From positions 1 through 63,934 of the IMG/VR virus record IMGVR_UViG_3300034954_002602: DNA of 63,934 nucleotides, one strand, 5' to 3'. Shown here piece after piece: positions 1 to 63,934 of this stretch (position 1 is the first letter of the stretch; each line of letters starts with the position of its first letter). The notes beneath the pieces were generated by a model, which worked only from the letters and a program-made list of their open reading frames with translations, made no database searches and was not told the origin of the DNA. Source of the DNA: a virus. The translations under genes and the position numbers were made by a program.

Positions 1-967
1 CATTCTTCTTGTCAAGCATTAGGATGTTGACCATGAATGCTGTCTCGTTTACGTCACCTATCCAGGTGTTGAAGTAGTGATTAACCATATCAACCAAGGC
101 CTTGTCGTTTTCCATGCCTTCCAAGAACCATTTGTGCTCTCCAGTCAGTATCTTTTGTTTGAACTTGTCATCCTTCAATGTGATCTCCGGTGGCACTTCC
201 ACAACTTCCGCATTTGGGAAAGTGGTCTTGTAGTCTATGGCTTCGTAGGCGGATATTATCAATTCATCAGTGATAGGAGTGAAACATCCATCCGAGTGCC
301 CTTCACTTGATGCAACGTGTATCTGTTTGTTGGGGAACAATCTTGAGAACCTATCTTTGATCTCATCGTGATTGTCATAGTAGTTCTGTGTGCCAACAAT
401 CATCTTGTCTCCCAATCTTGTAATGAACGAGGAGTTCATATAGTCTATGGGACTGGCAACAACTTCATTGCCCTGTTGCAGTGCCAAAGTAAAGATGTCC
501 TTATAGAAACCAACCTTCTTATCAAACACTGCTTTGTCTTCTCTTTGGAACTGTAACCACTGTGTCCTTACGTTCTCATCTGTGTGTATTGTTTCTCGGG
601 TGATGTTGTCTAGATTATTCTTGTCCTTGAATGTGTTCCAGGCGTGATTCACGTTGGGCAGTCCTGGGTAGTACAATTTGTCGTCTATCATTGTCATGAA
701 ATCTCTCGCAGATATGGGAGGCGCGATATAGCCTTTGTCTATCCTGAATTCCTTCAAGTCCTTGGGCATTGTTGGCCTCACAACTTCTATGCCAAATGCT
801 TGTAGGAACTTTGCAAGTTGCTGGATGTCCTCTTCCGTCTCGATAGCAAGTTTCTCAAAACTGTTCCTCAACTTGACGTCCTTTATAAAATCAAATACTT
901 CAGGAGGATAAGCACTGCCAACCACACAGGTCTTGAGTTTGTTCCATTGGTGTGTGACTTTAAACAT
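1..967 (-). CDS. Amidinotransferase-like protein, 3' end outside window
   Basis: Reads on the minus strand from ATG 967-965 and runs off the left edge, giving at least 322 residues. It begins MFKVTHQWNKLKTCVVG, the usual start of the amidinotransferase/arginine-deiminase fold, has PPISARD about residue 83 (comparable to the CPRD/ARD element of the family), and GHSDGCF near residue 230, which fits the His-x-Asp active-site pair. The catalytic Cys is expected past the window edge and cannot be seen. The start overlaps the stop of the gene at 960-1946 by 8 bases, so the two are translationally coupled. Likely reaction: amidino transfer from arginine to an amine, or hydrolysis of a guanidino compound; the substrate is unknown. 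Confidence 0.75.
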   Translation of the reverse strand, partial: MFKVTHQWNKLKTCVVGSAYPPEVFDFIKDVKLRNSFEKLAIETEEDIQQLAKFLQAFGIEVVRPTMPKDLKEFRIDKGYIAPPISARDFMTMIDDKLYYPGLPNVNHAWNTFKDKNNLDNITRETIHTDENVRTQWLQFQREDKAVFDKKVGFYKDIFTLALQQGNEVVASPIDYMNSSFITRLGDKMIVGTQNYYDNHDEIKDRFSRLFPNKQIHVASSEGHSDGCFTPITDELIISAYEAIDYKTTFPNAEVVEVPPEITLKDDKFKQKILTGEHKWFLEGMENDKALVDMVNHYFNTWIGDVNETAFMVNILMLDKKN

Positions 968-1946
968 CCTGCCTCTCCACATCTGTTGTAATACAATGGA
1001 AACAACCTCCTAAGGTAACGGCGTGCCTCAGAGGTAACATGGCAGATTCTATTCCGTGTTTCTCTAACTCTTGTCTTAGATTGTGCTGATGTTCTTCCAA
1101 CACCACTAGTTTCTCGTTGATCGAAAGTAGATTGATGCTTAACCATGGACTTGAGTTACACAGGCCTGGGTAGTGTCCTATCTCCACTGGCTCGGGTGCC
1201 CATATGATATCCCAATTTTGTAATGACTTTGGCAACTGTTCTTTTTTCTTAATCCTGCTGGGATTGGCCAACAGCAATCCATCTCTAAGGAAAGCGATTG
1301 TGCTGTCGAGATGCATATACGAATACACGTTCTCGAGTGTGTGTACCTTTACATTGTTTCCTAAGAATCCTTGTAGGTATTTGGCACCCTTTTTGTTTCC
1401 ACTGTTGCTGACCAGATAATAAATGTCATCGTTGTTCCGTAGTATGTTCGCGGCATCAAAACAGTTTTCAGTTTCGTTCAGTGCCAATACGTTTGGATCA
1501 CCGATGCATTTGTCATTGTAGAGGCTGTCTTCTCTATCTATCAGAACAACTTCCTTACGCACATCAAATGGTTTGAATAAATCAATGTATGCCTGAAACT
1601 CTTCCGCCCTTGCCCTCAGTGCCATTGGTGTGAATAATACTTTGTCTCCGTGTACAAAAACTGTGTCCCTTGGACAATAGGTGTAATATTTTGGATCGTG
1701 TGCGGGATCAGGACGTAGTACCTGCACTGATTCTCCTTCGAGGAACTGTATGAACTTTGCTATGTCCTCGTTTGATTCCTCGATTACCTGTTGAGGATAT
1801 AGTCCCGACGTTGGCAATTGATCATCATTTGGCTTGTCAGCATAGTTTACACAACGCAAACTGATATCGTGTGCTGGAATCTTGGCACCCGTCGCATCAC
1901 CGACTATCACTGTTTTCAATTGACTGTATTCGTTCCTGCTTAACAT
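960..1946 (-). CDS. Amidinotransferase (inosamine-phosphate/glycine amidinotransferase-like)
   Basis: 328 residues. Begins MLSRNEYSQLKTVIVGDATG. Family motifs: YCPRD about residue 91, ENCFDA near 160, MHLD near 212, and GGCFHC close to the C-terminus, whose Cys fits the catalytic thiol. The set matches enzymes that move an amidino group from arginine to an amino acceptor (glycine or inosamine phosphate). The ATG at 1946 overlaps the upstream stop codon by 7 bases; an upstream in-frame Met at 2072 would lie deep inside the neighbouring gene and is rejected. Second gene of this family in the operon; a third copy lies at 48858-49886. The acceptor substrate cannot be read from the sequence. Confidence 0.85.
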   Translation of the reverse strand: MLSRNEYSQLKTVIVGDATGAKIPAHDISLRCVNYADKPNDDQLPTSGLYPQQVIEESNEDIAKFIQFLEGESVQVLRPDPAHDPKYYTYCPRDTVFVHGDKVLFTPMALRARAEEFQAYIDLFKPFDVRKEVVLIDREDSLYNDKCIGDPNVLALNETENCFDAANILRNNDDIYYLVSNSGNKKGAKYLQGFLGNNVKVHTLENVYSYMHLDSTIAFLRDGLLLANPSRIKKKEQLPKSLQNWDIIWAPEPVEIGHYPGLCNSSPWLSINLLSINEKLVVLEEHQHNLRQELEKHGIESAMLPLRHAVTLGGCFHCITTDVERQDV

Positions 1947-2431
1947 TTCAATCCTGTAACCTGTAGAATGTATCTGTCCTCGTGTCCTAGATTTGCGGCC
2001 ATGTGTTCCGTGCCTTGTCCCCAACCAAAATAGTCTCCTGCGTTTCCTATACATATCTTGTCCTCTATCCACAACTGATGTCCTGCTTTTTGGTCGTGCA
2101 AGAATACAATGATCCTTTGTATGTCCTTTTGTTCTGTATCTGAAATGTTGTTGAGCCTGATGTAGGTTTTATAATGATCTGTGTGGTAAGGCAGTATTTC
2201 TCCAGGAGCAACTTTGTTGACAGCACAAACTTTCCTATTCAGAGGCAGTGATTCTACCGCTTCGTAGAATTTAGACAGTAGTTTTTCGTCAAAACACATC
2301 GCAACACCGATCTTGTAGTTGGTAGTGTCCACCGTGGCCCCAAACCTTTCTTCGTGGTCACTATTTGTGAACCAAGTCAGATCCTTGTAATCGTTCTCGG
2401 TCCAGGTGACTGGTAGTTTTCCTTTTATCAT
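1940..2431 (-). CDS. 2OG/Fe(II) oxygenase-like or cupin-fold hydroxylase
   Basis: 163 residues. YHTDHYKTY about residue 92 supplies an H-x-D metal pair, and HMAANLGHEDRY near residue 143 supplies the distal His with a following Arg, the ligand pattern of aspartyl/asparaginyl beta-hydroxylase-type double-stranded beta-helix enzymes. The reaction would be 2-oxoglutarate-dependent hydroxylation; the substrate is unknown. ATGA overlap with the upstream glycosyltransferase and 7-base overlap with the downstream amidinotransferase place it in one operon. The protein at 8296-8952 has a similar H-x-D...H layout and may be a distant relative. Confidence 0.55.
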   Translation of the reverse strand: MIKGKLPVTWTENDYKDLTWFTNSDHEERFGATVDTTNYKIGVAMCFDEKLLSKFYEAVESLPLNRKVCAVNKVAPGEILPYHTDHYKTYIRLNNISDTEQKDIQRIIVFLHDQKAGHQLWIEDKICIGNAGDYFGWGQGTEHMAANLGHEDRYILQVTGLKC

Positions 2432-3408
2432 TGTTTCCTTGCGAAGTGATCTTTAATTTGATGCAACGTGTCAATATTTAATGATTCCAAATGCTGTGTG
2501 TCAAAGAATAGATTACGGTTGTGTTCTAATATCGGCCTCGCTTGTTCATACAACTGCACGTGGTCCATTTCCTTAAGACTTTTACATAAGTTTGTTATTT
2601 TTTCGATACGCAAAATTGGATCTACTTCGTTGTCATACCCTTCGTCGAAAAGATCCCTAAAAGTTTTAAAGCCAAAGGATCTAAGATAGGTAAGATAACC
2701 GGCACCTGCGAATGCCACAAAGATATGTCCTGCTATCATTGGTTTGAAAATCTTCTCACTAAGGCAGTAGACATTGTTTCTTTCAACTGTTTCTGCTACA
2801 ATGGAGAACTTGGTGTGAGAAAATTGCGGTGTAACTATCTGCCAAAGGGCAGGAGTATGATAAAAATTCTGCTTTTTCCAATCCACATCGTGGAAATCTG
2901 GATGTTCATATTCATCTGGCAAATGCTTCTCATCACCATTGCCCCTGTTGTATGTGTAGAGACTGTTTTCTAAACACTGCTCCTTCTCCAAAGTCCTACA
3001 AAGCAAATCACGATTGGTAGTGCCTCTGCCAGTGAGGAAAAGGAAATCTTTAGGCTTTGGACCTGTGTGTGTTAATTTTGGAGCACCTTTGTTCTGATCT
3101 CTTACCTCTATCCAGAAATCATTTTGATCGATGTAAGGGAAAGGGAAATCTTTGTTCTGTCCATGGGCCAAGACGCAAATATTTTGCTTGTACTGTGAAA
3201 CTAATTCTTGCAGTTCAATTACCGTTTGATTATCCTTGTCGTGTAATAGATCGATCTGTTCGTGATGAAACAGGATAATCTTGAGGTCTTGTTTGAGACA
3301 GTTCTTAAGGGCATCAAGAGTGATCGCGGGATTACTGCCCATCCACAAGAAGTCTTCTAACCAAAATACCATATAGTCTTTCCTGAGGATGTCTTCCAGC
3401 CGTTCCAT
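2428..3408 (-). CDS. Glycosyltransferase-like protein (phage paralogue family, copy 1)
   Basis: 326 residues. The C-terminal third has LSEKIFKPMIAGHIFVAFAG then GFKTFRDLFDEGYDNEVD, a block shared with the proteins at 11847-12953 and 20051-21043 (T/S-EK-x2-KP-x3-H, then GFKTF/Y...D-x-YD-x-E). The block resembles the nucleotide-sugar-binding end of GT10/fucosyltransferase-like GT-B enzymes, where a conserved Glu-Lys pair contacts the donor. First gene of the operon with the oxygenase-like and amidinotransferase genes, so it may help build a modified sugar. No signal peptide, so cytoplasmic. Glycosyltransferase is inferred from the motif only; donor and acceptor are unknown. Confidence 0.55.
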   Translation of the reverse strand: MERLEDILRKDYMVFWLEDFLWMGSNPAITLDALKNCLKQDLKIILFHHEQIDLLHDKDNQTVIELQELVSQYKQNICVLAHGQNKDFPFPYIDQNDFWIEVRDQNKGAPKLTHTGPKPKDFLFLTGRGTTNRDLLCRTLEKEQCLENSLYTYNRGNGDEKHLPDEYEHPDFHDVDWKKQNFYHTPALWQIVTPQFSHTKFSIVAETVERNNVYCLSEKIFKPMIAGHIFVAFAGAGYLTYLRSFGFKTFRDLFDEGYDNEVDPILRIEKITNLCKSLKEMDHVQLYEQARPILEHNRNLFFDTQHLESLNIDTLHQIKDHFARKQ

Positions 3409-3425
3409 ACCGATATTTAAGTCAC

Positions 3426-3458
3426 AAAAAAAGGGCGATACATTTCTGCACCGCCCTT
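3426..3458 (-). terminator. Rho-independent terminator
   Basis: On the minus strand a stem of AAGGGCG/CGCCCTT closes a loop of about 14 bases and is followed by seven T residues counting the stem end. It lies 16 bases past the stop of the gene at 3475-3846 and would end that transcript before the glycosyltransferase operon. Confidence 0.85.
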
Positions 3459-3474
3459 CAAATTAACTAATCAA

Positions 3475-3846
3475 TTACGCAGAGTAGTTGATTACTTTTC
3501 TGCCTGATTTTCTTAATAATGAAATGATGTTTGATTTCATTGTTAATGCAGAGTTCTTAGGTGCAACACCTAATACTTCTACTGTAAAGTCTAAACCTTT
3601 TGATAACAACTTGTTAGTCGCTGTTTTTCTTGCAGTGTTTTTTACTGCTAGGTTTTTGAACTTGATTTTACCACCGTGTACTTCACCATTCACTTTGTAT
3701 GAAGAAGCCGGCTCGGCGAATACACCAATTTGCTTCGCTCTTGATTTGAAGTTTCTAGTGTATACAACGTATTGTGTTGAGTTTGCCATGGTCTTTGTTT
3801 CCTTCTTAGTAGATGGAAAAAGTGTATTAAACATACCTGTTAGCAT
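3475..3846 (-). CDS. Small basic protein of unknown function
   Basis: 123 residues from ATG 3846, chosen because AGAGG lies 7-8 bases upstream. An internal Met at 3789 (MANSTQYVVY) also has a good AAGGAA site and may be the true start (104 residues). The body is rich in Lys, Arg, Ser and Asn with alternating beta-type hydrophobics and no membrane segment. It has its own consensus promoter (3925-3953) with a leader of about 70-130 bases and its own terminator, so it is a strongly expressed single-gene unit. I do not recognise the family; a DNA/RNA-binding or minor virion role are guesses. Confidence 0.7.
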   Translation of the reverse strand: MLTGMFNTLFPSTKKETKTMANSTQYVVYTRNFKSRAKQIGVFAEPASSYKVNGEVHGGKIKFKNLAVKNTARKTATNKLLSKGLDFTVEVLGVAPKNSALTMKSNIISLLRKSGRKVINYSA

Positions 3847-3924
3847 ATTGTTCCTCTTTCCTTGTTTGTTAATAAAAAACACGTAAGAATTTCAATCTCT
3901 GTTATCCTACGCATCATACAAACA

Positions 3925-3953
3925 ATTATATACTAGAAAGTGTATTATGTCAA
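3925..3953 (-). promoter_or_regulatory. Sigma70 consensus promoter
   Basis: Minus strand TTGACA (3953-3948), 17-base spacer, TATAAT (3930-3925): a perfect match to the consensus. Drives the gene at 3475-3846. The transcript would begin near 3918 and cross a short ATG-ATG reading frame of 25 codons before the main start. Confidence 0.85.
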
Positions 3954-3982
3954 CCGGTACTAAAAGATCAACTTTTATGCGA

Positions 3983-4396
3983 CTAATTGTCCTTATAATC
4001 AGGCACTTGGAATAGATCTATTCCCTCATCAAGCAGTTGATTTGTCTCTTCCTTGGTTGCTTTACCATAGAACTTCTGATCTCTTTTACCTTTTGCGGCC
4101 TTACGTGCCTCCTTGGCAAAGTTTTTACCAACATCCTGGAAGTCCTTTTTAATCTTCTTGTTCAATTTACGCAAGATAGATTCAGCACTCTCGCCCATAA
4201 CCATATAATCATCAGGCTGTCCTTTTGGTTTTGAGGTCTTTACGTTTGGTGCCATAATGGCTTTATCCACCGCAGTGCTGTCACACATAGGACAATTGAT
4301 CATTCCTTTGTTCTTCTGTTTTGTGTATTCTTTACTGCTTGGAAACCAACCCTCGAACTCGGCGTTGCATCGGCATCTGAGTTTGTACTTGATCAT
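3983..4396 (-). CDS. DUF1178-family zinc-ribbon-like protein
   Basis: 137 residues from ATG 4396. Begins MIKYKLRCRCNAEFEGWFPS, and has CPMC about residue 37; the CxC and CxxC pairs form a probable zinc ribbon. This arrangement and the 'F-x-GWF-x-S' stretch match DUF1178, a family found mostly in alphaproteobacteria, whose role is not known. The C-terminal half is Lys-rich. An upstream Met (4417) would lie before the predicted transcription start, so 4396 is preferred. The leader would be only a few bases long. Probably acquired from the host. Confidence 0.7.
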   Translation of the reverse strand: MIKYKLRCRCNAEFEGWFPSSKEYTKQKNKGMINCPMCDSTAVDKAIMAPNVKTSKPKGQPDDYMVMGESAESILRKLNKKIKKDFQDVGKNFAKEARKAAKGKRDQKFYGKATKEETNQLLDEGIDLFQVPDYKDN

Positions 4397-4408
4397 AATA
4401 TTATTTAC

Positions 4409-4437
4409 ATTATACACTTGACTTTTAAATGTGTCTA
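4409..4437 (-). promoter_or_regulatory. Sigma70 promoter for the DUF1178 gene
   Basis: Minus strand TAGACA (4437-4432), 17-base spacer, TATAAT (4414-4409). Predicted start near 4402, six bases before the ATG at 4396. Its elements interlace with the plus-strand promoter at 4418-4446. Confidence 0.75.
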
Positions 4438-4446
4438 CTATATTAT
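4418..4446 (+). promoter_or_regulatory. Sigma70 promoter giving a leaderless mRNA
   Basis: TTGACT (4418-4423), 17-base spacer, TATTAT (4441-4446). The ATG of the next gene is at 4453, six bases after the -10, so the mRNA should start at or within a base or two of the AUG. It overlaps the divergent promoter on the other strand, so the two cannot be occupied at once. Confidence 0.75.
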
Positions 4447-4452
4447 AATATT

Positions 4453-4596
4453 ATGGCTTTACACAACACATCAGGATACACACCAGGCAAACCGAAAAAG
4501 ACTTCTCAAGGCAAGAACAAGAGCAGGATCAAGATGAGCTCTATGAACAAGCACAAGAAAAGAAGTTACAAGGCATATGTCGGACAAGGCAAATAA
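4453..4596 (+). CDS. 47-residue basic protein
   Basis: Short gene starting MALHNTSGYTPGKPKK and ending KAYVGQGK, with about a third Lys/Arg/His. No membrane segment or cysteine. The promoter 7 bases upstream and tight coupling to the next gene (20-base overlap) support it as real. Composition suggests nucleic-acid or ribosome binding, but I do not recognise the family. Confidence 0.6.
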   Translation: MALHNTSGYTPGKPKKTSQGKNKSRIKMSSMNKHKKRSYKAYVGQGK

Positions 4597-4741
4597 GGAC
4601 GAGATCAAACTGTTGAAGGCACAGTTAGGCAATCTGGAAGTGCAGGTGTCGGAATATCAGCAGATCGTCAAAGAACTTTCGGACAAACTAAAAAAATACG
4701 AAAAGAAATACGGATCAGTTTTCATCCGTTCATCAAATTAA
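4577..4741 (+). CDS. 54-residue coiled-coil protein
   Basis: Starts MSDKANKDEIKLLKAQ and continues with heptad-spaced Leu/Val/Ile (LLKAQLGNLEVQV, IVKELSDKLKKY), so almost the whole protein is a parallel coiled coil. It overlaps the preceding gene by 20 bases in another frame, and its 3' end overlaps the convergent gene at 4722-5159 by 20 bases. Probably an adaptor or dimeric regulator; function unknown. Confidence 0.55.
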   Translation: MSDKANKDEIKLLKAQLGNLEVQVSEYQQIVKELSDKLKKYEKKYGSVFIRSSN

Positions 4742-5159
4742 AGAACACAGCATCCTTGCTTCTCCTGAACTTCAATGTTTCATAATCAACTATATGGACA
4801 TTACGCATTCCACCATACTGTTTCATAATCCGTTCTTGATCCAAAGGACGTATGGTTATAACTTCACGATCGGGTAAAGTCACTTCATACCCCCAAAACA
4901 TAGGCCACCAATGCAGAGGGTTCAACGAATCAAATTTTTCCTTCATAATGATGAGAAATACTAGAGGCACTATGGTGAATGGCTCTGCGTACCAAGGTAT
5001 AGTGTTCATCGTTACTGCATCTATGAAGTGTACCAATCCGGTCCATACACCAATTATGGTCAACAATACACCAACAACCGGCCAGAAGTCGTCTTCTATG
5101 TCAATGTCGTGGTCATAATGAGAATACATTCTGCGTTTCTGTTGTTGACTCAGTTTCAT
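4722..5159 (-). CDS. Small membrane protein
   Basis: 145 residues from ATG 5159 (an upstream TTG at 5216 would add 19 residues but has no clear ribosome site). An acidic, His/Tyr-rich N-terminus (YSHYDHDIDIEDDF) is followed by two hydrophobic segments (VVGVLLTIIGVWTGLVHF and FTIVPLVFLIIM) and a soluble C-terminal half of about 60 residues. Probably inner-membrane with both ends in the cytoplasm. It stands alone between convergent small genes and the divergent tctA. Family not recognised. Confidence 0.6.
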   Translation of the reverse strand: MKLSQQQKRRMYSHYDHDIDIEDDFWPVVGVLLTIIGVWTGLVHFIDAVTMNTIPWYAEPFTIVPLVFLIIMKEKFDSLNPLHWWPMFWGYEVTLPDREVITIRPLDQERIMKQYGGMRNVHIVDYETLKFRRSKDAVFFNLMNG

Positions 5160-5249
5160 ATAAAGTATATAGTCGTTGTGATAATTAAAATTATATAATC
5201 TGTTGTAACGCTCCAAAGGAAGTTCACAACAAATCCCAAAGAAATCGAT

Positions 5250-6686
5250 ATGGAACTTGCTATATTAATGGCGGGTATTGTTTACGGCTTGATCATTGGC
5301 CTAATACCAGCCGCTGGAGCAACAACAGGTCTAATCACACTATTTGGAGTTATGCCTTACTTCGTAGGAGATCCCTACCTGGGCGTGATATTCTGTGTGG
5401 CAGTTGTCGCTTCATCAACAACCGGTGATTCATTTGCAGGTGTGCTGTTGGGCATACCGGGAGCCAATTCTGCGGCGGCAACAATGGTGGATGGTTTTCC
5501 AATGGCCAAGAACGGAGAAGCCACAAGGGCACTGAGCGCCGCGATCACATCGTCGACTTGTAATGGACTATTCTGGGGATCACTAACATTCCTTTTCTTA
5601 CCTTGGTACACCAAAGTTGTGATGTATATGGGCATACCTGAACTATGGGCGTTGGTGCTGTTGGCATTTGTCACTGTTGGATTTGTATCCACTAGGAAAT
5701 ATGTCAGGAGTGTACTCGCAATCGTGTTGGGTGTGACCATAGGACTAGTTGGTGTGGACGTGAACAACGTGCCGAGATTCACAATGGGTTGGCGTTACCT
5801 CGAAGACGGTGTACAGATTTTACCTTACATGGCAGGACTTTTCGCAATACCTGAACTGTGGGACGGATGGTTCAACAGGAAGAAGACAACAACTATAAAA
5901 GCAGAACACGGCAGTTGGAATGATCTCAAACAAGGAGTCAAGGACACAATAAGATGTTGGAAGGACAGTGTGAGGGGAGGCTTCATTGGATCTTTCATAG
6001 GACTACTGCCTGGACTGGGAGGTGCGATGGCAGATTGGTTGGCGTACGGTGCCACTGTTGCCGCAAATCCAAAAGAGAAGTTCGGTGTTGGCAACGTAAA
6101 AGGTGTTGTGGGTGCCGAGGGGGCCAACAATGCACAGAAGGCCTCATCATTCATACCAACAGTGTTGTTTGGTATACCAGGAGCAAGTTTCGCCGCGATA
6201 CTGATGGGACTATGGCTTTACATTGGAATTGATCTAGGATCTCCAGACACATTCTACGACGAAAAATTATTTGACAGTATGACATTTGCGTTCTTGCTTG
6301 GAACGATAATCACTGCTGTCTTATGTTATGGACTGGCATACTTCGCTGGTTGGGTGACACGTATTCCTTACGTTTATTATTTCCCTATCATACTTGGATT
6401 CATTGTATGGGCGAGCCTGCAATACACAGGTGGTTGGGAAGACCTAGCGGTACTATTGGCATTCTCTATATTTGGAGTGCTTTGTAAAAAATTCCAAGTC
6501 AGCAGGCCAGCACTGCTGATCGGGTACATATTGAGTGACAGGATTTACAACCTCACTTATCAACTAACATCCTTGCATACAGTAGATGATCTCATCACCA
6601 GACCGATCTTCATTGGCATAATGATTTGTGTATTTGCATTATTGTATTGGGGAATAACAAAAAGGAGTCGATTAGACTATGCTTAA
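5250..6686 (+). CDS. tctA: Tripartite tricarboxylate transporter large membrane subunit TctA
   Basis: 478 residues, close to the usual TctA length of about 500, with roughly 11-12 hydrophobic segments. Both family repeats are visible: GLIIGLIPAAGATTG near residue 14 and GSFIGLLPGLGGAMAD near 248, plus GIPGANSAAATM and GIPGASFAA, the paired GIPG loops. TctA forms the channel for citrate or other carboxylates taken up with cations, working with a periplasmic TctC and usually a small TctB. It overlaps tctC (6679-7725) by 8 bases. No TctB is present, so host TctB may be used or the system may work without one. Substrate unknown. Unusual cargo for a phage. Confidence 0.9.
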   Translation: MELAILMAGIVYGLIIGLIPAAGATTGLITLFGVMPYFVGDPYLGVIFCVAVVASSTTGDSFAGVLLGIPGANSAAATMVDGFPMAKNGEATRALSAAITSSTCNGLFWGSLTFLFLPWYTKVVMYMGIPELWALVLLAFVTVGFVSTRKYVRSVLAIVLGVTIGLVGVDVNNVPRFTMGWRYLEDGVQILPYMAGLFAIPELWDGWFNRKKTTTIKAEHGSWNDLKQGVKDTIRCWKDSVRGGFIGSFIGLLPGLGGAMADWLAYGATVAANPKEKFGVGNVKGVVGAEGANNAQKASSFIPTVLFGIPGASFAAILMGLWLYIGIDLGSPDTFYDEKLFDSMTFAFLLGTIITAVLCYGLAYFAGWVTRIPYVYYFPIILGFIVWASLQYTGGWEDLAVLLAFSIFGVLCKKFQVSRPALLIGYILSDRIYNLTYQLTSLHTVDDLITRPIFIGIMICVFALLYWGITKRSRLDYA

Positions 6687-7725
6687 GAAAACAATAATTG
6701 CCTTGTTTCTAATGACAACAACGGCGTTGGCAGATTACAACTTGATCGTGCCACAAAAACCATCTGGTGGAACTTCTGTGTGGGCACAGATAGTTGTAGC
6801 GGAATGGGAGAAACACCTAGGTGAGAAGATCAATCTTATCTACAAGCCAGGTGCGAGAGACCAACTTGGACCGAACGAGTTCCAAAACGAACTAAGGTTC
6901 GACGACAAGACAATACTTGTATCACACGGTGGTAATGGTATATCATATCTAACAGAGCCTGTTGATTACAATTATTTTGATTGGGAGTCTGTTGGACACA
7001 TGAACCTAAACATTATTGTAGGTGCTAGAAATAAAGCGGATACGACAAATGGACCGATTCAGTTTCCATCAGGATCTGGTATGACTCCAGAGATCATGGC
7101 AATCGTGATGTTACTTGCAGGACCAAACAATGATCCTGTGAAAACATTTGAAGACAAGATCATTTGGGTGAAAGGTATGAAAGGCTCTGAGAGGAGACTT
7201 GCTTTCATCAGAGGTGATCTAAATGCTACAAGGGAGAACCCTGCCGCATACAAGAAACACGTGATGCCAGTGATCAAGAAAGGCGATGCCTACACTTGGT
7301 TCCATCATGGACTACTAAACGTCAAGACGGGTGGTCATGATAAAGATCCAAACTTCACTGAACCAACTTTCGAAGAACTGTTTGAAAAGATGCACGGTGT
7401 TGCACCAAGTGGTGACTTCTATGATGCATACAAACTTGTAAAGAGTTGGAGAGATGCTCTACAGAAAGCGTTCTGGGTGAACAAGGGCAATCCTAACAAG
7501 GATAAACTCGTCGCCGCACTTGACAAGATGATCAAGGATCCTGAGTCAGTTGCCGCTATCGAGAAGAAGGTTGGCAAGTACGAGTGGAGAACAGGTGAGG
7601 AAGGTGACGCCGCAGTTAGAACACTGAAGTCATTCATCACACCAGGTGCATTAAAGACACTATCTGATTTTGGAAAGAACCAGTTGGGTTACAATGCAAT
7701 CTACAAGGAAGAGTTGACAAAGTAA
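6679..7725 (+). CDS. tctC: Tripartite tricarboxylate transporter substrate-binding protein TctC
   Basis: 348 residues with a signal peptide (KKTIIALFLMTTTALA, cut before DYNL). The mature protein begins with the NLIVPQKPSGGTSVWAQ pattern of the TctC/BugT family, where the loop after the first strand binds the carboxylate. Length is near the usual 320-330. It acts in the periplasm, passing a carboxylic acid to TctA. Translationally coupled to tctA upstream and to a sulfotransferase-like gene downstream (TAATG). A second, diverged pair lies at 36279-38456. The substrate cannot be deduced. Confidence 0.85.
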   Translation: MLKKTIIALFLMTTTALADYNLIVPQKPSGGTSVWAQIVVAEWEKHLGEKINLIYKPGARDQLGPNEFQNELRFDDKTILVSHGGNGISYLTEPVDYNYFDWESVGHMNLNIIVGARNKADTTNGPIQFPSGSGMTPEIMAIVMLLAGPNNDPVKTFEDKIIWVKGMKGSERRLAFIRGDLNATRENPAAYKKHVMPVIKKGDAYTWFHHGLLNVKTGGHDKDPNFTEPTFEELFEKMHGVAPSGDFYDAYKLVKSWRDALQKAFWVNKGNPNKDKLVAALDKMIKDPESVAAIEKKVGKYEWRTGEEGDAAVRTLKSFITPGALKTLSDFGKNQLGYNAIYKEELTK

Positions 7726-8309
7726 TGTACATATTGTTTACAGGGGCGCCGGGATCAAAGTGGAGTAGTGTTGTCAAGAATATCTACTGGAGTAATGACA
7801 TAGATCACACAGACTATTCTGAAGAGAGAACCTACTGGCACGATGCTGACACCCCTGGCAACAAACATCTAATGCACATTGGTGCTTACTGGGATCCGGG
7901 AATGGAGTTCGTCAACAGAGATTGGGACGGACCTTTCTCGGGCACAGGTAAAAGAATTATCAAGTCACACACATTCGCACACAGACTGAATGAACTTAAA
8001 GATAAGGGCCATCCGATCGTGATGGTGTACAGGAATGATTTCGAATGTTTGGAATGGTGGAAACTGTGTGGCGAGTTCAAGATCACATATCCCAACTATC
8101 AGTGGTATGAGAACCTTGACCGTATGTGGGATCACATACAGGCAGAGAACAGAGACACGATGCAGTTCATTCACGATAACAGAGAAAGAATCTCTAGGGT
8201 GAAGGACAACGTAGAACTTTGCAATCTTTTAGAAATTAGTTTCCCTTCACACAAAGCAAAGGTACATAACTACGCAGAAAAGGGAATACAGGTCTATGTC
8301 TACAAGTAA
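7725..8309 (+). CDS. P-loop sulfotransferase-like protein
   Basis: 194 residues. ILFTGAPGSKWSSVVKNIYWS at the N-terminus fits the 5'-phosphosulfate-binding loop of sulfotransferases (strand, then G-x-x-G-S-x-W-S), and RIIKSHTFAHRL with IVMVYRNDFECLEWW around residues 78-115 resembles the 3'-phosphate-binding strand with its Arg. PAPS-dependent sulfation of a sugar or protein is a plausible role but the protein is short and diverged. ATG overlaps the tctC stop; the next gene overlaps its end by 14 bases. Confidence 0.5.
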   Translation: MYILFTGAPGSKWSSVVKNIYWSNDIDHTDYSEERTYWHDADTPGNKHLMHIGAYWDPGMEFVNRDWDGPFSGTGKRIIKSHTFAHRLNELKDKGHPIVMVYRNDFECLEWWKLCGEFKITYPNYQWYENLDRMWDHIQAENRDTMQFIHDNRERISRVKDNVELCNLLEISFPSHKAKVHNYAEKGIQVYVYK

Positions 8310-8952
8310 TTGGGAAGACGCAAAAGCAAGAAGCAACTATCATTTCAACAAGTGGCACAAGGACACTGATTGTGTAGAGCACTTGGGTAAGTTCACAGGT
8401 GGATGGCAGACGGAACTACAGACTGTGATCAATGATGCCAAGCCGTTGAACTGGGCGAATCGTAGGCAAGGTACAGGCAGGGAAAATGTAAATGTAGATG
8501 TTGAAGCAGAAGAGAATGATCTGAAGACAGCAGGTGCTGATCCAAAGATGACAATCTATAGGGGACTTGCAGATTTCACGAAATGCCCAACACTACAAAG
8601 GATGACAGATTACTTTGCTCTGTCAAGTGTGAGATCAAAACTACATATTCAGTTCACCGGTGAGGTATTGAATATGCACATAGACAAACTCTATGATCTT
8701 GACGCAGACCCGGAGAAGGTCATAAGAATTATGGTAATGCTACAGGACTGGGAACCAGGACAGTTCATAATGTATGGTAATGAACAGTTTGACAGATGGA
8801 GGGCCGGAGACATACACAAATTCGATTGGCCGAACATACCACACGCCACAGCAAACGCCAGCAACAAACCCAGGCCTATGTTGGTGATAACTGGTGTGAT
8901 GTCGGACAAGACCAAAGAAATTTTATCGAAACAGATCAAGAAAAAGGTTTAG
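8296..8952 (+). CDS. 2OG/Fe(II) oxygenase-like protein
   Basis: 218 residues. MHIDKLYD near residue 117 gives H-x-D, and PHATANASNKPRPM near residue 177 gives the distal His followed about 10 residues later by Arg, the metal and 2-oxoglutarate ligands of aspartyl/asparaginyl hydroxylase-type enzymes. Between them lie beta-strands with FIMYGNEQFDRWRAGD, the usual hairpin of the fold. Overlaps the preceding sulfotransferase-like gene by 14 bases. The substrate may be a peptide or sugar; not known. Confidence 0.5.
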   Translation: MSTSNWEDAKARSNYHFNKWHKDTDCVEHLGKFTGGWQTELQTVINDAKPLNWANRRQGTGRENVNVDVEAEENDLKTAGADPKMTIYRGLADFTKCPTLQRMTDYFALSSVRSKLHIQFTGEVLNMHIDKLYDLDADPEKVIRIMVMLQDWEPGQFIMYGNEQFDRWRAGDIHKFDWPNIPHATANASNKPRPMLVITGVMSDKTKEILSKQIKKKV

Positions 8953-8982
8953 TCATACAACTTTTTAGTATAAACTAGTTGT

Positions 8983-9636
8983 ATGAATAAAAAGATATTT
9001 GCACGACTCCTAACACACAGCGAAAACAACCTAGACAAAATAACACAACCTTGGATACTTGAAACATTCGGGGTAGAAGTGGATAGATGTGACACCATAG
9101 AACAATACGTGGAGGCCATTGACGATGCCTGCCTACACAAATACTTTTCCAAGTATTGGCAGAACGATATGAAGAAATGGAAATACTCGGGTGTACAACT
9201 GATAGACGAAGTCAACAGTCTCAAACCGAGAGCGGTGCTAGACGTTGGATGTGGGTACAACGAATTCAAAGGACGCATAGATAATCTCGTGGGCATTGAT
9301 CCTTACAATGACAAGGCAGACCTACAGATCAGCACTCTAGAATACAAGACTGCTGAAAAGTATGACGTGATACTTTGTTTGGGATCTGTGAACTTTGGCG
9401 ACAGGGAAAAGATTGTTGCTGAAGTAGGAAGATGTGTGAACCTGTTGGCAGACAATGGAACGATGTTCTTTAGGGTCAACCCTGGTGTGCAACACGATAA
9501 GCCTGAAGCAGACTGGATAGAATTCTTTGGATGGAACGTGCCTTTCATAATAGAACTGGCAGAAATGTATAATCTCAAAATACTTGACATACGTGATGAT
9601 ACTAACCAACGTAAGTATTTCGTTTATAGAAAGTGA
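8983..9636 (+). CDS. Class I SAM-dependent methyltransferase
   Basis: 217 residues. Motif I AVLDVGCGYNEFKG about residue 84, motif II LVGIDPYND, and KYDVILCLGSVNFGD as motif IV are clear for a Rossmann-type methyltransferase. The N-terminal 75 residues are alpha-helical and may bind the substrate. A TATAAA box lies 8 bases before the ATG but no good -35 is seen. The next gene starts with GTG inside its stop (GTGA). Neighbouring sulfotransferase-, oxygenase- and SGNH-like genes suggest glycan or small-molecule modification. Confidence 0.75.
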   Translation: MNKKIFARLLTHSENNLDKITQPWILETFGVEVDRCDTIEQYVEAIDDACLHKYFSKYWQNDMKKWKYSGVQLIDEVNSLKPRAVLDVGCGYNEFKGRIDNLVGIDPYNDKADLQISTLEYKTAEKYDVILCLGSVNFGDREKIVAEVGRCVNLLADNGTMFFRVNPGVQHDKPEADWIEFFGWNVPFIIELAEMYNLKILDIRDDTNQRKYFVYRK

Positions 9637-10319
9637 AAACATTATTAATCAATGGCTGTAGTTTTGGAGAGTGTTGGACTCCCAGTGACAAATTTGTAAA
9701 AGCACTCGGATGTGACAACGTCGTAAACATTTCAAAGACTGCAACGAGTGTGCAGAGGACACTCAGATCTACAATCGAATGGATTGCACAAAACGGAAAT
9801 CCTCACTATGTGATCACACCTATCACGTTTTGGAGCAGATGGGAACTGGCGATTAACAAATACGAAGACAAGATAGATGGAGCATGGTTTCCGATACAAA
9901 GACCCGAACTACTTGAATCTGAAGATAGAGAACTTCACCCTGATGTTGACAAAGGAAGGCTGTCTACAATGATTGAATCATATTACGCTTTGAGTCCAAC
10001 TGTAAGAACTTTCTGGGATAAACTTTTCACGGATGTGATATCCCTGTCATCGTTTCTCGAGAGTAGGAATATCAAACACTTGATATTTGATATGTGCAAT
10101 GACTTCGATATGATACACATAGAAGGATATAAGGGTTTTGAAAAGTTGAAGTTGCTTGAACAAAACAAGAGTGTGATAGACCTGTTTGGATTCTGCGGTA
10201 ACAAACATATGTGGAACACGTTGGAGGACAAGCAAAAGGTTGATTTCAACATACATCACGCACCAGAACAGTACATTATTCTAGAGGATTTTCTGTTAAA
10301 ATACGTAGAAAAGCAATGA
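9633..10319 (+). CDS. SGNH-hydrolase-like protein
   Basis: 228 residues from GTG 9633, overlapping the preceding stop. It starts LLINGCSFGECW; the NGCSFG element takes the place of the GDS box of SGNH/GDSL esterases, a variant common in phage proteins of this fold. FNIHHAPEQYIILEDFL at the C-terminus could supply the catalytic His. Likely an esterase or acyltransferase acting on a glycan; the Ser in GCSFG would be the nucleophile. Last gene of the tctA operon. Confidence 0.55.
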   Translation: MKTLLINGCSFGECWTPSDKFVKALGCDNVVNISKTATSVQRTLRSTIEWIAQNGNPHYVITPITFWSRWELAINKYEDKIDGAWFPIQRPELLESEDRELHPDVDKGRLSTMIESYYALSPTVRTFWDKLFTDVISLSSFLESRNIKHLIFDMCNDFDMIHIEGYKGFEKLKLLEQNKSVIDLFGFCGNKHMWNTLEDKQKVDFNIHHAPEQYIILEDFLLKYVEKQ

Positions 10320-10324
10320 CCCCA

Positions 10325-10364
10325 TAGACTTATGCTAGAATTGTGCTATAATAAAGTGTAAATA
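10325..10364 (+). promoter_or_regulatory. Overlapping sigma70 promoter and T4-type late promoter
   Basis: TAGACT (10325-10330), 16-base spacer, extended -10 TGCTATAAT (TATAAT at 10347-10352). Then TGTAAATA at 10357-10364, a one-base variant of the T4 late word TATAAATA, seven bases before the ATG at 10371. The two could serve early and late transcription of the same gene. Confidence 0.6.
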
Positions 10365-10370
10365 CCTACA

Positions 10371-10670
10371 ATGCAAAGACACACAAAAAGTTTATTAGAA
10401 GAATTAAGTTCAATGCCCTTGAAGAGGGACAAGGAAGAAGTGGTTGAAAGCAGGGCATCTCACATATTAGAGAGTGCCATCAGACTAATGACCTACATCA
10501 GAGAGAACTTTGACCAGGACACTGCATTTAAACTAGAGAAGAAATTTAACTCAGCACTTAAGAACATGGACGCATCTAAATTCAGCAAGGGTGTGGCTCG
10601 TATCAAAGAGAACAGAGACGTCAAAGAAAACGTGTTGAAAATCAAAGACGGCGAATACAAAGAGGACTAA
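10371..10670 (+). CDS. Phage protein of unknown function, alpha-helical
   Basis: 99 residues, highly charged, predicted helical throughout (SLLEELSSMPLKRDKEEVVE, then helices around residues 30-75). It follows a combined sigma70/late promoter and is spaced three bases from the KWDG protein gene. The pair resembles conserved unknowns of marine T4-type phages, but no function is known to me. Confidence 0.65.
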   Translation: MQRHTKSLLEELSSMPLKRDKEEVVESRASHILESAIRLMTYIRENFDQDTAFKLEKKFNSALKNMDASKFSKGVARIKENRDVKENVLKIKDGEYKED

Positions 10671-10673
10671 TCA

Positions 10674-11888
10674 ATGTTGATAGAAGATGTCCTTACAGAA
10701 TTCAAAAGGACGCACCTAGAACACATCGAGGACATTGTCATAACCGACGGGTACGAAGGCGGTAAGGCTGTAATCGAGTATTTCAGAGGTTTGTTGTTGA
10801 CATTGAAAGGTACCAGTTCAGAAGCGATGAGTGTTTCTGTCAAGTGGGACGGCGCACCTGCCGTTGTGTGTGGGACAAACCCAGACAATGGTCGATTCTT
10901 TGTAGGCACAAAATCAGTGTTTGCCAAGAATGCAAAGGTAAACTACACGAAACGTGACATAGCAAACAACCACGGAACAGACGACCTAGGACAGAAGTTG
11001 TTGAAGTGTTTGGTTCATCTAAAGAAATTAAATATTCAAGGGGTAGTCCAAGGTGATCTACTTTTCACAGACGAAGACATCACACGTAAGAACGTAGACG
11101 GAAAACCTCATATCACTTTCACTCCTAACACCATAACTTATGCTGTGCCAGAAGCAGGTGATCTAGGGAAGAGGATAGATAGAGCAAAGGTTGGCATAAT
11201 ATTCCATACAACTTACGTTGGAGATTCTCTATCAGAAATGAACGCAAAGGGTGGAGCGGATGTAAGTGAATACACACAGAGTCCTGATGTGTTCTTTGAC
11301 AATGCAACGTACAAAGATGTATCAGGCAGTGCAAAGTTCACTGATGCAGAGACTAAACAGTTCTTCAATGGAATTGAAAAACTTGAGAACCTACTGAACT
11401 CAGTGCCACGTAACCTTTCGAGTGTGCTTGGACAAAACCAGGACTTCATCCCAATGTTTCAGATGTACATCAATGCTATGGTCAGAGAAGGACAACTGCC
11501 AAACGATGCAAACAAATTTTTACTAGGCTTTAAGAAATTCTACAACGACAGAATGCAACAGCAGATGTCAGGATTGAAAGCACAGAAGGCCTTGCAACTA
11601 AGACAGGACAAGATGAAACAGATGCCAGTGTTCCTAAACAGGGCCAAGAAGCCGCTACAGGCTATGCTGACTTTCTACAGGGCAGTGCAAACAATGAAAG
11701 CATTTGTTCTAAGGAAAATGAATCAAGCACAGGCCATAGGATCATTCCAACAGACGGATGGCGGACTAGAAGTCACAGAACCGGAAGGTTTCGTTGCTGT
11801 AGACAAGTCAGGTAATGCTGTTAAGTTGGTAGATAGGTTAGGATTCTCAAGAAGAAACTTGACTGCTATCAGCAAATTCAAGAAATAG
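10674..11888 (+). CDS. Conserved T4-type phage protein with KWDG motif
   Basis: 404 residues. SVKWDGAPAVVCG near residue 59 resembles motif I (K-x-D-G) of covalent nucleotidyltransferases such as DNA/RNA ligases and capping enzymes. QGDLLFT near residue 125 and VGIIFHTTYVG near 175 could be the later strands of that fold. The C-terminal third is helical and basic. It looks like a conserved unknown of marine T4-type phages. Ligase or nucleotidyltransferase activity is inference from a short motif. Its 3' end overlaps the convergent gene at 11847-12953 by 42 bases. Confidence 0.65.
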   Translation: MLIEDVLTEFKRTHLEHIEDIVITDGYEGGKAVIEYFRGLLLTLKGTSSEAMSVSVKWDGAPAVVCGTNPDNGRFFVGTKSVFAKNAKVNYTKRDIANNHGTDDLGQKLLKCLVHLKKLNIQGVVQGDLLFTDEDITRKNVDGKPHITFTPNTITYAVPEAGDLGKRIDRAKVGIIFHTTYVGDSLSEMNAKGGADVSEYTQSPDVFFDNATYKDVSGSAKFTDAETKQFFNGIEKLENLLNSVPRNLSSVLGQNQDFIPMFQMYINAMVREGQLPNDANKFLLGFKKFYNDRMQQQMSGLKAQKALQLRQDKMKQMPVFLNRAKKPLQAMLTFYRAVQTMKAFVLRKMNQAQAIGSFQQTDGGLEVTEPEGFVAVDKSGNAVKLVDRLGFSRRNLTAISKFKK

Positions 11889-12953
11889 TTCTAAAGTTTT
11901 ATTGATCTGTTTGCTTAACTTTTCCTCATTGAAAAAAGTATCGTAATTATGTTTCCTCAGAGATTGTGTCTGTAAGTAAATGTCTTGCCATTTCTTGTTG
12001 CCTCTCTCCACTTGACTCCCATTGTCACATTTAGATTTCAATTCCTTACATAAAGAAACTAGTTTATCAATACGTTTATCTTTGTCTTTCTCTAGATCAT
12101 ATGACTCGTCGAAGTAGGCACTGAAAGTTTTGAATCCCATCTCCCTCAATCTTTGCAAGTATAGATAGTTTCCATGTACAACAAAAACGTGCTGTGCAAT
12201 TATAGGTTTCCATATCTTCTCCGTCATAAAAACTTCATAATCATTATCATTGGTCTCCGATACCAATGAGCAGACTGTGTCAATGTAAGGAAGTTCGTAT
12301 ATGTCTTGGTCCTTGCCGAACCTAGGGTAATATTCTGGATCTATTCCAGGCAGTTCGTATTTGTTGTCTAGTCGCTTGGGAACATCTTTGCCAATGAAGG
12401 TGTGGATGCTGTTTTCTAAGACACCGGCTTCTATAAGGTCATCATACAGTTTTACTCTGTGTGGTCTTGGAGCCTTGTTAAGGTACAGGAAGTCGTGTTT
12501 CTTGTGCCAGTAACTGCCATTATGATCGTGGGTGAATTTGAACTGTGTGTTCTTGTGTTTCATATACATATAATGCCAAAACCAACTAACATCACCTGTC
12601 CATTTGCAATGGTGCAAATCTATCTCAGGATATAGTTTTGTGCTATTCACGTTCTCCAGTGATTCCCATGGAGTGGCCTTGATGAATACAAAACCTTGAC
12701 TGTGTAATAGGTCACATCTCTTTTTCAGTTCTTCAGCAAACTGCGGATTTTCTGACATCATCTTCATCTCTGACCTTACGTCAAGTATCGCAAACTTCCT
12801 GTCATACTTGTCCAAATCAAACAAATGCAGGTCATAATATTGACCCACAGTTTCGAATGACTGATCTTTTAGGCTATGCATCGAGATAAAACTCTCGAGA
12901 TCCTGATGGAATCCAGTTTTCATTATATCTGTTAGAATAAAGTTTCGTTGCAT
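11847..12953 (-). CDS. Glycosyltransferase-like protein (copy 2)
   Basis: 368 residues. Shares with copies 1 and 3 the block FMTEKIWKPIIAQHVFVVHG, then GFKTFSAYFDESYDLEKD, about residues 245-285. The N-terminal half is diverged. It sits alone on the minus strand between late plus-strand genes, and its 3' end overlaps the KWDG gene by 42 bases, which would make antisense RNA to that mRNA. Role presumably transfer of a sugar to a phage or host glycan; inference from motif only. Confidence 0.55.
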   Translation of the reverse strand: MQRNFILTDIMKTGFHQDLESFISMHSLKDQSFETVGQYYDLHLFDLDKYDRKFAILDVRSEMKMMSENPQFAEELKKRCDLLHSQGFVFIKATPWESLENVNSTKLYPEIDLHHCKWTGDVSWFWHYMYMKHKNTQFKFTHDHNGSYWHKKHDFLYLNKAPRPHRVKLYDDLIEAGVLENSIHTFIGKDVPKRLDNKYELPGIDPEYYPRFGKDQDIYELPYIDTVCSLVSETNDNDYEVFMTEKIWKPIIAQHVFVVHGNYLYLQRLREMGFKTFSAYFDESYDLEKDKDKRIDKLVSLCKELKSKCDNGSQVERGNKKWQDIYLQTQSLRKHNYDTFFNEEKLSKQINKTLELFLEFADSSQVSS

Positions 12954-12959
12954 ATGCTC

Positions 12960-12967
12960 TATAAATA
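12960..12967 (+). promoter_or_regulatory. T4-type late promoter
   Basis: Exact TATAAATA five bases before the ATG at 12973. In T4 this word is the -10 of late promoters, read by gp55 with the sliding clamp. It also overlaps the 5' end of the divergent glycosyltransferase gene. Confidence 0.6.
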
Positions 12968-12972
12968 CCTAT

Positions 12973-13533
12973 ATGTTAACACCTTTCTTAAAGTATGTAT
13001 CTGAGGGCAGAGTCATAAGACGTTTTAGTGACTTGCAAAGATTCACGTTCCCTGAAGTCACTGAGCGTATCTATCTAAGTTTCTTGGCACTAGCATTAAT
13101 GAGTCAAGATAAAACAACCAAGTCCTTTGTCGATTCATACGTAGAGCAAACAATGGCCAAAGGGACGTTCGATCAGGTAAGAATGATCAACAATGACCTT
13201 GCAAATATGCTGGCGATTGTATCCGGTGATCCAGAGATCACTAAGAAATTAAAAAATAAAAATCAGGCACAGGCCATGAGACAAAGACAACCAGTGCCGG
13301 TAATGGCTTTACGTAGATATATGCGGACGTGGGAAGATCATTTCAGAAATCTCACACAACTGGAGCGGGCTCTCAACATCAACGATGCAAACTACAGAAA
13401 TGTAAGGAGAGCAGTAGCCAATTATAAAAATTTAAACAGCAAGGCGAAGTCACAAACTCTCGACAAGATCAAACAGATGTTACACAGGAAGTTACCTGGC
13501 ACTGACATACACAAAAAGGTAAAGGAACTATAA
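12973..13533 (+). CDS. Late phage protein of unknown function
   Basis: 186 residues, mostly helical and basic, with a Gln/Arg-rich stretch (KNKNQAQAMRQRQPVPVM) near residue 98 and a Lys-rich C-terminus (LHRKLPGTDIHKKVKEL). No membrane segment. It follows an exact late-promoter word, and its stop overlaps the ATG of the first 10-cysteine microprotein. Probably structural or assembly related; not recognised. Confidence 0.6.
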   Translation: MLTPFLKYVSEGRVIRRFSDLQRFTFPEVTERIYLSFLALALMSQDKTTKSFVDSYVEQTMAKGTFDQVRMINNDLANMLAIVSGDPEITKKLKNKNQAQAMRQRQPVPVMALRRYMRTWEDHFRNLTQLERALNINDANYRNVRRAVANYKNLNSKAKSQTLDKIKQMLHRKLPGTDIHKKVKEL

Positions 13534-13661
13534 TGCAAGAAGAGAAAAGGAAAGTCTGTCATCGATGTGCCTGTGATCCTCACTGCAAATCTAGATGTAA
13601 CAACTGTGACCAGTGCGATGTTTGTGAGTGCAATAAGTGTCTAGGGAGCGAATCATGTTGA
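13533..13661 (+). CDS. 10-cysteine microprotein A
   Basis: 42 residues with 11 Cys: positions 9, 12, 14, 18, 22, 25, 28, 31, 33, 36 and 42. The first ten follow C-x2-C-x-C-x3-C-x3-C-x2-C-x2-C-x2-C-x-C-x2-C, the same spacing as the next gene, and both carry HCKS before the fifth Cys. Cytoplasmic (no signal peptide). Ten closely spaced Cys suggest a metallothionein-like or multi-zinc/iron-binding fold. The ATG overlaps the upstream stop; the end overlaps microprotein B. Too small for most gene callers. Confidence 0.65.
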   Translation: MQEEKRKVCHRCACDPHCKSRCNNCDQCDVCECNKCLGSESC

Positions 13662-13777
13662 TAGAATACATCTGCGAAAAGTGTGGCTGTGAGCAACACT
13701 GTAAAAGTTCTTGCACAGAATGTAGGGATTGTCCCGACTGTTTCTGCAAAAAGTGTAATGACGCTAGAGAACAATAA
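13655..13777 (+). CDS. 10-cysteine microprotein B
   Basis: 40 residues, Cys at 7, 10, 12, 16, 20, 23, 26, 29, 31 and 34: exactly the spacing of microprotein A, although most other residues differ. Tandem duplication with conserved Cys but changed side chains is strong evidence that both are translated and folded around metal or disulfides. Overlaps microprotein A by 7 bases and the FkbM methyltransferase gene by 20 bases. Confidence 0.65.
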   Translation: MLIEYICEKCGCEQHCKSSCTECRDCPDCFCKKCNDAREQ

Positions 13778-14390
13778 TTACTGGGTCCTGTACAATCACC
13801 ACACCACGCCCACATTCATTGAAAATGCTAATGGCGGACAGCAGAGACAGAGGAACCGTGCATTACAGCACGTCAAACGTTGGCGTGTGTGTTTGGACAT
13901 AGGTAGCAACATAGGACAGTGGACTAGACCGTTGTCAAGAATATTTGACAGTGTTGTGTGCTTCGAACCCAATCCCAACTTCAGAGAATGTTTCCAAAGA
14001 AACGTAACGTCAAACAATGTAACTCTGTGGCCCTATGGACTTTCAAGCCATGAACACAAGGCCAATCAGATTTTCAACTCCACTGTTCTTCAAAAGGGCG
14101 ATGGAGATATAGAGTGTAGGACACTGGACAGTTTTGGATTAACCAACGTTGACTTCGTTAAGATTGATGTTGACGGTTTTGAACTTGAATTACTTGAGGG
14201 TGCAAGTAAAACACTCACAGAGAACAATCCTGTAATAAACATTGAAATGAAGAGAAACAAATATCAGCCTGCACATAAACAAAGTGCCACAAGGCAAAAG
14301 TTAGTAGATCAATGTGATGCTATACTAAGAAATCTTGGATATAAGTTTATAAAACGTACGAAAAGCGACGAAGTGTGGCTAAAACCATAA
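13758..14390 (+). CDS. FkbM-family methyltransferase
   Basis: 210 residues from ATG 13758 (an in-frame Met at 13683 would lie inside microprotein B). CLDIGSNIGQWTRPL is motif I, VVCFEPNPNF motif II, and FVKIDVDGFELELLEGA the FkbM signature (D-x-E/D-G-x-E). FkbM enzymes O-methylate sugars or polyketides with SAM, so glycan methylation is likely. It ends the run started by the late promoter at 12960. No signal peptide. Confidence 0.85.
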   Translation: MTLENNNYWVLYNHHTTPTFIENANGGQQRQRNRALQHVKRWRVCLDIGSNIGQWTRPLSRIFDSVVCFEPNPNFRECFQRNVTSNNVTLWPYGLSSHEHKANQIFNSTVLQKGDGDIECRTLDSFGLTNVDFVKIDVDGFELELLEGASKTLTENNPVINIEMKRNKYQPAHKQSATRQKLVDQCDAILRNLGYKFIKRTKSDEVWLKP

Positions 14391-14418
14391 TATTACAGCA
14401 TAATTTACCAAAATAAGG

Positions 14419-14426
14419 TATAAATA
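14419..14426 (+). promoter_or_regulatory. T4-type late promoter
   Basis: Exact TATAAATA, 63 bases before the ATG of the gene at 14489-14887. The leader contains a hairpin and a strong ribosome site (AGGAGGG). This is a classic late unit for an abundant virion protein. Confidence 0.7.
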
Positions 14427-14435
14427 CTTTCAACT

Positions 14436-14452
14436 GCTGTCAGAGTGACAGC
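14436..14452 (+). other. Leader hairpin
   Basis: GCTGTC - AGAGT - GACAGC, a perfect 6-bp stem with a 5-base loop in the 5' leader of the late gene, followed by AAGGCTTTTT. It may end upstream transcription or protect the 5' end of the late mRNA. Confidence 0.5.
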
Positions 14453-14488
14453 AAGGCTTTTTAACCAGAGAAATAGGAGGGTAATAAA

Positions 14489-14887
14489 ATGCCAATAGCA
14501 AAAAACAACTTCTCTAGAAACGAAAACTACGAAGTAGGTTCAGTTGATATGACTTTCTTCACAGTTGATTTCATTAACTCAATGGCTTCTGAGACTGCAG
14601 ATTTTTCAGCGTCTAACGCCGTTGCTGGTTTAGAAATGACTAGAGCAACAATCGAAGGACAAGGTGTACCTGTGTTAATGGAAGGTCCATTAGCAGACTC
14701 AAACACACAAAAAACTTACGGTACAAGAACAGACTGTTTAGATGCAATTTCGTCTACTACAACAATCGCGGCTTTACAAACAGCCATCAGAGCGTTGAAC
14801 GGTAACGGAAGAGTTACAGCAACAATCAGTTCTGCAACAGTTACAGAAACTAAACTTGGTATCTTAACTGCGGCGGCTATAAGTTAA
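14489..14887 (+). CDS. Probable virion structural protein
   Basis: 132 residues. Ser/Thr/Ala-rich with alternating small and beta-branched residues (ASETADFSASNAVAGLEMT, ISSATVTETKLG), no Cys-rich or membrane segments. It has its own late promoter, an AGGAGGG ribosome site and a strong terminator, the mark of a very highly expressed single late gene. A small capsid-decorating or tail component is the best guess; the protein at 42054-42710 has similar composition and promoter set-up. Confidence 0.65.
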   Translation: MPIAKNNFSRNENYEVGSVDMTFFTVDFINSMASETADFSASNAVAGLEMTRATIEGQGVPVLMEGPLADSNTQKTYGTRTDCLDAISSTTTIAALQTAIRALNGNGRVTATISSATVTETKLGILTAAAIS

Positions 14888-14908
14888 TAGTTTTCACTAT
14901 TACCATAA

Positions 14909-14941
14909 GGGTGGGTCTTTTTTTAGGCCCACTCTTTTTTT
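14909..14941 (+). terminator. Rho-independent terminator
   Basis: GGGTGGGTC pairs with GGCCCACTC (9 bp, two G-U) around an 8-base T-rich loop, followed by seven T. Lies 22 bases past the stop of the late gene. Confidence 0.85.
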
Positions 14942-14959
14942 ACGGCTAAATTATAACAT

Positions 14960-15592
14960 ATGAGCATCCAAACAATCCTTGAAATAATGAGACGACCCGA
15001 TAACGGAATGCGAATTAAGAATCCTGTTATCATAGACATCAATGAAAAAGTAGGTTGGCTACATTTGACAGGCGGTGCGGTGCACAGCATGATTGCGTGG
15101 CTTAACGAGTTTCATCTTAACGAATTCAAAGAAATAGAGACAGACAAGATAGAGTCCTATGACAAGGACGTGTTCGCCATACTGAAAGAACCAGAACAGA
15201 GATACTGGGATGGCATCACAGAATGGAGCACCTGTTGGGGCACTCATGAATGGTGGCAACACGATGACATCATGGAATGGTTCCCACATTTCGACAGATA
15301 CACCTGGCGTTACTCAGATCAGATAGATGGCGTCAAAGAAGTCAAACATCTGTTGAAATTAGATAACAACCTTAGTGATAAGATAGAAGCACTGGCAAAA
15401 CAGTATGACTTCAAATGCCCATATGGCATAGAAAAAGTTCGTCCACGATACAAAAAAGACAAGGCGGTGATAGAGATACATGAAACTATAACACCCAAAT
15501 TCAAATCTTTGGTCCAGGAAAGTCCAGAACTTTCTCAAAAGTTGGAAGAGTATCTGGCTCCGGATGTTTGGTACTACGCTAAGGCGAAATAA
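14960..15592 (+). CDS. Phage protein of unknown function
   Basis: 210 residues. Trp/His/Glu-rich centre (STCWGTHEWWQHDDIMEWFPHFDRYTW) around residues 92-117, without a motif I know. Predicted mixed alpha/beta, soluble, acidic. A TAAATTATAA sequence lies just upstream of the ATG. Followed after two bases by the gene at 15595. Possibly tail or baseplate related, given the surrounding late genes. Confidence 0.55.
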   Translation: MSIQTILEIMRRPDNGMRIKNPVIIDINEKVGWLHLTGGAVHSMIAWLNEFHLNEFKEIETDKIESYDKDVFAILKEPEQRYWDGITEWSTCWGTHEWWQHDDIMEWFPHFDRYTWRYSDQIDGVKEVKHLLKLDNNLSDKIEALAKQYDFKCPYGIEKVRPRYKKDKAVIEIHETITPKFKSLVQESPELSQKLEEYLAPDVWYYAKAK

Positions 15593-15594
15593 TA

Positions 15595-16068
15595 ATGTAC
15601 GAATTCAGAGTCCACACACTGGTCGACATCACAGACAATGGTGTGCTTAACAAACCATTCCCTTTTAAAACAGAATCAGGTGAAGTGATACACGACAAAC
15701 ACACACTCGCCATTGCTAGGAATCAAAATGCAAATTTCAACACTATGCTACAACTTTTACAGATGAGAGGTAACGTGACCTGGGAGAATCCTCCTGAGAG
15801 GTTAGACTTGCAATCCCTTGGCAATCACGGATTCGGATCTTTCTACGAAGGCAAACACACCACTTGGCACTTCCAGTTCTTCACTGAACAATCTGGAGTG
15901 TATGGTGACACTATAGACCCGACCGCTTTCCTACAGGACGACTTCCACCAGGTGCCCATAGTGAGTTTCTGCAAGGAGACTGCAACCTTTCCGTTGAGCA
16001 CATTCGATACACAAACACCCACAACCATAAACACGTACTTTTCATACGCTGGGCCTACTGATAAATAA
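15595..16068 (+). CDS. Phage protein of unknown function
   Basis: 157 residues starting MYEFRVHTLVDITDNG, beta-rich, Phe/Thr-rich. Directly follows the previous gene (2-base gap). It looks like a conserved unknown of marine T4-type phages. No catalytic motif or signal peptide. A minor structural role is likely but unproven. Confidence 0.55.
   Translation: MYEFRVHTLVDITDNGVLNKPFPFKTESGEVIHDKHTLAIARNQNANFNTMLQLLQMRGNVTWENPPERLDLQSLGNHGFGSFYEGKHTTWHFQFFTEQSGVYGDTIDPTAFLQDDFHQVPIVSFCKETATFPLSTFDTQTPTTINTYFSYAGPTDK
16060..16067 (+). promoter_or_regulatory. Possible T4-type late promoter
   Basis: GATAAATA, one base off TATAAATA, at the 3' end of the preceding gene and 48 bases before the ATG at 16116. 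Confidence 0.4.
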
Positions 16069-16115
16069 CAGTACATTTAGGCACAAATAGAAACTAACAA
16101 AGGCACAACTAGGCA

Positions 16116-16421
16116 ATGACTCAGGCTCATTTACAGGCTCTATTGATGGAGGTACAGAACCTCAAGAGTGAGATTAAAAATTATATGAGTACAACAGAAT
16201 TAGAGAAACAAAACCTAGAAGCACACGTGGACCTTTGCTCCGAGAGATACAAAGGCCTACACGATAGATTGAGTGCGATAGAACTTCGTCTAGGCAAAAT
16301 GAACGAAGAGATGACACAAGGTCACAAGTCACAGACTAAGACAATCATAGCAACAGCGGGCACAGTAGTCGCAGGCTTACTATCAACAGTGGTAGTGATC
16401 CTGATGAAGATGCCAGGCTAA
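16116..16421 (+). CDS. Coiled-coil protein with C-terminal membrane anchor
   Basis: 101 residues. Residues about 1-70 form a coiled coil (EVQNLKSEIKNYM, LHDRLSAIELRLGKMNEEM); residues 77-97 form one membrane span (IIATAGTVVAGLLSTVVVIL). The coiled coil plus single C-terminal span resembles XhlA-type lysis accessory proteins and some phage membrane adaptors. A role in lysis or membrane attachment is inferred from shape only. Confidence 0.6.
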   Translation: MTQAHLQALLMEVQNLKSEIKNYMSTTELEKQNLEAHVDLCSERYKGLHDRLSAIELRLGKMNEEMTQGHKSQTKTIIATAGTVVAGLLSTVVVILMKMPG

Positions 16422-16434
16422 AATTTACCAATAG

Positions 16435-16668
16435 ATGTTCATACAGATAGCACCCAAGGCCAAGGTCTACGTAACAGATGCGGACGTAGAATTCATCAGG
16501 CAACACACATCAGAATCATTCAGGGCAAAGCAACTGTCACAAGAGGACGCGGACAGAGCCAAGCGATTGGCAGACAAGGCGGTGTTCGTTAGGAAAAAAC
16601 TTGACGACGATACGCAATATGCTTTAAATAGGAAGATAAGGTTTGTTGCTAATGACAGGAAAAAATAA
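16435..16668 (+). CDS. Small phage protein of unknown function
   Basis: 77 residues, very basic, helical (RAKQLSQEDADRAKRLADKAV). Starts MFIQIAPKAKVYVTDADVEF. Overlaps the next gene by 17 bases. Not recognised; composition suggests a nucleic-acid or core-particle contact. Confidence 0.5.
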   Translation: MFIQIAPKAKVYVTDADVEFIRQHTSESFRAKQLSQEDADRAKRLADKAVFVRKKLDDDTQYALNRKIRFVANDRKK

Positions 16669-17155
16669 ATCAGAACTGGTAAAACAGATTGAGGCCTATG
16701 GACTCAAGAACAAATTACATGACCTCGCACGGAAGGAAGAGGCACGTAGACCGTTTCGCCACTTACCCAAACAGTTCTCCAAAGGAATCCTTATAGGTAA
16801 CATAGCGATCGTCCCCAAGAAACACACAGGTACCAGGTATGTGTATGTGATAGCCGACATGATGGAAGCAAGAGTGTTACACGAAAGCATCAACCTTAAA
16901 CAGACTGCAATACTTGTGGCACACTATTTGGCCGATCATAAAAGCATACCGCACAACATAATAGAACTGGACACCAAACACGCATCACAACTGTTTGACA
17001 TACAGAATGCAAAACGTATGATCAGAGAAGCACAGAAAGAGAAGGATGAACTGATGGAGGACGTGTATTGGGATAGGCTAGACGTCGCAAACCGCCTAGC
17101 GGACGAATGCAAGAGCAAAATCCAGCACATCTTTAATGACACGTTCGGAGGCTAG
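16652..17155 (+). CDS. Phage protein of unknown function
   Basis: 167 residues from ATG 16652, preceded by AAGG about 11 bases upstream (a TTG at 16643 is less likely). N-terminal beta domain (GILIGNIAIVPKKHTGTRYVYVIADM) and a long charged C-terminal helix (REAQKEKDELMEDVYW). Late-gene context suggests capsid or tail assembly. Confidence 0.55.
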   Translation: MTGKNKSELVKQIEAYGLKNKLHDLARKEEARRPFRHLPKQFSKGILIGNIAIVPKKHTGTRYVYVIADMMEARVLHESINLKQTAILVAHYLADHKSIPHNIIELDTKHASQLFDIQNAKRMIREAQKEKDELMEDVYWDRLDVANRLADECKSKIQHIFNDTFGG

Positions 17156-17157
17156 AT

Positions 17158-17165
17158 AATAAATA
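17158..17165 (+). promoter_or_regulatory. T4-type late promoter variant
   Basis: AATAAATA eight bases before the ATG at 17174. Confidence 0.45.
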
Positions 17166-17173
17166 AACACAGT

Positions 17174-18037
17174 ATGAAGAGTTTAGACCTTACAAAACCA
17201 GTAACAACTGAATCATTATTAAAAGAATTTGAATCTAGGTTCAATATGACTATGGACCTAAGCAGTCTTAACGAAGTTGAATTGCAAGACTATGCAAATC
17301 ACGTGAGAACAAAGATCCACGAAATCACACAAAACACACACTTCGGACAAGAACTTAAAGACGACAAGTATCAGAAGAACCAAATGATGCTTGATATTAT
17401 AAACCAGGCAATACAAGAAAGAAAACTTGCTGAATATGGTGGCAACATGGGTGATCCAGAAGCCAAAGCAGGGTCAACAGCAATCAGTGCCAAAGACAAG
17501 TTAGACAAAGGACAAACTTTATCGCAAGACGAAAAAAAAGTTGTAAGCAAAATGCTAACAAAAGAAGGCGTAGAAGAACAATCAGAATTAATTTTAGCGG
17601 CCAAGGACATGATGGACAAGGTAACAGGTTACTTGGAAGATCTAGCATCAATGAAGACAGAAGGTATGTTAGAACTAGCAGACAGAATCAGAGATGAAAT
17701 GGGTGCGGAGAAGGCAGACGCATTCATTCAAAAAATCCAACCAGCGATTGAACAGGCAGAAGCCACTTTATCGACAACTAGACAAGAACTAGACAACGGT
17801 GTAAGAATATTGACCGGAGAAGAAGTTGCTTCAGAACCCATGGGAGCCGATGACACGATGGATATGGATGCAGACGCAGACCTAGACTCACTGGACTCAG
17901 ACGATGCAGAGGCAGATGAGTTTGGTGCCTCTGATGCCGAAGCAGGCGGAACTGAGCCGGAAGGCAGAGAGCAAAGAGAATCCAAAGAAGTGTTTGAAGC
18001 ATCAAACAGGATCCTAGGCAAACTAGCGGGGAACTAA
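17174..18037 (+). CDS. Acidic helical late protein, possible scaffold
   Basis: 287 residues. Long helices with heptads over residues 20-210, then a strongly acidic low-complexity tail (Asp/Ala/Glu-rich, about residues 215-265) and a basic end. Acidic, helical, soluble proteins of this kind serve as prohead core or scaffolding proteins in T4-type phages, but no direct family match is visible. Late-promoter word just upstream; the next gene begins 4 bases after its stop. Confidence 0.5.
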   Translation: MKSLDLTKPVTTESLLKEFESRFNMTMDLSSLNEVELQDYANHVRTKIHEITQNTHFGQELKDDKYQKNQMMLDIINQAIQERKLAEYGGNMGDPEAKAGSTAISAKDKLDKGQTLSQDEKKVVSKMLTKEGVEEQSELILAAKDMMDKVTGYLEDLASMKTEGMLELADRIRDEMGAEKADAFIQKIQPAIEQAEATLSTTRQELDNGVRILTGEEVASEPMGADDTMDMDADADLDSLDSDDAEADEFGASDAEAGGTEPEGREQRESKEVFEASNRILGKLAGN

Positions 18038-18041
18038 TCCC

Positions 18042-18398
18042 GTGAGATTTTTCGAATTTAAAAAATCAGACAGCGATTTAGAATCAGCGATCATTAATGT
18101 TTTACTGAATATGAGAGGCAGTGCCGATGAGAAAGACGTGGCGAGCCAGATCAGTATGGACGCTGTGAAACAGATAATGAGCAACACAGGTTATCCAGCA
18201 TTCAATTACGATGTATTCAAAAGAATCTATGATCAAGACGGTGATCTCAAGAATGTTGTTGCAGACTTTGATCAAGAGAAAATCATTGTAAAAACAGACC
18301 ACGAAGCAGAGAAAGATCCTGCTATGGACTATGACGACCAAGGTAGCACAGACGTCGTAAAGAAGATGGCCAAGTCTGCCATGAACAGACGAAAATAA
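18042..18398 (+). CDS. Late phage protein of unknown function
   Basis: 118 residues from GTG 18042, four bases after the preceding stop. Acidic; helices in the first half (LESAIINVLLNM), a basic end (KKMAKSAMNRRK). The layout resembles a small DNA-binding or assembly protein conserved in marine T4-type phages; not recognised by function. Confidence 0.5.
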   Translation: MRFFEFKKSDSDLESAIINVLLNMRGSADEKDVASQISMDAVKQIMSNTGYPAFNYDVFKRIYDQDGDLKNVVADFDQEKIIVKTDHEAEKDPAMDYDDQGSTDVVKKMAKSAMNRRK

Positions 18399-18413
18399 GC
18401 AATAATTACTACT

Positions 18414-18800
18414 ATGCATTATAAAAGTAGAACATACCAGTTGAACTCATTGCGACTGGGACTTATTAATGAGGATAACCTCTACGGCAAGCCTACTGTC
18501 TTTGTTACTGTTGGTTCGCAAGGTCCAAATGTCGAACAAACTGTAAAAAAATATCTGCAAATGCACAAAGAAGGAAAGCACAACGTGATTGCGATACCAT
18601 ATGATCTCGAAGGATGGGAGCCAGGCGATGATTATGAAATATACACCTACTATGAAAATTTCCTAGGCATTGAATTCTATGTCACAGAAAAACTTAAACG
18701 AGATCATATCTTCTTTAAACATTTCGGTGTTCCAACTAAAAATTTCACAGAATATCATTTTACCAAGGATACAGCCTTCATAGGAATGTTCAATGAGTAA
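18414..18800 (+). CDS. Degenerate glutathione-peroxidase-like (thioredoxin-fold) protein
   Basis: 128 residues. LYGKPTVFVTVGSQGPNVEQ, then NVIAIPYDLEGWEPGDDYEI and FLGIEFYVTEKL follow the order of glutathione peroxidase motifs (GK-x-hhh-x-N-V-A-S-x-C-G; FPCNQFGxQEPG-x2-EI; YGVxFP-h-x-K). The peroxidatic Cys is missing (GSQG instead of AS-x-CG) and FPCNQF is IPYDLE, so peroxidase activity is unlikely. It overlaps the radical-SAM gene by 8 bases and may be an accessory to it. Confidence 0.4.
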   Translation: MHYKSRTYQLNSLRLGLINEDNLYGKPTVFVTVGSQGPNVEQTVKKYLQMHKEGKHNVIAIPYDLEGWEPGDDYEIYTYYENFLGIEFYVTEKLKRDHIFFKHFGVPTKNFTEYHFTKDTAFIGMFNE

Positions 18801-20061
18801 AGTCTATTGCGATTACCCTTTCAATCACAACTATGTCCACACAAACGGAAAGATGAGATTGTGTTGTACCACCATACAGGATATTCCAACAGACAACAAC
18901 TACAATCTGTTTGACGCTAACAAACACAGCATAGACGAATATTGGAACAGCAATCGTATGAAAGAAATACGTAGAAAAATGATTGCAGGAGAAAAGATCA
19001 GGGATTGTGCAAGGTGTTACAAACAAGAAGAGAGTGGTCTAGAAAGTTTAAGGCAAACTCGAGGTATGGATGAATACGTGAAACGCACCCTGCCCGATGG
19101 CACATTCGATGGTCGTGCAACAACAATGCAAGTACAGATGGGAAACGTTTGTAATCTAAAATGCAAGATGTGTAGTCAGATGTACAGTCATATGCACGGA
19201 CTGGAAACCAAAGCAATAGGTGAACAGGATCCAGAATGGCTTCACTGGGTGAAAACACAAGGAGCCAACGTCAACAACTGGACGAACCAATTAGGTGAGA
19301 AACAGGAATGGTACAAGAACACTGAATTCAAAAAACAAATCTTCGAACACATAAGTTCAAACATAGTAGATTTAACAATCATCGGAGGTGAACCTACACT
19401 GATTCCGGAGTTCTATGAACTGTTCGAATACTGCGAAGACAAAGGAACCCTAGGCAATAAAACTATACGTGTCACTACCAACCTGACAAATACCAATCCA
19501 AAATTAACAAGGTGGTTGCCAAAACTAAAAGATTGGTCAATCTTTGCCAGCATTGACGGCATAGGTGAGAGGACAGAATACATTAGATATCCAAGTGACT
19601 GGAATAAGGTGAATCAAAGCCTCGACTTCTACAAAAGTCTTATTGGAAAAACAGGGCACATTTCGTTAAGTCCTGCTGTGCAATTATTAAACATAGATCA
19701 ATTGGATGAAATAGTGGCATGGTGGAAACAATGGTGTGGAACAGATGTACTGAAAGGTAGGTATGGATGGTCTTGGTTGGCAACAGTTTGGTATCCTCTG
19801 ATTTGCAATCCAAACATAGCGCCTCGTCCATGGCGTCTCAAAGTAGCAGAAAAATTAAGCAAATACAAGTTTGATGAGCAGTACGATAATCTCATAGAGT
19901 CATTACGCACAGATCAGCACCCAGACCAAAAAGCAAAAGATCTACAGAGAGCGTTCATCAAATATAACGACAAGCAAGATCAATTTAGGAATGTCAAGAT
20001 CACTTGGAGACAATTAGTGCCTGCACTCGAACAAGCGATATTAGAAAATCTTAACGATTAA
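18793..20061 (+). CDS. Radical SAM protein with N-terminal auxiliary Cys cluster
   Basis: 422 residues. The radical-SAM motif C-x3-C-x2-C is CNLKCKMC at Cys120/124/127, followed by IIGGEPTLIPEF (GGEP) near residue 198. An extra set C6, C24, C25, C72, C75 precedes the core, as in 'twitch/SPASM'-type proteins but placed at the N-terminus. Such enzymes make a 5'-deoxyadenosyl radical to modify peptides or sugars. It overlaps the GPx-like gene (8 bases) and, convergently, the glycosyltransferase at 20051. Substrate unknown. Confidence 0.8.
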   Translation: MSKVYCDYPFNHNYVHTNGKMRLCCTTIQDIPTDNNYNLFDANKHSIDEYWNSNRMKEIRRKMIAGEKIRDCARCYKQEESGLESLRQTRGMDEYVKRTLPDGTFDGRATTMQVQMGNVCNLKCKMCSQMYSHMHGLETKAIGEQDPEWLHWVKTQGANVNNWTNQLGEKQEWYKNTEFKKQIFEHISSNIVDLTIIGGEPTLIPEFYELFEYCEDKGTLGNKTIRVTTNLTNTNPKLTRWLPKLKDWSIFASIDGIGERTEYIRYPSDWNKVNQSLDFYKSLIGKTGHISLSPAVQLLNIDQLDEIVAWWKQWCGTDVLKGRYGWSWLATVWYPLICNPNIAPRPWRLKVAEKLSKYKFDEQYDNLIESLRTDQHPDQKAKDLQRAFIKYNDKQDQFRNVKITWRQLVPALEQAILENLND

Positions 20062-21043
20062 TAAAATCTAAAATAGGGACTACCATATCCTCATACATCA
20101 TTTTTTCTACGAGTCCTGTGTCCCAGAACCTGTTGAAATTGTGTTCTACTTTCTCATAGCAAGACTTTGGGATTGACTTTGTCTTTTCCACTTGGTCCAC
20201 GACCAATGATAATCGTTTGTCTAAATCGATCTCCAAGTCATAACTTGGATCAAACACCTCTGAATAGGTTTTGAAACCCCACGATTCTAGTTGTGACAGT
20301 GTTCCTGTGTTTCCAAATACAATAAATGGATGTCCATACATAATAGGCTTCAAAGTCTTTTCAGTAATAAACACATCGTCATCCCAATTTGACTCTACGA
20401 CCACTGTGTAATTTGTGCTTTGATACCACGCCGGATCATAATTCCGCTGTGAAAAATCCCTGTTGGCAGGAATGTAGGAATCAATCTTTCCTTCAAGGGC
20501 GTTGCCTTCATACAAAACACTGTACAGTGAGTTGCTTAAAAGTTTCCGTTTCCTAAATTCATCTAGAATTTTTGCTCTTGGGTCTTTGTGTTTGCCTATA
20601 AGCATTAGAAAATCTTTATTTTTTGTATGCTCGTGTGGCCATGATTGTACTAGTTCCTTCCTGTGTCTTTGTGCCACGTGTTCCTCGAACCAGAAAAACT
20701 TTGGAACCTGTACCACCCTGTCGTTTTCTAAGAAACCGTTGTTGACTATACCTAAAGTATTTGTATCAGTAGGGACATCACAGAAAAATTCTTTCTCCCA
20801 TAGTCCGTCGGCAATGAAACGACAACCTTTTGATCTATACTTGGATACTCTATCCTGGTCTTCTTGGAATCTGTAAACAAAAGTGTGGGTAGAATCATAT
20901 TCTTGGCCGTCGTCGTAATCGCTGATGTCAAAGTATTTTGAGAAAAAATTACTATGATGATCTGCAGGCTTTGTTAGAAAAGTTTCGCCAACACAAACAA
21001 GTTTTGGTTTCATCTTTATCTTACCCCACAGGTATGAAAGCAA
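20051..21043 (-). CDS. Glycosyltransferase-like protein (copy 3)
   Basis: 330 residues. DDVFITEKTLKPIMYGHPFI then GFKTYSEVFDPSYDLEID near residues 228-270 is the block shared with copies 1 and 2; this copy has the fullest form (EK-x2-KP-x3-GHPF-x-VFGN). The N-terminus starts KPKLVCVGETF. Its 5' end overlaps the radical-SAM gene at 21016-22017 by 28 bases, so three minus-strand genes form one operon: radical SAM, radical SAM, glycosyltransferase. Suggests a sugar pathway that includes radical chemistry. Confidence 0.6.
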   Translation of the reverse strand: MLSYLWGKIKMKPKLVCVGETFLTKPADHHSNFFSKYFDISDYDDGQEYDSTHTFVYRFQEDQDRVSKYRSKGCRFIADGLWEKEFFCDVPTDTNTLGIVNNGFLENDRVVQVPKFFWFEEHVAQRHRKELVQSWPHEHTKNKDFLMLIGKHKDPRAKILDEFRKRKLLSNSLYSVLYEGNALEGKIDSYIPANRDFSQRNYDPAWYQSTNYTVVVESNWDDDVFITEKTLKPIMYGHPFIVFGNTGTLSQLESWGFKTYSEVFDPSYDLEIDLDKRLSLVVDQVEKTKSIPKSCYEKVEHNFNRFWDTGLVEKMMYEDMVVPILDFINR

Positions 21044-22017
21044 TTCATTAATCTATCACTGGTACCTTGATTAATTCCTTCGTCCAATCTCCTAAAGAAA
21101 TCACCTTGCAAGATGTCAACGAGGTTAGTGTGATTGATGTTGATTGATTTATGATCGTCTATCAGTCTTTTAACTTCGTGTAAGTCAGCCTCGCCTAGCA
21201 TACAGCAAGGTTGTACTACTCCAGTTGCCCTAATATATACTTCATAAATGTTGTCACTGGCCATTTTGCAAATAACTTTCTTTTCCGAATCAATGTTTCC
21301 ACTATAGACAGGCGGTGTCAAAACTTTCTCCACTTTTCTATCTGGATGGTTAGATGGTTTTTCTAAACTGTAATCATCTACCTCCCATGACTGCAAGTCG
21401 TCCAACTCACCGGTTATCCAGTTTGACTTTTTGAATCTGTTTGTATGGGTTGCGTTGAACTCTATGAATCCCATATCATTTGCTAAACGTTCCGCTTCTA
21501 CTAGTTGGTGTTCGTTGTGTTTGAATATGAGATATTTCCACTGCGCCTGTCCACCTGCCCCGATGTATGCTTTGACGTTTGCCATCAACTTATTCCAATT
21601 GACATTTCTCCTGTACAAGTGGTTTGTGTCTTCTAGGCCATCTATCCCAAACATAACAACGATTCCTAATTCCGCACACTCTCTCCAGAAGTCTTCGTTA
21701 CGTGCTCCGCCATTACTATGCATTTCTAATCTACAATCTTTGTTTATATCCCTGATCCATTTGTATATCTTCAACACCTCAGGATTCATTATTGGATCAC
21801 CATAGGTACCAACTGAATGAACTTTCTTCAACTGTTTGATCAGTTTCTCTGGAATACTTTTTTGTACCACTTCAAGTGTGGTATGATTTTTGTTGACTCT
21901 ATCCTTGTTCAATGTGCCGTCGTGCTCGTTGAATCTTGCACACATAGGACAGGCCGCATTACAAAAATCTGTGAACTCGAAGTTGATAACATTCAAATTG
22001 TCTGGCGTAATGAACAT
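21016..22017 (-). CDS. Radical SAM/SPASM-type protein
   Basis: 333 residues. CNAACPMC at Cys19/23/26 gives the 4Fe-4S site. After the barrel, VICKM, VVQPCCMLGE and NCFHTCGVR place six Cys in the last third, an auxiliary SPASM-like cluster region at the usual C-terminal place. SPASM enzymes modify peptides or act as sugar epimerases/dehydrogenases. Middle gene of the minus-strand operon; ATG overlaps the stop of the upstream radical-SAM gene by one base. Confidence 0.8.
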   Translation of the reverse strand: MFITPDNLNVINFEFTDFCNAACPMCARFNEHDGTLNKDRVNKNHTTLEVVQKSIPEKLIKQLKKVHSVGTYGDPIMNPEVLKIYKWIRDINKDCRLEMHSNGGARNEDFWRECAELGIVVMFGIDGLEDTNHLYRRNVNWNKLMANVKAYIGAGGQAQWKYLIFKHNEHQLVEAERLANDMGFIEFNATHTNRFKKSNWITGELDDLQSWEVDDYSLEKPSNHPDRKVEKVLTPPVYSGNIDSEKKVICKMASDNIYEVYIRATGVVQPCCMLGEADLHEVKRLIDDHKSININHTNLVDILQGDFFRRLDEGINQGTSDRLMNCFHTCGVR

Positions 22018-23315
22018 TAGAGATCTTTCACTTCATTCCATATCTGCGGATAAACTTTTTTCCAATCTGTGTTTCTTCTTCTGTCTAGTTCATTCAGATA
22101 TATCACGAGTTGTTTTTGTCTAAGGACGCTAGGTTCTCTTTTTTCAAACTCGTTAAGTATTCCAAGCATATACCGTTTATGGTTTTGTTTTACGGAGTCC
22201 TCGAATCCATGAGACTTCGTATCAAAATTTTCTATTGCTTCTCTGAGTCCCCACTCGTTGATTTTCTTTCCAAACACTCCAGGATACAACCAAGGCTGAC
22301 CAGGTTGTTCGTATGAGTTGGCCTTCATCATACTCCAGTATATCGGTTTTATTTTACTACATTCATTGATGTATCTTACCATAGCAGGCATTCCTGGCAC
22401 AGCAGTAACAGTCAATGCACTGTTAATGGCCTGCTCTATGTTTGTGTTATGAAGTATGTGTTCGAAGTTTTTGATTGCCACCCCTAGGTCCAACCCTGTC
22501 CTCACATATTCCCCCTCGTCACCCAATGCATCACAACTGAAGAATATCTGTATCTTATCAAGACGACCGGACTTCTGTAATCTGTCTAACCTATCTATCC
22601 ATCCTTTGAATCTTTCATGTTCGATGTTATGATTACTAAAGAACACAAGGGTAAGGTCAGGATAGTTGCCTTTTTCCAAATACTCGATGAACCTGAAAGT
22701 CTCCTTCTGTAAAAATGGCTCACCTCCCATTACAAAAATCTTGTGCAGTTTATGTAGATGCTTTTCAAACCATTTGAACAAAAGTTCAGTGTGTTCTTCT
22801 ATCTTGGGATTTTTTGTGTATTTCTCTTTGATCCTCACACCGCCACTATTGAATTCACCAAAACGTTTTTTCTCTTGTTGGATTGTTGAACTAAAGTGTG
22901 AGTCACAGTAGATGCAAGACTGCTGGCAGGTGTTCCCCCAATACACTTCTATTTGTCTAGGTGTTACATCCACGGCTTCAAGGTCGTGTTCTAATTCTGG
23001 TGGTGCAGTTGTACCTTCAAGGTGTAGGTGTATCATCCTGTCAGATGTACCGCCTGCCTCCTCTATGTGTTTGCAGTGTTCACAGTTTCTTCCTGGCCAT
23101 TCTCCCCGAAGCATCTTCCTTCGTGCTTCAAGTTTGGCTGGAATGTTATGGAAGTTCAGTTCGCCATTCCGCACTTCTAGAGGGTCACCTTGTACCCTGT
23201 GACAACTCGCACTCAACCCATCCGTCAGGTACACCGTGCTATGAGTCCATTTGAGTTGGCACGGTAGACCTTTGGTAATAGGAAAAGGTTTAGGTGGTTG
23301 CTTTGAAATGCCCAT
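22017..23315 (-). CDS. Radical SAM protein with N-terminal auxiliary Cys
   Basis: 432 residues. CQQSCIYC at Cys130/134/137 with FVMGGEPFLQ (GGEP) about residue 194. N-terminal extra Cys at 19, 38, 78 and 81 (CEHC) parallel those of the protein at 18793-20061, so the two share the reversed layout (auxiliary region first). First gene of the minus-strand operon. The promoter is not obvious; the divergent promoter of the nuclease gene overlaps its 5' end. Confidence 0.8.
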   Translation of the reverse strand: MGISKQPPKPFPITKGLPCQLKWTHSTVYLTDGLSASCHRVQGDPLEVRNGELNFHNIPAKLEARRKMLRGEWPGRNCEHCKHIEEAGGTSDRMIHLHLEGTTAPPELEHDLEAVDVTPRQIEVYWGNTCQQSCIYCDSHFSSTIQQEKKRFGEFNSGGVRIKEKYTKNPKIEEHTELLFKWFEKHLHKLHKIFVMGGEPFLQKETFRFIEYLEKGNYPDLTLVFFSNHNIEHERFKGWIDRLDRLQKSGRLDKIQIFFSCDALGDEGEYVRTGLDLGVAIKNFEHILHNTNIEQAINSALTVTAVPGMPAMVRYINECSKIKPIYWSMMKANSYEQPGQPWLYPGVFGKKINEWGLREAIENFDTKSHGFEDSVKQNHKRYMLGILNEFEKREPSVLRQKQLVIYLNELDRRRNTDWKKVYPQIWNEVKDL

Positions 23316-23326
23316 TGTTATATAAT
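23298..23326 (+). promoter_or_regulatory. Sigma70 promoter giving a leaderless mRNA
   Basis: TTGCTT (23298-23303), 17-base spacer, TATAAT (23321-23326); ATG at 23334, seven bases later. The -35 lies inside the 5' end of the divergent radical-SAM gene. Confidence 0.65.
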
Positions 23327-23333
23327 TATCTAT

Positions 23334-24038
23334 ATGAAAATATCCAAAGATATCCTTGTGGATAAAGGTATCAATTACGTTCAGAAGTATCCTTACAACG
23401 AGTTAGCAAAGGTTACGAAAAATCACAAAAGGCATTACGCCACTCCTGACGGCAGACAGGTTCCAAGTGTGACCACGGTGTTGAGTGCTACAAAAGACAT
23501 GACACATCTCATCGAATGGCGTAAGAGGATAGGGGCGGAAAAGGCCCAACAAATAACCACAGAGAGTGCCAACATAGGAACAGTGATGCACCGTAGCCTT
23601 GAGAAGCACGTCAAGGGAGAGGACAGGACACCTGGTTCAAATCTCATACAACAGAAAGCACATAAGATGGCCAATGTGATAATAGACAATGGGTTGAACA
23701 ATGTCAGTGAGGTTTGGGGATCAGAGGTATCCCTTTATTATCCAGAACTGTACGCAGGCACTACAGACCTAGTCGGTGTTTACAAGGGTGCACCTGCAAT
23801 TATGGACTTCAAACAGGCACGTAGGCTTAAGAAGAAAGAATGGGTGGAGGATTATTTCCTCCAACTTGTAGCCTATTCTGAAGCACACAACAAGATGTAC
23901 GACACACAAATAAAGACCGGCCGTATCTTTATATGCACACAGAACAATGAATATCAAACGTTTGACATAGACAACTATGATCACTGGGTAGGCAAGTGGT
24001 ACGGCAAGTTGGAACAATACTACAAGTCTATCCTTTAA
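23334..24038 (+). CDS. PD-(D/E)XK exonuclease
   Basis: 234 residues. GTVMHRSLEKH near residue 82, then YAGTTDLVGVYKGAPAIMDFKQAR near residues 141-163 gives the metal-binding D and D-x-K of the RecB/Cas4-like PD-(D/E)XK fold, followed by QLVAYSEAH. Proteins of this type in T4-like marine phages degrade or process DNA during replication and recombination. Transcribed from a leaderless promoter. Cytoplasmic. Confidence 0.75.
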   Translation: MKISKDILVDKGINYVQKYPYNELAKVTKNHKRHYATPDGRQVPSVTTVLSATKDMTHLIEWRKRIGAEKAQQITTESANIGTVMHRSLEKHVKGEDRTPGSNLIQQKAHKMANVIIDNGLNNVSEVWGSEVSLYYPELYAGTTDLVGVYKGAPAIMDFKQARRLKKKEWVEDYFLQLVAYSEAHNKMYDTQIKTGRIFICTQNNEYQTFDIDNYDHWVGKWYGKLEQYYKSIL

Positions 24039-24044
24039 TAAATA
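24037..24044 (+). promoter_or_regulatory. T4-type late promoter variant
   Basis: AATAAATA overlapping the preceding stop codon and six bases before the ATG at 24051. Fits late expression of a tail fibre. Confidence 0.5.
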
Positions 24045-24050
24045 CGTTAT

Positions 24051-25631
24051 ATGCCTATAGTACAGATATCTAGAATACAGCACAGACGTGGAAAAAGAAC
24101 GGATTTACCGCAATTGGCCGCAGGTGAATTGGGTTGGGTAATAGACGAGCAAAGATTGTTCATTGGAAATGGTACAGTATCAGATGGTGCACCAGCAGTG
24201 GGCAACACGGAAATAATGACTGCAGGCAGTTCGGCATTCACAACAGCATTGGGTCATACCTACAAAGGTTACCTAGGAGACAGCACACCGATCACTACAA
24301 CACAACAAAGAACATTACAGCAAAGATTAGACGACTATGTTTCTGTCAAAGACTTTGGTGCAACAGGTGACGACAGCACAGCAGATGTCACAGCGATACA
24401 AAATGCAATAGATGAAATTTACAAAGACACTGACAAAGCAGACACAAGATCAAGAAGAATACTTTTCTTTCCGGCAGGCACTTACAGAATCAATGCCGCA
24501 CTAAAAATCCCACCATACGCACATTTGATGGGTGAAGGACCAGACAAAACAATTATAAGAAATTCAGGCAACAACTCAGTAATGGTTACACAAGACAATG
24601 CAGGTAACGTTGGTGATGATATTACTGCACAGGTAAACCAAATCCAAATTTCAAACATGACATTGAGAAACACAGTGGCTTATGCAGGTGTGTCTCTTGA
24701 CAGGGCAAAAGAAGTATATTTCAACAACGTCAAGTTCCAAGGTTCTTATGCGGCCGGAGGCGCTGACGTATCAGCATCCAAAGGATTGACTGTGACTTCT
24801 ACTACTGCACTACCTTGTGAAAAATTATACTTCAATCATTGTCAGTTCACAAAATTTGCAAGATTGGTTGATATGAGTTTTGATGCAACCAATGTAAGAT
24901 TCAATGATTGTGATTTCAGCACAGCCTACTATGGTGCATTGATCGGAGATGAATGGGACAGTTCAACTTCAAACGGTATGACTGTTGGACCAAGAGACGT
25001 GCAATTTACCGGCAGTAGTTGGAGCAATATCGGTCAACAGGCAATCTACGTGAAGGCTCAACAAACAGTTGAAGCACCATCGAGGAACATCATATCACAT
25101 GGTAACTGGTATGCTAAGACGGTTGCAAACAATTTCGAGGGTGTTGGTTCTATAAGAGAAGTAGCAGTGATAAGATATGATCAGGACGAGTGTAGTTCTA
25201 TCATGGATTTCTTTGAAAGAAGTGACCTTAGAAGATCAGATGGTAGTTCAGAACTTAACGCGGCTCCTGAACTGCAAGGTATCGGTATACAATCAAAAGC
25301 AATAAAATCTCAAACTCTAACAAACAACACATCGACGGCCACCACATTCAATGAATATCCTGCTCTTGCAGGCAAAGGATTGAAAGTTGTTTACAAGATA
25401 GTGAGGGGTACACTCGACAGGACAGGTGAATTAATTGTCAGTGTTTCAACTAACGGAGTCAGTTACGACGACACATACACGGAAAGCGGAAATGATTGTG
25501 GTGTAGAACTGACAGCAGTGCTTGACAACAAAGACTCAACAGCAGGATCTGAGACTGTTGCATTAAAATTCACAACTACTAGTACTGGTACTGACGCAAC
25601 AATAGATTACCAGACTACCATCCTAGCATAA
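24051..25631 (+). CDS. Tail fibre/spike with pectate-lyase-type beta-helix
   Basis: 526 residues. Residues 1-50 (RRGKRTDLPQLAAGELGW, RLFIGNG) match the short beta-prism repeat seen at the N-terminus of phage tail fibres and tropism determinants. YVSVKDFGATGDDSTADVTA near residue 99 starts the pectate-lyase superfamily repeat, with right-handed beta-helix coils after it (ISNMTLRN, VYFNNVKFQG, LYFNHCQFT). The C-terminal 110 residues form a separate beta domain. It would be a virion receptor-binding or glycan-cleaving protein. Late-promoter word upstream. Confidence 0.8.
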   Translation: MPIVQISRIQHRRGKRTDLPQLAAGELGWVIDEQRLFIGNGTVSDGAPAVGNTEIMTAGSSAFTTALGHTYKGYLGDSTPITTTQQRTLQQRLDDYVSVKDFGATGDDSTADVTAIQNAIDEIYKDTDKADTRSRRILFFPAGTYRINAALKIPPYAHLMGEGPDKTIIRNSGNNSVMVTQDNAGNVGDDITAQVNQIQISNMTLRNTVAYAGVSLDRAKEVYFNNVKFQGSYAAGGADVSASKGLTVTSTTALPCEKLYFNHCQFTKFARLVDMSFDATNVRFNDCDFSTAYYGALIGDEWDSSTSNGMTVGPRDVQFTGSSWSNIGQQAIYVKAQQTVEAPSRNIISHGNWYAKTVANNFEGVGSIREVAVIRYDQDECSSIMDFFERSDLRRSDGSSELNAAPELQGIGIQSKAIKSQTLTNNTSTATTFNEYPALAGKGLKVVYKIVRGTLDRTGELIVSVSTNGVSYDDTYTESGNDCGVELTAVLDNKDSTAGSETVALKFTTTSTGTDATIDYQTTILA

Positions 25632-25773
25632 TAATCAATAAACTGATAGACAAAAAACTTTTTTTGTCATAATATTAGTACATTATAAAAATGCAAAACG
25701 ACGTTGCAGTTTTGTTCAAACGATAGGTGACAAAAAAAGACAAAAAAAGTTATAAACGTGGATTTAGATAAAT
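25632..25773 (+). promoter_or_regulatory. nrdA upstream region with hairpin and A-tract repeats
   Basis: GACAAAAA/TTTTTGTC (25649-25668) is an 8-bp inverted repeat with a T-rich 3' arm and may end tail-fibre transcription. Later the octamer GACAAAAA recurs twice in tandem about 25730-25747. GTGACA followed by a 17-18-base spacer and TATAA near 25750 is a possible promoter. GATAAATA (25767-25774) overlaps the nrdA start and is probably not a promoter for it. No reading frame of note. Confidence 0.4.
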
Positions 25774-28167
25774 ATGGATACAACAAAAACAAAATCAAAA
25801 AATAAAATTACAAGAAACTTAATGCCGAACACCAACTCTAGTACGATCAAAGTTCAAAAAAGAGATGGCAGGCTAGAAGACCTTGATATTAATAAAATTC
25901 ATTTCGTCGTTGAAGAGGCGTGTGAAGGTCTTTCTGGAGTGTCGTCGTCACAAATTGAAATGAATGCCAACATACAGTTCTATGATGGTATGACAACAAA
26001 AGATATCCAAAACGTTTTAGTGAGATCTGCAAACGATCTTATCAGTCTTGAAACTCCTAACTATCAATACGCCGCGGCGAGATTGCTTTCCTATGATGTA
26101 AGGAAAGAAGCACACGGTCAGTATGAATACATTCCGTTGTTAAAACTGATCTTAAGGAACATAAGGTCTGGTGTGTATGACAAAGCGATACTAGACAAGT
26201 ATTCAAAAACAGAAATAAAAAAATTCAACACGTGGATAAGAAGAGAAAGAGATTTAAAATTCACTTACGCAGGACTTAGACAGATCTGTGACAAGTATCT
26301 TGTGCAGGATAGAAGTTCAGGACAGATATATGAAACGCCACAAGATATGTATATGATGATCGCGGCGACACTGTTCGCGGACTACCCAACAAAAACAAGG
26401 ATGAGTTATGTTAAGAAATATTATGACGCAATTAGCCAACACAAAATTAATATACCGACTCCTGTTATGGCTGGTGTTAGGACTCCTATTCGTCAGTTTG
26501 CCAGTTGTGTACTTGTGGATTCAGACGATACACTCCCTAGTATATTTTCTAGTGATATGGCTATCGGACTTTATGTCGCACGTAGGGCCGGCATTGGAAT
26601 CAACGCTGGGCGTATCAGAGGCATAAACTCTAAAATCAGAGGAGGGGAGGTCCAACACACAGGTGTGATTCCGTTCCTAAAAAAATTCGAGTCGACTGTG
26701 AGATGTTGCACACAGAATGGTGTGCGTGGTGGAAACGCAACTGTTCACTTCCCAATATGGCATCCAGAGATCGAAGACATACTTGTATTAAAAAATAACA
26801 AAGGTACTGAAGACAACAGAGTAAGACGTATGGATTACTCGATACAGATCAGTAAACTGTTCTATGAGAGATTCATGAACGAAGAAGACATCACTCTCAT
26901 CTCTCCACACCTTGCACCAGGTCTGTACGAAGCATTTGGCACAGAAGAGTTCGATGACTTATATCTAAAATATGAAGCGGATAAAACAATTCCTAAGAAA
27001 AAAGTTTCAGCACAGGATCTATTTTTTGATCTTTTGAAAGAAAGAGCAGAGACAGGTAGGATCTACATAATGAACCTTGACCACTGTAACTCACACAGTT
27101 CATTCAAAGACAAAGTGTCAATGAGTAACCTGTGTCAAGAGATCACACTACCAACAACACCCATACAAGACATACACGACGAGCAAGGTGAGATTGCACT
27201 TTGTATCCTTTCAGCAGTGAACGTTGGTGCTTTGAATGATCTAAGCGAATTAGAAAACATCTGTGACCTAAGTGTTAGAGCACTTGAACAGATAATTGAC
27301 TACCAAGATTATCCAGTGAGGGCCGCAGAAGTTTCAACAAAGAAAAGAAGGAGCCTCGGCATAGGTTACATCGGACTTGCACACTATCTAGCAAAGAACG
27401 GTGTGAAGTATTCAGATCCAAAGGCGTGGGAGTTGGTTGATAGACTGACAGAGGCATTCCAATATCACCTGTTGAGATCAAGTTGCAACATAGCAATGGA
27501 GAAAGGCAAGTGTGAGGGATTCGAAAGAACAAAATACGCAGACGGCCTACTACCAATCGATCACTACAAGAAAGACGTTGATGAGATTGTGCCACACAAA
27601 CAGAGAATGGCGTGGGAAAGCCTAAGGAAAGATATAGCGAAATATGGCTTAAGACACAGCACACTATCTGCACAGATGCCTAGTGAGAGTTCTTCCGTTG
27701 TTAGTAACGAAACCAACGGTATCGAACCACCAAGGGCATTACTTTCTATCAAGAAAAGCAAAAAAGGTCCATTGAAACAGATTGCACCTGGATATCCTAA
27801 ACTGAAGAATGATTACACATTACTTTGGGATATGCCAGACAACACAGGTTACATCAATGTTGTTGCGATGATGCAGAAGTATTTCGATCAAGCGATATCA
27901 GGTAACTGGAGTTACAACCCACTTAAATTTGATAACAACGAAGTACCACTGTCAGCAATGGCCCAAGATATGCTTATGGCTTACAAGTTTGGTTGGAAGA
28001 CTTCGTACTACCAAAACACTTACGACTTCAAAGGTGAGGAAGAAGAAGTGCAACCGTCGGGCATAAGTGCTGTCTCTGAAGAGGACGAGGGAGAAGACGT
28101 GGAGTTGCCGCCTGAATTGGTAAATACACCCATCGACGGCGACGATTGCGACGCCTGTACAATTTAA
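25774..28167 (+). CDS. nrdA: Ribonucleoside-diphosphate reductase class Ia, alpha subunit
   Basis: 797 residues. An ATP-cone at about residues 24-110 (TIKVQKRDGRLEDLDINKIH), then the catalytic barrel. Active-site residues are all present: ASCVLVDSDD and ALCILSAVN give the redox Cys pair, SNLCQEI the N-x-C-x-E thiyl site, TSYYQNTY the radical-transfer Tyr pair, and the C-terminus ends DDCDACTI with the CxxC that re-reduces the site. It makes deoxynucleoside diphosphates for phage DNA. Followed by nrdB after 14 bases; the glutaredoxin at 50079 could be its reductant. Retention of the ATP cone suggests dATP control is kept. Confidence 0.97.
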   Translation: MDTTKTKSKNKITRNLMPNTNSSTIKVQKRDGRLEDLDINKIHFVVEEACEGLSGVSSSQIEMNANIQFYDGMTTKDIQNVLVRSANDLISLETPNYQYAAARLLSYDVRKEAHGQYEYIPLLKLILRNIRSGVYDKAILDKYSKTEIKKFNTWIRRERDLKFTYAGLRQICDKYLVQDRSSGQIYETPQDMYMMIAATLFADYPTKTRMSYVKKYYDAISQHKINIPTPVMAGVRTPIRQFASCVLVDSDDTLPSIFSSDMAIGLYVARRAGIGINAGRIRGINSKIRGGEVQHTGVIPFLKKFESTVRCCTQNGVRGGNATVHFPIWHPEIEDILVLKNNKGTEDNRVRRMDYSIQISKLFYERFMNEEDITLISPHLAPGLYEAFGTEEFDDLYLKYEADKTIPKKKVSAQDLFFDLLKERAETGRIYIMNLDHCNSHSSFKDKVSMSNLCQEITLPTTPIQDIHDEQGEIALCILSAVNVGALNDLSELENICDLSVRALEQIIDYQDYPVRAAEVSTKKRRSLGIGYIGLAHYLAKNGVKYSDPKAWELVDRLTEAFQYHLLRSSCNIAMEKGKCEGFERTKYADGLLPIDHYKKDVDEIVPHKQRMAWESLRKDIAKYGLRHSTLSAQMPSESSSVVSNETNGIEPPRALLSIKKSKKGPLKQIAPGYPKLKNDYTLLWDMPDNTGYINVVAMMQKYFDQAISGNWSYNPLKFDNNEVPLSAMAQDMLMAYKFGWKTSYYQNTYDFKGEEEEVQPSGISAVSEEDEGEDVELPPELVNTPIDGDDCDACTI

Positions 28168-28181
28168 CTTTACAAACACAT

Positions 28182-29282
28182 ATGACAAAAACAGTTTTTA
28201 ACCAGAGAGATATTGACTTCACTAAACAGCCTATGTTCTTTGGTGAGGACGGCGGAGTGCAGAGATACGACGAGTTCAAGTATCCACAGTTTGACAAACT
28301 GAATCAGACAATGATTGGATACTTCTGGAGACCAGAAGAGGTGTCCCTACAGAAAGACAGGGCAGACTTCCAGAACTTCAGACCTGAACAGAAACACATA
28401 TTCACAAGTAATCTAAAATATCAAACACTGTTGGACTCGGTACAAGGCAGAGGACCAAGCCTAATGTTCTTGCCATACGTGAGCAACCCTGAACTAGAAG
28501 GTTGCATAGTGACTTGGGACTTCTTTGAAACAATACACTCAAGAAGTTACACGCACATAATGAAGAACGTTTACCCAGATCCAACAGAGGTATTTGACAC
28601 AATCGTTAATGACAAAGAGATATTGAAGAGAGCCAAGTCAGTCACGCACGAGTACGACAAGTTCGGAAGCATGGCACTTGACCACGCAGTGGGTAAAAAG
28701 GTTGATATGTTGGAACTTAAGAAACAATTATACCTTGCGATGAACACTGTGAACTTGCTAGAAGGACTAAGGTTCTATGTATCATTCGCTTGTACATTTG
28801 CATTTGGAGAATTAAAACTAATGGAAGGTTCTGCAAAGATACTTTCATTGATTGCTAGGGACGAAGCAACACACTTGAATCTATCGACACACGTGTTGAA
28901 AGCGTGGCACAAGGGCGATGATCCTGAGATGACCAAAGCAATCAAAGGTACAGAGAAAACAGTGATCCAGATGTTCAAAGACTGTGTTGAAGAAGAGAAG
29001 GCGTGGGCGAGACACTTGTTCAAAGACGGATCCATCATAGGATTGAATGAGAAACTGTTGGGCAAGTACGTTGAATTCATAGCAAACAAGAGATTGAAAG
29101 CACTTGGTTATGATCCACTGTATGACGTGTCAGCGACACAGAACCCACTGCCATGGACACAGCACTGGTTGAGTTCTAAAGGTATGCAGGTGGCACCACA
29201 GGAGACTGAAGTAGAATCATACATCGTTGGTGGCATCAAGCAAGACGTCAAAAAAGGCCAATTCAGCAAATTTAAGTTATAA
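28182..29282 (+). CDS. nrdB: Ribonucleoside-diphosphate reductase class Ia, beta subunit
   Basis: 366 residues from ATG 28182, 14 bases after nrdA (an upstream Met at 28146 would overlap nrdA). FFETIHSRSYTHI supplies Glu and His ligands and the radical Tyr at the position of Tyr122 in E. coli; LLEGLRFYVSFACTFAFGE and DEATHLNLSTH supply the second ligand set. So it forms a diiron-tyrosyl radical and is class Ia. The C-terminal tail (QFSKFKL) would dock to NrdA. Confidence 0.97.
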   Translation: MTKTVFNQRDIDFTKQPMFFGEDGGVQRYDEFKYPQFDKLNQTMIGYFWRPEEVSLQKDRADFQNFRPEQKHIFTSNLKYQTLLDSVQGRGPSLMFLPYVSNPELEGCIVTWDFFETIHSRSYTHIMKNVYPDPTEVFDTIVNDKEILKRAKSVTHEYDKFGSMALDHAVGKKVDMLELKKQLYLAMNTVNLLEGLRFYVSFACTFAFGELKLMEGSAKILSLIARDEATHLNLSTHVLKAWHKGDDPEMTKAIKGTEKTVIQMFKDCVEEEKAWARHLFKDGSIIGLNEKLLGKYVEFIANKRLKALGYDPLYDVSATQNPLPWTQHWLSSKGMQVAPQETEVESYIVGGIKQDVKKGQFSKFKL

Positions 29283-29302
29283 TCACAGCGGTTTTCGCCG
29301 GC

Positions 29303-29310
29303 AATAAATA
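29303..29310 (+). promoter_or_regulatory. T4-type late promoter variant
   Basis: AATAAATA five bases before the ATG of the PAAR gene; fits late expression apart from nrdAB. Confidence 0.5.
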
Positions 29311-29315
29311 TCCAT

Positions 29316-29612
29316 ATGCCAAGGATATCAAGACACAGAGATAGAGCCCGTACAGGACACTTATGTTCTAAAACAGCACCCGTGCTGGCAAAACAAAGAT
29401 CAGTATTTGCCAACGGCAAAGCACTATTAACAAGAGGTGACAGGCTCGCTCCACACAAAATCAAGAAAGGTTTTTTCTGTATTCCACATCCTGCGAAATT
29501 AAAAGGAAGTTCAATGACAGTGTTTGCGGAAGGCATCGGTGTTGGAAGGAAGGGTGACAGGGCAGATTTTGGTGCAATGAAAGGAGCGTCATTCAACGTG
29601 TTCGCAGGATAA
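29316..29612 (+). CDS. PAAR-domain tail-spike tip protein (T4 gp5.4-like)
   Basis: 98 residues. Repeats of the PAAR type: SKTAPVLAKQRSVFANGKAL, RGDRLAPH, then SMTVFAEGIGVGRKGDRAD and GASFNVFAG. PAAR proteins form a sharp cone at the end of the tail spike and bind a metal ion through conserved His/Cys; HLC at residue 20 and CIPHP near 55 could be ligands. It would sharpen the puncturing device for outer-membrane piercing. Followed after two bases by the gene at 29615, probably its structural partner. Confidence 0.8.
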   Translation: MPRISRHRDRARTGHLCSKTAPVLAKQRSVFANGKALLTRGDRLAPHKIKKGFFCIPHPAKLKGSSMTVFAEGIGVGRKGDRADFGAMKGASFNVFAG

Positions 29613-29614
29613 CA

Positions 29615-30892
29615 ATGACAGTAAACAAGGGATTATTATCACTAGTAGAGAACACACCAAACTTTTCAGACCAAGCATTGGAAAATGCAATCAATGAGAT
29701 CAAAGCAATAGACAAGGATGATGGACACCAATTCATTTTATCTCAATTCTTATTAGACACAGCAATACACGATAACACAGTTTTGACCACGTCACAGAAA
29801 AATGATGTGCTAGATGCAATCTACAATGCCCAGCCTCATTTGCAGATTGGACGTTATCTCAATGACGTTGTAAGACACACAAAGTCAATAATCGATGGAT
29901 CTATTATACCTGTTGACGAACTGACCAATCCAATACAAAGAACCTTTCTGGAAATTATGCAGGACGTTCTCAGCCTACAATCGTTGGTGCCAGAACTTTA
30001 CGGAGTTGCGGCTTCTGAAAAGAAAAGATCTGTGAACGATCACTTGGGCACTTTGAATAATATTTTCGTTAGCACAACCGACAGCACTGCACCTGTGTTC
30101 ACAAGGTTGAAAGAGATAATGGAATTGATTGATGCAACATCAAGGGCAAACACGGTTAGTGGTTTGAATCTCGCCATCACAAACGCGGCCGCGGGCAATT
30201 TAAACTTGCGGACTTTCCTGGCCGGTCTCGTAGCCGACTCTACGGACTTCCAGCAATCCTTAGACAATATGGTGAACCTCTGTACTAACAAGTATGCAAC
30301 CCTCAACACTCGCATATCAGAAATACCAGGAGACCCAACCACTGACTTGGTAGCAATAAGAGAGGAAATCAATACACAGGTGGCATTAGAAAACAGCAAC
30401 CTCTTGGGTATGGACACCTACGTTGAAACCCTAACAAACCAAATTGCATACACATCATTGGCCAGCGATGCTGATCTAAGATCTGTATTGGTGAACACTG
30501 CACAGGATCTAAACTGGCAGTCGTACTTCAGAGACTACGAGACCAACCAATCTAACCTCAACCCTCTTTACACTACAGACACCGACTCTGACAAGAGTGG
30601 CGTCATTGATCAGGTTCTTGCAGACAGTGGACTACCTGATGTCACAGATGCAACTGACCTAGAAGCAGTTGCTGAAAAGGCCAAACGTGACAGCAGGATT
30701 GATACTGCTAACTTTGATCGTTACACAGTGGAAACACAAATAACAAAAAGTTGTGAACAGTTGGGCATAACCACAGCCAACAGAACTATAAGTGCTCTGA
30801 GCAATAGTCTATTGAACAATATGAATAAGTTTGACAGGGATGAAATTGCTAGGAGTCTAGATCTCAACGAGGACGCAGAGACTCTAAGTTAA
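29615..30892 (+). CDS. Probable baseplate/spike-associated protein
   Basis: 425 residues, almost wholly helical, rich in Asn/Asp/Leu/Thr, with no enzyme motif and no membrane segment. It directly follows the PAAR gene (2-base gap), so both are made from the same late transcript. In marine T4-type phages a protein of unknown role often sits next to the PAAR gene. I do not recognise a domain. It ends 4 bases into the convergent gene at 30889. Confidence 0.5.
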   Translation: MTVNKGLLSLVENTPNFSDQALENAINEIKAIDKDDGHQFILSQFLLDTAIHDNTVLTTSQKNDVLDAIYNAQPHLQIGRYLNDVVRHTKSIIDGSIIPVDELTNPIQRTFLEIMQDVLSLQSLVPELYGVAASEKKRSVNDHLGTLNNIFVSTTDSTAPVFTRLKEIMELIDATSRANTVSGLNLAITNAAAGNLNLRTFLAGLVADSTDFQQSLDNMVNLCTNKYATLNTRISEIPGDPTTDLVAIREEINTQVALENSNLLGMDTYVETLTNQIAYTSLASDADLRSVLVNTAQDLNWQSYFRDYETNQSNLNPLYTTDTDSDKSGVIDQVLADSGLPDVTDATDLEAVAEKAKRDSRIDTANFDRYTVETQITKSCEQLGITTANRTISALSNSLLNNMNKFDRDEIARSLDLNEDAETLS

Positions 30893-31104
30893 GAATCTTC
30901 TTTCATTTCGTTACAACCTACTTCAATGCTTTCATAATCTTGTCCATAATAGGCAAAAACATCTGTCATTCCGTAGAAACGAGCGGCCGCATCTGACTCA
31001 CACTTGGCCAATTCTTGATATATTTTTCCTGTGCTGTCGTCATAATCGGTGCACTTCATCTCACCATTTACTAGGACACACATCACCATAAAAAGTTTGT
31101 ACAT
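30889..31104 (-). CDS. Small cysteine-containing exported-type protein, copy 1
   Basis: 71 residues from ATG 31104. Hydrophobic N-terminus (MYKLFMVMCVLVNG) then a polar body. Cys at 9, 18, 35 and 64. The last three keep the same spacing (17 and 29) as in the protein at 32231-32443, so the two are paralogues. It lies just downstream of the tmRNA on the same strand and may share its promoter. Likely membrane-attached or periplasmic; function unknown. Confidence 0.6.
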   Translation of the reverse strand: MYKLFMVMCVLVNGEMKCTDYDDSTGKIYQELAKCESDAAARFYGMTDVFAYYGQDYESIEVGCNEMKEDS

Positions 31105-31109
31105 ACAAA

Positions 31110-31398
31110 TAGTTATGGCCCGTTCTGTTGCAAGGTGGGCCAAACCCCTGAGAATATTGGTTATTACGCCGCTAATCTCAATGCAGGCATACCGACTGTT
31201 AGGTCAGCAAACCCTAATGCTCTTTTGTTTGCATTTAAAAACTGGACGTATTCCTCGTGCCTACAGGGAGTTCTCGTAAAAAGTTTCAACGTGAATCGAT
31301 CCTAATTCCACCCCTCAAGTTTCATCGCTCAAATGGTGGAGTGGCTGGGAATTGCACCCAGGTCTTCACCGCCTATTGATTTCTAGTCAACAAACTCA
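31110..31398 (-). ncRNA. ssrA: Circularly permuted (two-piece) tmRNA
   Basis: Minus strand. The acceptor piece comes first: T stem CTGGG/CCCAG (31361-31345) with loop TGCAATT, then acceptor arm CCACTCC (31344-31338) and ACCA ending at 31334. After a 19-base spacer the 5' arm GGGGTGG (31314-31308) pairs with it (7 bp, one G-U), followed by the tmRNA-like AATTAGGATCGATTCACG. The tag frame starts at GCA 31232 and reads ANKRALGFADLTVGMPALRLAA then TAA TAA (31166-31161), ending in LAA as SsrA tags do. A TGGCCC/GGGCCA hairpin (31142-31116) ends the coding piece. Order acceptor-then-coding is the permuted type of alphaproteobacteria, some cyanobacteria and some betaproteobacteria. The second loop base is G rather than the usual U. 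The exact ends are inferred. Confidence 0.88.
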
Positions 31399-31404
31399 AA
31401 TATA

Positions 31405-31433
31405 ATTATACCCTAAGGTTGACTGTTTGTCAA
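31405..31433 (-). promoter_or_regulatory. Consensus sigma70 promoter of the tmRNA
   Basis: Minus strand TTGACA (31433-31428), exactly 17 bases, TATAAT (31410-31405), predicted start near 31398. A perfect match, as expected for a highly expressed stable RNA. It overlaps the divergent promoter at 31419-31447. Confidence 0.9.
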
Positions 31434-31447
31434 TTCTGTGCTAAATT
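31419..31447 (+). promoter_or_regulatory. Sigma70 promoter giving a leaderless mRNA
   Basis: TTGACT (31419-31424), 17-base spacer, TAAATT (31442-31447); ATG at 31455 is seven bases further. It interlaces with the tmRNA promoter. Confidence 0.6.
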
Positions 31448-31454
31448 AGTTTAT

Positions 31455-31658
31455 ATGCCAAAAAATAGAATATTCAAAATCACAGACGGAACAGAGACAA
31501 AGGAAGTTGAAGCACTCTCTTTCAAGAAGGCCGTGAAATCATTTCAGGGCAGTTCTAAAGCGAAGATGATAACTATCGAGTGGATGACGAAGGGTGGAGA
31601 ACTTTTCGTCAAAGATCAACCGATACCACTAGGTAGAAAGAAAAAGATAGGACGTTAG
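31455..31658 (+). CDS. 67-residue basic protein
   Basis: Starts MPKNRIFKITDGTETKEVEA and ends in GRKKKIGR; predicted beta-beta-alpha-beta, very basic. The ATG at 31455 is chosen because the promoter's -10 ends seven bases upstream. Divergent from the tmRNA with a shared promoter region, so it may be expressed early. Not recognised. Confidence 0.6.
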   Translation: MPKNRIFKITDGTETKEVEALSFKKAVKSFQGSSKAKMITIEWMTKGGELFVKDQPIPLGRKKKIGR

Positions 31659-31665
31659 ACAAGAA

Positions 31666-31833
31666 GTGAGAGTGAGCCACAACCCATTAGTTAAATTACT
31701 GGTCAAACTAAGAATGGCCTGGGCAGATGCACGGGGACATCACGGCAAAGTCTGGGACTATGAGCCTGGTGAGTACTATATGGGCCGACACGCAGGACAC
31801 CGTAAACACGAGAAAAGACACAAGATAAAATGA
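31666..31833 (+). CDS. 55-residue His/Arg/Lys-rich protein
   Basis: From GTG 31666, 8 bases after the preceding stop (a second GTG at 31672 is possible). MRVSHNPLVKLLVKLRMAWA is an amphipathic helix, followed by WDYEPGEYYMGRHAGHRKHEKRHK, with six His. Overlaps the next micro-gene by ATGA. Could bind RNA or metal; low certainty that it is translated. Confidence 0.4.
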   Translation: MRVSHNPLVKLLVKLRMAWADARGHHGKVWDYEPGEYYMGRHAGHRKHEKRHKIK

Positions 31834-31904
31834 CGAAACTGATGTGGACTATTTTCGCTGTGTACACATCAATATTCCTTTTTGGTTGCTACCATCTACT
31901 TTAA
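31830..31904 (+). CDS. 24-residue single-span membrane peptide
   Basis: MTKLMWTIFAVYTSIFLFGC then four residues; a single hydrophobic helix. ATGA overlap with the preceding small gene suggests coupling. Speculative: small membrane peptides are common in phages and easy to miss, but so are chance frames of this size. Confidence 0.3.
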   Translation: MTKLMWTIFAVYTSIFLFGCYHLL

Positions 31905-31946
31905 TCATACCACATAACTTACACACATTAACACCTAAATATTAGT

Positions 31947-32222
31947 GTGCCGAAGCCAAAGAAGCGGACCTCTTATTGGTCAAAGATCAGGAAGAAGGCG
32001 CCAAAGGTTCCAGACATCACCTGTCCAGATATAGATGCTATACTGAACAGGTTGGAGAAATTGGTGGACAAGAGTCTTACGAAAGCACAGTACAAGATAA
32101 TCGAACGCAAGATGGAGAAACTTCGTATTGCAAACGAGAAACTTCGTGAGTCTGGCGTGTACTGGCACAAGGCCTGTAGGGAGACCGTGAGGGACCTCCT
32201 GGGTAAAGCAAAAATGAGGTAA
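31947..32222 (+). CDS. Small basic coiled-coil protein
   Basis: 91 residues from GTG 31947. Starts MPKPKKRTSYWSKIRKKAPK; a Cys at 26 and one near 78; residues 32-70 form a coiled coil (ILNRLEKLVDKSL, KLRIANEKLRESG). Highly basic, so nucleic-acid contact is likely. A possible ribosome site is weak. Followed after 8 bases by the gene at 32231. Confidence 0.5.
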   Translation: MPKPKKRTSYWSKIRKKAPKVPDITCPDIDAILNRLEKLVDKSLTKAQYKIIERKMEKLRIANEKLRESGVYWHKACRETVRDLLGKAKMR

Positions 32223-32230
32223 TTAATAAT

Positions 32231-32443
32231 ATGTGGAAAGTACTGGTAGCGATATGTTTAATAAACCAACCCTGCACCCTGTTCGAGGAAGACCCCATCA
32301 AATACTATCACACCGAATCAGAATGCATCAAAGCCGCGGAGGCCAAATCCAGATCAATGGTGCAAACCTTCAAGGATTATGGCTATTACATAGACAGTGA
32401 AGCACACTCTTGTCAGTTTATTGTGTTGAAAAACGAAGCATAG
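32231..32443 (+). CDS. Small cysteine-containing exported-type protein, copy 2
   Basis: 70 residues. Hydrophobic start (MWKVLVAICLINQPC), Cys at 9, 15, 32 and 61. C15-C32-C61 have the same 17 and 29 spacing as C18-C35-C64 of the protein at 30889-31104, and both have a YY/GYY pair before the last Cys. Thus a paralogue pair on opposite sides of the tmRNA locus. Probably exported with one disulfide; function unknown. Confidence 0.6.
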   Translation: MWKVLVAICLINQPCTLFEEDPIKYYHTESECIKAAEAKSRSMVQTFKDYGYYIDSEAHSCQFIVLKNEA

Positions 32444-32444
32444 G

Positions 32445-32472
32445 TTGACAGATCTCAAAGATATGCTATAAT
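32445..32472 (+). promoter_or_regulatory. Sigma70 promoter, extended -10
   Basis: TTGACA (32445-32450), 16-base spacer, TGCTATAAT (TATAAT 32467-32472). Drives the ParB-like gene after a leader of about 68 bases that ends with ACTCATTAACCATAGGAG, similar to the hsp20 leader. Confidence 0.8.
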
Positions 32473-32545
32473 GAAACTGTAATTAGGGTTAATCCTATTG
32501 TAGGAATTCTGCCCTCTTTTACACTCATTAACCATAGGAGATCAT

Positions 32546-33622
32546 ATGAGCAAGGTAAAAATGCTTCTAGACGTCGTCGCAGAAGTCAAGAAAGAAGCAC
32601 CAGAAGATGTTCCAAACTGGAACGCCAAACTAGCAGAAGCAAAAGTAAATCTACAGAATCAAATCGCGAAAGGCAGGCTGTTGCCCAAGGGTGTTGAAGA
32701 TCATCCACTTGAACATTTCGCATTCAATTATTCCGTACAACGTGATGTGAGGGCAGGACACGTTATGAACATCATGAAGAAGTTCGATCCAAGGGTTTGT
32801 TGTCCTGTGTCAGCAGTAAAACGTTCAGACGGTGATACACTATACATATTCGATGGGCAACACAGAGCAGTGGCCCTGGCACTGTTGGGTTGGACAAAGA
32901 TCCCAGTAACAATAGTAGAAACAGATGAACCGGCCTTTGACGCAGAAGCATTTGAGATTGTTAATGACTCAGGCATATTGAGAGCAGGCACAGAAGAGAT
33001 CCACAGATGTCTATTACACAGATATAAAATGGGCGAAACAGAAACAGAAAGGGTTGCTACAGCACACGCGGTGCAGAGAGTGTTTGACGAGTGTGAGATT
33101 GATCTAGAGCCAAAACGTGTCAGGAAGAGCCCGGGCAAGTGTGGACCTAACAAACATTACTTCTCACATTTTGATTATGCATACAAAGGCATCAAGATGG
33201 CGGGTGAACACGGACTCAAGAACGCATTAGAGGCCATCAAGGCCATATACGGTGATGAGGAAGGTGGTGAGATCAATCAGGGTCTTTTCATAGGACTTAT
33301 GAAGCAGTACCAAATGGGTGCTGAGGCCAAGAGGTTAAACAGGCTTCCAGGAGACTGGATGTTCAAGATGGTTGAAGCAGTGAAGAAGGTATGCCCAAGT
33401 GGTGTGTTGGTACACACCGCAACCAAGAAACAATGGCAACACGCAAATGGTGTTGGGTGGGACGCACCGGTGGCAATGGCACATCTATTAAGAGAAGTGT
33501 ACTTGTTGGAAGATGGCACGTTCGAACCTAGTTATATGCCCAATGTTACATTGAAACTTGAGGACGGAGATATAGCCAAAGAATCAGAAGCACAAACGGC
33601 CTTCAACAAGTATGTCAAATAA
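32546..33622 (+). CDS. ParB/Srx-fold domain protein
   Basis: 358 residues. YIFDGQHRAVALALLGWTKIPV near residue 97 is the DGQHR motif of ParB N-terminal/sulfiredoxin-like domains, which bind or hydrolyse CTP/ATP. No helix-turn-helix of classical ParB is obvious afterwards; instead about 240 residues of unknown helical sequence follow (KHYFSHFDYAYKGIKMAGEHG). Such proteins in phages serve as regulators, nucleases or DNA-binding factors. Strong promoter, structured leader, AGGAG site. Exact role unknown. Confidence 0.65.
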   Translation: MSKVKMLLDVVAEVKKEAPEDVPNWNAKLAEAKVNLQNQIAKGRLLPKGVEDHPLEHFAFNYSVQRDVRAGHVMNIMKKFDPRVCCPVSAVKRSDGDTLYIFDGQHRAVALALLGWTKIPVTIVETDEPAFDAEAFEIVNDSGILRAGTEEIHRCLLHRYKMGETETERVATAHAVQRVFDECEIDLEPKRVRKSPGKCGPNKHYFSHFDYAYKGIKMAGEHGLKNALEAIKAIYGDEEGGEINQGLFIGLMKQYQMGAEAKRLNRLPGDWMFKMVEAVKKVCPSGVLVHTATKKQWQHANGVGWDAPVAMAHLLREVYLLEDGTFEPSYMPNVTLKLEDGDIAKESEAQTAFNKYVK

Positions 33623-33803
33623 ACTTTGTTATTACAGGTGTTTCGTTACCAAGGCGGGCAAGACTGAGGAGTATGGTTATGGTCTGCCTTGGAAGGACGT
33701 GCAAGAAGAAGTTGACAAACACTACAATGAAGGCGCCGAAGCAGTGGAACTTGAGATGATCACAGAAGAGGAATTCAATGATAGATTACCAAAACCTTAC
33801 TAA
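33612..33803 (+). CDS. Small acidic protein of unknown function
   Basis: 63 residues, starting MSNKLCYYRCFVTKAGKTEE, Glu-rich later. Overlaps the ParB-like gene by 11 bases and the following gene by 26 bases, so it is coupled in one transcript. Not recognised. Confidence 0.5.
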   Translation: MSNKLCYYRCFVTKAGKTEEYGYGLPWKDVQEEVDKHYNEGAEAVELEMITEEEFNDRLPKPY

Positions 33804-34311
33804 CCTACCTGACATCAATTTCAAGAGCAAGGGTAGACCAGAACTAAAGGAGTTGGCTGACTACATTGACAGGATGAAGTCAGACCTGTTCAATGATAGG
33901 TGGAGCCAGGTCACAAAGAAACACATCAAGACTTCGCTGGTGTTGTACATAAGATCAATGCAGAAACAGTTGGCACCAATGGGATATCACTACAGGGCAC
34001 AGGACATAGTAGGTAAACAACACCTTGAACACGTGATACCTCAGAACAAGATAATAACGGCATATCTGCACGACAAGATACCAGCGGAACTTATATTACA
34101 GATGCCATTGTGTATGATCGATGACGCAGACAAGCACATACTAGAAGGAGACTGGCAGACAGCAGGTAACTGGCAGTATCCATTCCGTAGATACCAATTG
34201 GCTGGCTTCACTAAAACCATAAAAGATGTGCGTGGAAACGTGGTAGATCTTGACAACTACACACTAGATGATCACTTCGCTATGTTGGGCGTGGTTGACA
34301 ATTCAAAGTAA
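33778..34311 (+). CDS. Possible HNH-type nuclease-like phage protein
   Basis: 177 residues. LEHVIPQNK near residue 82 followed by CMIDDADKH about 30 residues later resembles the H-x-x-P-x-N arrangement of HNH endonucleases (the 'EHVIP' pattern occurs in several phage HNH-like proteins), but the full zinc set is not seen. Overlaps the preceding gene by 26 bases. The promoter of the next unit lies inside its 3' end. Confidence 0.4.
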   Translation: MIDYQNLTNLPDINFKSKGRPELKELADYIDRMKSDLFNDRWSQVTKKHIKTSLVLYIRSMQKQLAPMGYHYRAQDIVGKQHLEHVIPQNKIITAYLHDKIPAELILQMPLCMIDDADKHILEGDWQTAGNWQYPFRRYQLAGFTKTIKDVRGNVVDLDNYTLDDHFAMLGVVDNSK

Positions 34312-34322
34312 AAGTGTATAAT
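34295..34322 (+). promoter_or_regulatory. Sigma70 promoter
   Basis: TTGACA (34295-34300), 16-base spacer, TATAAT (34317-34322), at the end of the preceding gene. Its transcript would begin near 34329 with the structured region and run into the gene at 34489. Confidence 0.8.
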
Positions 34323-34325
34323 TAG

Positions 34326-34485
34326 AACAGCAAAACACCGGAGACGGTCGCGGCCAGTACTCACTTGCGAACATCATTTGGAGACACTCTATGTCGATGA
34401 TGGATTTTAAAAGCCGGAGGTGGGGTGACAGCCCTACGCCAAAGGCGAGGCTGGATAAGGCTGTCTTTGTGTGTGATGCTTAATC
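34326..34485 (+). ncRNA. Candidate structured RNA or long regulatory leader
   Basis: About 160 bases between a strong promoter and the next gene with several pairings: ACCG-GAGA-CGGT (a GNRA-capped hairpin, about 34338-34349), TCGC...GCGA, CATCAT...ATGATG enclosing GACA/TGTC (about 34367-34397), and GACAGCC...GGCTGTC (7 bp, about 34428-34468) enclosing CGCC-AAA-GGCG. I do not recognise an RNA family. A 30-codon frame with a good ribosome site (34391-34483) runs through the second half, so it could instead be a small gene. Confidence 0.45.
34391..34483 (+). CDS. 30-residue small protein or leader peptide
   Basis: MSMMDFKSRRWGDSPTPKAR and ten more residues. TTTGGAG lies at a good distance (7 bases) before the ATG, and the stop is five bases from the ATG of the next gene, so coupling is possible. 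It shares its sequence with the possible RNA structures above; only one of the two readings need be true. Confidence 0.4.
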   Translation: MSMMDFKSRRWGDSPTPKARLDKAVFVCDA

Positions 34486-34488
34486 ATT

Positions 34489-34998
34489 ATGCCAAGCGAA
34501 AAAACAAAAAAATTACTGGAAGGACTGGGCAAGATCACAGATTCTGCTCCAAAACCTTTCGCCGAACAGAAATATCATTCATACACAAATAGATTTTACA
34601 AGAACTTCATACACCAACTTCCAGCGATATACGACAAGGCCAAACCTAAAAAGGACGAGGACGGTGATGAGTACATAATGATTGATAGGGTGTATGGTTC
34701 ACTATACGAAGATCATCTACTACAAAAAGATGGCACAACCTACACAGGAAAACTTTACAAGAAGAGAAGATTGGTTGTCAGGAAGGATCCAATCACAGGT
34801 GAGAAGAAGAACTTCTATAGTCCTTGCACTTCAACAGCGGATGGCAGATGGTTTGACAACACAGGATTGCCTATCGAGGCACCAGACAAACTGGAACCAG
34901 AGAAGAAACCAGATCCAGAAGAAGTGGCTTTAGAGGCCAAAAGAAAAGCCGAGGCCGCAAAAGCCAAAGAAGCCGCCATACTTGCCAATCTGAAATAA
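34489..34998 (+). CDS. Phage protein of unknown function
   Basis: 169 residues. N-terminus MPSEKTKKLLEGLGKI, a central beta-rich domain (DEYIMIDRVYGSLYEDHLL, RRLVVRKDPITGEKKNF), and an Ala/Lys/Glu-rich helical tail (ALEAKRKAEAAKAKEAAI). It resembles conserved unknowns of marine T4-type phages. Transcribed from the promoter at 34295. No enzyme motif. Confidence 0.55.
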   Translation: MPSEKTKKLLEGLGKITDSAPKPFAEQKYHSYTNRFYKNFIHQLPAIYDKAKPKKDEDGDEYIMIDRVYGSLYEDHLLQKDGTTYTGKLYKKRRLVVRKDPITGEKKNFYSPCTSTADGRWFDNTGLPIEAPDKLEPEKKPDPEEVALEAKRKAEAAKAKEAAILANLK

Positions 34999-35123
34999 AT
35001 AATTCCGTAACGCCACTGTCCAAGTGACGTCGGAAATAAAAGGACGCTTGAGTAAGCACTCTTTACTGGAAACAGAACGCCCTTCCGTATGCAAGATCCT
35101 TGCTAACTTTTACAAAAAACATT
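34999..35123 (+). other. Gap with strong pairing potential
   Basis: TTCCG...CGGAA (about 35006-35034) encloses CACT-GTCCA-AGTG; GCAAG-ATC-CTTGC (about 35091-35103) is a 5-bp hairpin followed by TAACTTTT and may be a terminator. A 26-codon TTG frame exists but its ribosome site is too close. The promoter of the PP-loop gene overlaps the right end. Confidence 0.4.
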
Positions 35124-35129
35124 TATAAT
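35100..35129 (+). promoter_or_regulatory. Weak sigma70 promoter giving a leaderless mRNA
   Basis: TTGCTA (35100-35105), 18-base spacer, TATAAT (35124-35129); ATG at 35135 five bases later. Confidence 0.5.
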
Positions 35130-35134
35130 TGAGT

Positions 35135-36214
35135 ATGATAGAAATTCTACGTTCTAGTAATGAGCCTATGAAAATCGTTGACTGGATCAACGACTTCGGA
35201 CTGAACACACCAACCTATTTGGTGAAAGGCAAACCGTTCTATAACAGATATGATGCTATTGAAAGTTGTGTAACCGAGGGTGTTGAGTGGCCAGACTTCC
35301 GTGTATGGCAACAGTCATACAAGATGGCCGAACCAGAAGAATCATTCTTTGATCTGTGTAAGAAACAAGCACAGGCCATTAGCAAACGTTTCAAGAGAGT
35401 TAGATTGTGGTATAGTGGTGGTTACGACAGCCATACTATGTTGAAGGCTTTTTTTGAGTCTGGCCTAGATGTTGACGAGATCTGCACCTGGAGACGATTC
35501 CCTGGAGTGTTCGATAGTTTCACAAACATTGAATCTGAATACATTGGCACATTCGATGACCTACAGCACTATTGCGAACAGCACAACAGTAAGGCAAGAA
35601 TTAGGGTATGTGATGTGACCCCCGACCATTTCAGATGGTACTGTAAAAACTTTATTCATTATAATAAACACAAGACACTCGCACAGGTATTGAACGCACA
35701 GCATCATCACGTTATGGAATGCTATCCAGAGCTCATAGACAAAGAAACTATCAATGTTTCCGGAGCAGGAGATGTTGCATTAGAAGATGATGGTTTTAGG
35801 TTTTATGATGGTTTCAATTACTCCCACTCGGCTCCAAACACTTTATTTTTCTATTATGACGAGTCGATGCCTGAACTCACGTTCAAGTATGCTTATCATA
35901 TGAGAAACTATGAATACCCTGACCAGAAGAACATGGCAAAGAAGGATCTAGGGTTCACTGCCCTAAACCCAATGCTGGCCAAAAAGTTTTCTGAGGGAGT
36001 TGATGAGGTAACTGGTGGTAAAACTATTTCTTTCTGTAGGAAATCTGCACTGTTGATCAACAATGCAATAGGAACTACACACGGAAAAAGGATCCTGATC
36101 CAGTATAAAAAATTCAGGAAGAAATATGAAAAGGAAAGGAAAAAATTTTTAAATCAAGGTAAGTGCTCTAACGGATGGGTAGGTGCTCTCAGTGAGAAGC
36201 ATTATTTTATCTAG
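35135..36214 (+). CDS. PP-loop (N-type) ATPase
   Basis: 359 residues from ATG 35135 (TTG 35129 would overlap the -10). VRLWYSGGYDSHTMLKAFF near residue 93 is the SGG-x-D-S pyrophosphate loop of N-type ATP pyrophosphatases (asparagine synthetase C-domain, QueC, TilS, GuaA). These adenylate a carbonyl or carboxyl group for amidation or thiolation. The C-terminal part contains several Cys and a very basic end. There is no glutaminase domain, so it may use ammonia or a partner. Substrate unknown. Confidence 0.65.
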   Translation: MIEILRSSNEPMKIVDWINDFGLNTPTYLVKGKPFYNRYDAIESCVTEGVEWPDFRVWQQSYKMAEPEESFFDLCKKQAQAISKRFKRVRLWYSGGYDSHTMLKAFFESGLDVDEICTWRRFPGVFDSFTNIESEYIGTFDDLQHYCEQHNSKARIRVCDVTPDHFRWYCKNFIHYNKHKTLAQVLNAQHHHVMECYPELIDKETINVSGAGDVALEDDGFRFYDGFNYSHSAPNTLFFYYDESMPELTFKYAYHMRNYEYPDQKNMAKKDLGFTALNPMLAKKFSEGVDEVTGGKTISFCRKSALLINNAIGTTHGKRILIQYKKFRKKYEKERKKFLNQGKCSNGWVGALSEKHYFI

Positions 36215-36221
36215 CACGTAC

Positions 36222-36250
36222 TTGACTTTGAAAAAACACAAACGTATAAT
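36222..36250 (+). promoter_or_regulatory. Sigma70 promoter
   Basis: TTGACT (36222-36227), 17-base spacer, TATAAT (36245-36250), starting the second tctC-tctA unit; leader about 21 bases with AAAGGAG. Confidence 0.8.
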
Positions 36251-36278
36251 AACAAAAAACTAAAGGAGAAAAAGAAAA

Positions 36279-37133
36279 ATGAGAACTATTTTAATATCAT
36301 TTATTACGTTTATTTGTATGTTGGCACACACTGCCAGTGCATACGATCTGGTGCTGAATGCACCATTCAGTAAGGCCGGTAGTGGTCAATTGACGATGAG
36401 GACACTTGCAAAAGGTTTAGAGGCGAAAGGATACAACTTTGATATAGTCATCACATCAAATGCAAAATTATCTAAACAAAACTACGCTGACGAAAACAAG
36501 CCATTACTTTTAGGTTGGGAAGCGCCTGCATCAAGCAAGGGGGCACCTTTGTATATGGGACCACCAACAGACAAGGATCTAGTTGCAATAGTTGTGACGA
36601 TGGGACATTTCATCTGCACAAAGAAAGACATTTCGATTGAAGATGTTTTCAATGGAAAAAAAGAACTGACTATTGCCCATGATGTTGCCTTTGGTAATTG
36701 GGTACAAGAGTTGGCAGATCACACTGGTGCCAAATTGAAGTTGATTCCATACAAAGGATCAAAAAAGGTTGAAAATGCTTTGGTATCAGGCGAGGTTGAC
36801 CTAGCAATGAGCACCAAGGGAGCAGGTTGGCAAAAGAAAGGTTTGGCTAACTGCTTATTAACATCTGGAACAGATAGTGTATTAGGTATCCAGACTGTGA
36901 ATAGTCTGTATCCTGATTGGAATGATAACACTCTGGTCTTGACTTTTTACATAAAATCTAAGAATATCCCACAAGATAAATTAGATCAATTAAGAAAAGA
37001 CATTGAGGAAGTGAAAAGGACGTCTGAGGAATTCGCGGCTTTGGTTGAGAAAAAATCGTGGACACCTGTCGTGGACAAAAGCATAGACGAACAACTATCA
37101 CTACTTCAAGCGATAGACAAGTCTATCAAATAG
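36279..37133 (+). CDS. TctC-type substrate-binding protein, second copy
   Basis: 284 residues. Signal peptide (MRTILISFITFICMLAHTASA, cut before YDLV). The mature protein follows the TctC fold: LVLNAPFSKAGSGQLTMRTL, a GWEAPASSKGAPLYMG loop, LKLIPYKGSKKVENALVSGEVDLAMS (the usual 'vpYkG...al.GevD' segment). Shorter than the copy at 6679 and clearly diverged. A periplasmic binder for a carboxylate or other small acid. Own promoter and AAAGGAG site; followed after 24 bases by the membrane subunit. Confidence 0.75.
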   Translation: MRTILISFITFICMLAHTASAYDLVLNAPFSKAGSGQLTMRTLAKGLEAKGYNFDIVITSNAKLSKQNYADENKPLLLGWEAPASSKGAPLYMGPPTDKDLVAIVVTMGHFICTKKDISIEDVFNGKKELTIAHDVAFGNWVQELADHTGAKLKLIPYKGSKKVENALVSGEVDLAMSTKGAGWQKKGLANCLLTSGTDSVLGIQTVNSLYPDWNDNTLVLTFYIKSKNIPQDKLDQLRKDIEEVKRTSEEFAALVEKKSWTPVVDKSIDEQLSLLQAIDKSIK

Positions 37134-37157
37134 TCACTCCTTGGCGACAAGAATGGT

Positions 37158-38456
37158 ATGCTAGACATATTTTTATTGTTGTCGTCTCCTTTCATAGGAA
37201 TCCTCGTTGGGTTCCTACCGGCGATGGGTGCATTCTTCACTTTGCTGTTGATGTACCCGTTGCTGATAGACATGGATCCTTTGTTGTTGATCCTATTTTA
37301 TTCAATCCTCATAAGTGCAAGAGACTTCAGCGGAAGCGTCAGTGCCTTGAATTTTGGAATACTGGGCGAGGTAACCAGCCTCCCGGTGTTGCAGGAGAGG
37401 AAAAAGATCATAGACAATCACAAACAAAAGGAAGCACTGCGAAACACAATGATAGGCAGTGTGTTCGGAATGGCAATGGGGTTGGCTTTCCTCTTACTGA
37501 TATTGGCAGGAATAGGTGACTACAGTGTGTTGTTACGAACAGATGTAATGGCAGTCTTGATTTGCCTTACTATAGTGTTCCTGGTGTTTTGGGACAAGAA
37601 CAAATGGTACATGAACCTTGTCATCGGGGCGTGTGGGTACCTCGTTGCTATGGTAGGGTTCGATCCATACATACAAAAAGAATACTTTACATTTGGCAAC
37701 GTATACCTGTCGGGTGGTGTTCCAACGATGCCTTTGCTCCTTGGACTTTACGGAGTGCCTGCTATGTTTGCCATTATAAGGCACACCAAACTTCAAAAAC
37801 CAAAGCCAATACACGACCAGGCCATGTCCAGGGTTCGTTTGCCTATCCTATTCAGGTCCAGCGTGATTGGTTCCTTGTGTGGATTCGTACCTTACATAGG
37901 TAGTGTGTTGAGCAGTAACATTGCCTATATGTTCGAGAAAAAAATAACAACAAACAATGTGAAGTCCGCACTAGACAGAATAGTGGCATCGGAAACAGCC
38001 AATAACGCCAGCCAGGTGACTGTGTTGATTCCATTCATCCTAATAGGAATCGCATTACAACCTTCCGAACTTTTAGTTTTAGATATGATAGAAAACAAAG
38101 GCTGGGAGATTAATTTTGAATCAGCGAAGCAAACTACTTTCTATCTTATAATAGCATTACCTATTGGATGTCTTGTATCTGCATTCTTGTGTTACAATAT
38201 GATCAGCCGGGTGTTGCATTTTTTCCAGTTGCATCATAAAAAAATTGTCTACTCTCTGTTGGCAATCATCATAGCAAATATTTTCTATCTTGGTTATGAC
38301 TCAAACCAGTCACTGTACTATATGCTGGTGTTCGCCACTGCGTTGCCAATTGGCTTTTATCTCAGAAAGCACTTTGATCTGATGCCTTTTATTATGTGTT
38401 TTTTGCTACAAAATCAGTTCCAAGAGACACTTATCAGGCTTCCCATACTGTATTAG
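37158..38456 (+). CDS. TctA-type membrane protein, second copy
   Basis: 432 residues, about 10-11 hydrophobic segments. FIGILVGFLPAMGAFFTLLL and later SVIGSLCGFVPYIGSVLSSNIAY keep the two G-x3-G-x2-P loops of TctA; LLLGLYGVPAM and SETANNASQVTVLIPFILIG match the family's internal landmarks. It is about 50 residues shorter than usual and diverged in the PG(L)xG signature (LPAMG, VPYIG). Works with the preceding binding protein; no TctB. Substrate probably differs from the first system. Confidence 0.75.
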   Translation: MLDIFLLLSSPFIGILVGFLPAMGAFFTLLLMYPLLIDMDPLLLILFYSILISARDFSGSVSALNFGILGEVTSLPVLQERKKIIDNHKQKEALRNTMIGSVFGMAMGLAFLLLILAGIGDYSVLLRTDVMAVLICLTIVFLVFWDKNKWYMNLVIGACGYLVAMVGFDPYIQKEYFTFGNVYLSGGVPTMPLLLGLYGVPAMFAIIRHTKLQKPKPIHDQAMSRVRLPILFRSSVIGSLCGFVPYIGSVLSSNIAYMFEKKITTNNVKSALDRIVASETANNASQVTVLIPFILIGIALQPSELLVLDMIENKGWEINFESAKQTTFYLIIALPIGCLVSAFLCYNMISRVLHFFQLHHKKIVYSLLAIIIANIFYLGYDSNQSLYYMLVFATALPIGFYLRKHFDLMPFIMCFLLQNQFQETLIRLPILY

Positions 38457-38482
38457 CCAATAAAACCAATGGTTATACCAGG

Positions 38483-38510
38483 TTGACGTAATACCAAATC
38501 CTGTTATAAT
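38483..38510 (+). promoter_or_regulatory. Sigma70 promoter, extended -10
   Basis: TTGACG (38483-38488), 16-base spacer, TGTTATAAT (TATAAT 38505-38510). Leader of about 20 bases with AAGGAG. Confidence 0.8.
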
Positions 38511-38536
38511 AATGGTAACAAAGAAGGAGAAAGACA

Positions 38537-38890
38537 ATGTATAAATGTTCAGCAAAAGCAAGTTTGGTTTTAGATCAAGTGAGATCTAGATGCCAAGAGG
38601 ACACGCAGACTAACAACAAGTGGAGAGGCAGATCTGGAAACTATATGTATATCATGGGCAGAGAGAACGCTGATGGTAAGGCTACAGGTGTGGTACACAA
38701 GATTGCAGAAGATGGTTCTCACAAGTTATGTGGATCATTCAAGATAATGAGTGATGGTATCATAACAAGGTTCACAGGATTGTCTAAAGCAGACTGGAAC
38801 AATGCTATGAGAAATGCGGAAGCCGAGTACAAAGCGAAGTACGAAGCAGAAACTACAGAACCAGCAACAGAACAAAAAGTTGCAGTATAA
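38537..38890 (+). CDS. Small protein of unknown function
   Basis: 117 residues, MYKCSAKASLVLDQVRSRCQ..., with a beta-rich middle (NYMYIMGRENADGKATGVVH) and a Glu/Ala/Lys-rich helix ending TEPATEQKVAV. Soluble, basic to neutral. Own promoter with strong ribosome site (AAGGAG), thus well expressed. Family not known to me. Confidence 0.6.
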   Translation: MYKCSAKASLVLDQVRSRCQEDTQTNNKWRGRSGNYMYIMGRENADGKATGVVHKIAEDGSHKLCGSFKIMSDGIITRFTGLSKADWNNAMRNAEAEYKAKYEAETTEPATEQKVAV

Positions 38891-38897
38891 TATTGAT

Positions 38898-38960
38898 CAG
38901 TGGGTTCGAGTGCTCCAATAGTGCCAACGAGGCCAATGCAGTAAAATTCTCGGCCCACTG
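38898..38960 (+). repeat. Long-range inverted repeat
   Basis: CAGTGGG (38898-38904) pairs perfectly with CCCACTG (38954-38960) around a 49-base loop, between two genes. The 7-bp outer stem recalls a tRNA acceptor arm, but no D, anticodon or T arm can be formed. Could be a terminator-less mRNA structure or a small RNA. Confidence 0.4.
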
Positions 38961-38977
38961 ACTAACTACAATTTACA

Positions 38978-39622
38978 ATGGTGAAAAAATACGTAAAAAG
39001 ATTTATCTATTTCTGTATATGTGTAGGCTTCGTTATTGTGGCCACATATATCGCAGGCACATTCCATCCTAATGATTACACAGTTCAGAAGATCGAAGAC
39101 GAGATTCACAGGAAGGAAATGAAGGTAGTGGAAGAACTTGGTTTGAAAGAACCAGAGTTTGAATTCACTGATAAAGTTTCTTTCATTAATGCTACCGCCA
39201 AATGTATTGCCTATCTCAACTGGACCACAGACAGAGATAAGAGAGTGCCCACTAGCATTATTATTGCAATGGCGGGTATAGAAAGTGCCTGGGGCAAGAG
39301 CAGATTCGCAAAAGAAGGTAATGCACTATTTGGTGTGAGGACCTGGGATCTCAAAGGCACACCACATATGAAAGCACTTGGCAATCCAGATGCAGAATGG
39401 GGTGTCAAAAAATACAACACAAAATGCCAATCTGTGAAAGATATGATAAGGATTTTAAACACGCACCCTGCATATGAGAAGTTCCGAGACTTCAGAGAAC
39501 AACAGATAGACGCAGGCGAATGGAACTACAGTCAACTATTATCCGGTATGACTGCCTGGAGCACCAATCCAGATTACCAAAAAATAATACTTTCTACCAT
39601 AGTTGACAATAAATTACCCTAA
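38978..39622 (+). CDS. Membrane-anchored glucosaminidase (Bax/FlgJ-like)
   Basis: 214 residues. One N-terminal membrane span (FIYFCICVGFVIVATYIAG, residues 8-27), then a lysozyme-like domain: PTSIIIAMAGIESAWGKSRFAKEGNALFGVR with catalytic Glu in GIESAWG and the N-x-L-F-G-x-R signature of the N-acetylglucosaminidase family (Bax, FlgJ C-domain). MTAWSTNPDYQKII near the end is the family's last motif. It would cut cell-wall glycan from the periplasmic face, in lysis or entry. Preceded by the inverted repeat and no clear promoter. Confidence 0.8.
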   Translation: MVKKYVKRFIYFCICVGFVIVATYIAGTFHPNDYTVQKIEDEIHRKEMKVVEELGLKEPEFEFTDKVSFINATAKCIAYLNWTTDRDKRVPTSIIIAMAGIESAWGKSRFAKEGNALFGVRTWDLKGTPHMKALGNPDAEWGVKKYNTKCQSVKDMIRILNTHPAYEKFRDFREQQIDAGEWNYSQLLSGMTAWSTNPDYQKIILSTIVDNKLP

Positions 39623-39631
39623 TAGTATAAT
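39603..39631 (+). promoter_or_regulatory. Sigma70 promoter giving a leaderless mRNA
   Basis: TTGACA (39603-39608), 17-base spacer, TATAAT (39626-39631), all in or at the end of the preceding gene; ATG at 39637 five bases later. Confidence 0.8.
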
Positions 39632-39636
39632 TTAGA

Positions 39637-39999
39637 ATGGGATTCATACAAATGAAACTGCCAAAACGTATCAAGCACAAGATCGAGAACTCTCGTAGGA
39701 ATAGGGAGGCACAGGCAAACCACGAAGAGTGGTTGGCATCGCAAGGACTTGACAACTACACACTGAAACAGGCATCTAAAAGATTCAAGGGTTATGACAT
39801 ACCCAAGTACGATTCCGATCCCAATCAACCCAAGTGCGGTGACAAGATACCTGTCAATGGTGGCAAGAAAGCAGAGCCACAGGCCTACTCTGGAGAACGT
39901 AAGTTGTTGGGCATAGGTCTTATGCACAAAAGCAATCTTGTTCCTGTGTGGGACGAAGAAGGTGCAAAAGAAATCACGGCAATGAAAGGTAACAAATAA
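39637..39999 (+). CDS. Small phage protein of unknown function
   Basis: 120 residues. Basic N-terminal helix (MKLPKRIKHKIENSRRNREAQANHEEW) and a beta-type C-terminus (LLGIGLMHKSNLVPVWDEEGAKEIT). A small conserved phage protein; the second Met (residue 6) could also start. ATG follows the -10 by five bases. Coupled to the next gene (stop and ATG share a base). Confidence 0.55.
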   Translation: MGFIQMKLPKRIKHKIENSRRNREAQANHEEWLASQGLDNYTLKQASKRFKGYDIPKYDSDPNQPKCGDKIPVNGGKKAEPQAYSGERKLLGIGLMHKSNLVPVWDEEGAKEITAMKGNK

Positions 40000-40229
40000 T
40001 GAGTAATCATTTGAGAAACATAAGAGCATTGTTCGAGAATGCTAAAAATTTTGAAGTCAGTAGAAAGATAGACACATACGAATATGAGTCTCTGGAAAAA
40101 CTGATATTAGATGACAACGTGAGATACAGTGAGATAATGGAGATATTCACAGACAAAGATTATCGAGAATGGTTCCACGACAGAAACTTCCAGGGCAAAG
40201 AATTCAACATCACCAGATTCCACGAGTAA
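39999..40229 (+). CDS. Small acidic helical protein
   Basis: 76 residues, MSNHLRNIRALFENAKNFE..., helical and charged, no cysteines or membrane span. Its stop overlaps the ATG of the membrane protein at 40229 (TAATG). Not recognised; the run 39637-40474 is a coupled set of three small genes. Confidence 0.5.
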   Translation: MSNHLRNIRALFENAKNFEVSRKIDTYEYESLEKLILDDNVRYSEIMEIFTDKDYREWFHDRNFQGKEFNITRFHE

Positions 40230-40474
40230 TGAAAATCCGTTATTACAAAAAAATAGACGGATGGAGATGGTTAGGATTTATCCTGGCCATGGTGAGTGCC
40301 TTTACCTTGAGTGGTGGTAATCCTGATGTGCAATGGATTGGTTGGTCGGTGGCACTTATTTCTTGTAGCATCTGGATATGGATGGGCATAAAGGACCAAG
40401 ACACACCTAGGGCATTGATGGAATTGATGTATCTTTTACTAGCCGTTCGTGGTGTGTACAGTTGGCTGGCTTAA
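40229..40474 (+). CDS. Small membrane protein, three spans
   Basis: 81 residues from ATG 40229, taken because it overlaps the preceding stop (an in-frame Met 60 bases upstream lies inside that gene). Spans: WLGFILAMVSAFTLS, WIGWSVALISCSIWIWMG, LMELMYLLLAVRGVYSWLA. A holin-like size and topology, but nothing diagnostic. Could also be a small inner-membrane regulator. Confidence 0.5.
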   Translation: MKIRYYKKIDGWRWLGFILAMVSAFTLSGGNPDVQWIGWSVALISCSIWIWMGIKDQDTPRALMELMYLLLAVRGVYSWLA

Positions 40475-40515
40475 AAAGCCAATAAAATCAACACTTCTAG
40501 CAAGATCAACCCTGG

Positions 40516-40543
40516 TTGACGTATTTGGAAATTGTGCTATAAT
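40516..40543 (+). promoter_or_regulatory. Sigma70 promoter giving a leaderless mRNA
   Basis: TTGACG (40516-40521), 16-base spacer, TGCTATAAT (TATAAT 40538-40543); ATG at 40550 six bases later. Confidence 0.75.
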
Positions 40544-40549
40544 TTTACT

Positions 40550-40693
40550 ATGATTAGACTAATAATACTATTTGCAATCTTCCTAGCGGTATATCCGATG
40601 ATAGGTGATGGTTGGGCACAATTCAGCAATGACTTTAATGTTGCTGGTGTATCCGATTTCATATCAGAGCAGATTGCGAAACTTAACAAATAA
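40550..40693 (+). CDS. 47-residue exported-type protein
   Basis: MIRLIILFAIFLAVYPMIGDGWAQ: signal peptide or single membrane span, possible cleavage after GWA, then about 24 polar residues (FSNDFNVAGVSDFISEQIAK). Its promoter starts six bases upstream and the lipoprotein gene follows after 8 bases, so it begins an envelope operon. Unknown function. Confidence 0.55.
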   Translation: MIRLIILFAIFLAVYPMIGDGWAQFSNDFNVAGVSDFISEQIAKLNK

Positions 40694-40701
40694 GGAAACA
40701 A

Positions 40702-41253
40702 ATGAAACAACTGAATAGATTGATCTTGTTGTTGGTTGCAGGCCTAATGTTGGCACAATGCTCAACCTATAAGATCAAGCCAGATATGAACAAGAGTGGC
40801 GTTGTGAACAAGACACCTAAGTGGTATGTTGATTACAAACACGAAACTCTTTTCAAGTACCAAGAGGCGGCGACAGCAGTGAGTCCAGATATGGAGTTGG
40901 CTGTGAAAAAAGCCACATTGTTGGCAAAGGCTAAACTTGTTGACAGGATCAACGGCGAGATGAACAACAGAACCACTATCAAGAAAGATGAGTCTGGAAC
41001 AAACGAAGACCTGAATGTTAGTGCTGGATCTCAAGACATAATTGTGAATGTGATAGAAGACACTCTTGCGAGAGGTTACGAAGTGACTAAACAAGAAATG
41101 TTCCTTACAAAGACTAAATCTTACAGAGTTTACGTAATGATAGAAGTCAGTAAGAAAGAAGTCGAGGAGATCATCACACAGGTCAACAAGAATAAATTGG
41201 CTTTAATTAACTCGGATGCTTTGGATAAAGCGGCAGACAAGGTGCTTAACTAG
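40702..41253 (+). CDS. Outer-membrane lipoprotein, LPP20-like
   Basis: 183 residues. Lipoprotein signal MLAQC (lipobox L-A-Q-C at residue 20). The body (WYVDYKHETLFKYQEAATAVSPDMELAVKKATLLAKAKL) resembles the LPP20/'lipo-like' domain in which a short helix bundle packs on beta strands. Exported and lipidated at the outer membrane (Ser after Cys suits outer-membrane sorting). Second gene of the envelope operon. A role in virion release, exclusion or membrane remodelling is a guess. Confidence 0.6.
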   Translation: MKQLNRLILLLVAGLMLAQCSTYKIKPDMNKSGVVNKTPKWYVDYKHETLFKYQEAATAVSPDMELAVKKATLLAKAKLVDRINGEMNNRTTIKKDESGTNEDLNVSAGSQDIIVNVIEDTLARGYEVTKQEMFLTKTKSYRVYVMIEVSKKEVEEIITQVNKNKLALINSDALDKAADKVLN

Positions 41254-41255
41254 AT

Positions 41256-41624
41256 ATGAAGTTTGACAACATAATCAAATTGATACTCCTAGTGATGGTC
41301 ACCTTGTTTGTGATGACTTTCTATCTAGTCACCTACGCCAACGCAGGTGGTCCTTGGAGCAATCAATACTGTGACGTAGAAATCACAAAAGTGAGAGTGA
41401 TTGATCAGCAAGGCAATGTGGTAGAAAATCTCACAGAAGAGAAAATGGTTTGCAATGACGGAGCATCGGACTTCTTGTTTGATATGGGCATAGCAGACAC
41501 TTGTGAAATGTACACTTGGGATATGCCAATAGGTGAAACTCTCGTAACACAAAGGCAAGTTGCCTGTGAGAAAATGGATGGTACTGGATATGAGATTGTT
41601 CAAGGTTATCATAGTATTGAGTAG
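41256..41624 (+). CDS. Secreted cysteine-containing protein
   Basis: 122 residues. N-terminal hydrophobic stretch with AxA site (LILLVMVTLFVMTFYLVTYANA, cut before GGPW), then a beta-rich body with about four Cys, likely disulfide-bonded in the periplasm. Two bases separate it from the lipoprotein gene. Not recognised. Confidence 0.55.
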   Translation: MKFDNIIKLILLVMVTLFVMTFYLVTYANAGGPWSNQYCDVEITKVRVIDQQGNVVENLTEEKMVCNDGASDFLFDMGIADTCEMYTWDMPIGETLVTQRQVACEKMDGTGYEIVQGYHSIE

Positions 41625-42015
41625 CCTACTGCTGGGCACATCAGCATCGGCTAAGGACAAGATAGGCGAAATGCCTCCCCCGGTTTGGTTGGGCGATGAT
41701 GTGAAATACAGTATGCCTGCGTTCCTGTTTAGAGGCACACAGTTCCTTAGATTTAGACTCAAAAAGGAAGAGAAGAAGATGCACGAATCTGCGGTGTTCT
41801 TTGCATTGACAAACACGCAAAATGGCCAGATAGTAAGTTGGTACAGTAAGAAGCGACTAGCAGGTGGCAAGGTGCGTGTGATACATTCATACCCTATTTC
41901 GGGCGGATATTGCCGTACGTATCAAGCATATATCAAAGTAAAGGGTAAAGAAAGGCATATGACCAACAATGCCTGCAAATATGTTGGTGCACCTAGTTGG
42001 TCCTTTTATAAATAA
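41590..42015 (+). CDS. 17-kDa surface antigen/RT0821-like protein
   Basis: 141 residues from ATG 41590 (MRLFKVIIVLSSLLLGTSASA, a signal peptide; an upstream start at 41560 would precede it). The C-terminal YCRTYQAYIKVKGKERHMTN then ACKY follows the 'YCREY...v.igGr...g.AC' motif of alphaproteobacterial/rickettsial surface proteins. It overlaps the previous gene by 35 bases in another frame. Probably host-derived, periplasmic or outer-membrane; the role in infection is unknown. Confidence 0.55.
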   Translation: MRLFKVIIVLSSLLLGTSASAKDKIGEMPPPVWLGDDVKYSMPAFLFRGTQFLRFRLKKEEKKMHESAVFFALTNTQNGQIVSWYSKKRLAGGKVRVIHSYPISGGYCRTYQAYIKVKGKERHMTNNACKYVGAPSWSFYK

Positions 42016-42027
42016 TTCATATAAATA
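42007..42027 (+). promoter_or_regulatory. Tandem T4-type late promoters
   Basis: Two exact TATAAATA words, 42007-42014 and 42020-42027, 13 bases apart. The second is 26 bases before the ATG at 42054. Doubling suggests very high late expression. Confidence 0.7.
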
Positions 42028-42053
42028 AGTACATAAGACAAAGGATTTAAACA

Positions 42054-42710
42054 ATGGCAACAGTTGAACCAAAATCATTATACGCGGTTTCTCCAGCAGA
42101 ACCACAACAAACGTATTTTACAGTATCAATCGCACAGGGCGGTTTCGCAGACTCGGCCGACGCAAATGGTGGTAGAGTATCACCGTGTGTTGCAAAAGAC
42201 TTCGCAACAGCACCAACAACATTAGCAGAATCATTAAAAGTTTCAAGGGGTAACCTAAGATGGAAAATGATGATGGAAGCATTGGCTGTACGTTCAAATT
42301 TCAAGGTTCACAACATTGTAACAACATATGCCAGTGATGCAGGTGACACACCAATTGGCACACTAGCATTTGGTTTAGTGTTTGATAACCCAGATTTTAT
42401 TCCAACTACTGGTACTACTATCGACGGTTCTACAACTACAACAACGAAAGCATTATACATCCAAGACAAAATTGCAGAAGCATTGAACACAACAAGAACA
42501 GAGAATATGGGTGTGTTCGATCCATCTACAGTCGACGGTACTGCGAATGCAAACGAATTGAGAACTTTAGAAGTTACAGCAGGACCTGTGGTATCAGCCT
42601 CAGTTGGTGAGATAGTTGAAGCGATCACTGTTACGGCAGTGTCGGCGTTTGCTCCTAACACTAGCAACCAATTGGCTACTGACAACGCATTAACTTACTC
42701 AGCAGAGTAA
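42054..42710 (+). CDS. Probable major virion structural protein
   Basis: 218 residues. MATVEPKSLYAVSPAEPQQT..., Ala/Thr/Ser/Val-rich, beta-type; no enzyme motif. Two exact late promoters and a separate transcription unit point to an abundant virion component (tail tube, decoration or head protein). Composition resembles the late protein at 14489-14887. Exact part not identified. Confidence 0.6.
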   Translation: MATVEPKSLYAVSPAEPQQTYFTVSIAQGGFADSADANGGRVSPCVAKDFATAPTTLAESLKVSRGNLRWKMMMEALAVRSNFKVHNIVTTYASDAGDTPIGTLAFGLVFDNPDFIPTTGTTIDGSTTTTTKALYIQDKIAEALNTTRTENMGVFDPSTVDGTANANELRTLEVTAGPVVSASVGEIVEAITVTAVSAFAPNTSNQLATDNALTYSAE

Positions 42711-42757
42711 TCTAATTACCAATAAAAACACTAGCGTTCTTTTGACGCATCTGCTAT

Positions 42758-42765
42758 AGTAAATA
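42758..42765 (+). promoter_or_regulatory. T4-type late promoter variant
   Basis: AGTAAATA, 10 bases before the ATG at 42776. Confidence 0.4.
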
Positions 42766-42775
42766 CACTTTATAA

Positions 42776-45475
42776 ATGTTTATAGCAATACTCACACTCC
42801 TATCGGCTCTATCCATTTCAGGTGTAGCGATATTCTATTCTGTAATTGGACTAGCCACAATATTCCCTGGAGCATTCTGGCCAGTGGTTATAATGGGATC
42901 AGTATTGGAAGTGGGTAAATTGGTCACGGCATCATGGCTGTACAGAAACTGGCGACACACCCGCTGGCTGTTGAAGACATACCTGACCATTGCGGTCATT
43001 GTGTTGATCTGTATAACGTCAATGGGTATCTTTGGTTTCCTATCCAAAGCACACCTAGAGCAGAACCTAGCGGAAGACACTGTCACACAACGGATCGACA
43101 TAATCAACAACAAGATACTGTCAGAAGAGACCTACATCAAGAGACAGAAAGACACTATCATAAGATTAGAGTCAACACTCAACAGGACCACAACGTCAAA
43201 CACAGGTGCACTGGACATAGAGATACAGAGCCTCAAGGACGCTGAAGACAAATTCAAAACACTACTTGCGGTCGAGACCAACACTGTGAAGGATCTCAAC
43301 GACCAACTCAAAACCACATTGAAAGACCTCAACGACAGATTGAGAACACTGGACAAGGATGTAAGCGATGTGCTCAACGCCAATAAACAGTTCTTCAATG
43401 AGGAGAGAGCGGCCGCTGAACTGAAAGCATCACAGAAGGAAGAGCGTGAACAGATCGCCAACAAGATAGCAGAAGCAGAGAAAACAATAGCGATCAAGAT
43501 AGCAGAAGCACAGGCCAGGATACAGATCCTCAAGGATGACTACGCCAAAGACACAGACAAGATACAGGCAAGGATCGATGGTTTGAGAAAAAGCAACGTC
43601 TCAGACAACTCAGATGTCAGCAACGACATTGAAAAAGCAGAACAGAACATCATTGACGCACAGAACAGGATAGACGGATACATCGTGGAGAGGGAACCAC
43701 TACAGAGTTCAATGTTGAAGTTGGAAGCGGAAGTTGGACCTGTGAAATACATAGCCGCACTGGCGGTTGATTTTGGAATAACAGATAAAGTAAACACTTC
43801 AGAAGCAGTGAGATGGGTGATACTGATCATCATTGTTGTGTTTGACCCACTGGCTGTACTACTATTGATTGCGGCAAACCAAAGTTTCCTAAGAAGATTC
43901 CCAGTCAAAGCACCAAAACCACAAGAAGTGATTGATCTGGAGAAACCAGATGAAGAAGATGTCACCCTTAAATGGAACGAGATGATTGATAAAGCCAAGG
44001 AACAAGCGGCCAAGGAAAATGCTGAGAAGCAAATGAAAGAGTGGCAGGACAAATTACAAGCATTTAACAAAAAAGTGCCACAACCAGAGGACAAGCCTGT
44101 GGAAATCGTGCAGGAGCAGGACGACAGCACAGTTCCATATGTAGAACTAAAAGGCCAAAAAAAAACTGAAGACGAAGAAATAGCAGTAGATAATATGAAA
44201 GATGGATTCGATCCAGACGAGGTGATGTTTGATCTTACAGAACCAGCGGTTGATAAACAAAAACAACTAGAAGAATTCAAGAAACGTGAGGAAGAAGAAA
44301 AAGCGGAACTAGAGCGTATAGCGGAAGAGGCCAGGAAAGAAGAAGTTACAACAACAGTTGAAGAAGCATTAAAAATGACAGAGGCAGAGAGTGTTGAAAC
44401 TCCAATCCAAGAAGAAAGGATCAAACCAGATCTTACAGAAGTAATTGAGCCTGAAGTGAAGATAGAGGACAAAGCACCAAAGAAACCAGTGGTTGGAATG
44501 TTGGGCACAAGGACCGTAGAAGAAAGAACAGGAAAGGTGGTAGAGCCCCCAAAGCCGGAACTGCCGAATCCGGCGGACCTGACAAGTGATGAACGTAAGA
44601 AAATGCTTGACGCATTTCACAACATCAATGGCAAATTTGAAGATATCACCCTTGAAGAATTGAAAATGGAGAGAGACGAAAGCAATAGAGCACAATACCT
44701 AGCAGACGTAAGCCTAACACGAGAAGATGCGGAATCACAACCTGCCATCACAGAGTCACGTATGAATTTCTTCCAAGATATGATAGATGACATCCTGCGT
44801 GGAGATACTACTTTTGAAAATGTACCTGAAGAGAATAGGAAGATCATAGCACAACTTATGGATCCAGAAATGCCTAACCCACCAATTATAACAAAAGGAT
44901 CTGCACTCATACCAGAAGGTGAAGAGGGAGTTGAAAAAACTACAGCAGAAGGTCTTAAAGAAAAGTTCATGGCACATCCTGAGTCGGAAGAACGACCGAT
45001 GACAGATCAAGAACTAGATGATTTACTTCAAGGGTGGGAAGATGAAAACAAACCAGAACCCGGACAAAAAACAAGAATGATCATAAGGAATGGGCAACGA
45101 GTCTTTGTTCCTGTGGAAGATAAAAAAGAAGAATACATACAGAACGAAGAGCAGTCTGATCAAACACTATGGCAGAAAAGCAAAGAACTAGACATACCAG
45201 AACCTGAGAAGAATGAGATAATCTTACCAGATCTAGAAAACACCGTAGACGAAGTGCCTGAGATAGTAGAAAACATTTCAATGGAGCAAAACATTCCTAG
45301 TGAAAAATTCGCCAAGTACAAAAAAAGAATTACCAGCGAAGAAGATTATCACCAGAGAATTGAGGCCAGGATCAACGACCTGATAACTAAATTAGAAAGC
45401 AAAGAAATAAAACTTTCTGACTTGTCCGAGGAAGACAAAAATGTTATAATTGAAATATTAAACCAAGACGAATAG
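42776..45475 (+). CDS. Large membrane coiled-coil protein
   Basis: 899 residues. Three N-terminal spans (residues about 1-25, 30-55, 70-92: AVIVLICITSMGIFGFL), a long coiled coil at about 100-310, a fourth span near 350-370 (VILIIIVVFDPLAVLLLIAA), then an acidic Glu/Lys-rich low-complexity tail of about 500 residues with repeated DLT/EE segments. So a membrane protein with an extended cytoplasmic tail. I know no family with a defined role; a membrane scaffold for late assembly, host-division interference or lysis timing are possibilities. Followed after 2 bases by the gene at 45478. Confidence 0.6.
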   Translation: MFIAILTLLSALSISGVAIFYSVIGLATIFPGAFWPVVIMGSVLEVGKLVTASWLYRNWRHTRWLLKTYLTIAVIVLICITSMGIFGFLSKAHLEQNLAEDTVTQRIDIINNKILSEETYIKRQKDTIIRLESTLNRTTTSNTGALDIEIQSLKDAEDKFKTLLAVETNTVKDLNDQLKTTLKDLNDRLRTLDKDVSDVLNANKQFFNEERAAAELKASQKEEREQIANKIAEAEKTIAIKIAEAQARIQILKDDYAKDTDKIQARIDGLRKSNVSDNSDVSNDIEKAEQNIIDAQNRIDGYIVEREPLQSSMLKLEAEVGPVKYIAALAVDFGITDKVNTSEAVRWVILIIIVVFDPLAVLLLIAANQSFLRRFPVKAPKPQEVIDLEKPDEEDVTLKWNEMIDKAKEQAAKENAEKQMKEWQDKLQAFNKKVPQPEDKPVEIVQEQDDSTVPYVELKGQKKTEDEEIAVDNMKDGFDPDEVMFDLTEPAVDKQKQLEEFKKREEEEKAELERIAEEARKEEVTTTVEEALKMTEAESVETPIQEERIKPDLTEVIEPEVKIEDKAPKKPVVGMLGTRTVEERTGKVVEPPKPELPNPADLTSDERKKMLDAFHNINGKFEDITLEELKMERDESNRAQYLADVSLTREDAESQPAITESRMNFFQDMIDDILRGDTTFENVPEENRKIIAQLMDPEMPNPPIITKGSALIPEGEEGVEKTTAEGLKEKFMAHPESEERPMTDQELDDLLQGWEDENKPEPGQKTRMIIRNGQRVFVPVEDKKEEYIQNEEQSDQTLWQKSKELDIPEPEKNEIILPDLENTVDEVPEIVENISMEQNIPSEKFAKYKKRITSEEDYHQRIEARINDLITKLESKEIKLSDLSEEDKNVIIEILNQDE

Positions 45476-45477
45476 AA

Positions 45478-46065
45478 ATGGCAAAAGGTGATAAGCACGT
45501 AGGTGCACAAGACGTACAAGGAAACAAAGAGCAAAAATCAGAAATTGCAGTCACAGGTGCAAAATTGGATCTAAGGAAAAAGAACGGAACCATAACATTA
45601 GTGACGCCTCCGAGTTTCTTTCAAAACCAAAACAGAAGTTTCTGTTTGATTAATCTTAGCAAAAAAGACAAAGATAATTTTGCTGACCAAATAAACAAAT
45701 ACTTTCCAAAGGACGACCTAACAATTTATCTGTGGGATGATAACAACTTTTCTGCACTGGATCCTTTTGGAGGCGATGATCCTGAATACGAGAGATATCT
45801 CGAGAACTGGAAACCAAACGCCAAGGGCAGAGACTACACTTGGTTGTTGAATGCCTGCAGGGCGGCAACCACTGTAATATTGAATATGGACTACAGTTCT
45901 AATCAAATGAAAGTATGGTCAGGTTACATTCTCACAATGGCCAAGACTTGGTTCCTAAACTCCAATGTAGATGATTCAGCATCGTTTGGTGTACTAAACA
46001 GAAACAAGATCAACGGAATGCACGAGTTGTTTCCAAAGATCCAAAAACTCAAAGATAATCAGTAA
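45478..46065 (+). CDS. Phage protein of unknown function
   Basis: 195 residues. Polar N-terminus (MAKGDKHVGAQDVQGNKE), then a mixed alpha/beta body (NRSFCLINLSKKDKDNFADQ, LTIYLWDDNNF). Coupled to the membrane protein upstream and clpX downstream (stop and ATG share a base). Not recognised. Confidence 0.5.
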   Translation: MAKGDKHVGAQDVQGNKEQKSEIAVTGAKLDLRKKNGTITLVTPPSFFQNQNRSFCLINLSKKDKDNFADQINKYFPKDDLTIYLWDDNNFSALDPFGGDDPEYERYLENWKPNAKGRDYTWLLNACRAATTVILNMDYSSNQMKVWSGYILTMAKTWFLNSNVDDSASFGVLNRNKINGMHELFPKIQKLKDNQ

Positions 46066-47309
46066 TGTCCGAAGAGACATTGGTATGCTCGTTCTGTAGC
46101 AAGAGTCGTAAAGACGTCACCAAGATGATCGTTGGTGCAAAGAAAACATCAATTTGCAATGAGTGTGTTAAATTGTGTGTTGAGATCCTAGAAGAAGATG
46201 TGATCAAAGCACGTAAGGAGAAACTGTACGCAGGTGACAAAAACATACTCAATCCTGTGGCAATCAAAGAACACCTTGATCAATATGTGATAGGCCAAGA
46301 TCAAGCAAAGACTATCCTTAGTGTTGCAGTGGCGAACCATTACAAACGAATTGTTCAGCCACCTATTGACTTCGAACTAGACAAGTCAAACGTGATGGTG
46401 CTTGGTGCCACTGGTGCAGGTAAAACACTAATGGCGAGGACAATCGCGAAATACTTGGACGTTCCATTTGCGATAGCAGACGCAACCACATTGACAGAAT
46501 CAGGATATGTTGGTGAGGATGTTGAGAACGTGGTGCAGAAACTGTATGCCAATGCAGAAGGTGACATTGAGAAAACTGAAAAAGGAATAATATTCATAGA
46601 CGAGATTGACAAGATCTGCCGTAAAGGAGAGAACACATCTCTCACCAGAGACGTGTCGGGCGAGGGTGTGCAACAAGGGTTACTGAAGATAGTAGAGGGC
46701 ACGGAGTGTAGGGTGCCTCCACATGGCGGACGAAAGCATCCAGATCAGCAGACTGTGACAATAGACACAAAGAACATATTGTTTATAGTTGGAGGTGCGT
46801 TCACAGAATTAGAGAAACAAATAAGATCAAAGAAATCTGGAGGGATAGGCTTTGGCACACAACTGAGAGAACAGGATGAGAAGAATTATCTCAGTGAAGT
46901 AAAACCAGAAGATCTAATCAAATATGGACTTATACCAGAATTTGTTGGAAGGTTCTCAATGATCACAAACATAGATCCTTTGAATGAAGCACAGTTGATC
47001 AGAATATTGACAGAACCTCGTAACGCCATATTGAAACAGGTACACTACCTGTTTGGACTGGACAACATAGAAATTGAATTTACCAAAGAAGCCAAGCAGA
47101 GCATAGCCAAGAAAGCAAAAGCACTGGGCACCAACGCAAGGGGACTTAAAAACGTAGTAGATACTGTGGTTCTTCCCTATCAATTTGACGCTGAGGAGAT
47201 GAGAAGCAAGGGAGTTGGCAAGATACAGATAACTAATGCGGTGGTTGACAATGAAGCAGACCCTGTGTTAGTATTTAAAAAAGATGGATCAACAAAGAAA
47301 CAAATTTAA
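46065..47309 (+). CDS. clpX: ATP-dependent unfoldase ClpX
   Basis: 414 residues, full length. Zinc-binding domain C8/C11/C31/C34; Walker A GATGAGKT (114-121); pore-1 loop GYVG (147-150); Walker B IIFIDE (175-180); RKH loop (223-225), which helps read the LAA tail of ssrA-tagged proteins; sensor and arginine-finger region near 300. All key residues are intact. ClpX feeds proteins to ClpP, which is not encoded here, so host ClpP would be used. A 26-base overlap with the bS21 gene downstream. Probably of alphaproteobacterial origin. Confidence 0.97.
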
Positions 47310-47577
47310 ATCAAAATTTAGAAAAAACAATAGACCCTTAGGTTTCCAAGGTTATTATGTTGAAGTGCGTGAGGGTGAAGATGCCGTCAGAGCATACAGG
47401 AAGATCAAGAGATGGATCAAAGAGGACAAGTTCATTGATCAGATAAGAGCCAACAATACATACACAAAGCCATCCGCTATCAAAAGAGAAAAGCAGAAAG
47501 AACGTAGGAGAATCCTACGTAAATTGCAACGTGAACGAGATAGCAACATCTTTCTTGGCGTAAAACGAGGCAGATAA
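47284..47577 (+). CDS. rpsU: Ribosomal protein bS21-like
   Basis: 97 residues, about 25 longer than most bS21 at the N-terminus. YYVEVREGEDAVRAYRKIKRW then YTKPSAIKREKQKERRRILR matches the bS21 pattern (V-x-V-x-E...A-x-R-x-F-K-R... Y-x-K-P-S-x-x-R-x-R-K). bS21 sits on the 30S platform near the anti-Shine-Dalgarno end. A phage copy could bias translation initiation to phage mRNAs. Overlaps clpX by 26 bases. bS21 is the ribosomal protein most often reported in phages. Confidence 0.85.
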   Translation: MDQQRNKFKSKFRKNNRPLGFQGYYVEVREGEDAVRAYRKIKRWIKEDKFIDQIRANNTYTKPSAIKREKQKERRRILRKLQRERDSNIFLGVKRGR

Positions 47578-47599
47578 TTTTACCAAAAAAGGTCGCAAT

Positions 47600-47632
47600 T
47601 TGACATATAGTACATATATGTTATAATAAATA
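47600..47632 (+). promoter_or_regulatory. Sigma70 promoter overlapping a late word
   Basis: TTGACA (47600-47605), 16-base spacer, TGTTATAAT (TATAAT 47622-47627), with AATAAATA at 47625-47632. Leader of about 65 bases ends ACTCGCTTAACAATAGGAGG. Dual early/late use of hsp20 is possible. Confidence 0.75.
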
Positions 47633-47699
47633 CAGTTGAAGATTGCTATAGATAGGATCTTCACAACATTAACTCGCTTAACAATAGGAGGAAAGCAAA

Positions 47700-48139
47700 T
47701 GACAAAACATCTATCTATTTTTAATAACCTAAGACCATACACAGTAGGATTTGACGACTGGTTCGATCACTTCGAAACAATGATGGACGACAGTTTCTTC
47801 AGAGGAACTAGCAACTTCCCACCATACAACATAGTGAAGACTGGTGACAACACCTACGATGTTGAACTTGCTCTTGCAGGTTTCAACAAAGACGACATCG
47901 AAGTAGAATATAAAGAGAATCTACTTACAGTCAAATCCAAGAAACAGGAAGAGACTAAAGACGAGGATGGTAATGTGATACAACACAGAGGCATTTCAAA
48001 GAGAATGTTTTCTAAATCATTTACCATTGCCAACGATGTAGAAGTCAAGGGTGCAGAACTCAAGGACGGCCTATTAAAAGTGTCAATGGAGAGAATAATC
48101 CCAGAACACAAGAAGGCTAAACTTATCGACATCAAGTAA
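47700..48139 (+). CDS. Small heat-shock protein Hsp20 family
   Basis: 146 residues from ATG 47700, taken for its AGGAGG site 6-7 bases upstream. Alpha-crystallin domain at about residues 40-135: YDVELALAGFNKDDIEVEYKENLLTVKS, DGNVIQHRGISKRMFSKSFTIANDVEV, ELKDGLLKVSMER (the A-x-x-x-D/N-G-x-L motif). It keeps unfolding proteins from aggregating; hsp20 genes are usual in T4-type marine phages. Sits between ClpX/bS21 and ClpS, a proteostasis block. Confidence 0.93.
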
Positions 48140-48150
48140 TGCAAACAAAT

Positions 48151-48176
48151 GGATAGGGTGGTAAAACACCCTGTCC
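48151..48176 (+). other. 10-bp hairpin after hsp20
   Basis: GGATAGGGTG pairs with CACCCTGTCC (10 bp, one G-U) around GTAAAA. No T run follows, so it may protect the 3' end of hsp20 mRNA, or act as an intrinsic stop with weak tail. The clpS promoter -35 begins 3 bases later. Confidence 0.55.
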
Positions 48177-48179
48177 TAA

Positions 48180-48207
48180 TTGACAACTATCACAGATGTG
48201 TTATAAT
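48180..48207 (+). promoter_or_regulatory. Sigma70 promoter giving a leaderless mRNA
   Basis: TTGACA (48180-48185), 16-base spacer, TGTTATAAT (TATAAT 48202-48207); ATG at 48213, with AAGGT in the five bases between. Confidence 0.75.
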
Positions 48208-48212
48208 AAGGT

Positions 48213-48515
48213 ATGACAATGGCAGATATACAAACACTTACAAAAGAAAAAATTAAACTAGATGAACCTGGAATGTACGATGTGATATTCCTTAACGACA
48301 ACATCACCACTATGGAGTTCGTTGTTAAAGTTCTAAAACAGATATTCAACAAGACTCCTGAGCAGGCACAGAACATCACTATGAGGATACACCAGGACGG
48401 ACAGGGTATCGTGGGATCTTACACACACGAAGTTGCCGAGCAGAAGGGTATAGAAGCGACACTGGCCGCTAGGCAAGAGAACTTCCCACTCCAGATCAAA
48501 GTCAAGAAACAGTGA
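48213..48515 (+). CDS. clpS: ClpS adaptor
   Basis: 100 residues. MYDVIFLNDNITTMEFVVKVL (residues 21-41) is the ClpS N-degron pocket region (usual D/N-x-x-T-x-x-F-V), followed by FNKTPEQAQNITMRIHQDGQGIVGSY with the conserved His60. ClpS normally hands N-end-rule substrates to ClpA and inhibits ssrA substrate uptake by ClpA, so with the phage ClpX it could steer tagged proteins to ClpXP. No ClpA here. A second Met at 48219 may be the start. Coupled to the next gene (GTGA). Confidence 0.9.
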   Translation: MTMADIQTLTKEKIKLDEPGMYDVIFLNDNITTMEFVVKVLKQIFNKTPEQAQNITMRIHQDGQGIVGSYTHEVAEQKGIEATLAARQENFPLQIKVKKQ

Positions 48516-48853
48516 TTGATTTTAGAGCATACGTTGAGAAAAATCAAAAAATAATACAATTCGTCAAAGACGTAACTCCTGGATACCTCGACAAATATGT
48601 TGGCACATTAGATTACGCCACTGCAAGGTTTAATACAATTTTAATTAAACTGTCACAAGATCCATTGATGGCTGATCAATGCAAAAAAGAAGTCGAGGAT
48701 TGTTTCAACACCACACAAGACTTTTATGATTACACAGTTAGACTCTCAAATGCAACTTGGGTCTCAAGATGGTACTACAGATTTATACTACACATAAAAG
48801 GCACCTTGCACATTCCAAAGATCAAATTTCTTCTAGATAAAATCAATAATTAA
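48512..48853 (+). CDS. Small protein of unknown function
   Basis: 113 residues from GTG 48512, overlapping the clpS stop. Helical, starts MIDFRAYVEKNQKIIQFVKD, Tyr-rich, basic C-terminus. No motif. Likely translated with clpS; may be unrelated to it. Confidence 0.5.
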   Translation: MIDFRAYVEKNQKIIQFVKDVTPGYLDKYVGTLDYATARFNTILIKLSQDPLMADQCKKEVEDCFNTTQDFYDYTVRLSNATWVSRWYYRFILHIKGTLHIPKIKFLLDKINN

Positions 48854-48857
48854 CCAT

Positions 48858-49886
48858 ATGACCATATGGGCAGAATTCACTCCGTTGAAAAAATGTGTCG
48901 TGGGCACTCTGCCTGATGCAGATCAAATACTACCTCACACCAACCTAACCAATAGGTACAAGAAATATTTTACAGAAATAATCAATACATCAAAGAAAGA
49001 ACTGGACCAACTTGCAAAGACGTTGAATGATCTTGGAGTGCAAACATCGAGAAGCAAACAGCATTATCCAATACACAATGGCCACACAATCACAACACCA
49101 CCGTTGGCGGTAAGGGATATTTTCTCAGTGTATGGTAATGGTTTATTCAAAGGTAACTTTGCTTGTGAATGGAACAAAGATGTACCGGACTCGTGCAACC
49201 ACGTGCTTGAATCTATGAAGTTTGATAGTGTCACAAAACTACCCACCAATGATATTTTCTTTGATGGAGATTTCACTACCTTTGATCCTGACAAGGATTT
49301 GAATCGTCCGTTGTTCCATCCACCTATGTCCTTGCGTATTGGTAACGATATTGTTATTGCAAAAAGATATGGGAGAGAGGGCAACGATCTAGGCAAAGAT
49401 GCCTACATAGATTGGTTGAGATCTATCAACCCTTCTGTGAGGATACACACGATAGACACAGAGAGTCATATCGATTCACAAATATTTTTAGTGCGTCCTG
49501 GCTTACTGATAACTTGTTTACAAGATAACAAACTGCCCGAATATTTTGATAAATGGGAAAAGGTAAAAGTAAAAGCGGTGACATCGCAGGCACTCCATAA
49601 GAAAAATCGCTACAGGCACAAAAAGTTCCATCCGGTCATTGCCCAGTCATTTTACAATTTTTTAGAAACTTGCACAGAAGAGACATACTTCGACATCAAC
49701 AGTCTAAGTGTGAATGAAAACACTGTACTATTCACAGGACGCCATACGGAACTTTTTAGAAAACTCGAAAGGAGAAATGTCAACTGTGTAGCAATAAGTA
49801 TGAAAGCAACCACATTCTGGGACACGGGAGTTCATTGTGCAACTAACGAACTGGAAAGGGAAGGAACTTTAGAAGATTATGCTTAA
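48858..49886 (+). CDS. Amidinotransferase-like protein, third copy
   Basis: 342 residues. MTIWAEFTPLKKCVVGT at the N-terminus, PPLAVRDIFSVYGN near residue 77 and SHIDSQ near 204 (His-x-Asp), and FWDTGVHCATNELERE near the end, where the Cys fits the catalytic thiol of amidinotransferases/deiminases. About a third more diverged than the copy at 960-1946. Starts after 4 bases from the preceding gene. Substrate unknown; amidino transfer is inferred. Confidence 0.7.
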   Translation: MTIWAEFTPLKKCVVGTLPDADQILPHTNLTNRYKKYFTEIINTSKKELDQLAKTLNDLGVQTSRSKQHYPIHNGHTITTPPLAVRDIFSVYGNGLFKGNFACEWNKDVPDSCNHVLESMKFDSVTKLPTNDIFFDGDFTTFDPDKDLNRPLFHPPMSLRIGNDIVIAKRYGREGNDLGKDAYIDWLRSINPSVRIHTIDTESHIDSQIFLVRPGLLITCLQDNKLPEYFDKWEKVKVKAVTSQALHKKNRYRHKKFHPVIAQSFYNFLETCTEETYFDINSLSVNENTVLFTGRHTELFRKLERRNVNCVAISMKATTFWDTGVHCATNELEREGTLEDYA

Positions 49887-50082
49887 TTGGTTATTTTGGG
49901 CGATACCCAGACAATACATTAGGCCCTACATATTCGCCTTATGGTTGGTGATGTTCTTCCTGCCTGCGTACATTATGGGATTGCAATTAACAAAGTTAGG
50001 ATTTATAATAAACTGGATCTGGTTCGACGTAGTGTTCTATGGTTGGGTCAGGGCCAAACAAATGTTAGGAGACGATGAATGA
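49879..50082 (+). CDS. Small membrane protein, two spans
   Basis: 67 residues. Spans at about 16-38 (YIFALWLVMFFLPAYIMGL) and 41-58 (LGFIINWIWFDVVFYGW); short positively charged C-terminus. Overlaps the amidinotransferase by 8 bases and glutaredoxin by 4 bases (ATGA), so it lies within the redox operon. Holin-like size but no diagnostic motif. Confidence 0.5.
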   Translation: MLNWLFWAIPRQYIRPYIFALWLVMFFLPAYIMGLQLTKLGFIINWIWFDVVFYGWVRAKQMLGDDE

Positions 50083-50300
50083 AAGCAATAGTATGGAGTA
50101 AACCTGCGTGTGTTTACTGCGAGAAATCAAAAGCCTTGCTGAAAGCAAAAGGTATAGAATATGAAGAGAAGAACATAGCAGAAGGACACAAGATACAGGA
50201 CCTTTTGGAACTTGTACCAAACGCAAGGACGATGCCACAGATATGGTTAGATGAGGAACACATAGGTGGTTTCTTTGAGTTGGAGAAGAAACTCAAGTAA
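50079..50300 (+). CDS. Glutaredoxin
   Basis: 73 residues. CVYC active site (Cys11-x2-Cys14), ARTMPQIWLDEEHIGGF with the cis-Pro TMPQIW that binds glutathione. Dithiol class. It would reduce NrdA and disulfides, using glutathione; dithiol glutaredoxins can also help Fe-S carriage less often. First gene of the Fe-S supply set: glutaredoxin, ferredoxin, SufE, SufT-like. Confidence 0.9.
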   Translation: MKAIVWSKPACVYCEKSKALLKAKGIEYEEKNIAEGHKIQDLLELVPNARTMPQIWLDEEHIGGFFELEKKLK

Positions 50301-50301
50301 G

Positions 50302-50330
50302 TTGACAACTACCAGATTGTAGTTTAAAAT
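50302..50330 (+). promoter_or_regulatory. Sigma70 promoter
   Basis: TTGACA (50302-50307), 17-base spacer, TAAAAT (50325-50330). Leader about 13 bases with AAGGAG. Confidence 0.7.
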
Positions 50331-50350
50331 TACTATAAACAAGGAGATTT

Positions 50351-50536
50351 ATGATCAAGGAAGCATTGATTAAGAAACTGGAAGGCGAGATAGAGGTAGC
50401 AAAAACAGACCTTAGAACTTTCCTAGCAAATCCGATCGGCGTGGCAGAACACATCGATTACGTGATTACTGCTGAGAAAAAGTTAGAAGCACTCGCTCAC
50501 GCAGAAGATAAACTTGAATCGCTGAACAAGTTATAA
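50351..50536 (+). CDS. Small helical protein of unknown function
   Basis: 61 residues. Almost wholly helical with heptads ([35 protein letters not shown]). Own promoter with AAGGAG; its stop overlaps the ferredoxin ATG by one base. Could be a small carrier or dimer partner; not recognised. Confidence 0.5.
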
Positions 50537-50862
50537 TGACATACACTGTCAATGACAAGTGTATTATGTGTAAGCACACTGACTGTGTGGAGGTGTGTCC
50601 TGTTGACTGTTTCTACGAAGGCGAAAATATGCTTGTCATCAACCCAGATGAATGTATAGACTGTGGCGTGTGTGAACCGGAGTGTCCTGAGGATGCAATA
50701 TTGCCAGACACAGACGACAACGGCAGAGGGTGGGTGGACTTCAATAGGAAATGGTCGACTTCGGGTTGGCCTGTACTGACCAGTAAGAAAGATTCTTTAG
50801 ATCCTGATGGAAAGCACAAGAACGAAGATAACAAACTAGAAAAATATTTTAAAGATAAATGA
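50536..50862 (+). CDS. fdxA: 7Fe/8Fe ferredoxin FdxA
   Basis: 108 residues. C9-x2-C12-x4-C17-x3-C21P and C40-x2-C43-x2-C46-x3-C50P are the two cluster sites; an extended C-terminal region ([18 protein letters not shown]) matches FdxA of alphaproteobacteria, usually with one 3Fe-4S and one 4Fe-4S. A low-potential electron carrier that could reduce radical-SAM clusters. Its stop overlaps the next ATG. Confidence 0.9.
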
Positions 50863-51047
50863 TGAAGAAAAAGAAAAAATCGAAATGGCAAGCCAGGCGT
50901 GAGCAGGAGGCCAGCCAGAATTCACAGTTCGATCCAAAGATACACGATCTTGGACGGGCGGGATTTGGATTCCAAATGAAAAAAGACTATAAAAGTAAAC
51001 CTGAAGAACTGTCAGGCAAGAACCTACCATTCTCAAAAGACAAATGA
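50859..51047 (+). CDS. 62-residue basic protein
   Basis: [20 protein letters not shown]..., strongly basic N-terminus then [20 protein letters not shown]. Coupled between ferredoxin and SufE (ATGA overlaps at both ends). Not recognised. It could be an RNA-binding or targeting peptide for the neighbours. Confidence 0.5.
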
Positions 51048-51454
51048 TACTAGATAAAATTAAAGAGATGGGCGAAAACCTCAAGATGTTGGAAGGCCAC
51101 GACAGGTTGCATTACCTCATTGACAAGGCCAAAGAAATAGAGCCACTTCCTGAAGCCGCCAAGATAGAAGACAACAGGATACGTGGTTGTGCCTCTAAAC
51201 TTTGGATCATAGGCGGCACGACTGAAAACGGCACAATGCAATACAGAGTCGATGGAGATGCACACATCAGTAAGGGCACTGCGAAGGTTGTGACAGATCT
51301 GGTCAATGGCGAACACAGGAGTGCTGTGGCAAACCTCACAGTAGAGGATTTTACACCATTGGGCATAAAAGAATTATTAACAATGCAGAGACAGAATGGA
51401 CTGGGTGAGTTGATTGATAGGATAATAAGGATCGCCCATAGAGATGAAAATTGA
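51044..51454 (+). CDS. sufE: SufE sulfur-transfer protein
   Basis: 136 residues. RIRGCASKLWI near residues 47-57 carries the SufE active Cys (motif V/I-x-G-C-x-S-x-V/L-W), LEGHDRLHYLIDKAKEIEPLP is the usual N-terminus. SufE accepts persulfide from SufS and passes it to SufB, the scaffold for Fe-S clusters. Neither SufS nor SufB is in the window, so it would boost the host Suf pathway. Overlaps its neighbours on both sides. Confidence 0.92.
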   Translation: MILDKIKEMGENLKMLEGHDRLHYLIDKAKEIEPLPEAAKIEDNRIRGCASKLWIIGGTTENGTMQYRVDGDAHISKGTAKVVTDLVNGEHRSAVANLTVEDFTPLGIKELLTMQRQNGLGELIDRIIRIAHRDEN

Positions 51455-52040
51455 TATAGAAGTAAATGCAACTCATTGTAATACCTGGCCCACTCTGGTA
51501 TTGGAAATCAACAATAACAAAATATTTTCTGATCTAGTCAAAGATAGGCAGAAAATCAGTTTAGAATACACGGATCTCAAACAACAAGGAAACAAATTCG
51601 TAATCGGAATGATTAGAAAAAGTTTTGGCCTCGCTGATATATGGGATACCGTTTACAAAAACAACATCGTAGTACAAGACAAGAAGATAGAAATCCTAAG
51701 TTTAAAATTAGATGATGTTGAATGCAAAGATTTATTAGGGAGCCGTTTCTACGTTCAACGGACAGGTAAGCAACCAAGTTATTTTCCGGACGTTGTGGAG
51801 TCAACTGGCGTGATGAACTACAATGGATATTTTACTTTTGACTTCGATCTGCCTTTGTACAATTCTATAATCAACAAGAAATACAAACAACAAGAAAACA
51901 AGGATCTCAGTTACTTCAGTAATTACACCAAGGTGTTTCATTACGACGACGAAATAAAAGTAATAAACGAAATCAACAGTATATTGAAAGAAGTGGATGA
52001 AAAATTTAGTCATAAGCGTTCCAAGATTAGAAATTCATAG
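51444..52040 (+). CDS. Protein of unknown function, beta-rich
   Basis: 198 residues. MKIDIEVNATHCNTWPTLVL..., strands with the pattern LEYTDLKQQGNKFVIGM and IVVQDKKIEILSLKLDDVE, then FTFDFDLPLYNSIINKKY. Overlaps SufE (11 bases) and the B12-type radical-SAM gene (44 bases). The two-layer beta pattern recalls carbohydrate-binding modules of phage unknowns, which is a weak guess. Confidence 0.45.
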   Translation: MKIDIEVNATHCNTWPTLVLEINNNKIFSDLVKDRQKISLEYTDLKQQGNKFVIGMIRKSFGLADIWDTVYKNNIVVQDKKIEILSLKLDDVECKDLLGSRFYVQRTGKQPSYFPDVVESTGVMNYNGYFTFDFDLPLYNSIINKKYKQQENKDLSYFSNYTKVFHYDDEIKVINEINSILKEVDEKFSHKRSKIRNS

Positions 52041-53520
52041 ACCGCCTATCAGTACAGCGATAGTTGCCGAAGTGATAAGGACCACTGGTGCTCCAGTACA
52101 GGCACTTGACTTGAATTGTGAATTCTATCATTTTTTGCCTGACAGGCAGGCATACTACAGTTGGGATGAAATTTGGGACCAAGTACGGAACCCAACCTTT
52201 ACGGAACTAAAAAACTTATTTAGATTCATCAAGCAGAGCCTTGAAAAAATGAAATCTTATGATAGATATTGGATCAGTGTTTTTGGTTCGTCGGGGCATA
52301 TCTTTTCAAAACTGCTCTGCAAGTTTATTCGGAAACATCTGCCAAATAAGATAGTGATACTAGGAGGACAGGGAGCCGCCGCGAAGGATCTACATTCAAA
52401 GGACGTGGGATTTGGTAATGTCCTCAGGAAGCAAGGACTATGTGATATGTATCTCACAGGCGAGGGAGAAGAAGTCATTAAACAAGTGCTGGCAGGAAAC
52501 ACTGACGGTCCAGGCATAAACAATGAGGATCCTGTGCAGATCGACGACATAAATGATCTTCCATTCCCGAACTACAGTTTCTACGATCTAGATCGCTATG
52601 ACTACCTTGACAAGAAAGAAGTGTTCATAGTCGGTAGCAGAGGATGTGTGAGACGATGCACGTACTGTGACGTCGCCAAGTATTGGCCCAAGTTCAGATA
52701 CAGGTCCGGTGAGAACATAGCATCTGAGATGATCAATCATTACGAGAAACACGGAGTCACAAAGTTCTACTTCACTGACAGTCTGATCAATGGCAGTATG
52801 AAAGCGTTCAATGATATGTGTGATAGGCTTGCCAAATACAACACAGACCACAAGGCAGGCTTCACGTGGAAGGGACAGTTCATATTCAGACCCAAAAATC
52901 AACTGCCCCAGGATCACTTCGCCACCGTGGCCGCGGCGGGTGGTAAGGAGTTCTACGTAGGTGTTGAAACGGGCAGTGATAAAATCAGATGGGAGATGGA
53001 CAAGAAGTTTACCAACGAAGACATAGACTTCCAACTAGAGGAGTTCAGCAAGTACAATATAAATGTGATATTCCTTATGTTGATTGGTTACGTTACCGAA
53101 ACACTAGATGATCACAAGGACACTCTCAAGATGTTCAAGCGTTGGCAGAAGTATGTGGCCACAGGCACGATCAAAGGCATCGATCTTGCCACTGGATTGC
53201 TGTTCCTGTCTGACACGCCTTTGCAACGTCAGATAGATCAACACGGAGTCTATTTCTTGAATGCCGAAGGAAACGAACCAGGAAAGCCTTACACAGGATT
53301 GTGGCAGGCCAAGACCAATCCTGATCTAGATGTACCAGAGAGGATACGTAGGAGGATGGAGACGCACATGGAGGCCATCAAGTACAACTGGCCCATATGG
53401 AGAGGCGAGCAAAGGCTCAATCACATCAAGCATATGACACAGAAGTATTTGGATTACCTTAAAGGACAATCTGACAATTTGGTAAAAATAAAGATAGGCA
53501 ACCTGAACTTCTTTGAATAG
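51997..53520 (+). CDS. B12-binding-type radical SAM protein
   Basis: 507 residues. N-terminal Rossmann-like domain (residues about 1-170) as in B12-binding radical-SAM proteins, with IVILGGQGAAAKD and LTGEGEEVIKQVL, the usual end of that domain; the DxHxxG cobalamin ligand is not evident. The radical-SAM site is CVRRCTYC (Cys217/221/224). Class B-like methyltransferases or ring-forming enzymes share this layout. Its 5' end overlaps the previous gene by 44 bases. Between SufE and SufT-like genes, so Fe-S delivery to it is plausible. Substrate unknown. Confidence 0.8.
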   Translation: MKNLVISVPRLEIHRPPISTAIVAEVIRTTGAPVQALDLNCEFYHFLPDRQAYYSWDEIWDQVRNPTFTELKNLFRFIKQSLEKMKSYDRYWISVFGSSGHIFSKLLCKFIRKHLPNKIVILGGQGAAAKDLHSKDVGFGNVLRKQGLCDMYLTGEGEEVIKQVLAGNTDGPGINNEDPVQIDDINDLPFPNYSFYDLDRYDYLDKKEVFIVGSRGCVRRCTYCDVAKYWPKFRYRSGENIASEMINHYEKHGVTKFYFTDSLINGSMKAFNDMCDRLAKYNTDHKAGFTWKGQFIFRPKNQLPQDHFATVAAAGGKEFYVGVETGSDKIRWEMDKKFTNEDIDFQLEEFSKYNINVIFLMLIGYVTETLDDHKDTLKMFKRWQKYVATGTIKGIDLATGLLFLSDTPLQRQIDQHGVYFLNAEGNEPGKPYTGLWQAKTNPDLDVPERIRRRMETHMEAIKYNWPIWRGEQRLNHIKHMTQKYLDYLKGQSDNLVKIKIGNLNFFE

Positions 53521-53549
53521 TTGACCGACAATGTTAGTCGTGTTATAAT
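53521..53549 (+). promoter_or_regulatory. Sigma70 promoter giving a leaderless mRNA
   Basis: TTGACC (53521-53526), 17-base spacer, TGTTATAAT (TATAAT 53544-53549); ATG at 53556 six bases later. Confidence 0.8.
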
Positions 53550-53555
53550 AGTGAC

Positions 53556-53954
53556 ATGATTGATATGCCACCTGGATGGACTCCACAACAAAATCCTTCT
53601 GTCGATCCCCAACTGAAAACTGACCTTAGCGATATACAAGAACATCCACCAACTCAGCAGGAATACATCTCTAAAATTGTAGAAAAATTGAAAACCTGCT
53701 ACGATCCTGAAATCAGTGTTGACATATACAATCTTGGTCTAGTTTACGACATCAAGGTGACAGAGGACGGTTGGGTACACGTGTTGATGAGTCTCACGAG
53801 TGCTTTCTGTCCTGCCGCTGATATGATACCAAGGGACGTGCAACAGGCCATTGAAAGCATTCCAAATCTAAAATGTAAAGTAAAGATCACAATGCAACCA
53901 CAGTGGGGTCGTGACATGATCAATCCAGAAGTAAGAGGTCTGATGGGACTATGA
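53556..53954 (+). CDS. SufT/MIP18-family Fe-S assembly protein
   Basis: 132 residues. YDPEISVDIYNLGLVYDIKV and MSLTSAFCPAADMIPRDVQQAI are the DUF59/MIP18 landmarks (D-P-E-h-x-h-x-I/V-x-x-L-G-L-h; T-x-x-x-C-P). SufT helps mature Fe-S proteins after the scaffold stage. The C-terminal half has VKITMQPQWGRDMI. Starts a separate leaderless unit; its stop overlaps the BtuB-like start (ATGA). Confidence 0.88.
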   Translation: MIDMPPGWTPQQNPSVDPQLKTDLSDIQEHPPTQQEYISKIVEKLKTCYDPEISVDIYNLGLVYDIKVTEDGWVHVLMSLTSAFCPAADMIPRDVQQAIESIPNLKCKVKITMQPQWGRDMINPEVRGLMGL

Positions 53955-55573
53955 TCAGACTGATACTTGTACTTGCATTTTTCTTTACACACGCTAACGC
54001 AAAGGTTGATGATTGCGAATGGGATAATGAAACCCCTTGCGTGGTGATAAGCAAGGGCATAAACAATTCAAACGCAATCGGTAACAAGGTATCACCAACA
54101 CACACCATAACAAAATCAGAGATTATAAAGTATAGACTAATTGACCTGCCCAGGGCACTGAACTACATTCAAGGACTGGCAGTGACACAGTCAGGGCCGA
54201 CAGGACAACAGGCATCACTGTTCCTGAGGGGTACCAATTCTAATCAAACATTAGTGTTATTGAATGGCATACCAATCAATGACTTCTCAACACCCACAGG
54301 TGCACACGACTTTGGCCAGGACTTTATGTTCAATGTTGTGCAGATAGATGTGTACAAAGGATCACAGGGTGCTCATTGGGGAGCGGACGCTGTTGGTGGT
54401 GCTATCAATTTCAGGACAACTGTGGATTATGATCAGAGATTAAGTTTATCTGGAAATGGCAATGATAAAACTATCAGTGGTAACTTCTACACTAAATTAA
54501 ACGACTTCGACATATCTGTTTCGGCAGGTGAACATCAATCAAGAAACGTTTCTGCTCTATCAGGTGCTGATGAGAAGGATGGCACAAAGAATCAAACCAT
54601 AGGGGTTAACGTAAGCAAATGGTATGATCTCATACACTGGCGAACAACTTGGTTCGCAAGGAACACTTTCTCTGACATAGATGGTCATAGTGTTGCTCTG
54701 CAAGATGGATATTTTGCTGACAACACTTTCTTTGCGTTACAGACTGGCATTGATTATTTGAACAACAGTCTTACTTTCCACACACACGAATATGATAGAG
54801 ATTACTACAGAGCAGATTACGAAAGTGAAAACTACACAATCAGAGGAACACATCAAACAGAAAAGTATGGTTTTGGTTTTGATTACAAACACAACGAAGC
54901 AATAGGCAAATACACAAACATTCATCAACGTCATAATCTAGGGTACTTCTTTAACTTCTCACATAATATATTCTCATATCATCACAGGTTTGATGAGGAA
55001 CACGAAACATACAAGTTGGGTTTCTTCAAAGAGATAGGAGATGGTTTAAGTCTAAGTGGTAGCACATCAACAAGTTACAGAGATGAAACATCATACACCA
55101 GCATAGAGTATGGTGATTCACAAGAACTGACATTGACTAAAAATAATTTCGCAACTACTATATTCAAGAATGATATTGGTAATCTCAATTCTGACGGTAT
55201 AGAATTCAGTTACAAGCAAGAAAACTCCAAATTCTTCATCAGTCATTTGAACAGCAAGACAAATGACAGTGTCAATTTGAGGAGACCAAACTGGAGTCTT
55301 GGATTTATGCACACGCAGGATCTATCAAACAACTTCACTCTAACAACAAACTACAAATACAAAGGCAAACACTTAGATGTACACAATGTCACATATGAAA
55401 GTGGAATATCGATGCCAGAGACACACCTATTGGATCTAAATCTCGGATACAACTACCATGGCATAGAGTTTGGTGTGAGCCTGTTAAATTTGCTTGATGA
55501 GGACTACGAAGCACCGCACGGTTTCAGCCAAGAGGGAAGGAAATTTACAATGGGATTCAAAAGGAGTTTCTAA
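53951..55573 (+). CDS. TonB-dependent outer-membrane receptor, BtuB-like
   Basis: 540 residues. Signal peptide (MIRLILVLAFFFTHANA). Plug domain at about 40-155: RALNYIQGLAVTQSGPTGQQ, LFLRGTNSNQTLVLLNGIPI and VYKGSQGAHWGADAVGGAIN follow BtuB closely (FIRGTN...VLIDG; GPxSxxYGSDAIGGVVN). Barrel strands with aromatic ends follow and the protein ends in F, as outer-membrane barrels do. Likely cargo cobalamin or another chelate; this is inferred from BtuB resemblance. No TonB, ExbBD or periplasmic binder here. Coupled to the SufT-like gene. Confidence 0.8.
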   Translation: MIRLILVLAFFFTHANAKVDDCEWDNETPCVVISKGINNSNAIGNKVSPTHTITKSEIIKYRLIDLPRALNYIQGLAVTQSGPTGQQASLFLRGTNSNQTLVLLNGIPINDFSTPTGAHDFGQDFMFNVVQIDVYKGSQGAHWGADAVGGAINFRTTVDYDQRLSLSGNGNDKTISGNFYTKLNDFDISVSAGEHQSRNVSALSGADEKDGTKNQTIGVNVSKWYDLIHWRTTWFARNTFSDIDGHSVALQDGYFADNTFFALQTGIDYLNNSLTFHTHEYDRDYYRADYESENYTIRGTHQTEKYGFGFDYKHNEAIGKYTNIHQRHNLGYFFNFSHNIFSYHHRFDEEHETYKLGFFKEIGDGLSLSGSTSTSYRDETSYTSIEYGDSQELTLTKNNFATTIFKNDIGNLNSDGIEFSYKQENSKFFISHLNSKTNDSVNLRRPNWSLGFMHTQDLSNNFTLTTNYKYKGKHLDVHNVTYESGISMPETHLLDLNLGYNYHGIEFGVSLLNLLDEDYEAPHGFSQEGRKFTMGFKRSF

Positions 55574-56193
55574 TGGAAGTACAACTAATAGACAAGATGG
55601 GTACAGACTTATCCGTTGTCAATGCGGCAAGGGTAAGTTACGCAAAAACAAAAGACGTGTTCGATGACAAGGACGAGAAGTTGATCAAGTATCTCGCAGA
55701 ACACGAGCACTGGTCTCCATTCGCACACGCATCATTACAGTTCAGGATCAAGGCACCTGTGTTTGTAGCAAGGCAACTGGTCAAACACCAAGTGGGCCTT
55801 GTGTGGAACGAAGTATCGAGACGATATGTTGATGACAAGCCAGAGTTCTTCACACCTTCTTCGTGGAGGGGCAGACCCAAGAACAGCAAACAGGGTTCTG
55901 ATGGAGAAGTACACACGGACGAGGAATACTATCAGAGATACATCAACGGCTGTAAGGTATACTATCATCTCTTATTGAACGAAGGTGTCGCACCAGAACA
56001 GGCACGTATGGTGCTACCACAGTCGATGATGACTGAATGGTACTGGTCTGGCACACTTTACGCATTCGCCAGGGTGTGTAACCTGAGGTGCAAACCAGAC
56101 ACGCAACGAGAAACACAGGAGGTGGCCAACGAGATAGACAGACTGACCAATGAGGCGTTTCCGCACAGTTGGAAACATTTAAGAAAACTTTAA
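55573..56193 (+). CDS. thyX: Flavin-dependent thymidylate synthase ThyX
   Basis: 206 residues. RQLVKHQVGLVWNEVSRRY near residues 68-86 is the ThyX motif region (usual RHR-x7-S): KHQ-x7-S here, with Ser and Arg conserved. HEHWSPFAHASLQFRI and YWSGTLYAFARVCNLRC are other landmarks. Makes dTMP from dUMP with FAD and methylene-THF, supplying thymine for phage DNA with NrdAB. The K-H-Q variant replaces the first Arg. ATG overlaps the receptor's stop. Confidence 0.93.
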   Translation: MEVQLIDKMGTDLSVVNAARVSYAKTKDVFDDKDEKLIKYLAEHEHWSPFAHASLQFRIKAPVFVARQLVKHQVGLVWNEVSRRYVDDKPEFFTPSSWRGRPKNSKQGSDGEVHTDEEYYQRYINGCKVYYHLLLNEGVAPEQARMVLPQSMMTEWYWSGTLYAFARVCNLRCKPDTQRETQEVANEIDRLTNEAFPHSWKHLRKL

Positions 56194-56242
56194 TTGATTT
56201 GTAACAAAACTTTAACATAGCATATATTAAATAGGAACGAAG

Positions 56243-57208
56243 ATGGAACAAACTTTCTCATTATGGATGGTACTGGGTTTCTTGTTTGCCGCATACTCTG
56301 TTGTGGCCAATGACAGTGTGCAGACACTGGGTACCTGGATGGCATCAAATCAAAACAAATTCAAATGGTACTACTTGTGGGCGGCGGCCACTGTGGTGCT
56401 TTGGTTCACCATATGGTGGGGTTGGTCAAAGAACGGTGGCGACATATCCTACGGTAGGTTGAACAAGATACCGTTCCAAGAGATACAATGGTATCACGCA
56501 ACCGCACCTTTGATACTTTTATTACTGACACGTGTTGGTATTCCTGTATCCACAAGTTTCCTTGTGCTGTCTGCTTTCGCCAGCACATTCGTTCTAGAGA
56601 AGATGTTGGTGAAATCAATCATAGGCTATGCACTTGCGGCCGTTGTGGCGTATGCGGCATGGCAGATAATTGAGAGGATCATAGACGAGAAGAAAAACCA
56701 AATTTCGGACAAGAACAAGACACGTTGGCGTATCGCCCAATGGTGTAGCACCGCGTTCCTATGGTACACTTGGCTGAGCCATGACATGGCCAACATCGCT
56801 GTGTTCCTGCCAAGAGCAGTGCCAGTTGAATGGATGGTAACGATATCAATTGTGTTCGCGGCCTTCCTTGGATACACATTCTGGGAGAAGGGTGGTAAGA
56901 TACAAAAGATAGTGGTTGAGAAAACAGGCACGAGATTTGTTAGATCTGCCACACTGATCGATTTGGTCTATGCTTTCATACTATTGTTCTTCAAACAGTA
57001 CAACGACATACCAATGAGCACAACTTGGGTGTTCGTGGGATTGTTATGTGGTAGAGAACTTGCTATATCAACACTGATGAAGGACTACAAGTTCAAGTAC
57101 GTCTTTCCGATAGTGGCCAAAGACTTTGCCAAGATGATGCTGGGTTTGTTAGTGTCAGTTGGTATTGTGCTTACCATACACTACGTGATAGTTCCAAACG
57201 GACTATAA
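56243..57208 (+). CDS. PiT-family-like inorganic phosphate permease
   Basis: 321 residues, about 9-10 spans. Two PiT halves are visible: VANDSVQTLGTWMAS with GIPVSTSFLVLSAF, and SHDMANIAVFLPRA with DIPMSTTWVFVGLLCGRELA, matching GANDxxNxxG...PxSTTH in each repeat of sodium- or proton-coupled phosphate carriers. The central charged region (NQISDKNKTRW) is the cytoplasmic loop. A phage-borne phosphate importer would support DNA synthesis in phosphate-poor seawater. Substrate could also be sulfate, as some members take sulfate. Confidence 0.75.
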   Translation: MEQTFSLWMVLGFLFAAYSVVANDSVQTLGTWMASNQNKFKWYYLWAAATVVLWFTIWWGWSKNGGDISYGRLNKIPFQEIQWYHATAPLILLLLTRVGIPVSTSFLVLSAFASTFVLEKMLVKSIIGYALAAVVAYAAWQIIERIIDEKKNQISDKNKTRWRIAQWCSTAFLWYTWLSHDMANIAVFLPRAVPVEWMVTISIVFAAFLGYTFWEKGGKIQKIVVEKTGTRFVRSATLIDLVYAFILLFFKQYNDIPMSTTWVFVGLLCGRELAISTLMKDYKFKYVFPIVAKDFAKMMLGLLVSVGIVLTIHYVIVPNGL

Positions 57209-57215
57209 TCAGATA

Positions 57216-57244
57216 TAGACATAGCCAAAATTTCCAAGTATAAT
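57216..57244 (+). promoter_or_regulatory. Sigma70 promoter giving a leaderless mRNA
   Basis: TAGACA (57216-57221), 17-base spacer, TATAAT (57239-57244); ATG at 57252 seven bases later. Confidence 0.75.
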
Positions 57245-57251
57245 ATATCGT

Positions 57252-58058
57252 ATGAAACTGGGAATTGTGGGACATGGATTTGTAGGCACCGCGGTGGATC
57301 ATGGATTCACGAAGGACGTGCAGAAGTTCATAGTAGATCCCAAACACAACAGCACCAACACCATAGAGGACCTGATTGCATTCAAGCCTGATGCAACATT
57401 CGTGTCCGTGCCAACTCCGATGTTGGAGACCGGAGAGTGCAACACTGCCATACTGGAGGACGTGATGCAACAGTTGAACAAGTGCAAAGGACTTCTAGTG
57501 ATTGTAAAATCAACAGTGCCAGCATACAAGTTGGAACAGTTGAAGGAACAGTGTGTTGACCTGAGGATCGTTTATAATCCAGAATTCCTAACAGAGAAGA
57601 ACTACATAGAAGACTTCCGCAATCCACCAATGCACGTGTTCGGCGGTGTCAACGCGGACACAGACGCAGTTGAGAAACTGTACAAAGAGCACAGCGAGTG
57701 TGCGGAGTGTCCTGTGTACAAGACTGATCTAGTGACAGCATCAATGGTCAAATACTGCATCAACAGTTTCCTGGCCACAAAGGTCACATTCATGAATGAG
57801 ATGTATGATGTGCTGAAGGCCGCGAGGGGCACCGACTGGAAGACCTTCATGAAGATCATCTCAACAGACAAACGTATTGGAAGCACACACTTGAAGGTTC
57901 CTGGCAACGACGGACAGAGAGGCTACGCTGGTTCCTGTTTCCCAAAAGACACCAGTGCATTGGCCTGGTATGCCAAAGAAATACTCAATACACCTTTCAC
58001 ACAATTAGAAACCAGTATAGCAATCAACGAAAAACTACGTAAAACCAATCAGTCATAA
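57252..58058 (+). CDS. Short UDP-glucose/GDP-mannose dehydrogenase-like protein
   Basis: 268 residues; cellular enzymes are about 400-450. N-terminal NAD fold (KLGIVGHGFVGTAVDHG), FVSVPTPML, IVKSTVPA, VYNPEFLTEKN, then the linker MVKYCINSFLATKVTFMNEM and GYAGSCFPKDT with the catalytic Cys and Lys. It ends soon after this, so the C-terminal UDP-binding domain is absent. Oxidation of a nucleotide sugar is inferred; without the third domain, substrate and dimer contacts must differ. Similar short forms are seen in other phages. Confidence 0.75.
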   Translation: MKLGIVGHGFVGTAVDHGFTKDVQKFIVDPKHNSTNTIEDLIAFKPDATFVSVPTPMLETGECNTAILEDVMQQLNKCKGLLVIVKSTVPAYKLEQLKEQCVDLRIVYNPEFLTEKNYIEDFRNPPMHVFGGVNADTDAVEKLYKEHSECAECPVYKTDLVTASMVKYCINSFLATKVTFMNEMYDVLKAARGTDWKTFMKIISTDKRIGSTHLKVPGNDGQRGYAGSCFPKDTSALAWYAKEILNTPFTQLETSIAINEKLRKTNQS

Positions 58059-58060
58059 CG

Positions 58061-58068
58061 GGTAAATA
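58061..58068 (+). promoter_or_regulatory. T4-type late promoter variant
   Basis: GGTAAATA, five bases before the ATG at 58074. Confidence 0.4.
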
Positions 58069-58073
58069 CGCAT

Positions 58074-59693
58074 ATGAAACCGTGGTTTGCCAAAGAAGCA
58101 GATATTATTAAGTTCCCAGAACCCAAAGCGAAGGTGATAGAACTGCCAAACGTGCAGTCGTATCCTGACTTCCTAACAGGGGTCAAGGACCTACACAACC
58201 GTAAGGAAAAGGGCGAGATATCCCAGGCGTCACACGACAAACTATACCAGGATCTCATACACAGATTTATGAGAAAAGAAGACTTTTCTAAACCTTGGTT
58301 TGAAAAAGAACTTGAAGAAGATGCAATGACGGCAAGAGACTATGCTCCGCTCATAAACACACTTTCAAGTCAAGGACTAAACGTCAATCCAAGACCTAAA
58401 CCGTCGAGATTGAAGAAGATTGTACACGCAAGGATCACCAATCCTGTTGATAAGATTACAGATGTGCTACAGCAACTTGGAGCAAAATTCAAAGTCATCC
58501 CAGGACCAAATGAACTGAGTGGTAAATTCTCTCAGGTGATAGCACAGTTTCCTAAACAACTTGCAAAGCAATTTCCCGACCTTGCAGGTAAAACATTCAA
58601 CATAGCAAGTGCCGTTAAAAAAGGATCAAGCGTTGGAATAAAAGTTTTTACACCAACAAACTTAGGTCTAGCAAACAAAACAATGAGTAGAACAGATTTA
58701 TACAACACATTGAAATCTACAATTCCTGGAAAAGTCAATGATGAAATAACTGAAGAATTACTATTACAGTTATTAGATGTAGCAGTAAAGAAAAAGAAAG
58801 CAGTTGATCCTGATATCATAGAACAATTCAACGCAGACGATCTAAGACAGTTGGGAGTTGATTTTGGTGAGATACTGGGACCTTTGATGTCAGGCGAAGA
58901 CGCAATAAAATTTCCTGCTGGTAATAGTATGCTGGCAGACGTTGAAATAAACGGCAAACCAATCAGCGTCAAGAGTGCGTCAGGCAGTGGTACCAGTTTC
59001 AAAGCAATTTTGCCATACCTTGACAAACTGAAAAATAACAAAGCAGTCAAACTAAACAAGGAAGAAACAAAGGTTAACAATTTCTTTAGAGCCTTTGTTG
59101 ACACCCAAGGAAACAATATGGACAAGATAGTGGCCGGTAGTAAGGTTGCAAACACTCCCGAACACCAAGCAATGGCCAAATTAGTTGGCAATAAAAATTT
59201 CACTGTGGCGGATCTTGAAAATTATGCTAGTAAGTTTGGCAAAAGAGAATATGGTAAGTTCCTAAATTCAATATATCCAGTATCAATAGCAGGCGGTTAC
59301 AAGATAGCAGATAAGGATCGTCCAAATGGATTACCACAAGATGCCGCGTACTATATGCACAAAAGTGATAAGAAACCTCAGGCCAAACAGGCAGGGAAAC
59401 CATCCTGGGACGCACAGGGTTCAGCAGTGGCCGGAAGGAACATAATGGTTTATATACTAGGTGCAAGTTTCTTGAAGGACGCTAAAAGAGTAGAGAAGAA
59501 AGAGAAGTTCAGCAATTTCCTTAGTAAAGTAATGCAGGGTGCAAATGCAGAAATAATGTGGGTAAACATAAATTCTAACGGCACGTTAAGCCTACAAAGA
59601 AAACCTATCAAGGACGTGCAGGCGGATTTCCAATACCACGCTCCATCACATATTCCTGGAAACAATCTACCAGGATTCAGTCTAAAACTGTAA
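58074..59693 (+). CDS. Large phage protein of unknown function
   Basis: 539 residues. Helical N-terminal 130 residues with YPDFLTGVKDLHNRKEKGEIS, a central alpha/beta part with DVEINGKPISVKSASGSGTS near residue 300 (an E/D...xVK pattern that could be a nuclease-like core), and a basic C-terminal third. A late promoter word precedes it. A DNA-packaging, recombination or head role would fit, but no family is recognised. Confidence 0.5.
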   Translation: MKPWFAKEADIIKFPEPKAKVIELPNVQSYPDFLTGVKDLHNRKEKGEISQASHDKLYQDLIHRFMRKEDFSKPWFEKELEEDAMTARDYAPLINTLSSQGLNVNPRPKPSRLKKIVHARITNPVDKITDVLQQLGAKFKVIPGPNELSGKFSQVIAQFPKQLAKQFPDLAGKTFNIASAVKKGSSVGIKVFTPTNLGLANKTMSRTDLYNTLKSTIPGKVNDEITEELLLQLLDVAVKKKKAVDPDIIEQFNADDLRQLGVDFGEILGPLMSGEDAIKFPAGNSMLADVEINGKPISVKSASGSGTSFKAILPYLDKLKNNKAVKLNKEETKVNNFFRAFVDTQGNNMDKIVAGSKVANTPEHQAMAKLVGNKNFTVADLENYASKFGKREYGKFLNSIYPVSIAGGYKIADKDRPNGLPQDAAYYMHKSDKKPQAKQAGKPSWDAQGSAVAGRNIMVYILGASFLKDAKRVEKKEKFSNFLSKVMQGANAEIMWVNINSNGTLSLQRKPIKDVQADFQYHAPSHIPGNNLPGFSLKL

Positions 59694-59722
59694 TTGACAA
59701 AATAACCAAAATCTGTTATACT
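59694..59722 (+). promoter_or_regulatory. Sigma70 promoter giving a leaderless mRNA
   Basis: TTGACA (59694-59699), 17-base spacer, TGTTATACT (TATACT 59717-59722); ATG at 59728 five bases later. The -35 sits just after the preceding stop. Confidence 0.8.
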
Positions 59723-59727
59723 GGAGT

Positions 59728-60639
59728 ATGACTTTGATTAATGGTGACTGCACACTTGTTGCAGATCAGATAGCAGACAACTCCGTGGACTTACTACTCA
59801 CAGATCCACCATACAACATATCAGATGATGGTGCAAAGCCAGAATGGCGAGATCCAGAAACCGGAGAGAACAAGAACACAATACACAGTCAACGATTTGA
59901 TGAGAATTTTGATAGTAACTGGGACAGCGTCACACACGAAGAGTTCCTACAGCAGATGCAGAGTTGGAGTGAGATGTGGTATCGGAAACTGCGTAAGGGT
60001 GGTGCTTTCGCTGTGTTCATATCTGATCAGTACATCAGTTATCTATGGAAAATTATGAAGGACACAGGATTCGAACCCAAACGTATATTCACCTGGAAGA
60101 AGCCGGCCGCTGTGCCGTTTAACAGGAAAGTCAATCCTGTAAGTGGTTGCGAGTACGTGCTGTGGGGCATAAAGCCAGGTGGCACTAGAACTTTCAATGC
60201 AAGTGCGGTCGAAGGCACGATGGTTGAAAGGTATGCACGTGCTGACAAGATATCCAGCATCGTTTACAGGATGATCAAGGACAACACAGACAAGAGCATA
60301 GAAACTGTGTTCGCAGATGCACTCAAAGAATCCAAGAAGATGTTACAGAATCAAAAGAGGGATGATGATGTAGTACACTGTGTGATACCCAACACAATCA
60401 CTTATTCAGGAGGGTTGGGCAAGGACAAGATACATCCAACACAGAAGCCGGTAGAGATACTAAGGTACTTCATAGAACTGTGCACCAAACCTGGAGATAT
60501 GGTGTTGGACACGTTCGCGGGATCAGGAAGCACGGGTATGGCCTGCAAGGAAGCAGGCAGGAAGTACACACTGATAGAGCGTGATGCCAAGATGTTCACG
60601 CTGATGAAGAAGAAGTTCGACGGCGACTTATTCGAATGA
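59728..60639 (+). CDS. DNA methyltransferase, beta type (N6-adenine/N4-cytosine)
   Basis: 303 residues. Catalytic motif IV LLLTDPPYN (DPPY, near residue 35) comes before the SAM motif I VLDTFAGSGSTG (near 262), the beta-class order. HPTQKPVEILRYFIEL is motif X. No restriction enzyme is next to it, so it is an orphan that could protect phage DNA from host cleavage or mark it. Leaderless promoter. The target sequence cannot be read. Confidence 0.9.
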   Translation: MTLINGDCTLVADQIADNSVDLLLTDPPYNISDDGAKPEWRDPETGENKNTIHSQRFDENFDSNWDSVTHEEFLQQMQSWSEMWYRKLRKGGAFAVFISDQYISYLWKIMKDTGFEPKRIFTWKKPAAVPFNRKVNPVSGCEYVLWGIKPGGTRTFNASAVEGTMVERYARADKISSIVYRMIKDNTDKSIETVFADALKESKKMLQNQKRDDDVVHCVIPNTITYSGGLGKDKIHPTQKPVEILRYFIELCTKPGDMVLDTFAGSGSTGMACKEAGRKYTLIERDAKMFTLMKKKFDGDLFE

Positions 60640-60683
60640 TTCACTACGCACAATAAACAGATCACACCCTTATAAGTATTTGT

Positions 60684-61271
60684 ATGCACATCGACGCACA
60701 GGGCAAGATTCTAGTGGCACCCCCAGGTATGCCTGATCCAAGGTTCGCCAAGACTGTGGTGTTCATATGGAAGCACGACGTGTCTGGTGCGGCAGGGGTC
60801 GTTGTCAACAAGCGATGCCAAAGGCCCACATTCGAACACGTGTGCCAAGAGGGCAGGATTCCATTGAAGAAGGGCGTCAATCCACCGGTGTACTGGGGTG
60901 GACCAATACTGAACAACGTGGTTGGGGTACTACATAGCACTGAATACAGACTGCCCAGCACTAACACGCTGATAGAGGGTACTGTGGGATTCACGCTTGA
61001 CAGCAAGATACTGAATGATGTGGCACAGGGCAAAGGTCCACTCAATAGAATGATCACGCTAGGGATGGCCAACTGGAACGCTTCACAGTTGGAGGAAGAG
61101 ATCGAACACCCACACGCACCACAGATGAGTTGGTTGATGTTGGACTACGACGAGAAATTAGTGTTTGGACAATTAGAGGATACAAAACCTGACGACATCT
61201 GGGAGGATTGTGTCAGCAGGGCGGTGAAAAATAAAACAGCAGAAATCACATCTAAAATTTTTAAGGACTAG
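60684..61271 (+). CDS. YqgE/AlgH family protein
   Basis: 195 residues, usual length. GKILVAPPGMPDPRFAKTVV, AGVVVNKR, VYWGGPILNNVVGVLHS, LGMANWNASQLEEEI and SWLML align along the whole of bacterial YqgE (AMPxLxDPxFxxSVV... GGPV...G-A-W...QLE-E-I). The cellular role is not settled. Rare cargo for a phage; the neighbouring curli-type genes give no clear functional link. Start ATG 60684. Confidence 0.85.
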   Translation: MHIDAQGKILVAPPGMPDPRFAKTVVFIWKHDVSGAAGVVVNKRCQRPTFEHVCQEGRIPLKKGVNPPVYWGGPILNNVVGVLHSTEYRLPSTNTLIEGTVGFTLDSKILNDVAQGKGPLNRMITLGMANWNASQLEEEIEHPHAPQMSWLMLDYDEKLVFGQLEDTKPDDIWEDCVSRAVKNKTAEITSKIFKD

Positions 61272-61326
61272 GTGTTTATTTTAAGTCCTTTGAAATAGTA
61301 GCACATATCCGGTATTTGGTAATTTC

Positions 61327-61334
61327 GATAAATA
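61327..61334 (+). promoter_or_regulatory. T4-type late promoter variant
   Basis: GATAAATA, 11 bases before the ATG of csgF; lies within a GGTATTT...AAATACC inverted repeat. Confidence 0.45.
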
Positions 61335-61345
61335 CCCATATACGT

Positions 61346-61801
61346 ATGTTTAGAAAATTAATTTTCATAATGATCCTGGGTGTGACCGCACAGGCCTCAG
61401 AATTGACGCACGAGTTCAAAAACCCGTCATTCTCTGGCAATGGCTACAGCACCCACGTTCTTTCAATCGAGCAACTGCGATACAGCAGGAAGAACGATGT
61501 GAGGGATGAGCAGAGAAGGCTGGAATCACAGGCCAAGAGGGACGAAGAGAACACCACAATCAACAAATTCATCAAGAACGTGGAGTCAAGGATCTACGCA
61601 AACCTATCAAAACAACTTGTTGACAATATGTTCGGAGAGAGTTGCTCAGGCGAGTGTCCCACAAGCGGTACTGCTGAAGTGGAAGGCGACACGATCTACT
61701 GGGTAAAAGACACAACAACAGAAACGATTACACTGACAGTTACGGGACAGGATGGAACTGTGACAACAATGACTATACCAATGGGAGATTTCAATTTCTA
61801 A
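61346..61801 (+). CDS. csgF: Curli assembly protein CsgF-like
   Basis: 151 residues from ATG 61346. Signal peptide MFRKLIFIMILGVTAQA. HEFKNPSFSGNGYSTHVLSI is the CsgF N-terminal signature (F-x-N-P-x-F-G-G-N...) which inserts into the CsgG pore. The C-terminal ETITLTVTGQDGTVTTMTIP fits the CsgF end. CsgF caps and couples the CsgG channel to curli nucleation at the outer surface. Overlaps csgG by one base. Confidence 0.85.
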   Translation: MFRKLIFIMILGVTAQASELTHEFKNPSFSGNGYSTHVLSIEQLRYSRKNDVRDEQRRLESQAKRDEENTTINKFIKNVESRIYANLSKQLVDNMFGESCSGECPTSGTAEVEGDTIYWVKDTTTETITLTVTGQDGTVTTMTIPMGDFNF

Positions 61802-62601
61802 TGATTAAACTTCTTGCCATAATTGCCCTAGTGTGTGGACTTGGTGGATGTGCGAAACATCACAACAAGGTGGAGATAGGACAGCAACCGTTCATAGAAG
61901 GCACTAGTACGAGGCATATGTTAGAAGCGATTCCGGCATTGGCCGACCAACCCAAGATCACTATAGCGGTGTACAATTTCCCTGATCTCACAGGACAGCG
62001 TAAACCCAGCACCAAGTTCTCACAACTGTCTATGGCAGTGTCACAGGGTGCTGATACCTGGGTGATAGCGGCCCTTAAAGCGGTGGGCAAGGGCACTTGG
62101 TTCAAAGTGGTGGAGAGAAAAGGGTTAGACAGTTTAATAAAAGAGAGACAATTGATAAGAAGCACCAGAGAGATGTATGACGGCAAACAGGAGGTGGGCA
62201 ACGTGATCAAACCACTCGTGTTCGCTGGATTGCTGATCGAGGGCGGCATAGTTGGATATGATGCCAACGTGGCCTCAGGTGGAGATGGTGCTAGATATTT
62301 CGGAATTGGCGTAAACGAAGAATACAGGATTGACCAGGTTACTGTAAGTATGCGCCTAGTTGCTGTACAAACGGGAGAAGTCCTGCTTACAGCAGAAGCA
62401 ACAAAAACGATTGCCAGCCACAAGACTGGCGCTGATGTGTTCAGATTTTTGGATATGAGCACCATGGCGTTTGAAGTGGAATCTGGTGTGGCGTCGAATG
62501 AACCAGTTAATTACGCAGTTAGGACAGCAATAGAGTTTTGTTTGCTAGAAATCTTAAAACTGGGTGATAAAGATGGCCTCTGGAAGATTAAATACTACTA
62601 A
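61801..62601 (+). CDS. csgG: Curli secretion channel CsgG-like lipoprotein
   Basis: 266 residues. Lipobox LGGC (Cys at residue 17). TIAVYNFPDLTGQRKPS then FSQLSMAVSQGADTWVIAAL, WFKVVERKGLDSLIKERQLI and TVSMRLVAVQTGEVLLTAEA are the CsgG landmarks. It forms a nonameric outer-membrane pore for secretion of curli subunits. Complete length. Its presence with CsgF and a curlin-like substrate suggests a working secretion route, or a pore used for another purpose such as lysis or release. Confidence 0.9.
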   Translation: MIKLLAIIALVCGLGGCAKHHNKVEIGQQPFIEGTSTRHMLEAIPALADQPKITIAVYNFPDLTGQRKPSTKFSQLSMAVSQGADTWVIAALKAVGKGTWFKVVERKGLDSLIKERQLIRSTREMYDGKQEVGNVIKPLVFAGLLIEGGIVGYDANVASGGDGARYFGIGVNEEYRIDQVTVSMRLVAVQTGEVLLTAEATKTIASHKTGADVFRFLDMSTMAFEVESGVASNEPVNYAVRTAIEFCLLEILKLGDKDGLWKIKYY

Positions 62602-62615
62602 TAAGGAAACGAGGA

Positions 62616-63302
62616 ATGAAGCGACTATTAACAACATTACTATTATCAGCAGGTTTAGCCTTTGCGGCTCAAGCCAATGATATCTATGTTACACAGTCAG
62701 GAGCCGACCTTGATTTGGACATCACACAGGATGGACAAAACAACCAGGTAGGTAACTCCACTACTGCGTCATCTGTTATCGGTGCTAGTGCAACGATCGA
62801 CATTGACCAAGTGGGTAACTCCAACGTGTTGAAGTTTGATGTTAACGGAGCAAACTACACTGGAACGTTCAACGTGACGGGTAACTCCAACGACATTGAC
62901 ATCCTTTGTGACAGCACAGGAAACAACAGTTCTTGTGGAACTGTAACTGCGTCGATCACAATGGTTGGTAACTCAAATGACATAGATCTAGACATTGGTG
63001 AGACGTCAGATGCGTCTAACACCACTGCAACTATTACGTCAGCGGGATCAGAAGATTCCAACGTGATAGCGGCAACGATAGATGGTAAAAGTGCTATCTT
63101 GACAATCACAGTTGATGGTGACACCAACAACTGGTTGCTTGACATAGACGGCGACGGAGATATCAACGGACACACTTATATACACACTCACACAGGTGGT
63201 ATAGCAGACGTGGACGTGGTACAATCTGGAGTCTATGACAACATGGTGACTTTAACCACATCAGGTGATAATCACGACATCGACATCAGCCAAACTGACT
63301 AA
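62616..63302 (+). CDS. Curlin-like repeat protein (CsgA/B type)
   Basis: 228 residues. Signal peptide (KRLLTTLLLSAGLAFAAQA). Repeats in which ITQDGQNNQVGN, IDQVGNSNVLKF, VTGNSNDIDI, ITMVGNSNDIDLDI and ISQTD recur, about every 22-35 residues, the Q/N-G-N spaced pattern of curlin strand-turn-strand units. Fewer and less regular repeats than E. coli CsgA, more Asp and Thr, and two Cys near residues 88 and 95. Probably the secreted substrate of CsgG; it may form amyloid at the cell surface. Its stop overlaps the next ATG. Confidence 0.75.
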   Translation: MKRLLTTLLLSAGLAFAAQANDIYVTQSGADLDLDITQDGQNNQVGNSTTASSVIGASATIDIDQVGNSNVLKFDVNGANYTGTFNVTGNSNDIDILCDSTGNNSSCGTVTASITMVGNSNDIDLDIGETSDASNTTATITSAGSEDSNVIAATIDGKSAILTITVDGDTNNWLLDIDGDGDINGHTYIHTHTGGIADVDVVQSGVYDNMVTLTTSGDNHDIDISQTD

Positions 63303-63934
63303 TGAAACTCTTAATAATACTGTTGTGCAGTCTAATATGGACTGCACAGGGGTACGCCAGCATCGGAAATGTAATCCTACACGAGGGCAATGGCGAGATT
63401 GAGAGGACCACGGGTGAATCACAAATAACTGTAAAAGATCTTGACGTGTTCAGTTATGACGTCGTCAAGACCGGCAACGGAAAAACAGGCATAGAATTCG
63501 TAGACGAAACAAGAGTTGATGTCACACAACACAGCAAACTGATAATCGACGAGTTCGTTTATGATCCCAACACCAAGACAGGTGCGTTGAGTCTTAAGGC
63601 ATCACTGGGCACAGTGAGATACGCATCTGGACAGATAGCAAAGAATTCAAAACAGAATGTAAAGATATCAACACCAACTGCCACGATCGCTGTCAGGGGT
63701 ACGGACTTCGCGATGACCATAGACGAACTGGGTAGCAGTACGATCATCCTACTGCCTAGTTGCAACACACTGGGCAAATGCTACGTGGGAGAGATCGCCG
63801 TTGAATCAGATGCGGGACAGGTGATAATGAACCAGGCATTCCAGGCCACGGTGGTTGAGACTGTCGCCAGTCCGCCGATGCCACCAGTGACATTATCGCT
63901 TGACGAAAGTTTAATCAGCAACTTGCTGATAATC
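63302..63934 (+). CDS. FecR-domain exported protein, truncated by window end
   Basis: Starts ATG 63302 (overlapping the curlin stop) and runs past the right edge; 211 residues seen. Signal peptide MKLLIILLCSLIWTAQGYA. GNVILHEGNGEIERTTGE, then VKTGNGKTGIEFVDETRVDV and VKISTPTATIAVRGTDFAM form a FecR-type beta domain ('tptatiavRGTxF'). FecR domains occur in iron-signalling proteins and in extracellular repeat proteins. As part of the curli-like operon it may be a surface or adhesion component. The rest is outside the window. Confidence 0.8.
   Translation, partial: MKLLIILLCSLIWTAQGYASIGNVILHEGNGEIERTTGESQITVKDLDVFSYDVVKTGNGKTGIEFVDETRVDVTQHSKLIIDEFVYDPNTKTGALSLKASLGTVRYASGQIAKNSKQNVKISTPTATIAVRGTDFAMTIDELGSSTIILLPSCNTLGKCYVGEIAVESDAGQVIMNQAFQATVVETVASPPMPPVTLSLDESLISNLLII

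Follow-up and report, generated by a model that had tools for sequence, protein, structure and literature searches.

Does the phage-type genome studied here carry a working tmRNA, and which ClpX would read the tag that this RNA encodes? The genome, that of a marine virus of bacteria, is the 63,934-nucleotide virus record IMGVR_UViG_3300034954_002602 of IMG/VR, which was analysed over its whole length and is called the window below. A preliminary description, made from the sequence alone, had reported a permuted tmRNA with a tag ending in LAA and a clpX gene in this genome, and had proposed that the phage may tag truncated proteins for its own ClpX working on host ClpP.

Structure and conservation of the tmRNA gene

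The minus strand of the window from 31437 to 31114 is a permuted tmRNA gene, as recognized by ARAGORN and two Rfam covariance models. ARAGORN called a permuted tmRNA on this strand with the tag ANKRALGFADLTVGMPALRLAA followed by two stops. The covariance search, which the preliminary description had proposed as a check, placed the locus above the cut-off of both models, with 78.7 bits (E 1.2e-19; cut-off 50 bits) for RF01849 (alpha_tmRNA) at 31437-31114 and 85.4 bits (cut-off 47 bits) for RF04321 (tmRNA_permuted) at 31397-31199. Together with the covarying helices described below, the ARAGORN call and the Rfam scores rule out chance or artefact as the source of the tmRNA.

The gene begins with the acceptor piece (31334..31397, minus strand), which is supported by the two Rfam models and by covarying pairs in 32 sequences and consists of a P2 strand, the T arm (31361-31345, loop UGCAAUU), the acceptor 3' strand (31344-31338) and the ACCA end (31337-31334). 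A 19-nt spacer (31315..31333), which is variable among the relatives and is predicted to be removed, lies between the CCA and G1. The coding piece (31114..31314) then carries the acceptor 5' strand (31314-31308), the D-loop motif UUAGGAUCGA, the PK1 region, the tag frame and a 3' hairpin, and terminates with the RF01849 match at 31114. The CCA end at 31334 is thus encoded ahead of G1 at 31314 on the minus strand, consistent with the acceptor-first order and the predicted mature ends given in the preliminary description. The acceptor stem forms seven of seven pairs, including G3.U70, and the T arm five of five. The tag frame (31161..31232) extends from an alanine resume codon, GCA, through 31232-31167 to the stops TAATAA at 31166-31161 and ends as a Clp degron (ANKR...LRLAA); the previously noted 22-codon frame with its RLAA end and two stops is the one that ARAGORN found. 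The hairpin GGCCC-ACCUUGCAACAGAAC-GGGCC (31117..31141), which was aligned by RF01849 and shows compensatory changes in its stem, is the conserved end of alpha-type tmRNA.

The folding of the RNA is conserved. Compensatory double changes occur at 28 predicted pairs in an alignment of 32 sequences, all of which keep the alanine-identity pair G3.U70. The preliminary description had regarded the G in the T loop as unusual, but it is the alphaproteobacterial norm: every SAR11 tmRNA that was read has G at position 55, as do most of the phage group. Within the phage family G55 is accompanied by a D-loop A and U55 by a D-loop G in 31 of the 32 sequences; one U55 sequence in this count was judged by eye, and the remaining sequence (L209) is ambiguous. 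Since G55 is common in these groups and its D-loop partner changes with it, we consider G55 to be ordinary and compensated. The T loop (31356-31350) and the D-loop region (31307-31296) of the window show this tertiary covariation of two-piece tmRNAs. The alignment also suggests that tag-family phages may have exchanged whole tRNA-like domains while the tag was retained. It is very likely that the tmRNA of the window works in the phage.

A sigma-70 type promoter precedes the gene (31405..31433, minus strand); as described previously, it is an exact TTGACA-17-TATAAT, and the TTGAC of its -35 box is invariant across 34 aligned sequences. Two other exact sites lie at 3925-3953 (minus) and 39603-39631 (plus). 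Three such sites in 64 kb, where 0.03 were expected, are far above chance, which suggests a putative class of promoters for host sigma-70. Directly 3' of the tmRNA, the sequence and the family alignment give a 71-aa ORF (30889..31104, minus strand) with a hydrophobic start, and a similar frame is visible in many relatives; it is possibly co-transcribed with the tmRNA. On the opposite strand, a 79-aa ORF (31419..31658) adjoins the promoter, and it adjoins the tmRNA in most loci of the tag family and also in sister phages with 29-residue tags.

Distribution and selection of the tag peptide

A search for the tag pattern matched 38 IMG/VR contigs (a shorter pattern matched 39) and, among 84,980 cellular species, only two contigs; the loci with this tag type number 40. 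Both cellular matches are phage, which rules out the tag as a mimic of a host tag. L187 and L188 lie in phage contigs that binning had placed in MAGs: the contig of the former has 46,675 bases, as has the IMG/VR contig 2823573081_000014, and that of the latter encodes NrdA and NrdB 92-93% identical to those of the window. Note that phage contigs contaminating MAGs can mislead tmRNA surveys; a Rickettsiales MAG (MED657, G121) has three permuted tmRNAs, two of them with tags of the phage lineage. As the tag was not found in bacterial chromosomes, phage tagging and host tagging should be separable by mass spectrometry. None of the proteins of the window has a C-terminus resembling the tag, and the tmRNAs of the window and one relative gave no blastn match among isolate phages.

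The tag has 22 residues, except in two records in which it has 25 (ANKRALGFADLTLLLPSKTELRLAA), and its C-terminus is always LRLAA or MRLAA. Over all tag codons pS is 0.22 and pN 0.069; pN falls to 0.011 in the core (codons 5-13) and to 0 in the last four codons, where RLAA is invariant. In codons 5-13, seven of nine third positions vary, whereas of the 18 first or second positions only one does (Fisher P = 0.0003, a value that ignores shared ancestry). Because the variation is mostly silent, the tag peptide itself is, as judged from these codons, under selection at the protein level. The 25-residue versions and the fixed ends also make the tag look bipartite: a linker that varies separates a constant core from a constant RLAA end, and the residue before RLAA is L or M.

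These patterns bear on two explanations in which the tag would have little or no part. In the first, the main role of the phage tmRNA would be to drive host tmRNA off SmpB and so to alter host quality control. The exact promoter is a strong one, as such a competitor might have, and there is a precedent in phage DS6A, whose tag-less tmRNA inhibits the endogenous tmRNA (PMC11915505). However, a pure competitor would need neither the tag frame nor the degron end, both of which are under selection, and we consider this explanation improbable. In the second, the locus is cargo or an integration-site remnant of host ssrA that is now functionless. Although ssrA is a common integration site (discussed in PMC9004378), the gene is complete and under purifying selection, with covarying helices and a conserved promoter of its own, and its position next to the 79-aa ORF is fixed in two sister lineages, so that a remnant is hardly credible.

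ClpX and the probable fate of tagged proteins

Pfam searches confirmed the earlier placement of clpX at 46065 with genes for bS21, Hsp20 and ClpS alongside. On the plus strand, ORF195 (U195; 195 aa, 45478..46065) lies just upstream of a full-length clpX (46065..47309; Pfam, PDB ClpX E 2.3e-127, and an alignment of 16 phage ClpX sequences), in a conserved order U195-ClpX-bS21, and is followed by the genes for bS21 (47284..47577; PF01165, 34.7 bits), Hsp20 (47636..48139; PF00011, 61.3 bits) and the adaptor ClpS (48213..48515; PF02617, 97.5 bits). Elsewhere in the window are iron-sulfur genes (50536-53954; ferredoxin, SufE, a radical SAM protein and an FeS-assembly domain protein) and two TctA-type tricarboxylate transporter genes (5250-7725 and 36279-38456), each adjoining a likely solute-binding protein.

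The ClpX is intact: it has the C4 zinc finger, Walker A and B motifs, the AAA+ core, the GYVG pore-1, TRDV pore-2 and RKH loops, and the ClpP-binding IGF loop, which is kept in the window and 15 relatives with I or M varying at its first position. The residues of Escherichia coli ClpX that are critical for ssrA binding are Y153, V154, T199, V202, R228 and H230 (PMC7652416), and all six are identical in the window and the 15 relatives. The proposal that the tag is made for ClpX is partly supported: it keeps its LAA-tag permuted tmRNA and gains a ClpX with the six contact residues. The oddity of the T loop, and any novelty of a permuted tmRNA in such a phage, were not supported.

ClpX was present in 13 of the 38 tag records. 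All 11 records with a determined direction that reach at least 20 kb to the clpX side have it (12 of 12 if L199 is included, which has ClpX and whose direction was not determined), as does one further record with clpX at 12.7 kb. The tag records without ClpX extend at most 17.6 kb, save L204, whose direction was not determined. The linkage is therefore lineage-wide: clpX was found in the window and in every one of the 13 tag records that contain its place or extend to it, with no counterexample. In 15 of 15 relatives clpX occupies the same slot between ORF195 and bS21 (ORF195 was not detected in one), and Hsp20 and ClpS come after bS21 wherever the contig extends. Sister phages with 29-residue tags ending in FALAA have the same gene order minus ClpX, so clpX was either gained in the RLAA-tag lineage or lost in the sister. 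The association of tag and clpX is suggestive, but not statistically independent, because it reflects one event in many descendants. Even so, the full co-occurrence in informative relatives and the lineage-specific insertion of clpX strengthen the link between them.

Partners of the tmRNA were also sought, SmpB being one that the preliminary description had suggested for a search. PF01668 (SmpB) was absent from 37 phage records, all of them fragments, and a trans-translation system wholly encoded by the phage was thus not found. SspB was likewise absent from the searched phage records, all fragments, and among these ClpP occurred in one only, the distant member L223 (G117), as a full-length frame at 1112-1717 on the minus strand; at least one tag-family phage may therefore carry the protease itself. 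As no phage SmpB was found, the phage would need that of the host. Judging from the gene content, SmpB must come from the host, and so must ClpP in most members, unless the two are encoded in the unsequenced parts.

With a probability of roughly 0.6, we favour the interpretation that the window encodes a functional alphaproteobacterial-type permuted tmRNA that relies on the SmpB and ClpP of the host, with the tagged fragments passing to ClpXP that contains either host or phage ClpX. The transcript, once expressed, would be cut by host tRNA enzymes into the acceptor and coding pieces; these would be joined by base pairing in the acceptor stem and P2, and host alanyl-tRNA synthetase would charge the RNA through G3.U70. 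During infection the tmRNA, together with host SmpB, would free ribosomes that have stalled on broken mRNAs and append alanine and the 22-residue tag, the C-terminal LRLAA of which would serve as a ClpX degron and direct the fragments to ClpXP. The reader would be host ClpX, or phage ClpX docked on host ClpP, and phage ClpS would reduce the share of ssrA-tagged substrates that goes to ClpAP. That the products of the phage tmRNA go to ClpXP is likely; a dedicated link between the tag and the phage's own ClpX is plausible. Several points count against this interpretation: the phage records, all fragments, gave no SmpB and only one ClpP; host ClpX could read the phage tag, so that phage ClpX is not required; the linkage of tag and clpX goes back to one gain and not to repeated independent events; and about 14.6 kb separates the tmRNA from clpX, which do not share an operon.

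A further point against it is that ClpX has other uses in phages, as with lambda O and the Mu transpososome. The tmRNA might only supplement host rescue while the host genome is destroyed, with host ClpX reading the tag and phage ClpX serving elsewhere, for example in remodelling a replication or virion complex. The relatives that have no clpX retain the tmRNA at the same locus, the Pelagibacter phages HTVC008M and Mosig have a tmRNA and are not among the ClpX matches listed, and of seven known ClpX phages tested six have no permuted tmRNA and one has it. This explanation, which we regard as possible but rather unlikely, leaves unexplained why the long RLAA tag, which is conserved at the protein level and absent from the bacterial chromosomes searched, is confined to the ClpX lineage. 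As a lead towards a general association of tmRNA with ClpX among phages, an alpha tmRNA scored over the cut-off in 24 of 50 ClpX-bearing IMG/VR records, a proportion without a size-matched control, but in only one of the seven known ClpX phages tested.

A stronger version of the favoured interpretation has the bipartite tag (an ANxK/R-ALGFADLT core, a variable linker and the LRLAA degron) co-evolving with a captured ClpX; phage ClpX would then read the tag well, and host ClpAP or SspB would do so poorly. ClpS lowers the affinity of ClpAP for ssrA-tagged proteins (PMC8138137), which would fit such a private degradation route, although we hold the route to be doubtful. If true, the phage would control the fate of every fragment that its tmRNA tags. 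The linked phage ClpX makes the tag preference measurable in vitro; as a GFP fusion, the tag is written GFP-AANKRALGFADLTVGMPALRLAA. If phage ClpX does prefer the tag, a virus would have altered the protein quality control of bacteria at two points, the label and its reader.

Comparison with known systems

Permuted tmRNAs are already known from phages of this kind. One has been published for Melnitz, a T4-like marine phage of OM43, and its relatives: tmRNA was reported in 402 of 18,146 phages, including 53 with the two-piece form, and in 17 of the 47 contigs that resemble Melnitz (PMC9004378). Melnitz and the window share a permuted alpha-type tmRNA, curli genes and NrdAB, while ClpX, ClpP and ClpS are unmentioned in the Melnitz paper (PMC9004378). 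The curli-type genes of the window (61316-63302; CsgF, CsgG and a curlin-repeat protein) are as in pelagimyophages. A glutamine riboswitch was reported in the 3' domain of the Melnitz tmRNA (PMC9004378); the window tmRNA had no Rfam match to one up to E 1.

HTVC008M and Mosig, the nearest isolates by NrdB (65%), both have permuted tmRNAs with short tags (ANFNEYALAA and GEDNFALAA, respectively). The ssrA of SAR11 (Pelagibacteraceae) resembles that of the window in gene order and in the G55 T loop with a D-loop A, but its tags, read in 30 of 147 genomes searched, have nine residues (for example, ANDKFALAA and ANESYALAA) compared with 22 in the phage. A second lengthened tag occurs in the sister lineage (L004, L012 and L037), whose tmRNA occupies the same locus, again next to the 79-aa ORF, and encodes tags of 29 residues (ANDNAL...NEDFALAA). 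The Sinorhizobium jumbo phages Phosso and AP-J-162 (PMC11242549 for the latter) have tmRNA and ClpX in one genome, like the window; however, they are unrelated 470-kb phages in which ClpX adjoins IF-3 and shares 49% identity, and the tag of Phosso was read as ANDNVSTKVALAA. As far as the literature found shows, the combination of a private, selected long tag with a lineage-wide ClpX companion appears to be new.
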